From contig JACQFS010000065.1 of NCBI GenBank assembly GCA_016199935.1, positions 1 through 32,327 of the forward strand: 32,327 bases of DNA, read 5' to 3'. A model generated the notes under the pieces. That model did not search any database, had not been told where the DNA came from, and worked only from the letters and a program-made list of their open reading frames with translations. The position numbers and the translations under genes were made by a program. This DNA comes from Verrucomicrobiota bacterium. Lineage in GTDB: Bacteria; Verrucomicrobiota; Verrucomicrobiia; Limisphaerales; JACQFS01. Positions 1 to 32,327 of this stretch are shown here, piece after piece (position 1 is the first letter of the stretch; each line of letters begins with the position of its first letter).

Positions 1-45
1 CGCAATAAAACCGTCACCGCCGCCATCATCCAACCCCGCCGACCC

Positions 46-2379
46 ATGAAGCTCCCGTCTTTCCTCGCCGCGTTGCTTTCACTCTCGCTCGCCGTCACCG
101 CCGCGCCCGTCAAGGGCTGGCTCACCTGGCGCGGGCCGTCCCAAAATGGCTCGTCGAAGGAATCTGGTCTGCCCAGCAAGCTCGACGTGAAGGAGGCGCT
201 CTGGACCAGCGACTTCGCCGGCCAGTCCACGCCGGTCATCGCCAACGGCAAGCTCTACATCATGGGCTACGTGGACAACGGCCCCGACCTTCAGGAAGGC
301 GTCGCGTGCTACGACGCGGAGACGGGCAAGCTGCTGTGGAAGCATCTCTTCAACGACTTCATTTCCGACACAATCTACCTCCGCTACGCCACGAGCAGCC
401 CGACGATTGATCCGGAGACGGGCAATGTTTTCATGCAGGGCACGCAGGGCATCCTCGCGTGCTTCACGGCGGACGGAAAACTACTCTGGAGCCATTCGCT
501 GATGGAGAAGCTCGGTCGGCTCACCTTTCCGAATTCGCGCACGGCCTCGCCCGCGGTGGACGGCGACTTCTGCATCATCCGCGGCATCATGGGCAACTGG
601 GGCGCGCAAGGTCAGGCCGGCGACCGCTTCTACGCGTTCGACAAAAAAACCGGCGAGCTGGTGTGGGCCTCGACGCCCGGTGACCGGCCGAAGGACAATT
701 CGTTCTCGCATCCGTTCTTTTTCTTCTATCAGGGGAAACGCTGTTTCATCTCGGCGACCGGCGACGGCGGCGTGGTCTGCATCAACGCGCGCACCGGCGA
801 AACGCTCTGGCGCGTGCCGCTCTTCAAGGCCGGCATCAACTCCACCACCGTCGTGCACAACAACGACAAGGTCGTCGCCATCTTCGGCACGCCCTACGAG
901 CCGGGCCAGATGGTCTGCATGAAAATCCCGACCGAGCTGCCGAAGGTCGTCCCCGGCGGTTTCCCGAACGTGGACCGCGCACAGGTCGAGCTGTGGCACT
1001 CGGCGGAGATTTCCTCCTCGACCAGTTCGCCGATCCTCGCGGGCGACCGCATTTATACCGTGAAGGAAAAAGGCGACCTCGTGTGCGTGGACGTGAACAC
1101 CGGCAAGATTCTCTGGCACGTGCAGCTCGGCATCGAGCAGCGCAACGCCTGCCCGCTGTTTGCCGACGGAAAAATCTACGTGCCGATTCTCAACGACCCG
1201 GAGAGCAAGGGCGGCGCGGACGAAGGTGGCGGCGATGCCGGCACCAAGGGCGCGCTCTACGTCATCCAGCCCGGCGACACCGAGGGAAAAATCCTGAGCA
1301 AGGTTTCGCTCGAGGGCCGCTGCTTCGGCACGGCGGTCGCCTACAACGGAAAAATTTATCTCCAGACCACGCGCAAGATTTATTGCTTCGGCAAAAAGGG
1401 CGACAACGCCGGCCTGCCGAAGGACGACGCGACCGAGGCGTGGCCCAAACCCGGCCCCGCGACGCAGCTCCAGGTGATCCCGAACGAAGTGCTGATGCAC
1501 CCCGGCGACAAGGCGAACTTCCGCCTGCGCTCGCTCGATGCGAACGGCTTCGTTGTGCAGGAGGGCATCAAGTCCAGCGACGCGACCTGGGCCGGTTACA
1601 TCCCCCCGACGGCGCTCGTGAAGGCGAAGATGGACGGCGCGTTCAACGCCGAGGGCCAGCTCGAAGTGGCCAAGGACGCGAAGATGTCCGCCGGCGCGTT
1701 CGAGGCGACCATCGGCACGATGAAGGGTTACATCCGCGGCCGCGTGGTGCCGGGGATTCCGTTCACGCAGGACTTCGAGTCCATCCAGCTCAGCGACACG
1801 ACGACGAACACCGTGGAGCCGCCGACGAAATTTTCCTACCCGCCGCTGCCGTGGATCGGCGCGCGCTTCCGCTTCGAGGTGCGGGACATCGAGGGCACGA
1901 AGGCGCTGACCAAGACGATTGACAACAAATTTTTCCAGCGCGGCACCGTCTTCATCGGCGACTCGGACATGAAGAATTACACCATCCAGGCCGACGTGCG
2001 CAGCGAGGGCAACAAGCGCAAGATGTCCGACGTGGGCGTGATCTGCCATCGCTACCAGATTCTCCTCAAGGGCAATGAGCAGAAGCTCGAGGTGAACTCG
2101 AACCTCGAGCGCCTCCGCTTCCCCGCGCCCGAGGCGCCGCCGAATTTCCGCTGGTCGCCCAACGAGTGGTATGTGATCAAGGCGCGCGTGGACACCAAGC
2201 CCGACGGCTCGGGCGTGGTGCGCGCGAAGGCGTGGAAGAAGGGCGAGCCGGAGCCCGCCGCGTGGACCATCGAGGTGCCGCACCAGACGGCGCACCAGCA
2301 GGGTTCGCCCGGGCTGTTCGGCTTCGCGCCGCAGGACCAGCGCGTGTTCATTGACAACATCAGTGTGACCGCGAATTGA
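46..2379 (+). CDS. Secreted PQQ-like beta-propeller protein with C-terminal LamG-like domain
   Basis: The 777-residue protein starts with a Sec signal peptide (residues 1 to about 20, hydrophobic core FLAALLSLSLAV). The mature part opens with a WLTWRGPSQNG segment, the usual N-terminus of verrucomicrobial and planctomycetal PQQ-like propeller proteins. Residues about 25-470 hold repeated blade motifs of the type YDAETGKLLW, INARTGETLW and VDVNTGKILW. Residues about 480-580 look like an Ig-type linker. Residues about 590-777 resemble a LamG/concanavalin-type sandwich ending in VFIDNISVTAN. I see no enzymatic residues, and such propellers often do not bind PQQ. It probably acts in the periplasm or at the cell surface, in binding or scaffolding. 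The next gene encodes a second propeller 42 bp downstream, so the two are probably co-transcribed. The family is clear; the function is not. Confidence 0.9.
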   Translation: MKLPSFLAALLSLSLAVTAAPVKGWLTWRGPSQNGSSKESGLPSKLDVKEALWTSDFAGQSTPVIANGKLYIMGYVDNGPDLQEGVACYDAETGKLLWKHLFNDFISDTIYLRYATSSPTIDPETGNVFMQGTQGILACFTADGKLLWSHSLMEKLGRLTFPNSRTASPAVDGDFCIIRGIMGNWGAQGQAGDRFYAFDKKTGELVWASTPGDRPKDNSFSHPFFFFYQGKRCFISATGDGGVVCINARTGETLWRVPLFKAGINSTTVVHNNDKVVAIFGTPYEPGQMVCMKIPTELPKVVPGGFPNVDRAQVELWHSAEISSSTSSPILAGDRIYTVKEKGDLVCVDVNTGKILWHVQLGIEQRNACPLFADGKIYVPILNDPESKGGADEGGGDAGTKGALYVIQPGDTEGKILSKVSLEGRCFGTAVAYNGKIYLQTTRKIYCFGKKGDNAGLPKDDATEAWPKPGPATQLQVIPNEVLMHPGDKANFRLRSLDANGFVVQEGIKSSDATWAGYIPPTALVKAKMDGAFNAEGQLEVAKDAKMSAGAFEATIGTMKGYIRGRVVPGIPFTQDFESIQLSDTTTNTVEPPTKFSYPPLPWIGARFRFEVRDIEGTKALTKTIDNKFFQRGTVFIGDSDMKNYTIQADVRSEGNKRKMSDVGVICHRYQILLKGNEQKLEVNSNLERLRFPAPEAPPNFRWSPNEWYVIKARVDTKPDGSGVVRAKAWKKGEPEPAAWTIEVPHQTAHQQGSPGLFGFAPQDQRVFIDNISVTAN

Positions 2380-2421
2380 TTTTCCCACAAACTGACCCGC
2401 ACACTCTCGAAATAATTTGCC

Positions 2422-4119
2422 ATGAAAACCCTCCCACTCCTCACCGCCGCACTCGCGGCCGCCGGACTGATCACCTTCACCGGTTGCGACAAGAAAAAGG
2501 AAACACCGACGCCCGAGGCCGCCCAATCGGGCGCCAAGCCCCAAGCCGCGGCCAACAACGGCGGCGACTGGCCGCAATGGGGCGGCACCGACGCGCGCAA
2601 TATGTATTCCCCCGCCCGTGGACTGCCCGACAAGTTCGAGCCGGGCAAACTCAAGCAGGGCACCGACCAGATTGACCTCGCGACGACCAAGAACGTGAAG
2701 TGGACGGCCAAGCTCGGCTCGCAGAGCTACGGCAACATCACCGTCGCCAACGGGAAAATTTTCATCGGCACGAACAACGATTCGCCGCGCGACCCGAAGC
2801 TCCAGGGCGACCGCTCCATTCTCATGTGCCTCGACGAGAAGACCGGCGAACTGCTCTGGCAGCTCGCCGTGTCCAAGCTCAAGTCTGGCAAGGTCAACGA
2901 TTGGGAAAACCTCGGCCTGCTCAGCTCGCCGCGCGTCGAGGGCGATTACGTTTATCTCGTCACGAGCCGGTGCGAAGTCATCTGCCTCGACGTGAACGGC
3001 ATGGCCAACGGCAACCAGGGTATGCAGGACGAGGCCAAATACATGGCGAAGGACACCGGCGCTCCGCCCCCCGCCATCGGCCCGAAGGACGCGGACATCA
3101 TCTGGGTTTACGACATGATGGACGAACTCGGCGTGTTCCCGCACAACGCCTCGAATTCCTCGCCGCTCATCATCGGCGACCGCGTTTACGTCTGCACCTC
3201 CAACGGCCAGGACTGGACGCACGTCAACATTCCCTCGCCGCTTTCGCCGAGCTTCATCGCGCTCGACAAGAAGACCGGCAAGCTCGTCGGCGAGGACGAC
3301 GCGGGCATCGGCCCGAAAATTTTCCACGGCCAGTGGAGCTCGCTCTCGACCGGCACCGTCAACGGCAAGCCGCTGCTCTTCGCCGGTGGCGGCGACGGCC
3401 TGGCCTACGCGTTTGATCCCGAGCCGAAGAAGGAAGGCGACTCCGCGTTTCTGAAAAAAGTCTGGTGGTTCGACATGAACCCGCCGGAATACAAGGCCAA
3501 GGACGCCGCGCACAAATATCCCGCCGCCGAAGGCCCGAGTGAGGTGAATGCGACGCCGGTCTTTTACAAGAACCGCATCTACATCGCCACCGGCCAGGAC
3601 CCGGAGCACGGCGAGGGCGTGGGCCATCTCGTCTGCCTCGACGCGACGAAGACCGGCGATCTCGCGAAGGCCGGTGCGCTGATCTGGGAATACAAGGGCA
3701 TCCACCGTTCGATCTCGACAGTCTCGATTGATCCCGACACGGGGCTGCTGTTCATCGGCGACTTCTCCGGCTTCGTCCACTGCCTCGACGCCGAGACCGG
3801 CAAGGTTTACTGGACGCACGACATGAAAGCTCATATGTGGGGCAGCACGATGGTCGCGGACGGCAAGGTGTATGTCGGCAGCGAGGACGGAGACGTGGTC
3901 GTGCTCGCCGTGAGCAAGGAAAAGAAAATCCTGAGCAAGATGAAGGTAGTCGAGAACGGCGTGGCGAAGGAACTGAACGGACCAAATCTCGGCGCGCCGG
4001 TTTACTCGACGCCGGTGGTGGCCAACGGGGTTCTCTACATCGCGAGCAACACGCACCTCTTCGCGATCCACGACTCGGCGAAGGCCGCGCCGATGCCCGA
4101 CCAGCCGAAGGCAAAATAA
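2422..4119 (+). CDS. PQQ-like beta-propeller lipoprotein
   Basis: The 565-residue protein has a lipoprotein-type signal (hydrophobic LLTAALAAAGLITF followed by TGC at residue 22) and then a low-complexity Ala/Pro/Lys linker. The propeller begins with DWPQWGGTDARNMYS. Blade motifs include LDEKTGELLWQL, LDKKTGKLVG and LDAETGKVYWTHD, and the length fits an eight-bladed PQQ-like propeller. Export to the periplasm with a lipid anchor is expected, although Phe at -3 makes the lipobox imperfect. It lies 42 bp after another propeller gene and 37 bp before an ANL-type enzyme gene. The role is unknown; no alcohol dehydrogenase active-site pattern (vicinal Cys pair, Asp base) is apparent, so a binding or scaffold role is more likely than dehydrogenase activity. 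Confidence 0.9.
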   Translation: MKTLPLLTAALAAAGLITFTGCDKKKETPTPEAAQSGAKPQAAANNGGDWPQWGGTDARNMYSPARGLPDKFEPGKLKQGTDQIDLATTKNVKWTAKLGSQSYGNITVANGKIFIGTNNDSPRDPKLQGDRSILMCLDEKTGELLWQLAVSKLKSGKVNDWENLGLLSSPRVEGDYVYLVTSRCEVICLDVNGMANGNQGMQDEAKYMAKDTGAPPPAIGPKDADIIWVYDMMDELGVFPHNASNSSPLIIGDRVYVCTSNGQDWTHVNIPSPLSPSFIALDKKTGKLVGEDDAGIGPKIFHGQWSSLSTGTVNGKPLLFAGGGDGLAYAFDPEPKKEGDSAFLKKVWWFDMNPPEYKAKDAAHKYPAAEGPSEVNATPVFYKNRIYIATGQDPEHGEGVGHLVCLDATKTGDLAKAGALIWEYKGIHRSISTVSIDPDTGLLFIGDFSGFVHCLDAETGKVYWTHDMKAHMWGSTMVADGKVYVGSEDGDVVVLAVSKEKKILSKMKVVENGVAKELNGPNLGAPVYSTPVVANGVLYIASNTHLFAIHDSAKAAPMPDQPKAK

Positions 4120-4156
4120 CCACCCGAACCGCAACCATCCAACCCGACGCCCGATC

Positions 4157-5077
4157 ATGCCCATCCCCACCGTTGCCCCCGAACTCGTCGCCAAGGCCAA
4201 GGCCGAACTCGACGCCCACCTGCGCGAAATCATCACGTGGCATTTCAGCCCCGAGACCGGCTGCCCCTACTGGCTCGACTGGGCGAAGAAAAATTTCGAC
4301 CCGCGCAAGGAGATCACCAAGTTCGAGGACATGCTGAAGTTCCCGCACTTCGCCGATGAGTCGCTGCGCGACCTCCAGCCCGAGGTCTGGGTGCCCGCGC
4401 AGTTCAAGGGCAAGCCGTTCAACATTTTCGAGACCGGCGGCACCACCGGCATGCCCAAGCAGCGCATCGGCTGGAACGACTACACGCGCTTCGTGAAGAA
4501 GCTCATCACGAACAAGCAGTTCGACGTGGCCAAACAATACATGGCGCACGTGGTGGACCAGGCCGAGATGATCCTCAAGCATCGGAAAGTTTCCGGCCTC
4601 TTCACCACGCCCAAGCTCCTCGAGGCGATCGCGGAAAAAGTGAACCTCTACGACGCCGGCATCCGCGGCGTGTTCTGCGGCGGCACCTCGATGAAGCCGC
4701 AGGAGGTGCGCTTCATCGTCGAGGAGCTGCTCGAAAACCGCATCGGCTTCTACCCGACCTACGGCAACACGCTGATGGGCCTGGCCGCGAGCGTGCCACT
4801 CCAGCCCGAGGACAATTTCAGCGTCACCTACTACGCGCCGCAGCCGCGCGCCGTGCTCCGCGTCGTGCATCCGACCAAGACCGACGAGACGGTGGCCTAC
4901 GACACGTGGGGCCGTGTCGAGCTCACCACGCTCACGAAGGAGTTTTTCTGCCCGCGCTTCCTCGAACGCGACGAGGTCATCCGCCGGGCGCCGCGTCCGC
5001 CCTACGCCTGGGATGGCGTCGGCGACGTGCGGCCGTTCGGCGCGATGGAGAAAAACATCGTCGAGGGCGTTTACTGA
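4157..5077 (+). CDS. PaaK-like ANL-superfamily adenylate-forming protein, short form
   Basis: This 306-residue protein has hallmarks of phenylacetate-CoA-ligase-like adenylating enzymes. There is a phosphate-binding loop FETGGTTGMPKQR at about 91-103, a YPTYGNT motif at about 199-205 (the A5 region that contacts adenine) and DGVGDVRPFG near the C-terminus in the A7 position. The family adenylates a carboxylic acid with ATP, usually on the way to a CoA thioester. The protein is much shorter than PaaK (about 430 residues). The usual C-terminal lid domain with its catalytic Lys is absent, and the spacing between P-loop and A5 motif (~105 residues) is shorter than in PaaK (~140). The substrate is unknown. 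The ATG is unambiguous in frame, but no Shine-Dalgarno is seen. A terminator follows at 5109. Confidence 0.75.
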   Translation: MPIPTVAPELVAKAKAELDAHLREIITWHFSPETGCPYWLDWAKKNFDPRKEITKFEDMLKFPHFADESLRDLQPEVWVPAQFKGKPFNIFETGGTTGMPKQRIGWNDYTRFVKKLITNKQFDVAKQYMAHVVDQAEMILKHRKVSGLFTTPKLLEAIAEKVNLYDAGIRGVFCGGTSMKPQEVRFIVEELLENRIGFYPTYGNTLMGLAASVPLQPEDNFSVTYYAPQPRAVLRVVHPTKTDETVAYDTWGRVELTTLTKEFFCPRFLERDEVIRRAPRPPYAWDGVGDVRPFGAMEKNIVEGVY

Positions 5078-5108
5078 TTTTGCCAGGCAGATAGGTTTGA
5101 AATGGGAC

Positions 5109-5146
5109 CGGCGCGGTGGCGAAAACCACCGCGCCGTTTTGTTTTT
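5109..5146 (+). terminator. Rho-independent terminator after the ANL-type gene
   Basis: A perfect 11-bp stem (5109-5119 pairing with 5126-5136) with loop CGAAAA is followed by GTTTTGTTTTT. This is a textbook intrinsic terminator 31 bp after the stop codon and probably ends the propeller/ANL transcript. Confidence 0.9.
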
Positions 5147-5160
5147 GCGCTGGTCTGCGG

Positions 5161-5200
5161 AAAGCAAAAAGGCGGGGCTGGATTTTACTCCAGCCCCGCC
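5161..5200 (-). terminator. Rho-independent terminator of the RRM protein gene
   Basis: A perfect 12-bp GC-rich stem (5171-5182 with 5189-5200) has loop TTTTAC on the plus strand. Read on the minus strand it is followed by TTTTTGCTTT (5170-5161). It lies 17 bp beyond the minus-strand RRM stop codon and is converging with the plus-strand terminator at 5109. Confidence 0.9.
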
Positions 5201-5217
5201 GTGAGGAAATGATCCGA

Positions 5218-5577
5218 TTAGTAACGGTCGCGACCGCCACCGCCGCCGTAGCCGCCACGGCCACCACCGCCGCCGCCGCCGCCACCACCGTAACCACGGC
5301 CGCCGCCGCCGCCACCGGGCGGGCGCTCTTCGCGGGGACGGGCGACATTGACGGTGAGCGCACGGCCGCCGAGGTCAGCGCCGTTGAGGGCCGCGATGGC
5401 CTTCTGCGCTTCTTCGGGGGTGCTCATGGTGACGAAGCCGAAACCGCGGGGCTTGCCGCTCATGCGGTCCAGCATCAGGTTGGCCTCGACGACGGTCCCG
5501 TGCGCCGCAAAGGCGTCCTGGAGGTCGTTTTCGGTGGTGTTGAAGGAAAGGTTTCCAACAAACAGTTTATTGCTCAT
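5218..5577 (-). CDS. Glycine-rich RRM-type RNA-binding protein
   Basis: The 119-residue protein has a single RNA recognition motif: RNP2 as LFVGNL (5-10) and RNP1 as RGFGFVTM (44-51) with the conserved aromatic residues. A Gly/Arg/Tyr tail follows at about 87-119 and ends GGGGGRDRY. This is the architecture of bacterial and cyanobacterial Rbp-type proteins, which bind single-stranded RNA and are often cold-induced. The ATG at 5577 was chosen because the family starts with M-S-N-K-L-F-V-G. The frame stays open upstream to 5640, but that extension has no homologous look. The gene has its own terminator and a long upstream region, consistent with a monocistronic unit. No good SD is visible. Confidence 0.93.
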
Positions 5578-5730
5578 GTGATGTTTTACTGTCCGACTAA
5601 CACTGCACTTACCAGACTGTTCCCGTTCATCGGGTTTCAAATCATCACTGAACCAAGTTCACTTGAAGATTCACCATGCCGTGGAAGAGACAAGCTATCT
5701 AACAGGTGCGGCGAAGTTGGCCTTTCCCGG

Positions 5731-5752
5731 AAGATTTGCAACAACAAATCTT
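5731..5752. repeat. Inverted repeat upstream of rpsB
   Basis: AAGATTTG (5731-5738), loop CAACAA, then CAAATCTT (5745-5752): a perfect 8-bp stem, AT-rich against a GC-rich background. Imperfect pairing may extend it on both sides. It sits just before the likely rpsB promoter, so an operator for a regulator is as possible as an RNA hairpin. Confidence 0.55.
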
Positions 5753-5765
5753 TGGAAAAATGGTG

Positions 5766-5793
5766 TTGCCACCCCGGCCGCCCCTGCTAGTTT
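5766..5793 (+). promoter_or_regulatory. Candidate rpsB promoter
   Basis: TTGCCA (5766-5771), a 16-nt spacer and TAGTTT (5788-5793) preceded by TGC. The -35 is good and the -10 weak. The start site would lie near 5800, giving an rpsB leader of about 150 nt. This is a pattern match only. Confidence 0.4.
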
Positions 5794-5951
5794 CCCGCTC
5801 CCTTTCCGCCCGTGCGGCCGGGGAAAACGGCCTCAACAGTCCGGCGTCCGTGTGGACGACGGCGGCCATAACAACATCAAACACCAATCCTGTGTTCCGC
5901 AGGATGGCCTCCGCCGAGCGGCTGGCTTTTAACAACGGAAAAACGACAGAC

Positions 5952-6737
5952 ATGAATATCGGCGTCAAAGAACTCCTCGATGCGGGCGTCCATTTCGGAC
6001 ACCAGACCAAACGTTGGAACCCGAAGATGAAACCGTTCATCTTCGATGCCCGCCACGGCATCCACGTCATCGACCTCAGCAAGACGGCCACGCAGCTCGA
6101 AGCGGCGTGCAATTTCCTTTCCAACACCGTGGGCAAGGGCGGGCAGGTGCTCTTCGTCGGCTGCAAGAAGCAGGCGCAACAGGCCGTGCGCGATGCCGCC
6201 ACCGCCTGCACCATGCCGCACGTCACCGAGCGCTGGCTCGGCGGCACGCTCACGAACATGAAGACCGTGAAGCAGTCGCTCAAGCGCATGTTCGAGATCG
6301 AAAAAATGGAGGCCGACGGCTCCATCAACGATTACGTGAAGCAGGAGCAGTCCAGCATCCGCCGCGAACTCGCCCGCCTCGTCAAGAACCTCGGCGGCAT
6401 CCGCGACATGGAAGGCATGCCCGCCGCGATGTTCGTCATCGACATCAAGCGCGAACACAACGCCGTCGCCGAAGGCCGCCGCCTCGGCATCCCCATCGTC
6501 GCGCTCGTGGACACCAACTGCGATCCCGACCTCACGGATTTCCCCATCGCCGGCAACGACGACGCCATCCGCTCCGTGCGCCTGATCCTCAACACCGTGA
6601 CGCAGGTCATCGGCGAGGCGCGCGCGGAATACATGGCCAAGTATGGTCGCAACAAGGCGCAGGCCGAACCGCCCGCGGCGGAAGCCGCGGCCCCCGCGCC
6701 CGAAGCGGCGGCCGTTGCGGCGGCTCCGGCGGCCTGA
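5952..6737 (+). CDS. rpsB: 30S ribosomal protein S2
   Basis: The 261-residue protein begins MNIGVKELLDAGVHFGHQTK, the conserved S2 N-terminus, and contains RWNPKMKPFIF, ERWLGGTLTNMKT, GMPAAMFVIDIKREHNAV and GIPIVALVDTNCDPDL in the expected order. S2 binds late to the 30S head and platform and is needed for binding of S1 where present. The tail from about 236 is an Ala/Pro/Glu-rich extension (PPAAEAAAPAPEAAA) seen in many high-GC bacteria. The frame is open upstream to 5706, but the conserved start fixes ATG 5952. tsf follows after 94 bp, the standard rpsB-tsf order, and both are likely on one transcript. Confidence 0.98.
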   Translation: MNIGVKELLDAGVHFGHQTKRWNPKMKPFIFDARHGIHVIDLSKTATQLEAACNFLSNTVGKGGQVLFVGCKKQAQQAVRDAATACTMPHVTERWLGGTLTNMKTVKQSLKRMFEIEKMEADGSINDYVKQEQSSIRRELARLVKNLGGIRDMEGMPAAMFVIDIKREHNAVAEGRRLGIPIVALVDTNCDPDLTDFPIAGNDDAIRSVRLILNTVTQVIGEARAEYMAKYGRNKAQAEPPAAEAAAPAPEAAAVAAAPAA

Positions 6738-6831
6738 GGAATCATCTTCAAATGCCGGCCGTTGGATTCACCTCCGCGCGCCGGCGTCTTTTTCACCCGA
6801 CACCTCGCTCCTGAAAACCTGACCCCGATTT

Positions 6832-7680
6832 ATGGCTGACATCACTCCCGCAATGGTTGGCAAGCTCCGCGAAATGACCGGCGCCGGCCTCATGGCCTGC
6901 AAAAACGCGCTCGTCGCCTCCAACGGCGACCTCGACGGCGCGGTGGACATCCTCCGCAAACAGGGCGTCGCGTCCGCCGAGAAAAAGGCCGGCCGCAGCG
7001 CCAACGAGGGCGTCATCGCCCAGTTCGTCGCGCCCGGCGGCAAGGCCGGCGTGCTCATCGAGGTGAATTGCGAAACCGACTTCGTCGCGAAGAACGAATC
7101 CTTCGTTGCCTTCTGTTCCGAGCTGGCGAAGAAGGTCGCCACCGACGCGAACGCCGATCTCGAAGCGGACCGCGTCGCGGCCGTCGCGCGCATCGGTGAA
7201 AACATCCGCATCACCCGCCACCACCGCCTGGGAGTCACCGGCAACGGCCTCATCGCCGCCTACATCCACACCGGCGGCAAGGTCGGCGTGCTCGTCGAAG
7301 TCGGCGCCGGCAAGGAGGCCACGACCACGAGCGAGGAGTTCAAGCAGCTCGTCCGCGACATCACGCTTCAGATCGCCGCCGCCCATCCGACCGCCGTCAC
7401 GCGCGAGCAGGTGCCCGCCGCGGTCATCGACAAGGAGCGCGAAATCGCCGCGCAGTCCGATCGACTCAAGGGCAAGCCGCCGCAGGCGCTGGAGAAAATC
7501 CTCGCCGGTATGCTCGACAAGTTTTTCCAGACCGTCTGCCTCGTGGAGCAGGGCTTCGTGAAACGCAACGGCGAAGTGACCGTGAAAGAGCACGTCGCGG
7601 AAGTGGCGAAGAAGCTCGGCGACGAACTGACCGTCCGCAGCTTCGTCCGTTTCCAAGTCGGCGAAACTGCCACGGCCTGA
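6832..7680 (+). CDS. tsf: Elongation factor Ts
   Basis: The 282-residue protein has the N-terminal UBA-like domain (VGKLREMTGAGLMACKNAL, 9-27) and the signature TDFVAKN at 82-88, which contacts EF-Tu and expels GDP. Two core repeats follow (GVLIEVNCETDF and GVLVEVGAGKEA). EF-Ts is the guanine nucleotide exchange factor for EF-Tu. The length fits the family. No SD precedes the ATG. A strong terminator at 7704-7738 ends the rpsB-tsf unit, so pyrH downstream needs its own promoter. Confidence 0.98.
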   Translation: MADITPAMVGKLREMTGAGLMACKNALVASNGDLDGAVDILRKQGVASAEKKAGRSANEGVIAQFVAPGGKAGVLIEVNCETDFVAKNESFVAFCSELAKKVATDANADLEADRVAAVARIGENIRITRHHRLGVTGNGLIAAYIHTGGKVGVLVEVGAGKEATTTSEEFKQLVRDITLQIAAAHPTAVTREQVPAAVIDKEREIAAQSDRLKGKPPQALEKILAGMLDKFFQTVCLVEQGFVKRNGEVTVKEHVAEVAKKLGDELTVRSFVRFQVGETATA

Positions 7681-7703
7681 GCCAAAATTTTTTCGCACGC
7701 GCC

Positions 7704-7738
7704 AGCCGCCTCCGAAATCGGAGGCGGCTTTTCCTTTT
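7704..7738 (+). terminator. Rho-independent terminator after tsf
   Basis: A perfect 11-bp stem (7704-7714 with 7719-7729), loop AAAT and a T-rich run to 7738. It separates rpsB-tsf from the reverse-strand toxin gene ending at 7746. Confidence 0.9.
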
Positions 7739-7745
7739 CCAAGTT

Positions 7746-8162
7746 TCAACGCGGACAGATGAGCGGGATGACCTGCCGCCCATTTTTGCGATACACGCGG
7801 AAGTCACGGTCCAGCGTGAAGACGGGCTGCCCTTCGTGCAACTCCGCCATCCGCACCAGGCAGGCGTCGGCGAAGGACATCGGCACGCTGTGGTAACGCC
7901 GCAGGAGCGTCATCACCGCGTCCGCCTCGTCGGCAAAATCGAAGGCAGTGCGGATCCAGCCGCGCGCGAGGAGGGTGGCGAGCTGCTCCATGGCGGCGGG
8001 TTCATGATCGAGCACGAAGCACGTCTCCGAGAGCACCGCCTCGCACGTGAGAAACGGGGGGCGCAGCTCCTTCAGCCGCGCCACGGTCCAGTCGTGGAAC
8101 TCGTCCCCCGCGCAGAGGAACGCCACCAGCGGGCCGGTGTCGAGCAGCACGCGGTCAGTCAC
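7746..8162 (-). CDS. PIN-domain toxin, VapC-like ribonuclease
   Basis: The 138-residue protein is a PIN domain. The acidic residues expected to bind metal are visible: D8 in LLDTGPL, E46 in EAVLSE, D99 in SFADACL and D118 in TLDRDF. VapC-type toxins are Mg2+-dependent endoribonucleases that cut tRNA or rRNA and are held inactive by a cognate antitoxin. The start is GTG at 8162. It overlaps the antitoxin stop by 8 nt (GTGACTGA), the normal translational coupling of antitoxin-first pairs. The pair lies in reverse orientation between tsf and pyrH. RNA target unknown. Confidence 0.9.
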   Translation of the reverse strand: MTDRVLLDTGPLVAFLCAGDEFHDWTVARLKELRPPFLTCEAVLSETCFVLDHEPAAMEQLATLLARGWIRTAFDFADEADAVMTLLRRYHSVPMSFADACLVRMAELHEGQPVFTLDRDFRVYRKNGRQVIPLICPR

Positions 8163-8400
8163 GTCCGTAGCCCTTGAGGTGGCGCTTGTTCGTCGAGCGG
8201 TCGGCGGGGCCGCCCTTGACCACGCCGCAGGCGTCGCGCATCAGGTCGAACGCCGAGAGGTTCGCCGCCGCGCGCTGCGCGTGGAGGTTCGCCTCCAGCG
8301 CCTCGCGCACCACGACGGACTTGGAGACCTTGCGCTTCTCCGCCACCGCCTCCAACTCCGAGTCGAGGCCGTCGGGAATCTTGCACGTGATGGTCGTCAT
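8155..8400 (-). CDS. Ribbon-helix-helix antitoxin, VapB-like
   Basis: The 81-residue protein starts MTTITCKIPDGLDSELE followed by KRKVSKSVVVREALEANL, the strand-helix-helix pattern of CopG/Arc/MetJ DNA-binding antitoxins at about 3-45. The remaining tail (about 46-81) would bind the PIN toxin encoded next. ATG 8400 was preferred over the upstream in-frame ATG at 8442 because the RHH strand begins directly after it and because the upstream part runs through the palindromic operator. Such antitoxins repress their own operon. The 30-bp palindrome at 8410-8439 is the expected site. Confidence 0.85.
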   Translation of the reverse strand: MTTITCKIPDGLDSELEAVAEKRKVSKSVVVREALEANLHAQRAAANLSAFDLMRDACGVVKGGPADRSTNKRHLKGYGRD

Positions 8401-8409
8401 GGCGGGGAT

Positions 8410-8439
8410 GGTATTACCATTTTTAAAAAAGGCAATACC
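8410..8439. promoter_or_regulatory. Palindromic operator of the toxin-antitoxin operon
   Basis: A 30-bp imperfect palindrome with half-sites GGTATTACC (8410-8418) and GGCAATACC (8431-8439). The two 15-nt halves match at 13 positions when one is reverse-complemented. GGTATTACC is itself a palindrome around its central T. Its position 10-39 bp upstream of the antitoxin ATG is right for RHH autoregulation. The centre is an A/T tract. Confidence 0.7.
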
Positions 8440-8461
8440 CAACTCCGGAGCGAAGGAGAGT

Positions 8462-8490
8462 TTGACGCGCCCGCGCCCCGTTGCTACAAA
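8462..8490 (+). promoter_or_regulatory. Candidate pyrH promoter
   Basis: TTGACG (8462-8467), a 17-nt spacer, TACAAA (8485-8490). The pyrH ATG follows 11 nt after the -10, so the 5' leader would be only about 5 nt. The tsf terminator and the reverse TA pair make a local promoter necessary. Confidence 0.6.
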
Positions 8491-8501
8491 CCCGCGCGCG
8501 C

Positions 8502-9227
8502 ATGAAGAAACCCGCCCACGCCAAATATCGTCGAATCCTCCTCAAGCTCAGCGGCGAGGCGCTCGGCGGCGAGACCGGCAACGGCATCAACCCCGACGCC
8601 ATTCACGACATCGCCACCCAGATCGTCGAGGTCCGCGCGCTCGGTGTCGAGGTCGTCATCGTCGTCGGCGGTGGAAATATTTTCCGCGGCCTCGCGGGCA
8701 GCGAGAAGGGCATCGAGCGCGCCACGGCCGATTACATGGGCATGCTCGCCACCGTCATCAACGCCCTTGCCCTCCAGGATGCGCTGGAAAAAATGGGCGT
8801 CGCCACGCGCGTGCAGAGCGCGATCACCATGACGCAGATCGCGGAGTCGTTCATCCGCCGCCGCGCGGTGCGGCATTTGGAAAAGGGGCGCGTGGTCATT
8901 TTCGCCGCCGGCACCGGCAATCCGTATTTCTCCACCGACACCGCCGCCGCGCTGCGCGCGAACGAAATCGGCGCCGAGGTGCTGCTCAAGGCCACGAAGG
9001 TGGACGGCATTTACGACAGCGACCCGAAGAAGAACCCCAAGGCCGTGCGCTTCGCGCAAATCACCTTCCAGGACGCGCTGCAAAAGCGGCTCAAGGTGAT
9101 GGACGCCGCGGCGTTCGCGCTCTGCCAGGACAACAAGATGCCGATCATCGTGTTCGACCTCTTCAAGGAGCACAACATCAAGCGCGTGGTGATGGGCGAG
9201 AAAGTGGGGACCTTGGTGACAGGTTGA
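8502..9227 (+). CDS. pyrH: UMP kinase
   Basis: The 241-residue protein contains [11 protein letters not shown] (about 13-23), [13 protein letters not shown], the regulatory segment around [20 protein letters not shown], and [17 protein letters not shown]. These are characteristic of bacterial hexameric UMP kinases of the amino-acid-kinase fold. It phosphorylates UMP to UDP with ATP in pyrimidine synthesis. ATG 8502 was chosen over an in-frame ATG at 8481 because the latter lies inside the -35/-10 spacer of the likely promoter. frr follows after 79 bp, the usual order. Confidence 0.97.
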
Positions 9228-9306
9228 AAAGTTGCACGTTGCAAGTCCGCCACGCGCCACCGACTCTCGACGCCTTCGATCAGAAACTCTCAACCCTTTT
9301 TGAATT

Positions 9307-9867
9307 ATGAGCATTGACGAAATCCTGATGGACACCGAGGAGAAGATGGAGAAGACCGAGCAGCACGTGGTGCAGGAATTCTCCGGCGTGCGCACGGGCA
9401 AGGCCTCGCCTTCGCTGGTCGAGAACGTGATGATCGAGGCCTACGGCTCGAACATGCGGCTCAAGGAACTTGCGTCCATCAGCGCGCCGGAATCGCGCAT
9501 GCTGCTCGTCACGCCGTTCGACCAGTCCAACCTCAAGGCCATCGAGAAGGGCATCCAGAGCGCCGGCCTCGGCCTCAATCCCGCCGTGCAGGGCCGCTTC
9601 CTGCGCATCGTCCTGCCCGACCTCAGCACCGAGCGCCGCCAGGAATTTGTGAAACTCTGCAAACGCCAGTCCGAGGAGGGGCGCGTCGCGATTCGCGCCG
9701 AACGCCGGCAGGCCATCGAGGCGTTGAAGAAAACCAAGGGCACCGCCGGCGTCTCCGAGGACAACATCAAGGACGCCGAAACGGAAATCCAGAAGCTCAC
9801 CGACCGGTTCATCGGCAAGATCGACGCGCACCTCTCCCAGAAGGAGAAGGAAATCATGACGGTGTGA
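9307..9867 (+). CDS. frr: Ribosome recycling factor
   Basis: The 186-residue protein matches RRF length and shows LMDTEEKMEKTEQHVVQEFSGVRTGKASPSLVENV, then VTPFDQSNLKAIEKGI, NPAVQGRFLRIVLPDLSTERRQEFVK and EDNIKDAETEIQKLTD (motifs quoted separately and in order). RRF and EF-G split the post-termination ribosome. It closes the rpsB-tsf-pyrH-frr block. A small hairpin (GTGCCG-GAG-CGGCAC, 9878-9892) follows the stop but has no T-run. Confidence 0.97.
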   Translation: MSIDEILMDTEEKMEKTEQHVVQEFSGVRTGKASPSLVENVMIEAYGSNMRLKELASISAPESRMLLVTPFDQSNLKAIEKGIQSAGLGLNPAVQGRFLRIVLPDLSTERRQEFVKLCKRQSEEGRVAIRAERRQAIEALKKTKGTAGVSEDNIKDAETEIQKLTDRFIGKIDAHLSQKEKEIMTV

Positions 9868-9963
9868 GGCCGGCGGAGTGCCGGAGCGGCACAAGTGTTG
9901 ATTCGCGCCGATTCCGTGAGGATGATTGAGGAAGTTGAAGATGCCGCCCCGTGAATCAGTATT

Positions 9964-10287
9964 GTGCAACGCAACATTACAGAGTTGCCGAGACTGAAGC
10001 AGTTTCGCGCGTTTTGCCTCGTGTCCGCCGGGTCAGCCTTCGGCGTTCTACTGCTTCTGAGCGTCATCACCTTTGTGCCCTCCTCCGTCTGGGTCGCTGC
10101 TCGCGCAATGTTGCTCGCCACGATTGTCGCCCTCTACTTCGTCATCATCGCGGGGCGCACGCAGGTTGTCATTTACCAACTCTCGCGCAGCCTTCCGCAG
10201 AGTATTGATCGTCCAGCGCCAGAGTGGATCACTGTTCCTTTCTTCCTTGCCGCCATCGCCGTCGTCTTCTGGCCGCACGTTCGATGA
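9964..10287 (+). CDS. Small hypothetical membrane protein
   Basis: A 107-residue frame from GTG 9964 with three hydrophobic segments: FCLVSAGSAFGVLLLLSVIT (about 18-37), AMLLATIVALYFVIIAG (about 47-63) and ITVPFFLAAIAVVFW (about 89-103). The codon pattern is moderately GC-biased at position 3, less so than neighbouring core genes. I do not recognise a family. No SD is visible. It sits between frr and the sigma-factor gene in the same orientation. It could be a chance frame, but three well-spaced TM-like segments in 107 residues favour a real gene. Confidence 0.5.
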   Translation: MQRNITELPRLKQFRAFCLVSAGSAFGVLLLLSVITFVPSSVWVAARAMLLATIVALYFVIIAGRTQVVIYQLSRSLPQSIDRPAPEWITVPFFLAAIAVVFWPHVR

Positions 10288-10332
10288 GTTAGCCTCTCGT
10301 GAGGGCGACTCTTGCACGCCCGCAACTTTCCC

Positions 10333-10361
10333 CTGCGGCCGGTTTGCTTCTCGTGTAAAGT
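10333..10361 (+). promoter_or_regulatory. Candidate promoter of the ECF sigma gene
   Basis: CTGCGG (10333-10338), a 17-nt spacer, TAAAGT (10356-10361), then 7 nt to the ATG at 10369. The transcript would be leaderless or nearly so, as at several other genes here. Confidence 0.5.
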
Positions 10362-10368
10362 CTCCGCG

Positions 10369-10977
10369 ATGTCCGACCCGCGCGATCCCGATGCCGGCCT
10401 GATGCTCCGCGTCAAACGCGGAGACCTTCAGGCTTTCGAGGCGCTCGTGGACAAATACCGGCAGCCCGTCCTCAATCTCGCGTTCCGCATCGTGCGCGAC
10501 GCCACCGAGGCGGAGGACGTCGCGCAGACCGTCTTCGTGCAGGTGTGGAAGGCCGCCGACCGTTACGAGATCTCGGCGAAGTTCACCACCTGGCTCTTCA
10601 CGATCACCCGCAACCTCTGCCTCAACGAACTCCGCCGCCGCTCGCGTCACCCCGCCGACTCGCTCGATGAAACGTTCGCCGACGATGACGAATCACCGCT
10701 GCGCCAGCCGCCGGATTTGAAAACGTGCGCCGCGCCGGACGAACTGCTGCACGCCGAGTTGCTTGAAAAAGTCGAAGCCGTGCTCGCGCATCTGCCCGAG
10801 AGCCAGCGCACCGCGCTGCTGCTACACGAGCGCGAGGAGTTGAGCTACGAGGAGGTCGGTCGCGTGCTCGGTTGCACGCTGCCGTCGGTCAAGTCACTCA
10901 TCCACCGCGCGCGCGAAACGCTCAAGGCGCGGCTCAAGCCCTACCTCCGCACCGGCGCGTGGCGCGGCGCGGATTGA
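10369..10977 (+). CDS. ECF-type RNA polymerase sigma factor (sigma-70 family)
   Basis: The 202-residue protein has a sigma region 2 at about 11-95 (ALVDKYRQPVLNLAFRIV, EAEDVAQTVFVQVWKAADRY, FTTWLFTITRNLCLNELRRR) and a sigma region 4 at about 130-190 (LPESQRTALLLHEREELSYE, then VGRVLGCTLPSVKSLIHRAR with the HTH). It is the RpoE-like ECF form, which directs RNA polymerase to stress or envelope promoters. ATG 10369 follows the promoter-like pair at 10333-10361; the frame is open 57 bp further upstream. The two following genes look like its anti-sigma protein and an exported partner. Confidence 0.95.
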   Translation: MSDPRDPDAGLMLRVKRGDLQAFEALVDKYRQPVLNLAFRIVRDATEAEDVAQTVFVQVWKAADRYEISAKFTTWLFTITRNLCLNELRRRSRHPADSLDETFADDDESPLRQPPDLKTCAAPDELLHAELLEKVEAVLAHLPESQRTALLLHEREELSYEEVGRVLGCTLPSVKSLIHRARETLKARLKPYLRTGAWRGAD

Positions 10978-11019
10978 ATGAAACTTAAACGCACCCCCGG
11001 TTTTTAACCTGACGCGAAC

Positions 11020-11547
11020 ATGAACGACTCCGAGTTCGAAAAACTTTCCGAGAAATCCCGCCGCGGCGAACTGACGCCCGATGAGGCGGCGGAGTTCCGC
11101 GGCCATCTCATCGCACACCCCGCCGCGCAGGCCGCGTGGGAGGAAGACGAGGCGCTCGCGCAACTCGTCGCGCAACTGCCTGACGCGCCGATGCCGTCGA
11201 ACTTCACCGCGCGCGTCCTAACCGAGGTCGCGCGCGAGTCGCGGCCCGTGCCGCCGCCAGTGCGCGCGGCGTGGAGCGGATGGCTCGCCACGATTTTCAA
11301 AATCACCCGCCCGCAGCGCGTCGCGCTCGCCGCGGCGGCCGTCTGCGCGGGCCTGCTCACCTTTCAGCAATTCCGCGCCCACCACCGCGCGCAGGTCGCG
11401 GAAAGTCTCGCGAAGTTCACCGGTGCCACCGAACTGCCCGGCGTCGAGGCGCTGAAGGACTTCGATGCCATCCGCCGCCTGAGCCTGCTGCCCGCGGGCG
11501 TGGACGCGGAATTGGTCTCGGCGCTCTCGCAACCGAACGACAAATGA
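11020..11547 (+). CDS. Putative anti-sigma factor, single-pass membrane protein
   Basis: The 175-residue protein begins with an acidic helical region EFEKLSEKSRRGELTPDEAA and EFRGHLIAHPAAQAAWEEDE, which resembles the N-terminal region of membrane anti-sigma factors lacking the zinc HxxxCxxC motif. One TM segment is seen at about 107-123 (VALAAAAVCAGLLTF), with a short C-terminal domain outside. It is 42 bp after the sigma gene and overlaps the next gene by ATGA. The anti-sigma role rests on position and topology; no firm family match can be made by eye. Confidence 0.7.
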   Translation: MNDSEFEKLSEKSRRGELTPDEAAEFRGHLIAHPAAQAAWEEDEALAQLVAQLPDAPMPSNFTARVLTEVARESRPVPPPVRAAWSGWLATIFKITRPQRVALAAAAVCAGLLTFQQFRAHHRAQVAESLAKFTGATELPGVEALKDFDAIRRLSLLPAGVDAELVSALSQPNDK

Positions 11548-12491
11548 ACCGCGCGCTTGCACTTTCGCTCCTGCTGATTGCGTCACTCCTTGCGGCGCAC
11601 GGCGCGGGGATCACTCCGCCGCCACTACCGGGTGCGGCGGGCACCAACGTGGTCCCGCCGATCCCCCCGCTGCCGCCGCGCAACGTGAACTGGTTCCGCG
11701 AGCTCCTCGCCAAGCCGGCGGCGGAGCGCGCGCTGGCGCTGGCGGATTTTTCCGAGGCGCGCCGCGAATTGTTTCTGCGCAAGCTCAGGGAATACGACGC
11801 GCTCCCGCCGGAGGAGCGCGAACTGAAGCTGCGCACCACGGAGTTGCGCGTGTGCCTCAGCCCGTTGCTGCACACGCCCCGCGAGCAGCGCGCCGCCCTG
11901 CTCGCGCCGCTCGCGCCGGAGGAGCGCCGGCTCATCGAGGAACGGCTCACGCAATGGGATTTGCTGCCGCCCGATTTGCAGACGCCCCTGCTGGAGAACC
12001 AGACGGCGCTGGATTATTTCGCGCGCGTCGAGGGACAGACGCCCGCGCAACAGCAGAGCTACCTCGACGGCCTATCGCCCGTGGACCGGCAGCGGGTCGA
12101 GGCCAGTCTCGCGCGCTGGAAGCAACTCCCGGCCGCGGAGCAGCAGCGCATCACGCAGCAGAGCGCCGCCTTCTTCCAGTTCACCGAGCATGAGAAACAG
12201 GTCGTCCTCGCCCAGATGCCCGCGGGCCAGCGCGAGCAACTCCAGCGCACGATGGCCGCTGTGCAGGATCTCCCGACGGAACAGCGCGAGGCCTGCCTCA
12301 CCGCGCTCCGTCAATACGCCGGCATGTCGCCCGAGCAACGGCAGCGTTTCCTCACCGCCGTCGGGCGCTGGGAGGCAATGACGGCCGCGGATCGCGCGCA
12401 CTGGCGCAGTCTCTCCAGCAAACTCCCGCCGCTCCCGCCGCTCCCGCCCGGACTCGTGCCGCAGTTTCCGCCGATCACTTCCTCGCGGTAG
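11544..12491 (+). CDS. DUF3106-type exported protein
   Basis: The 315-residue protein has a signal peptide (LALSLLLIASLLAAHGAG), a Pro-rich stretch (PPIPPLPPRNVNWF) and then repeats of the type LPPEERELKLR, LSPVDRQRVEASLARWKQLP and MSPEQRQRFLTAVGRWEAM. This LPPEqRq..l..W pattern is that of DUF3106. A second Pro-rich tail (PPLPPLPPGLVPQFPP) ends the protein. It starts inside the anti-sigma stop codon (ATGA, translational coupling). The periplasmic location and coupling suggest that it modulates or reports to the sigma/anti-sigma pair, by analogy with periplasmic regulators such as RseB or CpxP. That role is inference. Confidence 0.85.
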   Translation: MNRALALSLLLIASLLAAHGAGITPPPLPGAAGTNVVPPIPPLPPRNVNWFRELLAKPAAERALALADFSEARRELFLRKLREYDALPPEERELKLRTTELRVCLSPLLHTPREQRAALLAPLAPEERRLIEERLTQWDLLPPDLQTPLLENQTALDYFARVEGQTPAQQQSYLDGLSPVDRQRVEASLARWKQLPAAEQQRITQQSAAFFQFTEHEKQVVLAQMPAGQREQLQRTMAAVQDLPTEQREACLTALRQYAGMSPEQRQRFLTAVGRWEAMTAADRAHWRSLSSKLPPLPPLPPGLVPQFPPITSSR

Positions 12492-12557
12492 CAGCCGACG
12501 TGAGGAGGCTCATTTCTCGTCCTGAAAAGTCAGAGCCTCCTGACGTCGGCTGCTACC
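12487..12557. repeat. REP/MITE-like palindrome, copy A1
   Basis: Left arm 12487-12511 and right arm 12533-12557 pair over 25 bp with one mismatch; arms begin GTAGCAGCCGACGTGAGGAG. The 21-nt spacer ends GAAAAGTCA. The left arm contains the TAG stop codon (12489-12491) of the DUF3106 gene. It is related to the copies at 17561, 19841 and 31276. Confidence 0.85.
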
Positions 12558-12625
12558 ATCCGCTTTCGCGTTGACGCTTGCCCGCGTTGCGATTGAACTC
12601 CGCTCGTTCAATACATCGCACTCCC

Positions 12626-13435
12626 ATGAAACTATTCCCAAAACTCCTCCTGACCCTCGCCGCCACCGTTTTGCTCACTGCCGCCGCGCTCGCGGAACCC
12701 AAGCTCGGTCTCCAGACCTGGACCTGCCGCAACATGACCTTCGAGCAGGTCGTGGACTTCGCGGTGAAGCACCACATCAAATATCTCCAGTGCATCAGCA
12801 AGCACATGGACCCCGCCGCGCCCGCCGCGGAGACGCTCGCGAAAAAGGCCATCCTCGATAAGCACGGACTGGTCTGCTATTCGTTCGGCGTCAACGGCAC
12901 CTCGATGGACAAGGAGAAAAACCGCAAGCTCTTCGAGTTCGCCAAGCTCATGGGCATCAAGGTCATCGTCGTCGAGCCGAAGAACATGGCCGAGTGGGAC
13001 AACCTCGAGGAGCTGGTGAAGGAATACGACATCAAGCTCGCCATCCACAACCACGGCAAGGGCTCCGCCTACGGCGACCCCGAGACGGTGAAGGCCGTCT
13101 TCGCCAAGCGCGACCGCCGCATCGGCGCGTGCATTGACATCGGCCACGTGAGCGGCGCGGGCCACGACGTCGCGGAAATTTTCCGCCAATACGATGGGCG
13201 CGTCTACGACCTCCACCTCAAGGACAAGAAGGTGGAGAAGGCCGACGGCAAGGACGTGGTGCTCGACGTGGACATCGGCACCGGCATCTCGAACTACAAG
13301 GGCCTTTTCGCCGAGCTGAAGAAATCGAAGTGGGACGGCGTGATGGCCATCGAGACGGACAACGCGGGGTTCGCCAAGGAGCCGACGGAGTTCGTGGAGA
13401 AGGCGGCGAAGTTTTTTAAGGCGAATGTGAAGTAG
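12626..13435 (+). CDS. Secreted xylose-isomerase-like TIM-barrel protein (sugar phosphate isomerase/epimerase family)
   Basis: The 269-residue protein has a signal peptide (KLLLTLAATVLLTAAALAEP) followed by a TIM barrel of the AP endonuclease family 2/xylose isomerase superfamily. It begins KLGLQTWTCRNMTFEQVVDF and carries metal-site-type motifs: VVEPKN, LAIHNHGKG, ACIDIGHVSGAG, YDLHLKD and GVMAIETDNAG. Secreted members are abundant in Verrucomicrobiota and Planctomycetota and are thought to isomerise, epimerise or cleave keto-sugars. The substrate cannot be read from the sequence. ATG 12626 is chosen because it begins the signal peptide; an upstream in-frame ATG at 12578 adds 16 uncharacteristic residues. 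A TACATC element lies 8 nt before the ATG. Confidence 0.9.
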   Translation: MKLFPKLLLTLAATVLLTAAALAEPKLGLQTWTCRNMTFEQVVDFAVKHHIKYLQCISKHMDPAAPAAETLAKKAILDKHGLVCYSFGVNGTSMDKEKNRKLFEFAKLMGIKVIVVEPKNMAEWDNLEELVKEYDIKLAIHNHGKGSAYGDPETVKAVFAKRDRRIGACIDIGHVSGAGHDVAEIFRQYDGRVYDLHLKDKKVEKADGKDVVLDVDIGTGISNYKGLFAELKKSKWDGVMAIETDNAGFAKEPTEFVEKAAKFFKANVK

Positions 13436-13484
13436 TAACGATCCGGGAAGCCCGGATGTGCGGCCCACCAAATCGAATGAGCGC

Positions 13485-14724
13485 ATGAAAAGCAACGGGC
13501 GCATCTTCATCAGCTACCGGCGCGACGGCGGCGCGGACATGGCAGCGCCTGCTGCGGGATCATCTTCAGTCCCGCGGCTTCAACGTCTTCATGGACGTGG
13601 AGGACCTCAAGAGCGGGCGCTTCAATGAGGCGCTGCTCAACGAGATTGATTCATCCACGGACATGATTGTCGTGCTCTCGCCGGGCAGTCTTGACCGTTG
13701 CTTTCAGGAAGGCGACTGGCTGCGCTGGGAGGTGGCCCATGCGATCGCGCGTGGAAAAAACATTGTAACCGTCATGCTGCGCGGCTTCGCATGGCCGACG
13801 GAACCGCTGCCGGAGGACATCCAGCAACTGCCTTACTTTCAGGGCGTGGAGCCGTCGCACGCGCTGTTCGGGGCCAGCGTGGACAAGTTGGCCACGCTCC
13901 TAAAGGCCAGGACCTCCTTCTGGAGATCCCGCCACGCCGGTTTGCTGGCCGCTGTTGCGGCAGCGGGTTGTATGGCGGTTGTCGCGGCATTGGCGGTGTG
14001 GTTTTATCGTCCGTCCCAACCCGAAGGCTCCGAGGCAGTGCGGGGAAAGTATTTGTGTTTCGCCCAAGACGATTGGCGGAAAGGCGTCCCGCTCTTGGCT
14101 GAGCAACCCGGTGTTCTTAAAGCTGCCGCCTTGGCCGAAATCCAGAGTGCGTCCAATCAGGTCGAGGTGGCCCGGCTATGGGTTGCCGCGGCCGAAAAAT
14201 TGCCGGCGCCGGACAAATGGCATTGCTACCGACGGGGGCGGTATTGGTTTCGCAAAGCTTTGGAATCCGCCCAAGCGCGTCAGGATTCCAAGCAGATCGA
14301 AGCCCTCAACTCGGAACTAAGCTCGCTGCCGACGCTCAAGGCTTCCTTGAAGATTTCGGGTCAGTCGTTTCATCAGGAGACGCTTGTTCTGCGCCGATCC
14401 TCAATGTCATGGACCACTCACAGCGGAGTGGGGCCATACTTTATCCGTGGAACCGCCGGCGACCTGCCGCCATTAACCTTCGCATACGGCAAAGTTGCCA
14501 CGCGGACATTCGAGCCGGAGGAAGTGCACAAAGTGTTGCCCGAAGGAATTGATTTCAGCACCGCCAAAATGACCCGGCAGCAGCTCGGCGGCAAAACCGG
14601 CCGATATTCCGTCATCGAATTCAAGATCTTGGAGGATGGCGCCGGTATTTCAGTCGTGATGAGGGAAAAGCAGAATTACTTCGATGCGTTCACCTTCGAC
14701 GTGACGATCGAATTCGGACAATAA
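13485..14724 (+). CDS. TIR-domain membrane protein with an apparent one-base frameshift
   Basis: ATG 13485 encodes MKSNGRIFISYRRDGGADMA, a typical TIR start (beta-A FISYRRDGG), but that frame stops at 13628. The +1 frame, open from 13489 to 14724, continues the fold as RLLRDHLQSRGFNVFMDVED and IVVLSPGSLDRCFQEGDWLR, followed by WEVAHAIARGKNIVTVMLRG. Removing one base around 13541-13545 (GGCAG) joins them into a 412-residue protein. E82 in WLRWEV sits where NAD-cleaving TIRs have their catalytic Glu. A TM segment follows (about 151-173), then about 240 residues of unrecognised C-terminal domain outside or peripheral to the membrane. TIR proteins cleave NAD+ or make NAD-derived signals in phage defence. 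The frameshift may be a sequencing error, a broken gene, or real. Without the N-terminus, the first ATG is 13591. It converges with the SLOG-SLATT gene. Confidence 0.8.
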
Positions 14725-14753
14725 CCCTCGGGTCCGGGTTCCCTCCTCATCCC

Positions 14754-16268
14754 TCAATGCGCCTCGGCCGTCTTCGCGACGAGATGCCACTCGGTCAGTT
14801 CGTCGAGCAGCACCTCCTCGACGGCCTCCACCGCCTGCGCCACGCTGGCCGGAGTTTGGAGCGCTTCCAGTTCCACCGCCGTCGTCGCGAGCCGGTGGGC
14901 CATTTCCGGATAACGATGATTGCGCCGGACGCTGTCGAGCACACCCTGCAGGCCGGAGGCGGTCGCGGCCGCCAGTGGCAGAACCAGCGGCAGCAATCGC
15001 ACGGCGAGGTTGCCGGGCACGGTGGCTTCCCATCCGAGGTGGGCGAGCTTGTTCAACAGGGCCGTCCCCACGAACACCGGCGCCGCGAGGGAACACCAGA
15101 CGGCGGTCTTTTTGCAGAACGAGTAAACCTTCGCCGCATGCGTCGCCTGCCGTGCAAAGTAACCTTCCTGCTCGCGGAGCCGGTCGCTCAGATACCGGCG
15201 CTTGAACCCTTCGAGCGAGTGCTCCGGCCCGAACTCCCGGCGGGCGGCCAGGCCCACCGTGACGGCGAAGCGATTCCACTCTGGCGCGTGCTGTTGAATC
15301 AGGGGGCGCAACGGGTCCAGTAGCGGCTGCGTCGCGCGCAGGCTGCGCACGAGCTCCGCGCCGAAGCGGGCCTTGAGCCAGTGCTCGCGGGTGTGCTTGG
15401 AGTGCAAATTCCAGATGAGCCACAATGCCGCCAGCACCATCAGCAATTCCGCCAGCGCGAGCGCCGGGGCGGCCAGGTGCGAAAGCTCGCCCGCGAAGCA
15501 CACCGCCACCGAGGCCACCACGGCCGCCGCCGTGTGCAAGATCATGGCCGACGACGCCGCGCGCCGGAACCGCGGCGCGTGGGCGTTGGCGACTTCGTCG
15601 AGTTCGCCGTGCAACGCCTGCGTGTCCTTGCCCAACGCTCCGCCCAGCGAGCGGCCCTTGCGGGAGGCCGAGTAATCCAGTTCCGCAAAGAGCGGATCGG
15701 GCGCCGGCCACTCGGCGGGGAAATTTTCGCGAGCCACCTGGCCGGTCGCACTGTGAATCCAGATCAGCGGCTTCTTCAGCGCGCGCGCCATCTGCACCGT
15801 CTGCTGGGTTCCGCCCAAGCCGCGCGAAGGCTGGCCGTCCCAGAACGCGATCAGCACATCGCAGCTTCGCAGCATTTGTGCGCTCGCGTCGAAGTAGCAG
15901 TTCGGCCGAACAAAATCCGACTCCGCCACCCGGAGCGTCCCGCCATGGGTTCCCCTTTGCGCCGCGTGGATTTGTTTTTCTGCGCGGGCCCATTCCGACG
16001 GCCCGACGAAATCAGCCCGGAAGTCCGCTGTCGGCAACGGCAGGATCAGGTGAACCGGAAGTTGCAGCCGGTGAGCCAACTCCACTGCCTCGATATCCGC
16101 GCCTTCCGCGATGCTGCTGTAAAACTGCAGGGCTCCAGTCTGCCTCGTGACTTGCTCAATCAACCACCGCAACTCCCGCTCCACGGCGGTTCTGAATTCC
16201 TTGGGGTTGGACACATCGCGGTGGCCCGCGAAGGCTGCAATCCAGACTCCCTGCATGACGGTGCTCAT
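14754..16268 (-). CDS. SLOG-like nucleotide-sensor domain fused to SLATT-like four-TM region
   Basis: The 504-residue protein starts with a Rossmann-like SLOG-type domain (about 5-175). It shows AFAGHRDVS (12-20), SSIAEGADIEAVELAHRL (51-68), VHLILPLP (72-79), a CDVLIAFWDG strand and GGTQQTVQMARALKKPLIWI. This matches SLOG families that bind nucleotides or NAD/ADP-ribose derivatives. Two TM hairpins follow: about 240-260 plus 266-287, and about 388-405 plus 420-440. The segment FKRRYLSDRLREQEGYFARQ before the second hairpin resembles DUF4231/SLATT proteins, predicted pore-forming effectors. A GAGGA Shine-Dalgarno lies 5 nt before the ATG, unusual for this window. Inferred role: membrane effector gated by a nucleotide signal. 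It faces the TIR gene with a 29-bp gap. Confidence 0.75.
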   Translation of the reverse strand: MSTVMQGVWIAAFAGHRDVSNPKEFRTAVERELRWLIEQVTRQTGALQFYSSIAEGADIEAVELAHRLQLPVHLILPLPTADFRADFVGPSEWARAEKQIHAAQRGTHGGTLRVAESDFVRPNCYFDASAQMLRSCDVLIAFWDGQPSRGLGGTQQTVQMARALKKPLIWIHSATGQVARENFPAEWPAPDPLFAELDYSASRKGRSLGGALGKDTQALHGELDEVANAHAPRFRRAASSAMILHTAAAVVASVAVCFAGELSHLAAPALALAELLMVLAALWLIWNLHSKHTREHWLKARFGAELVRSLRATQPLLDPLRPLIQQHAPEWNRFAVTVGLAARREFGPEHSLEGFKRRYLSDRLREQEGYFARQATHAAKVYSFCKKTAVWCSLAAPVFVGTALLNKLAHLGWEATVPGNLAVRLLPLVLPLAAATASGLQGVLDSVRRNHRYPEMAHRLATTAVELEALQTPASVAQAVEAVEEVLLDELTEWHLVAKTAEAH

Positions 16269-16292
16269 CGTGATCCTCGTTTGCTTGGTTTC

Positions 16293-16411
16293 TTCACCGT
16301 GAAAAATGGCTGGCCGGCGTTTTCTGTTAGCCGCCTGGTTGTTCCGGTGAAATGCATTTTCACCGAGCCGACTTTAACGAGCCGCCGGAAATGGTGAAGC
16401 CCCAAGGTGAA
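16293..16411. promoter_or_regulatory. Cluster of GGTGAA sites upstream of the SLOG-SLATT gene
   Basis: Five copies of GGTGAA or its complement lie in 119 bp, starting at 16293 (TTCACC), 16346, 16359 (TTCACC), 16393 and 16406. Two pairs are spaced 13 nt. The copies at 16345-16365 form an inverted repeat CGGTGAAA-TGCAT-TTTCACCG, and the copy at 16293 is part of TTCACCGTGAA. This occupies the 181-bp region upstream of the SLOG-SLATT start and downstream of the DUF3299 stop. It looks like an operator array; the regulator is unknown. Confidence 0.5.
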
Positions 16412-16449
16412 GGATTGTGCCCTGTCGGCACAGCTGACTCCTACGCGAT

Positions 16450-17064
16450 TCACAAATCCAGCGGTCCCGCCATTTTCTCCCCGTCCAGCGCGTAGATGCC
16501 CACGAGGTAGCCGTTCTCATACATCTCGCCCACCTTGAGCGAACCGTAGAGCGTCACCGCCTGGTCCATGATGGGCTTCACGCCCTTGCCGGTCATCTTC
16601 ACGCTCACCCACTCGTTGATCCGCGGCACGCTGCCGTAACAGCACATGGACTGGTCGCGCAAAATGAGCAGCTCGGTGATGAGTCCGCCCTCGACCTTGA
16701 GCGGCAGCATGAAGCCCTTGAGCGCGACGCGCTGGTTGTTGAGCTTCTTCACGTCGGCGGGAATCTGCTCCTTCGCCGGCTTGGCAGGCGCGTTGGTCTT
16801 CACGCTGGACTCGTCCGGCATGTCGTAGGTGAAGCCCGCGAGCTTGTCGAAACCGATGGTGAGGTAATCCTCTGCACCCTTCGCGGCAGGCGCGGTGGCG
16901 GCGGGCGCGGCCTTGACGGACTTGGCGTCAGCGGCGGGTGCGGTGAGCGGCACGATGGGCGCGCCTTTTACTTTTTTCGCGGGCTGGGCGGAGTCTGCCG
17001 CGAGGACAGACAACGGCGCGAGGGCGAGCAGGGCGGCTGCGGAAATCTTACAGATGACGTTCAT
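16450..17064 (-). CDS. Exported DUF3299-type protein
   Basis: The 204-residue protein has a signal peptide (ISAAALLALAPLSVLAAD), an Ala/Pro/Lys-rich linker to about 75, and a C-terminal domain with NNQRVALKGFMLPLKVEGGL, LLILRDQSMCCYGSVPRIN and VTLYGSLKVGEMYENGYLVG. The CCYG and surrounding pattern are those of DUF3299. ATG 17064 begins the signal peptide. An alternative GTG at 17097 overlaps the stop of the upstream lipoprotein gene (GTGA) and would add 11 residues. In this and related bacteria such proteins lie next to MacB-like ABC transporters. The molecular role is unknown; a periplasmic accessory, possibly metal-related because of the paired Cys, is a guess. Confidence 0.88.
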   Translation of the reverse strand: MNVICKISAAALLALAPLSVLAADSAQPAKKVKGAPIVPLTAPAADAKSVKAAPAATAPAAKGAEDYLTIGFDKLAGFTYDMPDESSVKTNAPAKPAKEQIPADVKKLNNQRVALKGFMLPLKVEGGLITELLILRDQSMCCYGSVPRINEWVSVKMTGKGVKPIMDQAVTLYGSLKVGEMYENGYLVGIYALDGEKMAGPLDL

Positions 17065-17093
17065 GCTTTCTTTCAGACGTTCGCCGCGCCGTT

Positions 17094-17549
17094 TCACTTC
17101 GGCAACTTGAATGCGACGGACGCGTAAGTCTTACCCCCGACCGCCAGTTCCTTCAACACGCCATCGAATCCCGCCGCCGTCTTGAGCCATTCGGCCTGCG
17201 TTTGGAACTGCGAGGTGTTGCCCGCGGTCTCGCCCGTCGCGGAGTTCGCCACGGGCTTGAACGTGAGCGTCTCCTCGCGGCCCGCGACCTTCGCCGTCAC
17301 CTGAAACGATTCCACCGGCAGCCGCACGAAATTCTCCGCGTGCGCGTCGAGCACGTAGGCATTGAGCACACCGCCCGCGGCGGCAATGAACTCGACGTTG
17401 AACTCGTGCTCGCCCAATTCCACCAACGTCCCGCCGTGCGGCGCCTCGTGATGATGGCCGCCGCCAGCGGCGTGGCCGGATTCATCGTGCTTCCCGCAAC
17501 CGGCGAGGAGGAGCGCGCCGGCGAAGGCGAAGGTGGTGAAGATTTTCAT
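17094..17549 (-). CDS. Histidine-rich lipoprotein
   Basis: The 151-residue protein has a lipoprotein signal (FTTFAFAGALLLAGC, Cys at 18) with a good LAGC lipobox. A His-rich stretch GHAAGGGHHHEAPHGGT follows, then a beta-rich domain (VELGEHEFNVEFIAAAGG, LNAYVLDAHAENFVRLP). The His cluster suggests binding of a transition metal, by analogy with metal-chaperone and efflux-associated proteins. ATG 17549 starts the signal peptide; the open frame upstream to 17702 runs through the palindromic repeat at 17561-17627 and is not coding in my view. Two ABC genes lie upstream and the DUF3299 gene 29 bp downstream, so this is probably one operon. Confidence 0.85.
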   Translation of the reverse strand: MKIFTTFAFAGALLLAGCGKHDESGHAAGGGHHHEAPHGGTLVELGEHEFNVEFIAAAGGVLNAYVLDAHAENFVRLPVESFQVTAKVAGREETLTFKPVANSATGETAGNTSQFQTQAEWLKTAAGFDGVLKELAVGGKTYASVAFKLPK

Positions 17550-17560
17550 CACTCCCGATT

Positions 17561-17627
17561 GTAGCAGTCGAGGTAACGAGACTCCATTCAATCGGAGCAG
17601 AGTGAGTCTCGACACCTCGACTGCTAC
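17561..17627. repeat. REP/MITE-like palindrome, copy A2
   Basis: Arms 17561-17584 and 17604-17627 pair at 22 of 24 positions, with a 19-nt spacer. The left arm starts GTAGCAGTCGAGGTAACGAG and matches copy A1 (12488) at 19 of 24 positions. It lies in the 101-bp gap between the ABC permease stop and the lipoprotein start and could attenuate read-through. Confidence 0.85.
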
Positions 17628-17650
17628 GAAACGTGGCGCGCTCGCTTTCA

Positions 17651-19072
17651 TCACGACACCGGCACCAGATTTTCCGCCACATCTGTCCGATACGCCTTCC
17701 ACGCCGGCACCACGCCCGCGAGTGCGCCGAGCGCGATCATGCCCGCCGGCGCGAGCAGCAGCACCGGATGCAACGTGAGCGGATCAATCACCACGCCCGT
17801 CTGCTCGCGGATGACCGCCGCGACCACGCTGACGATCACGCCGTAAATCCCAAACGCCACCGCCATGCCGATGGCCGAGATCGCCGCCGATTCGAGCACC
17901 ACCGCGCTGAAGATGGTTCCGCGTCGCGCGCCGAGCGCACGCAAGATGGCGATCTCGCGGCGGCGCTCGTTCATCGAGTTGTAAATGCTCGCGAGCACCG
18001 AGCCGGTCGCCACGAGCGCCACGAGGTAGGCGATGAGCGCAAGCACGCGATCCATCCAGCCGATTTTGTCGAAGAGCTGCGCCATGATCTGCGCGATGGG
18101 CCACGCGAAGGTGAGGCGGTTGCCCTGCTTGTTATACATTAGCTCAAGCTGCTTGCCGGCAATGGGCGAGCGGAGCTTCACGAGCACCGCGCTCACGTCG
18201 GTCGCCGTCTTGGGGTCGTGGCCCGCCATGTTCTGGATGCCCGCGAGCGAAATCCAAATCACGCGATCCGCCGGCGTGTTCGACGGTTCGAGCACTCCCA
18301 CGACCACATACTCCTCCTCGTGCTTGTCGCGCTCGTTGAAAATCAAACCGTGAAACGGCTGGAAAGTGTCGCCGTATTTCAGCCCGAGCTTGCGCGCCGC
18401 AAAACTCCCCACGACCGCCTCGCGCAAGTTCGGATCGAACACGCGCCCGCCCTCGCGCACCTTGAATTTTTTCCCCGGCGCGAATTCCACGTCGGTCAGC
18501 ATCTCCGTCGTCGTGCCCACGAGCCGGTAGCCGTGAAAATTATCACCGACCGCAATGGGCACGGCGAGGGCGACGCGCGTGTCCTTCTTGAGGTCGAGGT
18601 AATCGGCGTTCGCGAGATTTCCCGGCGAGGCTTCGAGGTGGAAGATGCTGTTGAGCACGAGTTGCAACTGCGAACTGCGCGCGCCGAGCACCGCGTCGAA
18701 ACCGCCCGTGACGCCGGTGAAGGTCTTCTGCGACTCGCTCTTCACGACCCACACCGCCATGAGCAACCCGCCCGCAAGCGCGATGCTCGCCGCCGTGACG
18801 CTGGTCGAGAGCGCGTGCTGGCGGAGGCTTTTGACGACTAGCCGAACAGCGTTCGAGAAAGTCTTATTCGATAGAAGACCAACGGTGCAGCCCATCCAAA
18901 CAACCCCAGCACTAATCTTCGTCAGAAGAAATCCCGCGAAAAGCTCTTGAGCCAAACGCTTGAACCCAAGAGCCAAGCAAAACTCGTGAGCCAACTGAGC
19001 CAACAGCCCGAAGCCAACGGTCAAACAAAATGCAAGCGTTGACGCGAAACAGAGCCGAGGAAGCCAGATCAT
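17651..19072 (-). CDS. MacB/FtsX-family ABC transporter permease
   Basis: The 473-residue protein shows MacB/LolC-like topology. A first TM lies near SVTAASIALAGGLLMAVWVV (about 92-111). A large extracytoplasmic domain follows (about 115-335; motifs GGFDAVLGARSSQLQLVLNS, VVGSFAARKLGLKYGDTF). Then come three TMs in the FtsX domain (VLALIAYLVALVATGSVLAS, MNERRREIAILRALGARRG, LLLAPAGMIALGALAGVVPA). Such permeases work with an ATPase to move lipoproteins, peptides or toxins from the periplasmic side. ATG 19072 lies 2 bp after the ATPase stop (tight coupling). However, the first 59 residues are of lower GC, hydrophobic and repetitive, and ATG 18895 is an alternative start closer to the family N-terminus. 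Confidence 0.88.
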   Translation of the reverse strand: MIWLPRLCFASTLAFCLTVGFGLLAQLAHEFCLALGFKRLAQELFAGFLLTKISAGVVWMGCTVGLLSNKTFSNAVRLVVKSLRQHALSTSVTAASIALAGGLLMAVWVVKSESQKTFTGVTGGFDAVLGARSSQLQLVLNSIFHLEASPGNLANADYLDLKKDTRVALAVPIAVGDNFHGYRLVGTTTEMLTDVEFAPGKKFKVREGGRVFDPNLREAVVGSFAARKLGLKYGDTFQPFHGLIFNERDKHEEEYVVVGVLEPSNTPADRVIWISLAGIQNMAGHDPKTATDVSAVLVKLRSPIAGKQLELMYNKQGNRLTFAWPIAQIMAQLFDKIGWMDRVLALIAYLVALVATGSVLASIYNSMNERRREIAILRALGARRGTIFSAVVLESAAISAIGMAVAFGIYGVIVSVVAAVIREQTGVVIDPLTLHPVLLLAPAGMIALGALAGVVPAWKAYRTDVAENLVPVS

Positions 19073-19074
19073 AA

Positions 19075-19761
19075 TTATGACACAACCTCCTTCGGCGCCG
19101 CCGCGCGGTTGATCCTCGCCAGATCCTGCACGGTCTCGAACTGCGCGAGCACCTCGCGGTCGTGGCTCACGAGCAGGAGCGCGGCGCCGTTCTCCCGGCA
19201 GCCTTCGCGGATGAGCGCGAGCGCCTCGCGGGCATTGGCGTGGTCGAGATTGCCGGTCGGCTCGTCGGCCAGCACGAGCTTGGGGCGATTCGCCAGCGCG
19301 CGCGCGACAGCGACGCGCTGCTGCTGGCCGGTGGAAAGCTGGCGTGGCTGGTGATGCAGCCGGTTCTCCAATCCCACACGCTTCAGCAACGCCATCGCGA
19401 ACTCGCGATCCTCGCCCGCGCCGAATGACATGCCGAGCAAAACATTTTCCAGCACGGTGTAGCCCTGGAGCAGATTGAAGGTCTGGAAAATGTAGCCGAT
19501 TTTCGTCGCGCGCAGCCGGTCGCGCTGCGGCTCGCTCAAGGCGGACATTTCCTCGCCACCGAGTCGGATGGTGCCGGAGTCCGGCTTGAGGATGCCGGCG
19601 ATGAGATTCAGCAGCGTGGTCTTGCCCGAGCCGCTTTCGCCCGCGAGCGCGACTTGCGCTTTTTCCTCCAGCGCGAATTCAGAAACATCCACGACGGCGT
19701 GAGTTGCGCCGTCGGGAGCGAGGAAGGATTTCTTGAGTTGGCTGACGTGCAGCAGCGGCAT
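19075..19761 (-). CDS. ABC transporter ATP-binding protein, MacB/LolD type
   Basis: The 228-residue ATPase has Walker A GESGSGKTT (41-49), Q-loop YIFQTFNLL (Q93), signature LSTGQQQRVAVARAL (142-156), Walker B LVLADEPTGNLD (162-173) and H-loop His200. NLLQGYTVLENVLL and DEPTGNLD are typical of LolD/MacB ATPases that pair with FtsX-fold permeases, and that permease gene starts 2 bp after its stop codon. ATG 19761 fits the family N-terminus (LHVSQLKKSF). The open frame upstream to 20007 passes through a palindromic repeat and is discarded. Confidence 0.95.
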   Translation of the reverse strand: MPLLHVSQLKKSFLAPDGATHAVVDVSEFALEEKAQVALAGESGSGKTTLLNLIAGILKPDSGTIRLGGEEMSALSEPQRDRLRATKIGYIFQTFNLLQGYTVLENVLLGMSFGAGEDREFAMALLKRVGLENRLHHQPRQLSTGQQQRVAVARALANRPKLVLADEPTGNLDHANAREALALIREGCRENGAALLLVSHDREVLAQFETVQDLARINRAAAPKEVVS

Positions 19762-19840
19762 CGCGGCGAGTGAAGCAGGGTTGGGAGAAATTTTCAGCAA
19801 CGGTCTGACGGGAGCGCGGCGCGGAGTGTTCAGTTGCCAT

Positions 19841-19914
19841 CGGAGGGACGAGCTACGCGAGTCCCCATAATCTTCCCGCGGAAAAGTCAGGGACTCGCGT
19901 AGCTCGTCCCTCCG
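19841..19914. repeat. REP/MITE-like palindrome, copy B1
   Basis: A perfect 25-bp inverted repeat: arms 19841-19865 and 19890-19914, starting CGGAGGGACGAGCTACGCGA. The 24-nt spacer ends GGAAAAGTCA, close to the end of the A1 spacer. The arms are identical to those of copy B2 at 31276; the B2 spacer resembles this one in reverse orientation. It lies between the glycosyltransferase stop and the ABC ATPase start. Confidence 0.9.
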
Positions 19915-19919
19915 AACGG

Positions 19920-20645
19920 TTATGCCAGCGGCACGCGCTTGAGCCGCCGCTTCTGTAACCAGCCCACGCCGACGAGATCGTAGAGGCCGCGCCACACGCG
20001 GTTCCACACGCCGTATTTAGAGACGCCTGCCACGCGCGGACGATGGTTCACCGGCACCTCCTTCGTGCTCACACCATTTCCAGCCACGAGAATGGGTAGG
20101 AAGCGATGCCAGCCGTTGAAGGGCAGCACGCCTTCGAGCGCGGTGCGCTTGAAGACGCGGCACGCGCAGCCGGTGTCCTGAAAATCCGCACCGAGCGCCG
20201 TCTTGCGCGCCCAGCGGGCGATGCGCGAGGAGACCTTGCGCACTAACGTGTCGCGCCGGTTCACACGCTTGCCGCAGACGAAATCCACCGTCGCGAGTTC
20301 CGCGAGCAGCCGCGGCAAATCCGCCGGGTCATTCTGCAAATCACCATCGAGCGTGGCGATGATCGGCGCCGTGGAATTCTGAATGCCCGTCCACACGGCG
20401 GCGCTCTGACCGGCGTTGCGCGCATGACGGACGCCGCGCACGCGCGGATCGGTGGCACGCGCCTCGGCAATGCGTTGCGGCGTGGCGTCGCGGCTCGCGT
20501 CGTCCACGAAGACGAGTTCCCACGGGTGGTTCACGTCCTTGAATGCGGCAGCTACTTCGCGCGCCATCGGCAGCACGTTGTCCGCCTCGTCGAAGACGGG
20601 GACGATGATGGAGATTTCGGCGGACACCGGATTCGTTATGCCCAA
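19920..20645 (-). CDS. GT2-family glycosyltransferase (dolichol/undecaprenyl-phosphate glycosyltransferase type)
   Basis: The 241-residue protein has a GT-A fold of the DPM1/ArnC type: ISIIVPVFDEADNVLPMARE, WELVFVDDASRDATPQ, RNAGQSAAVWTGIQNS, the metal-binding DxD in TLDGDLQNDP (D99 and D101) and the acceptor region ADFQDTGCACRVFKR with GWHRFLPIL. It would transfer a sugar from a nucleotide-sugar to a polyprenyl phosphate on the cytoplasmic face. It lacks the C-terminal TM pair of many such enzymes. The start is uncertain: TTG at 20645 is the longest, GTG at 20627 (V-S-A-E-I-S) is an equally good choice. ubiX starts divergently 80 bp away. Confidence 0.9.
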   Translation of the reverse strand: MGITNPVSAEISIIVPVFDEADNVLPMAREVAAAFKDVNHPWELVFVDDASRDATPQRIAEARATDPRVRGVRHARNAGQSAAVWTGIQNSTAPIIATLDGDLQNDPADLPRLLAELATVDFVCGKRVNRRDTLVRKVSSRIARWARKTALGADFQDTGCACRVFKRTALEGVLPFNGWHRFLPILVAGNGVSTKEVPVNHRPRVAGVSKYGVWNRVWRGLYDLVGVGWLQKRRLKRVPLA

Positions 20646-20687
20646 AGCGCGAGGTCAACGGAAGTGATTTCCCGCGAAGCCGCGCGC

Positions 20688-20717
20688 TTGCGGCGGAACG
20701 TTCTGCCACCTTACTCT
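20688..20717 (+). promoter_or_regulatory. Candidate ubiX promoter
   Basis: TTGCGG (20688-20693), an 18-nt spacer, TACTCT (20712-20717), then 8 nt to the TTG start at 20726. The predicted transcript starts about at the start codon. Confidence 0.5.
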
Positions 20718-20725
20718 GCCCGCGT

Positions 20726-21283
20726 TTGAAAATCCTCGTCGCCATCACCGGGGCCACCGGCATCCTTTACGCCCAGCGCCTGCTCGACAACCTCGACCCG
20801 CAGGAGCACGAGGTGCATCTGGTGCTCTCGAATTACGCGCATCAGGTCATCGCCGAGGAGTTGCCGGAAGGACTCAAGCTCCGGCCCGGCGTGCAGCAGC
20901 ACAGCCTCAAGAGCATGAACATGCCCTTCGCCAGCGGCTCCAATCCGCCCGACGCGATGGTGGTCATCCCCTGCACGATGGGCACGCTCGGCCGCATCGC
21001 GCACGGCTTCAGCGAGGACGTGCTGCTGCGCAGCGCCGACGTGGTGCTGAAGGAAAAGCGCAAGCTCATCCTCGTCCCGCGCGAGACGCCGCTGAGCCTG
21101 GTGCATGTGAAAAATTTCGAGCTGCTGCTGCTCGCGGGCGCGACGATCCTGCCGGCGAACCCCTCCTACTACACGCGCCCGACGACGGTCGTTGAGGTCA
21201 TTGACACCGTCGTCTCCCGCGTGCTCGACCACCTGGGCGTGCCGAACAAACTCGCGCCGCGCTGGCAGGAGGAGAGGGAGTAA
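20726..21283 (+). CDS. ubiX: UbiX-family flavin prenyltransferase
   Basis: The 185-residue flavoprotein matches UbiX/Pad1 in length and motifs: ILVAITGATGILYAQRLLD, DAMVVIPCTMGTLGRIAHGF, KLILVPRETPLS and GATILPANPSYY. The family joins dimethylallyl phosphate to FMN to make prenylated FMN, the cofactor of UbiD-type decarboxylases. The start is TTG. The next gene, a UbiA-like prenyltransferase, overlaps by 1 nt (TAATG), and mqnE lies on the other side of the giant gene. The pair therefore probably serves menaquinone formation by the futalosine route, where UbiX-, UbiD- and UbiA-like enzymes act late. No UbiD gene is in the window. Confidence 0.93.
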   Translation: MKILVAITGATGILYAQRLLDNLDPQEHEVHLVLSNYAHQVIAEELPEGLKLRPGVQQHSLKSMNMPFASGSNPPDAMVVIPCTMGTLGRIAHGFSEDVLLRSADVVLKEKRKLILVPRETPLSLVHVKNFELLLLAGATILPANPSYYTRPTTVVEVIDTVVSRVLDHLGVPNKLAPRWQEERE

Positions 21284-22197
21284 TGTTCCGCACGGTCGCC
21301 AAGTGGGCTTCCTTCGTGAAGTTCTCGCACACCATTTTCGCGCTCCCCTTCGCGCTCGCCTCGATGGTCGTGGCCGCCCGCGACACGCGCGGCTGGCCGG
21401 GCTGGGAAAAATTCCTGCTCATCCTCGCCGCGATGGTCTGCGCGCGGACGTGCGCGATGGCCTTTAACCGCATCGTGGACCGGAAATTCGACGCGATGAA
21501 TCCGCGCACGGCGGGGCGGCACCTGCCGGCGGGGCAAATCTCGCTTTCCACGGCTATCGCATTTTGTGTCCTCAGCGCGGCGGGGCTGGTCGTCGCCAGC
21601 TTCTTCATCAACCGCATCTGCTTCTACCTCTCACCCGTCGCGCTGTTTTTCGTCTGCTTCTACTCGCTGACGAAACGCTTCACCGACTACACGCACGTGT
21701 GGCTCGGCCTCGCGCTGGCGCTCGCGCCCATCGGCGCGTGGCTGGCGGTGCGGGACATGGACGCCTTCACGACGTGGTGGCCGATGCAGGAAAGTTTTCT
21801 GCTGCCGCTCCTCCTCGCCGTAGCCGTGGTGTTCTGGCTCGTGGGCTTCGACCTCATCTACGCGCTGCAGGACTACGAGTTTGACAAACGCGCCGGGCTG
21901 CATTCGCTCGTCGTCGCGTGGGGGCCGAAGAACGCGTTGCGCGCGGCGTTCCTCGCGCACCTCGTGATGTGGATGCTGCTGTTCGGCTTCGGGCTGCTGT
22001 CGCGGTTCCGGTTCGCCTACCTGGTCGGGATGCTCATCATCGGCGGGAGCCTGGCGTTCGAGCATTTCCTCGCGCGGCGGCGGAGCATGAACTGGGTGCA
22101 GAACGCTTTCTTCCGGCTGAACGCGCTGGTGAGCTTGGTGTTCCTGATCGTGACGGTGACGGAAGTGCTGCTGCCGGGGTTCCGGTTCAATCGGTGA
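21283..22197 (+). CDS. UbiA-like membrane prenyltransferase (MqnP-like)
   Basis: The 304-residue integral membrane protein has about nine TM segments and the two Asp-rich motifs of UbiA enzymes: NRIVDRKFD (62-70) and DLIYALQDYEFD (190-201), which bind Mg2+ and the polyprenyl diphosphate. The phrase KFSHTIFALPFALASM near the start is typical of the MqnP/UbiA group in bacteria with the futalosine pathway. The likely reaction is prenylation of the naphthoate (or related) ring of the menaquinone precursor. Translation is coupled to ubiX by TAATG. The stop is 12 bp from the stop of the convergent giant gene. Confidence 0.93.
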   Translation: MFRTVAKWASFVKFSHTIFALPFALASMVVAARDTRGWPGWEKFLLILAAMVCARTCAMAFNRIVDRKFDAMNPRTAGRHLPAGQISLSTAIAFCVLSAAGLVVASFFINRICFYLSPVALFFVCFYSLTKRFTDYTHVWLGLALALAPIGAWLAVRDMDAFTTWWPMQESFLLPLLLAVAVVFWLVGFDLIYALQDYEFDKRAGLHSLVVAWGPKNALRAAFLAHLVMWMLLFGFGLLSRFRFAYLVGMLIIGGSLAFEHFLARRRSMNWVQNAFFRLNALVSLVFLIVTVTEVLLPGFRFNR

Positions 22198-22209
22198 GCG
22201 CCGCTCCCG

Positions 22210-25200
22210 TCACGGCGCGAGGATGGCGCGGTAGTTCCGATTGGTCACGCCGCTGACGGAATCGGTGACGTTCATCGGCGTGGTGGTCATCAGCACGTTG
22301 GACCAGTCGAACCAGCCGTTGAAGTTCGTCGTGCGCTGGACGCGGTAGGTGAGGCCAATTTCGCCGCCGAGTTTGAGCACGAACAAATTGCTCACGAGTG
22401 ACGCGGGCAGGAGCGACGGCGGCGGGTTCGGCACGAGCGGGTCGGTGCCGAGGAGATATTCCTGCAAGTTCGTGAGGCCGTCCCCGTCGGGATCGCCTGC
22501 GCCGTTTTGCGACGTGGTGTTGCCGAAGTGGAGAATTTCCCACGCATCCGGCAGGCCGTCGGCGTCCTCGTCGTCGGTCACCACGCTGCGGCCGTTCATC
22601 GTGAAGCTGAACGGCACGGGCGACGCGGTGGTGTTCGTGAAGAGAAGGTAGTAGGCCTGCGACGGAATCCACGGCCAGTTGTTCGGGTTGAGGAGGTATT
22701 GATTGATCGTGCTGTTGGCGCCGCCGCCGGAAGTATAGTGCTGGCTGGCGAGGATGGGCACGGTGCCCTGCTCCAGAATGACGGTCATGCCCGACGGATG
22801 CACCGAGGTGCTCTTCCACCGCGCGGCGTCGCCGGGAACATCCACGCGCGCGAGCAGGGTGCCGTTGGCCGGGAGCGTGTTGGTGAGGAAGCCGCCGTAG
22901 AACGGAATCACGTTGGTGACATTCAACGCGCCGCCGTTGGTGCTGGTGCTGAGCGAGAAGGTCGTGTCGTTGAGCGACCACACGCCGAGGAAATAATTCG
23001 CGCCGGGCCGCAGCGGCGGCGTGGTGAGGTTGAGGGTGCCGGGCGAATCGAAGCGCGAATAGGGGCCCTGGTTTTTCAAGTCGGTGTTCCACGTCGCGGC
23101 ACCGTTCAGGTTAAAAGGATTGTCGTAGTCGAGGGGGGAGCTCTGGTCGCCGGGCGGCACGGAGTCGCGCACGAACACACGCGCGCCGCCGAGCGAGCGC
23201 GAGAAATTCACCGCGAGGTTCGCCGGCGCGTTGCTCGGCACGGCGATGCGGTAGTAACGCCAGTCGCCGCCGGCGACGCTCTGGTTCGTGGCGAGGCCGC
23301 CGTCGAGCGCGAGGTTTTGCACGAGCGCGTTGGTGACGGGATTGCCGCACGCGAGGCGGAGCCGGTAGCGGCAGTTGGAGCCGCCCGAGGCGTGGACGGC
23401 GATGACCCACGTGCCGGGCGGCAGGCCGGATTCGTAGCGGCCGTTGAGCGGAATCCAGTTGCCGTATTCGGTCGTCGTGCCCGTGAGCGAGCGGTCGAAG
23501 ATCGAGCCGCCGGTGCCGCTCGCGTTGTGCGTGAGCGTCGGGGCGTTGGTCTGGCGGAGGTAAAGATTCGGATTGCCGCTGATGGCGTCGAGCTCGGTGC
23601 GCAGCAGGCCGGCGTTGTTCGACGGCACGATGACGGCGTAGTAGTGGAACGTGTTGTCCGCGAGGTCCACGCCGCGGTCGCCGGGGAGCGCGACGCCGTT
23701 CGTGTCCGTGCCGGTGTCGCCGATCTCGGGCAGCGCGAGGCCGGGCGCGACGTTCGTCTGCGCGACGGTGGGCATGACGAACGGCACGCGCTGGAGCGAG
23801 TTGGTGGTGAAGCCGCGGCTGGTCAGGGTGAACGTCGTGTTGCCGCCGCCCTTCACTTCGAGATACCAGACGCCGTTCGTGAGGAACGGCGGAACAATCA
23901 ACCCGCTGCCGGTGATGTAGGAAGTCTGATCGCCGGCGCCATCCTCCGGCGGAAGATTTTTGCGCGCGCGCACCGAGGGCGTGCCGCTGGTCGAGGTGAG
24001 GTCCAGCCGCCAGCCGAGCACGGCGGCGGGGCCGAGATTTGTAGGCACGACGACGCGGTAGTAGGCGCGCTGGGTGTCGGCGAGCACGCCGGTGGCGACG
24101 TTGGTATTGCCATTGGTGTTGAGTTCGCTGCTGAAATTCAAATCGGGCGCGAAGAGCTGCCGCACGCGCAGCGTGGCCGTGGCATCCGGCCCGCCGGCGC
24201 ACGCGCCGGCGACGCCCTGCGCGTTCACGGTCACGCTGTAGGAACCGCCGACGGGATTGGGAACCGTGACGAGGCCGGCGGACGAGTAGCCATAGTTCTG
24301 CCCTCCTTCGCTCCCGGCGTAGTCGCACGCAAAAATCACCGCCCAGGCGGCGGCCACCGTCTGATTCGTCTGGCCCATCGTGAAGGCGGGAATGCCCGTG
24401 ACATTTTCCAGCCGCACCTCGAGCGCGACCGCATTAGACGGCAGGGTGAAGAGGTGCGACGCGAGATCGCCGGCTTCGAGGAAGTTGGTGCGCACGAGGT
24501 CCGCGACGCCGGCGGTGCCGAGGTTCGTCACCGGCAAAGTGCCGAGGCTGGCGATGCTGAAGCCGGTCGAGTTCGAGCCGTAGCGACTCAGCCCGATGGA
24601 GGGATTGACGCCCTCGCTGACGACGCCGATGAAATAAGTTCCGGGCGTGATGTTCGTCGCACCGACGGGCGGGAGCACCGCGTAATGCTCGTTGCCCGGC
24701 TGCTTGTTGCGGTGCCCGCCATTCGGGTTGCCGCTGATGGCGCCGCCGGAGACGACGTTCGGGATGAACTCGCGGTTGACCAGCAGCATCGCCTCGCCGT
24801 TGGTGGGCGCGAGGCGCACGCGCCAGCTCGGCGTGTTGCTCGGCACCACCACGCGGAAATAGGTGGCGTCGCGCACGGGCAGGGCCACGATGTTCGTCGT
24901 GCCGCCCGCGCCGGAGAAACTCAGGTCGCGCACGAGGATGCTCTGGTTCGTGCCGATGCCGCGGCTCTGCACGCTGTAACTGGTGCCGCCCGTGCCGTCA
25001 TACACGCCGATGTAATAGGAGCCGGGCTCGAGCGGATTGCCCATGCCGGCCGACAGCGTGGCGATGTGCGTGTTGGCGCCGTCGGGGCCGGAGGTGTATT
25101 GCGACCAGTCGCCGTCCACCGTCCACCGCGCGCCGCTCGGCCAGTTGGTGTCGTTGTTGCGGCCAAAAGTGTTTCCGCTGGCGGTGTCCGGCAGCGTGTC

Positions 25201-28200
25201 GCGCTGCACGACCATCACCGGCGTGTAGGTGTTGGCGTTCACCATCCGCAATTCCCAGCCGAGCGGGCCGGCCGGCACGGTGACGTGGAAATAGCGCCAG
25301 CTTCCCGCGTTCTGATTCGTGATCGCGGCCGTGCCGCCGTCGAACGTCAGCTCCGTCGCCGTGACCGCGTGGATGCGGAACGTGAAGCCGGCGTTCGGGG
25401 CCGGATTGAAGCCGCCGTTGTCCCACGCGCTGACGGTGACGCTGTAGAGCCCGTTGCTCGGGCTGGCGAGCGTGATGAGGCTCCCATTGCGGATCGTGGC
25501 CCCCTGGCCACCCTCGCTGCCCACGTATTCGGAAGCCGAGTAGCCCCAAAATGGCCCGACGATGCGATCTATCATCCGCTCGGACATGTCCGGCGCGCCG
25601 GTGATGTTTTCCAAACTCAACTCGACGCTCAACGTGTTCGACGGAACGGTGAACTGATACGCCGCGAGGCTGCCGCCAGGCAGCGCGTTGGTGTGGAGCA
25701 AATCCACCGCGCTCACCGTGCCGAGGTCGAGCACCGGCAAAGAGCCGAGGCTGCTGAGGGTGTAGTTGACGCTGTTGGAGCCGATCTGGCTTCCGTTCGG
25801 AATGGGGCCGATGCCCTCGCCCACGACGGCGAGGTAATATGTGCCCGCCGCGATGTTCGTCGCGCCGTCGGGGGCGAGCTGCACGAATTGTTCGTCGCCA
25901 ATTTTTTGCTGCTTCCGGCCGCCGCTGAAATTCTGCGTGTTGCCGTAGCCGCCCAACTGCGCCGCGGTGCTGGGCAGCGCGCCCCGTTGCACCAGCAACA
26001 GCGCGTCGCCGACACTGTTGGTCAGCCGCACCTTCCAGCTCGGCGTGTTGCTCGGCACCGTCACGCGATAGTAGGCCGCCTCGCGCGTGGCGAGGTTCGT
26101 GCCGTTCGTGCTGCCGCCCGCGCCGGAGAAATTCAGGTCGAACACGGGAATGGTGAGGTTCGTGCCGATGCCGCGGCTTTTCAGCGTCCAACTCGCGGCG
26201 CCCGGCGCATACACGCCGATGAAGTAAGTGCCCGGCTCGAGCGGATTGCCCATGCCCATCGCCATCATGTTGACGTGGGCGGCCGAGCCGTCCGCCTCGA
26301 AGTTGTAGCCCGTCCAGTCGGGGCCCGCCCCCACTTGATAGGTGCTTGGCCAGTTGGTTTGGTTCAGCCCCATGTTGTAGGTGCCCGGTGGCAGCACGTC
26401 GCGGCAGACATACATCTGCGCCGGGGTGTTGGAAACGTTCACCAGCCGCACGTCCCAACCCAGCGCATTGGTCGGCACGGTCATCTGGAAATACCGCCAC
26501 GAGGTCGCCTCCTGATTCGTCACGGAAAGGACCCCGCCGTCGAACGCCACCGCGCCCGCGGTGACCGGATGAATGCGCACGACGTGGCTCGCATTGGTCG
26601 GGTTGCAACTGTCGTCCACGCTGGCGAACACCGTCATCGAGTAGGTGTCCGCCACGGGGTTCGCGAGGGTCACCAGGTGGTCGTTCACGTAGGTGTAAGT
26701 GTGCCCGCCCTCAAAAGTGGAGATGTCGCAGAAGCTGGCGAGCACCGGGCCGACGATGCGGTCAATCTGCCGCAGCGCGAAGCGCGGATTGCCCGTGCGA
26801 TTGTCGAGCCGCACCTCCATCGCCTGCGTGTTGGTCGCGACGGTGAAGCGATACGCGGCCAGTTCGCCGGCCTCGAGCGAATTGGTGCGGAGCAAATCCA
26901 GATTGGTCAAGGTGCCGAGGTCCGTCACCGGCACCGCGCCCAGACTGGCCAGCGTGTAATCGCTGCTGCCCGTGCCGATGCGGCCGAGGCTCGAGTCCGG
27001 CCCGACGCCCTCGCTCACCACCGCGAGATAATAAGTCCCCGCCGCGATGTTCGAATAAGTATCATACGGCAGCAGTGCGAAATGTTCGTTGCCCGGCTTC
27101 TGCATTCGCTTGCCGCCGTTGCCGCCGGCGCCCACCGAACCACCGTTGATGACATTCGGGAGAAAATCCTTCGCCACCTGGAGCAGCGAATCGCCCGCGG
27201 TCGCGGTGAGTTTTACCTTCCAACTCGGCGTGTTGCTCGCGATGACGACGCGGAAGTAGGCCGCCTCGCGCGCGACGAGGCCGGTGAGATTCGTCGTGCC
27301 GCCCGCGCCGGAGAAATCCAAATCGCGAATCGGAATCGCAAAGCCCGGCCCGATGCCGCGGCTCTGGAGCGTGAAGCTGCTCGCGCCGCTGCCGTCATAC
27401 ACGCCGACGTAGTAGGTGCCCGCCTCCAGCGGCTGGTTCATGCCCATCGCGAGCGTCTGCACGTGGCCGGCCGCGCCCGCCGGCGTGTTGGCGTAGCCGG
27501 TCCAGTCCGCGCCGGCGGCCCAGCTCGCGCCGGTGGGCCAGTTGGTGGAGCCGCCGGGCGAGAAGCTCGTGCTGAGCGCGGCCGGCAACTGGTCGCGCCG
27601 CACGACCATCCCCGGATTGCCGGCGGTCACGTTCACCAGCCGCAGGTCCCAGCCGAGCGTGTTCGTCGGCACATCCACGCGGAAATATTTCCACTTGCCC
27701 GCCGGCTGGTTCGTCACGCTCACGCTCGTGCCCGCGCCGGAGTCGAACGTGATCAACTGCCCGGTCATCTCGCTGCCGGTGAGGATGAAATTTGTCAGCG
27801 CGTTCGTCGGCGAATACACCCCGATATACCAGATGTCCGCCTGATGCCCCGGCTGCTGGAGGAAGCCGTTGGTGTTGGACAAGTCCACGTAACCGAGCGT
27901 GGTGTATCCGTAGCTGCCGTCGGTGTTGCGGAAATTCCACCGGCCCGGCACGGCGTTCTGGCGCAGTGCGATCTCGGTGTTCGTCGGCTGATTGGCGAGT
28001 AGCAGCTCCCAGCCGAGCGTGCCGAGCTGCTGCGCGATGTTCGGCACGCGGTAGAAGCGCCACCCTGCGCGGTTGGGCGCGTCGTTGGTGATGCTGAAAA
28101 GATAATTCACGTCGGTGATGATCGGATTGCCGTTGGTGAACGCATTCGTGAACCCGCCGCCGCCATACACCGTCACGTAAAACGTCCCGTTCGCGAGCGT

Positions 28201-29835
28201 CGGCGGCACGAGCGTCACGCTGTCGCCGATCGCGCCCGCCACGTCGGAGAACGCGTCGTTGCGATATTCGTTCGGCACCAGGTCGCGGCGCACGGCGAGA
28301 TTTCCGTCGCCCGCGGTGGGCATGAGATTCAACTGCCACGCGATCTGCTGCACCGGCACCTGCACGCGGTAGGTGAGGTAGGGGAAGTTCGTGGTCGAGA
28401 CGGTGGCGTTGAAGTTCGTCCCGAACGGAATGTCGGTGACGGGCTGCTTGCGCGAATCGAGGTTCAGCGCGACGCCGGGATTGCCCGGCACGCAGACGAA
28501 GTAGGTGCCGTTGAACGTGCCGATCCCCAGATACGGCTCCACCAGCAACATCGCGCGGTCCTGAGTTTGCTCGTAGCTGATCGGATGCGGCACGAAGGAC
28601 TTCTTCACGTAGAGCGTGTTCGTCGCGCCGTTGAGGCCGAGCCGCCACGCGAGCGTGTCGGCCGGCGCGGTCGTTTTGAAAAACGCCATGCCCTCGGGAA
28701 GGATGTTGATGTTCGTCCCGCTCGACGCATCCGCCGCCAGCGGGCCGAGGTCGTAGGCAAACACCTCGCCCGAGAGCAGCGTCCACGTCGCCCCCGGCGT
28801 CGCGCGCACGAGGAGGAACCAGTCCTGACCCGCGGTGAACTGCGACGAGTGCAGCACCATGCCGTCGGAGCCGACGCGCGTGGAACTGAAGCCGAAGTCA
28901 TTCGTCGCCGGCAGGCTGCCGTATTTCAAAAACACATCCGCCTCGCCGCCGAGCACCTTCAGCGCCGTGCGCCACGCGCCGACGCCCGCGTTCTGCGTCT
29001 GGATTTTGAAATAGAAAAACCCGCCGCTCGGATCGGAGTTCGTGAACACCTGCGTGCCCGTCGCCGTCGTGCCGGGATCCCACGTCAGCGTCGTCAGATA
29101 CCCGACCTCGGAGTAGAGCGTGTAGCTGTTCGTCCCGCCGGTGGCGCGCACGCCGACGAAATACGCGCCCGGCGTCGCCTCCGTGTCGGTGTAGGTGACC
29201 GTCGCGTTGGTCGTGCCGATGAATCGTTTGTCGAAGCTGTTCGTGTCCGGCACCGAACCTTTCCGCACGTAGAGGTCGCCGGTGCCGGGGCCGGTGGAAT
29301 TAAGCACCAGCCGCCAGCCGGGTGAGTTGCTCGGGATTTCAATGCGGAAATAATGGAACTGCGTGTCCGCCAGCGCGCCCGTGGTCGTGGACGCCTGCGG
29401 CTTGTTCACGGGCAGCGTGTTCGAGCGCATCCCGGCGATGTTCGTCGCGAACGACACACCGAACGCGTGCGTGGCCGAGCCGGCCGGCGTGCGCACCAGC
29501 AGCCCGTGCGTGCCGGCGGTCAGTTCGGGCAACTGGAGGTTGATCGCATTCGTCACCGACGGCGCGCCATCGAGCTGCGCGATGAAATCGTAGTTCGTGT
29601 CGCTCGCCGTGCCGCCGAGCTTGAGCAGCAGATGCGACCACGCGCCGCCGGAGTTGTTCGTGACGATCAGCGAGAGGTTCGTCGCCGCGGCGTTGAGCGT
29701 GAAGGTGAAGTTGCTCCCCGCCCCCGGCGCGTTGGTGCCGACGAACGACGCCGCACGGCTGGGAAGGTTGGAGGTGAACGCGAGAGACAGCGCAAGCACT
29801 GCTTTCGCCCAATGAGATGACAACCGAGTTTTCAT
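22210..29835 (-). CDS. Giant secreted protein of tandem PPC-like beta-sandwich repeats
   Basis: The protein has about 2541 residues from ATG 29835, with a signal peptide (KAVLALSLAFTSNLPSRAA). It is built from many domains that resemble pre-peptidase C-terminal (PPC) domains, with recurring W-R-v-L, GD-LYVRKG-P and GTYYLAVVSEG phrases. Three long supra-repeats of about 395-405 residues are clear; their SRGIG...DLDFSGAGG units lie near 27352, 26167 and 24955. The C-terminal part has DEDADGLPDAWEILHFG and GDPDGDGLTNLQEYLLGTDP, a calcium-binding-type segment common in verrucomicrobial exoproteins. A final domain YRVQRTTNFNGWFDWSNV ends the chain without a PEP-CTERM signal. An adhesin, matrix or S-layer-like role is inferred. 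The frame is open upstream to 30153, but that part overlaps mqnE and is not likely coding. Confidence 0.9.
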   Translation of the reverse strand: MKTRLSSHWAKAVLALSLAFTSNLPSRAASFVGTNAPGAGSNFTFTLNAAATNLSLIVTNNSGGAWSHLLLKLGGTASDTNYDFIAQLDGAPSVTNAINLQLPELTAGTHGLLVRTPAGSATHAFGVSFATNIAGMRSNTLPVNKPQASTTTGALADTQFHYFRIEIPSNSPGWRLVLNSTGPGTGDLYVRKGSVPDTNSFDKRFIGTTNATVTYTDTEATPGAYFVGVRATGGTNSYTLYSEVGYLTTLTWDPGTTATGTQVFTNSDPSGGFFYFKIQTQNAGVGAWRTALKVLGGEADVFLKYGSLPATNDFGFSSTRVGSDGMVLHSSQFTAGQDWFLLVRATPGATWTLLSGEVFAYDLGPLAADASSGTNINILPEGMAFFKTTAPADTLAWRLGLNGATNTLYVKKSFVPHPISYEQTQDRAMLLVEPYLGIGTFNGTYFVCVPGNPGVALNLDSRKQPVTDIPFGTNFNATVSTTNFPYLTYRVQVPVQQIAWQLNLMPTAGDGNLAVRRDLVPNEYRNDAFSDVAGAIGDSVTLVPPTLANGTFYVTVYGGGGFTNAFTNGNPIITDVNYLFSITNDAPNRAGWRFYRVPNIAQQLGTLGWELLLANQPTNTEIALRQNAVPGRWNFRNTDGSYGYTTLGYVDLSNTNGFLQQPGHQADIWYIGVYSPTNALTNFILTGSEMTGQLITFDSGAGTSVSVTNQPAGKWKYFRVDVPTNTLGWDLRLVNVTAGNPGMVVRRDQLPAALSTSFSPGGSTNWPTGASWAAGADWTGYANTPAGAAGHVQTLAMGMNQPLEAGTYYVGVYDGSGASSFTLQSRGIGPGFAIPIRDLDFSGAGGTTNLTGLVAREAAYFRVVIASNTPSWKVKLTATAGDSLLQVAKDFLPNVINGGSVGAGGNGGKRMQKPGNEHFALLPYDTYSNIAAGTYYLAVVSEGVGPDSSLGRIGTGSSDYTLASLGAVPVTDLGTLTNLDLLRTNSLEAGELAAYRFTVATNTQAMEVRLDNRTGNPRFALRQIDRIVGPVLASFCDISTFEGGHTYTYVNDHLVTLANPVADTYSMTVFASVDDSCNPTNASHVVRIHPVTAGAVAFDGGVLSVTNQEATSWRYFQMTVPTNALGWDVRLVNVSNTPAQMYVCRDVLPPGTYNMGLNQTNWPSTYQVGAGPDWTGYNFEADGSAAHVNMMAMGMGNPLEPGTYFIGVYAPGAASWTLKSRGIGTNLTIPVFDLNFSGAGGSTNGTNLATREAAYYRVTVPSNTPSWKVRLTNSVGDALLLVQRGALPSTAAQLGGYGNTQNFSGGRKQQKIGDEQFVQLAPDGATNIAAGTYYLAVVGEGIGPIPNGSQIGSNSVNYTLSSLGSLPVLDLGTVSAVDLLHTNALPGGSLAAYQFTVPSNTLSVELSLENITGAPDMSERMIDRIVGPFWGYSASEYVGSEGGQGATIRNGSLITLASPSNGLYSVTVSAWDNGGFNPAPNAGFTFRIHAVTATELTFDGGTAAITNQNAGSWRYFHVTVPAGPLGWELRMVNANTYTPVMVVQRDTLPDTASGNTFGRNNDTNWPSGARWTVDGDWSQYTSGPDGANTHIATLSAGMGNPLEPGSYYIGVYDGTGGTSYSVQSRGIGTNQSILVRDLSFSGAGGTTNIVALPVRDATYFRVVVPSNTPSWRVRLAPTNGEAMLLVNREFIPNVVSGGAISGNPNGGHRNKQPGNEHYAVLPPVGATNITPGTYFIGVVSEGVNPSIGLSRYGSNSTGFSIASLGTLPVTNLGTAGVADLVRTNFLEAGDLASHLFTLPSNAVALEVRLENVTGIPAFTMGQTNQTVAAAWAVIFACDYAGSEGGQNYGYSSAGLVTVPNPVGGSYSVTVNAQGVAGACAGGPDATATLRVRQLFAPDLNFSSELNTNGNTNVATGVLADTQRAYYRVVVPTNLGPAAVLGWRLDLTSTSGTPSVRARKNLPPEDGAGDQTSYITGSGLIVPPFLTNGVWYLEVKGGGNTTFTLTSRGFTTNSLQRVPFVMPTVAQTNVAPGLALPEIGDTGTDTNGVALPGDRGVDLADNTFHYYAVIVPSNNAGLLRTELDAISGNPNLYLRQTNAPTLTHNASGTGGSIFDRSLTGTTTEYGNWIPLNGRYESGLPPGTWVIAVHASGGSNCRYRLRLACGNPVTNALVQNLALDGGLATNQSVAGGDWRYYRIAVPSNAPANLAVNFSRSLGGARVFVRDSVPPGDQSSPLDYDNPFNLNGAATWNTDLKNQGPYSRFDSPGTLNLTTPPLRPGANYFLGVWSLNDTTFSLSTSTNGGALNVTNVIPFYGGFLTNTLPANGTLLARVDVPGDAARWKSTSVHPSGMTVILEQGTVPILASQHYTSGGGANSTINQYLLNPNNWPWIPSQAYYLLFTNTTASPVPFSFTMNGRSVVTDDEDADGLPDAWEILHFGNTTSQNGAGDPDGDGLTNLQEYLLGTDPLVPNPPPSLLPASLVSNLFVLKLGGEIGLTYRVQRTTNFNGWFDWSNVLMTTTPMNVTDSVSGVTNRNYRAILAP

Positions 29836-29956
29836 GGCATGAGGTGCCTGTTCCGGCGTTGAACTTTGGGAAGTAAGTGGATCATTGGTTATCAATGTTC
29901 GCCGTCCGTCACAAGCCCAATTTCGTCCGGCGCACGGGTCTGGCTCGGAATCCTCT

Positions 29957-29985
29957 TTGCGCCTTCTCACCTTTGCGCTTAATTC
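29957..29985 (+). promoter_or_regulatory. Candidate mqnE promoter
   Basis: TTGCGC (29957-29962), a 17-nt spacer, TAATTC (29980-29985), then 7 nt to the ATG at 29993. It predicts a leaderless mRNA. It lies in the 157-bp divergent gap between the giant gene and mqnE. Confidence 0.55.
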
Positions 29986-29992
29986 AGCGCGG

Positions 29993-31165
29993 ATGAATTT
30001 CATTCTCCGACACAGCCCGCTGCGCGACCTCCACGACAAGGTGGCCGCGGGCGTGCACTTGTCCGAAGCCGACGCGCTTCGTCTTTTTGAAACGAAGGAC
30101 CTCAACGCCCTCGGCGCGCTGGCCGACTTCGCGCGTGAACGCAAGGTGGGCAACCGCGCGAGTTACATCGTCAACCGCTACCTCAACTACTCGAACTACT
30201 GCATCCTGAGCTGCCAGTTCTGCTCCTTCGCGCGCAAGAAGCGGGACAAGGACGGCTTCGAGTTGACGGCGGAGCAGATGGTCGAGAAGGCGCGCGAGGC
30301 GTTGCGGCTCGGCATCACGGAGCTGCACATCGTCGGCGGGCTGCACCCGTCGCTGCCGTTCAGCTACTACGTGGATTTTCTAAAGGCGCTCCGGGCGCTC
30401 GATGAGCGGCTCCAGTTGAAATGCTTCACCGCCATTGAAATCCTCCACCTCGCGTGGCTGGCGAAAAAGTCCGTGGAGGAAACTTTACGTGAGTTGAAGG
30501 CCGCCGGACTTGATTCGCTCACCGGCGGCGGCGCGGAAATTTTCCGCAAGGAAGTCCGCTCGCAGATCGCCAAGGGCAAGGAGTCCGCCGAGGAATATCT
30601 CGACGTTCACCGCACGTGGCACCGGCTCGGCGGACGCAGCACCTGCACGATGCTCTATGGCCACGTCGAGAGCCTTGCCGACCGCGTGCATCACCTGAGC
30701 CTGCTGCGCGCGTTGCAGGACGAGACGCGCGGCTTCACCGGCTTCATCGCACTGCCGTATCAGCCGGAGAACAACGACATCCCCGTCCACACGCCGCCGA
30801 CCGGCTTCGACTCGCTGCGCACGCTCACCGTCGCGCGGCTGTTCCTCGACAACTTCGACCACATCACCGCGTATTGGGTCGGCCTCGGCCTCAAGCTCGC
30901 GCAGGTCGCGCTCAGCCACGGCGCGGACGACCTCCACGGCACGATCATCGAGGAGCACATTTTCCACATGGCCGGCGCGACCTCGCCGCAGGCGCAGACC
31001 GAGGCGGAAATGGTGAAGGCCATCCGCGAGGCCGGCCGCGTGCCGGTGCAGCGGAACACTTTTTACGAGCCGATCAAGGTGTGGGACGCCATGCCCACGA
31101 CGACTGAAGCTCAAACGCCGCCGGACAAGTCGAAGGTCTTGGAGGACAATCTGGCGACCGCATAA
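29993..31165 (+). CDS. mqnE: Aminodeoxyfutalosine synthase (radical SAM)
   Basis: The 390-residue radical SAM enzyme has the CX3CX2C cluster motif CILSCQFC (C70, C74, C77). Further motifs are HIVGGLHPSLPFSYYVDFLK, FTAIEILHLA, LKAAGLDSLTGGGAEIF, STCTMLYGHVES and LPYQPENNDIPVHTPPT. The HIVGGLHP, FTAIEI and TMLYGHVE combination marks MqnE rather than its paralogue MqnC. MqnE adds the S-adenosylmethionine adenosyl radical to 3-[(1-carboxyvinyl)oxy]benzoate to make 6-amino-6-deoxyfutalosine. ATG 29993 fits the family and the promoter; the open frame upstream from 29885 does not. The C-terminal ~25 residues (TTTEAQTPPDKSK) look disordered. Menaquinone by the futalosine route fits with UbiX/UbiA nearby. 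Confidence 0.95.
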   Translation: MNFILRHSPLRDLHDKVAAGVHLSEADALRLFETKDLNALGALADFARERKVGNRASYIVNRYLNYSNYCILSCQFCSFARKKRDKDGFELTAEQMVEKAREALRLGITELHIVGGLHPSLPFSYYVDFLKALRALDERLQLKCFTAIEILHLAWLAKKSVEETLRELKAAGLDSLTGGGAEIFRKEVRSQIAKGKESAEEYLDVHRTWHRLGGRSTCTMLYGHVESLADRVHHLSLLRALQDETRGFTGFIALPYQPENNDIPVHTPPTGFDSLRTLTVARLFLDNFDHITAYWVGLGLKLAQVALSHGADDLHGTIIEEHIFHMAGATSPQAQTEAEMVKAIREAGRVPVQRNTFYEPIKVWDAMPTTTEAQTPPDKSKVLEDNLATA

Positions 31166-31182
31166 AGCTCAAGTGCCGGCTT

Positions 31183-31212
31183 GATCCGATCCGCCGATCT
31201 GATCAATTGATC
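31183..31212. other. Cluster of five GATC sites
   Basis: GATC occurs at 31183, 31188, 31196, 31201 and 31209, five times in 30 bp, and the last two form the perfect 12-bp palindrome GATCAATTGATC (31201-31212). It lies just after the mqnE stop codon. Function unknown. Confidence 0.5.
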
Positions 31213-31275
31213 CCGGCGTGCCGCGAACTCCAAAACGTCCCAAGCCCGCCTACCGCCGCCCGCCACCGCCCTCGC

Positions 31276-31344
31276 CGGAGGGACGAGCTACGCGAGTCCC
31301 TGACCTTCCGGAAGAATTGGGGACTCGCGTAGCTCGTCCCTCCG
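31276..31344. repeat. REP/MITE-like palindrome, copy B2
   Basis: A perfect 25-bp inverted repeat with arms 31276-31300 and 31320-31344, identical to the arms of copy B1 at 19841. The 19-nt spacer starts TGACCTTCCGGAAGAATT and resembles the reverse complement of the B1 spacer, so B2 is inverted relative to B1. It sits in the gap between mqnE and the PEP-CTERM gene. Confidence 0.9.
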
Positions 31345-31418
31345 AAAGTGCCACCCCTCCCTCTCCCCCGTGCCTTTCCTTTCGGCCTTGGTTGCTGCGC
31401 TACCCGCGGATTTTCAAA

Positions 31419-31448
31419 TTGACGGCTGAAGATTTCCCGCGGTAGAAC
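31419..31448 (+). promoter_or_regulatory. Candidate promoter of the PEP-CTERM gene
   Basis: TTGACG (31419-31424), an 18-nt spacer, TAGAAC (31443-31448), then 6 nt to GTG 31455. It supports GTG 31455 as the start and predicts a leaderless transcript. Confidence 0.55.
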
Positions 31449-31454
31449 TTTGGC

Positions 31455-32180
31455 GTGTTTGTGACTTTCAACATGAGCACCAGACGATGGTGGGTTTCAC
31501 TCGCGGTGGTATTTTGCCTTCTAGGGGGAGCGGACGCGGCGACGCTAAGCACGACGGTCCAAGGCGTCTCCAGCCAGTTCATTGTCGGCCCCACCGATCG
31601 CGCCGCAGCTCATGCCGTGGACGGCAGCGGTCTGGACACCAACAGCCCTCCGGGCCACACCAGTCAGCCCAATGGATTCATGTGGCTCAACACCGGCGAT
31701 GGCAGTTTCGGTGGCGGGGCCGATCCCGATCCGCCCGGCCAGCTTGCCGACATCACGTTCAATCTGGGCGGGGCCTCTTTCGTGGACAGCTTCCGTGTCT
31801 GGAATTACAACGAACTCAACAATTTCAACGACCGCAGCATCCAGACGCTCACCATTTCAACCGCGGCAAGCGCATCCGGACCGTTCACGCCGCTCATCAA
31901 TGCGAGCAACAGCACCACGACCTTTACCTTTGCCCAGGCGCCGGGCACCAGTGGTTACACCGGTCAACTCTTCACCTTCTCCACGCCGTTTATAGCCGCC
32001 TTCGTGCGATTCGACATCAAGTCGAATTATGACGCGGCCGGAACCGACCACGGATTCGTCGGGTTGGCCGAAATACAATTCTACGGGTCGGCTGTCCCGG
32101 AGCCATCGGTGTGGGTGCTCTTGGGAACGGGCTTGCTGGCGGTTGTCCTCTGGCGGCGTTCACGTCGTGCCGGAGCATGA
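31455..32180 (+). CDS. PEP-CTERM-anchored secreted protein, discoidin-like
   Basis: The 241-residue protein has a signal peptide (WWVSLAVVFCLLGGADA). Its beta-rich body has AAHAVDGSGLDTNSPPGHTS and ADITFNLGGASFVDSFRVWN, which resemble F5/8 type C (discoidin-like) carbohydrate-binding modules. The C-terminus is a full PEP-CTERM sorting signal: VPEPS, the hydrophobic helix VWVLLGTGLLAVVLW and a basic tail RRSRRAGA. An exosortase would cleave near VPEP and release or anchor the protein at the surface; the exosortase gene is not in the window. The start may be GTG 31455 (preferred from the promoter-like pair) or ATG 31473, which also gives a complete signal peptide. Confidence 0.88.
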   Translation: MFVTFNMSTRRWWVSLAVVFCLLGGADAATLSTTVQGVSSQFIVGPTDRAAAHAVDGSGLDTNSPPGHTSQPNGFMWLNTGDGSFGGGADPDPPGQLADITFNLGGASFVDSFRVWNYNELNNFNDRSIQTLTISTAASASGPFTPLINASNSTTTFTFAQAPGTSGYTGQLFTFSTPFIAAFVRFDIKSNYDAAGTDHGFVGLAEIQFYGSAVPEPSVWVLLGTGLLAVVLWRRSRRAGA

Positions 32181-32327
32181 AGGGCTCAAGGCGGCGAGCC
32201 GCTTGAGTTCATAAAGGGGTCGCTCCTTGGAACCAGTCATCTTGTTCGCCAACAACTTCAAGTCCTGCGCGACACCGCCTCCTGCACCACCCCGAACGCG
32301 GCCGCTGGCGCCTGCCGTGAACCCCAA

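Follow-up and report, generated by a model that had tools for sequence, protein, structure and literature searches.

Results

Gene and neighborhood of a giant repeat protein

The window, by which we mean the whole 32,327-nucleotide stretch of Verrucomicrobiota DNA that was analyzed, carries a gene on its minus strand at 22210-29835 (stop codon at 22210, ATG at 29835) that encodes a protein of 2,541 aa, designated here GP, for giant PPC-repeat protein. The open frame extends upstream to a TTG at 30153, in which case the protein would be 2,647 aa. The start at 29835 gives MKTRLSSHWAKAVLALSLAFTSNLPSRAA, which resembles a Sec signal peptide when judged by eye, and residues 1-28 (29752-29835, minus strand) were annotated as a putative Sec signal peptide by eye on the basis of a positive start, a hydrophobic core and SRA-A. 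The chain then continues with a weak sandwich, five PPC modules, three ordered trios of modules designated A-B-C, and four more PPC modules, of which three are clear and one is weak. A TSP3 pair follows, and the last 75 residues form a C-terminal domain (CTD). In total, GP contains about 19 PPC-type sandwiches, of one fold, in a row. On the opposite strand of GP, 22507-28002 (plus strand) is open for 1,831 codons; this frame most likely results from high G+C content and codon use and is not a gene.

Located beside GP at 20726-22197 (plus strand) are a UbiX-type gene and a UbiA/MqnP-type prenyltransferase gene, and on its other side, at 29885-31165 (plus strand), an mqnE gene (TIGR03700, 455.4 bits; cut-off 434.55). 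These flanking genes are probably futalosine menaquinone genes. No shared neighbors were seen by eye around GP orthologues at four loci (L069-L072), and a conserved gene neighborhood was rejected for these loci; the menaquinone genes therefore appear to be incidental. Farther away in the window, at 13591-16268, a SLATT-domain protein (41.7 bits, cut-off 41) is convergent with a 377-aa protein whose start is TIR-like by eye, and the two are possibly a defense pair.

Module layout and repeat statistics

The first-pass annotation had described a repeat protein of about 2.5 kilo-residues with three consecutive supra-repeats of about 400 residues, and this description was borne out. A module profile was built from the nine A, B and C modules of the three supra-repeats, R1 (A1-B1-C1, residues 690-1090, 26566-27768), R2 (A2-B2-C2, residues 1091-1490, 25366-26565) and R3 (A3-B3-C3, residues 1491-1893, 24157-25365), all on the minus strand; all three are supported by the module profile and by identity, and R1 also by an AlphaFold model. 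The supra-repeats are about 400 residues long, with A modules spaced 401 and 400 aa apart, and share 52.3% (R1/R2), 48.5% (R1/R3) and 45.7% (R2/R3) protein identity. At the DNA level the repeat spacing was 1212 and 1185 nt, in agreement with the period proposed earlier. Copies of A, B and C in other repeats were 39-57% identical within a kind and 22-38% identical between kinds; A, B and C are distinct module kinds, and the supra-repeat is an ordered A-B-C trio. Three of the four marker families named by the first-pass annotation occur three times each, namely GAGG[TS]TN at residues 843/1238/1642, [PI]G[ND]E[HQ] at 914/1312/1713 and GTY[YF][LI][AG]VV at 933/1331/1732, but FDGG has two occurrences (1098 and 1498), and FDSG stands in its place in the first repeat. 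A DNA-level check for recent duplication, which had been suggested with the annotation, gave a negative answer: the larger repeated blocks (D1, D3, D4 and D7) were 65-76% identical to the reference copy, so a recent tandem duplication of the supra-repeats was ruled out.

In its first round, the profile identified five modules before the repeats and three after them, seven of the eight with E values of 2.3e-10 to 1.4e-4 and the eighth with an E value of 0.17. After iteration all 17 modules had E values of 1e-21 or less, which is circular. When 50 shuffled copies of GP were searched, 107 matches under E 1 were obtained, two of them under 0.01 and the best at 0.0024. Chance origin of the repeats was rejected by this control, and the eighth module is not significant alone, because shuffled sequences yield so many matches under E 1. 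The five modules before the trios span residues 140-689 (27769-29418, minus strand) and include a stretch at 29143-29358 that exceeds the cut-off of the PPC family PF04151 (27.9 bits), and the three after them span residues 1904-2299 (22939-24126, minus strand). Two weaker sandwiches complete the array. The N-terminal one (residues 24-123, 29467-29766, minus strand) was found by the module profile at E 0.014, with a PF04151 score of 14.4 bits at 29494-29709, under cut-off. The last one (residues 2313-2416, 22588-22899, minus strand) was found at E 0.063 (match 2318-2405), and the orthologue from genome G036 has a called module at the corresponding position.

PPC kinship and absence of an enzyme

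The whole protein matched PF04151 with 77.8 bits (cut-off 25.9; E 1.2e-21), and four stretches passed the cut-off. Single modules on their own were mostly below it, as in R2, where C2, B2 and A2 scored 24.6, 19.7 and 14.6 bits. Within the GP family, 13 of 21 trios matched PF04151 at E ≤ 0.01. An AlphaFold model of the R1 trio, the structure prediction of one supra-repeat that had been suggested with the annotation, showed three beta-sandwiches in a defined relative arrangement, with a mean pLDDT of 89.0 and a pTM of 0.87. Among the best single-domain matches to solved structures, both located on the C module of this model, were 1nqj, a collagen-binding domain of ColG (Z 12.1, with an rmsd of 2.0 for 89 aligned residues), and 5sv5, a PPC domain of Bacillus anthracis (Z 11.2, with an rmsd of 2.5 for 98). 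As modeled, the C module of R1 thus adopts a jelly-roll sandwich as in the ColG collagen-binding domain, and the earlier reading of several PPC-like sandwiches per supra-repeat is supported by the family profile, the predicted fold and the structure matches. A PDB sequence search with the 17-module profile returned nothing at E 0.01, and when whole GP was compared by sequence with solved PPC domains, Vibrio 2luw was matched at E 0.11. Since these sequence links are weak, binding residues could not be transferred from solved PPC domains.

When the full 2,541 residues of GP were scanned with Pfam, neither a peptidase nor any other enzyme family appeared; the matches were PPC, TSP3_bac and a third family with an E value of 0.018. 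NCBIfam yielded nothing above its cut-offs. The absence of a protease domain noted earlier was thereby upheld, and no hidden protease was found by either collection. In the relatives of GP, the enzyme-family scan covered the trios and three tails. PPC domains occur singly or paired on subtilisins (PMC2605481, in excerpt), which corrects the earlier statement that they usually occur singly on proteases; in GP they form a long array. The PPC domains of proteases bind collagen and are not themselves catalytic (PMC8799719 and PMC7426729, both in excerpt). GP resembles these proteins in its profile score and predicted fold, but where the known cases carry one or two PPC domains beside a peptidase (excerpt of PMC2605481), GP carries about 19, in part as ordered trios, and no peptidase. 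GP is most likely a secreted structural or binding protein.

Relatives of GP and turnover of the trios

Matches to the trio region were found in at least six of 58 genomes of the order (the genome of GP itself, G005, G008, G017, G030 and G036), and a short fragment resembling GP residues 380-475 was found in G054. A species-wide genome collection yielded 17 loci, with record titles that included Verrucomicrobia, Verrucomicrobiia, Verrucomicrobiales and Limisphaerales MAGs. GP and 13 relatives share, where readable, a common layout of a PPC block, two to four ABC trios and a second PPC block. Three trios were present in 10 of these 14 proteins, two in one and four in three, and all three proteins with four trios run off a contig end. 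The trios were spaced 392-419 residues apart, and the blocks flanking them were conserved on both sides where readable.

The flanks and the trios differed in their pattern of kinship. Of 95 flank modules, 88 had as nearest neighbor the module that occupies the equal position in a different protein, whereas the nearest neighbor of a trio was a trio of its own protein in 17 of 44. Because flank modules pair by position and trios pair partly within a protein, the trio is the unit that turns over. At locus L162, R1-R2 and R2-R3 were each 75% identical. Positional orthology of the trios had a mixed outcome: the GP trios grouped by protein (support 96/99), but positional grouping was seen when L161 was compared with L168, and likewise within the set G008, L172 and L174.

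Two or three trio-bearing genes lie in tandem at one locus of G030 (L073, contig C385). Trios at this locus were 59-62% identical across genes versus near 29% within a gene, which indicates that the gene duplication came after divergence of the trios. The genome of GP also contains further large PPC-bearing frames (L074-L085), for example of 2,272 aa (C140) and 2,254 aa (C65); five candidates were scored, and no GP-type trio match was present among the matches listed.

The tail of GP ends in a shared C-terminal domain

The tail contains a pair of TSP3-type acidic loops (DEDADG and DPDGDG; 22438-22575, minus strand) that are presumed Ca2+ sites. PF18884 (TSP3) scored 28.6 bits on the tail alone and 20.1 in whole GP (cut-off 25). 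The CTD, the last 75 residues of GP (22213-22437, minus strand), ends in TNRNYRAILAP at the stop codon and was matched by a CTD profile at 22213-22431 with an E value of 1.2e-18. An alignment of 29 CTDs showed that R70 is invariant and that Y31, W42 and Y69 are nearly so (numbering of the first row), with RFYR...P as the usual ending. AlphaFold predicted the TSP3-CTD tail with a pLDDT of 87.6 and a pTM of 0.58, and the CTD in this model has six strands. Its structural matches were FnIII-like and modest, the best having a Foldseek E value of 0.014 and a VIA Z score of 7.5, which is below the level that VIA calls safe and counts against the sorting explanation preferred below. FnIII rows among the matches had Z scores of 6-7, and the Fn3 domains of Pel3/PelI were among the best rows (3b4n, Z 7.2, rmsd 2.3 over 67; 4u49, Z 6.8, rmsd 2.5 over 67). 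At E ≤ 1, the 29 CTDs matched 14 Pfam families, and fn3 (PF00041) was absent from these. The CTD as such is covered by neither Pfam nor NCBIfam: the matches were scattered, each family being matched by one or two of the 29 CTDs (best E 0.0025). A PDB sequence search with the CTD profile gave seven rows, with a best E value of 0.49 and no type IX CTD, a result without discriminating value. All 11 scanned relatives of GP with a readable C-terminus end in the CTD, and in three orthologues InlB-type B-repeats, and in one a LamG domain, are inserted between TSP3 and CTD, which is still last.

Distribution of the CTD in the genome, order and phylum

The CTD profile was made from 29 of 40 tails, 11 having been left out by eye as short, long or odd. 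Tails were taken as seeds if a stop codon lay within 200 aa, those farther away having been excluded earlier; this selection counts against a sorting role, since such seeds could favor terminal copies, but the profile search itself was local and unanchored to the stop. In the 5.03 Mb genome of GP, 79 matches were obtained at E ≤ 0.01. The distance to the stop codon, measured for all 79 and for the relatives of GP, was at most 5 aa in 64 of the 79, at most 15 aa in 71 and at most 40 aa in 74. The remaining five count against a sorting role: two have a distance of 94 and 122 aa, and for three the fetched stretch contained no stop, one of these three lying near the start of its protein. As a control, the 23 PPC matches of the same genome were examined. 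One was not fetched, for three the stretch lacked a stop, and none of the 19 that could be measured lay within 40 aa of a stop. At one locus (L094, contig C114 of G000) the usual arrangement is inverted: a CTD-like domain lies near the N-terminus, directly behind a TSP3 pair and a start that resembles a signal peptide.

A signal-peptide-like start was present by a crude rule in 47 of 65 CTD ORFs versus 15 of 74 other ORFs. The 18 CTD ORFs that failed this rule count against the explanation preferred below; GP is among them, because its ATG lies more than 100 codons from the start of the frame. Besides GP, 53 CTD bodies were usable, and 35 of them were scanned with Pfam. They included chitinase GH18, subtilase, ThuA, sorbosone dehydrogenase, MauG-type peroxidase, YHYH (two), DUF3500, NHL, Ig (including an Ig-array), PKD, LamG, DUF11 and others, and 12 of the 35 had no Pfam family at 1e-5. 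With GP, the 54 bodies fell into 24 blastp clusters, the largest of which had 24 members. As judged from sequence, about 70 ORFs of this genome besides GP thus terminate in the CTD, and the majority of them have export-like starts.

In the order, the CTD was present in 57 of 58 genomes, with at least 13 matches in 53 of them, and in the phylum sample it was present in 37 of 115 genomes; the numbers per genome are lower bounds in both sets. The best TSP3-plus-CTD match in each of 23 other genomes of the order ended within 33 aa of a stop in 19 cases.

Comparison of the CTD with known sorting and secretion systems

A type IX sorting domain is a beta domain of about 75 aa that is carried by dozens of proteins with unrelated bodies and is nearly always last, and the CTD would resemble it in all of these respects if it serves in sorting. 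The two differ in that the profile of the type IX domain (TIGR04183, Por_Secre_tail) matched no CTD of this genome: searched against the whole genome at E ≤ 1, it found no CTD place and one match elsewhere (E 0.325), and it was absent among the NCBIfam families found for 29 CTDs. The T9SS type A sorting domain was rejected as the identity of the CTD for this reason. The SprA models TIGR04189 and PF14349 had no match in the genome, and none in the control genomes either, so these searches carry no information on a SprA-type translocon.

PEP-CTERM/exosortase likewise uses a C-terminal protein label and is present in this genome, but its label is a motif of 24 positions and the CTD is a folded domain. 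The profile search agreed with the earlier observation that GP lacks a PEP-CTERM tail and that a PEP-CTERM protein lies nearby: the latter is encoded at 31455-32180 (plus strand), with a match over cut-off at 32094-32168, and GP, which ends in TNRNYRAILAP, was outside the genome's 10 matches to TIGR02595 at E ≤ 0.01. None of these 10 places overlapped any of the 79 CTD places.

The Fn3 domain of Pel3/PelI offers a precedent for a secretion function of this fold. Loop swaps showed that the type II secretion signal of these enzymes is composite and includes loops 3 and 5 of the Fn3 domain, with further determinants in the catalytic domain (PMC7949064, in excerpt). The likeness of this domain to the CTD is one of fold; the Pel3/PelI domain is N-terminal and the CTD is C-terminal. 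In the genome of GP there are three secretin-domain places, and GspD-model matches are under cut-off, which counts against a secretin route for the CTD. Across 115 genomes of the phylum, the CTD (E ≤ 1e-5) was present in 24 of 28 genomes with GspD over cut-off versus 13 of the 87 others, a co-distribution that is uncorrected for kinship and is taken as a hint. The genome of GP is one of the 13, and all eight genomes without a GspD-type match at E ≤ 1e-20 lack the CTD.

GP also invites comparison with RTX and other giant repeat adhesins, being a giant repeat protein with Ca2+-type loops. It differs from them in that neither Pfam nor NCBIfam found such a family in GP and that its sandwiches are of the PPC type.

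Discussion

GP is a known module in a large new variant, a clear case of PPC sandwiches arranged as a giant array without an enzyme, in which a three-module unit has been duplicated and partly homogenized as a block. The explanation that we consider best, with about an even chance of being right, is that GP is a secreted, non-enzymatic PPC rod and that its CTD serves in export or in sorting to the surface, with a secretin route perhaps recognizing it. The signal peptide would take GP across the inner membrane by Sec, and the roughly 19 PPC-type jelly-roll sandwiches would fold to give a long chain that is itself without enzyme activity. Its middle is formed by three trios (two to four in relatives) that would have been duplicated as units of about 400 residues. 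By analogy to the PPC modules of proteases, the sandwiches may bind an insoluble polymer or matrix, and the rod could then act as a multivalent adhesin or scaffold. The TSP3 calcium hinge and the FnIII-like CTD would serve as its address label. Because the CTD ends about 70 other ORFs with many unrelated bodies, a common machine most likely recognizes it and either carries the proteins through the outer membrane or places them on it. As a first guess this would be a secretin (type II-like) route, because of the Pel3 precedent and the rough co-distribution with GspD.

The body of GP could be read in other ways. It is unlikely, though conceivable, that GP is, in line with the filament or matrix component raised by the first-pass annotation, a subunit of a polymerizing extracellular matrix or filament with the trio as building block; the defined arrangement of the modeled trio (pTM 0.87), the period of 392-419 aa and a copy number that changes trio-wise are in favor of such a subunit, but the conserved flanks and the single CTD per chain fit a single tethered rod equally. 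We consider it very improbable that GP binds nucleic acid or lipid in the manner of SID-1 ectodomains. Tandem jelly rolls of the SID-1 type were the best two-domain structural match, to two trio modules, with Z scores of about 11-13 over 203-270 residues, but the rmsd was 4.0-7.3 and the identity 9-13%, single PPC domains matched as well (rmsd 1.9-2.5), and no membrane part was seen in GP by eye; one common fold is the most likely reason for the resemblance. Least credible of all is a degenerate protease or hidden enzyme, in which the PPC modules would be what remains of a peptidase. Peptidases are the proteins for which PPC is best known (PMC2605481, in excerpt), which would suit such an origin, but Pfam found in GP only PPC, TSP3_bac and the one family at E 0.018, and NCBIfam found nothing over its cut-offs.

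The more serious alternative concerns the CTD, which may be an ordinary FnIII-like ligand-binding or capping domain without a sorting function, GP then being released as a soluble secreted or periplasmic binding rod. This has a considerable chance of being correct, though we lean away from it. FnIII domains are common binders, which tells against the sorting explanation; the CTD has FnIII-type fold matches, a few internal or tandem copies exist, and Fn3-like modules occur in some carbohydrate-active enzymes (PMC7949064, in excerpt). Several observations speak against this alternative: 71 of 79 copies lie within 15 aa of the stop, versus none of the 19 PPC matches within 40 aa, the CTD is attached to bodies of many kinds, and it remains last even where domains have been inserted before it. 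A sorting domain, for instance the one used in type IX secretion, would be expected to show this kind of position and sharing. A broader form of the sorting explanation, in which the CTD marks a new sorting system of Verrucomicrobiota with a dedicated outer-membrane route, analogous and unrelated to type IX, is put forward tentatively and falls somewhat short of an even chance. Such a system would span nearly the whole order (57 of 58 genomes), usually with tens of proteins in each genome, and would use a secretin-linked or a new route.

A search of literature titles and the beginnings of abstracts, which is weak evidence and had no preprints and few subscription papers in its scope, showed among the papers listed no verrucomicrobial CTD of this kind and no description of GP. 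Nor did the searches made find an account of Verrucomicrobiota addressing surface proteins by such a domain. The first-pass annotation had asked how GP is held at the surface, and because its tail consists of a TSP3 pair and a widely shared CTD, there is now a candidate answer. The tail is in this respect more interesting than the body of GP, since along with that answer it offers a testable hypothesis on the whole secretome. A shared terminal domain that has no Pfam or NCBIfam model would allow part of the secretome of a genome to be predicted from sequence, and the CTD makes the placement of proteins outside these bacteria a question that can be tested.
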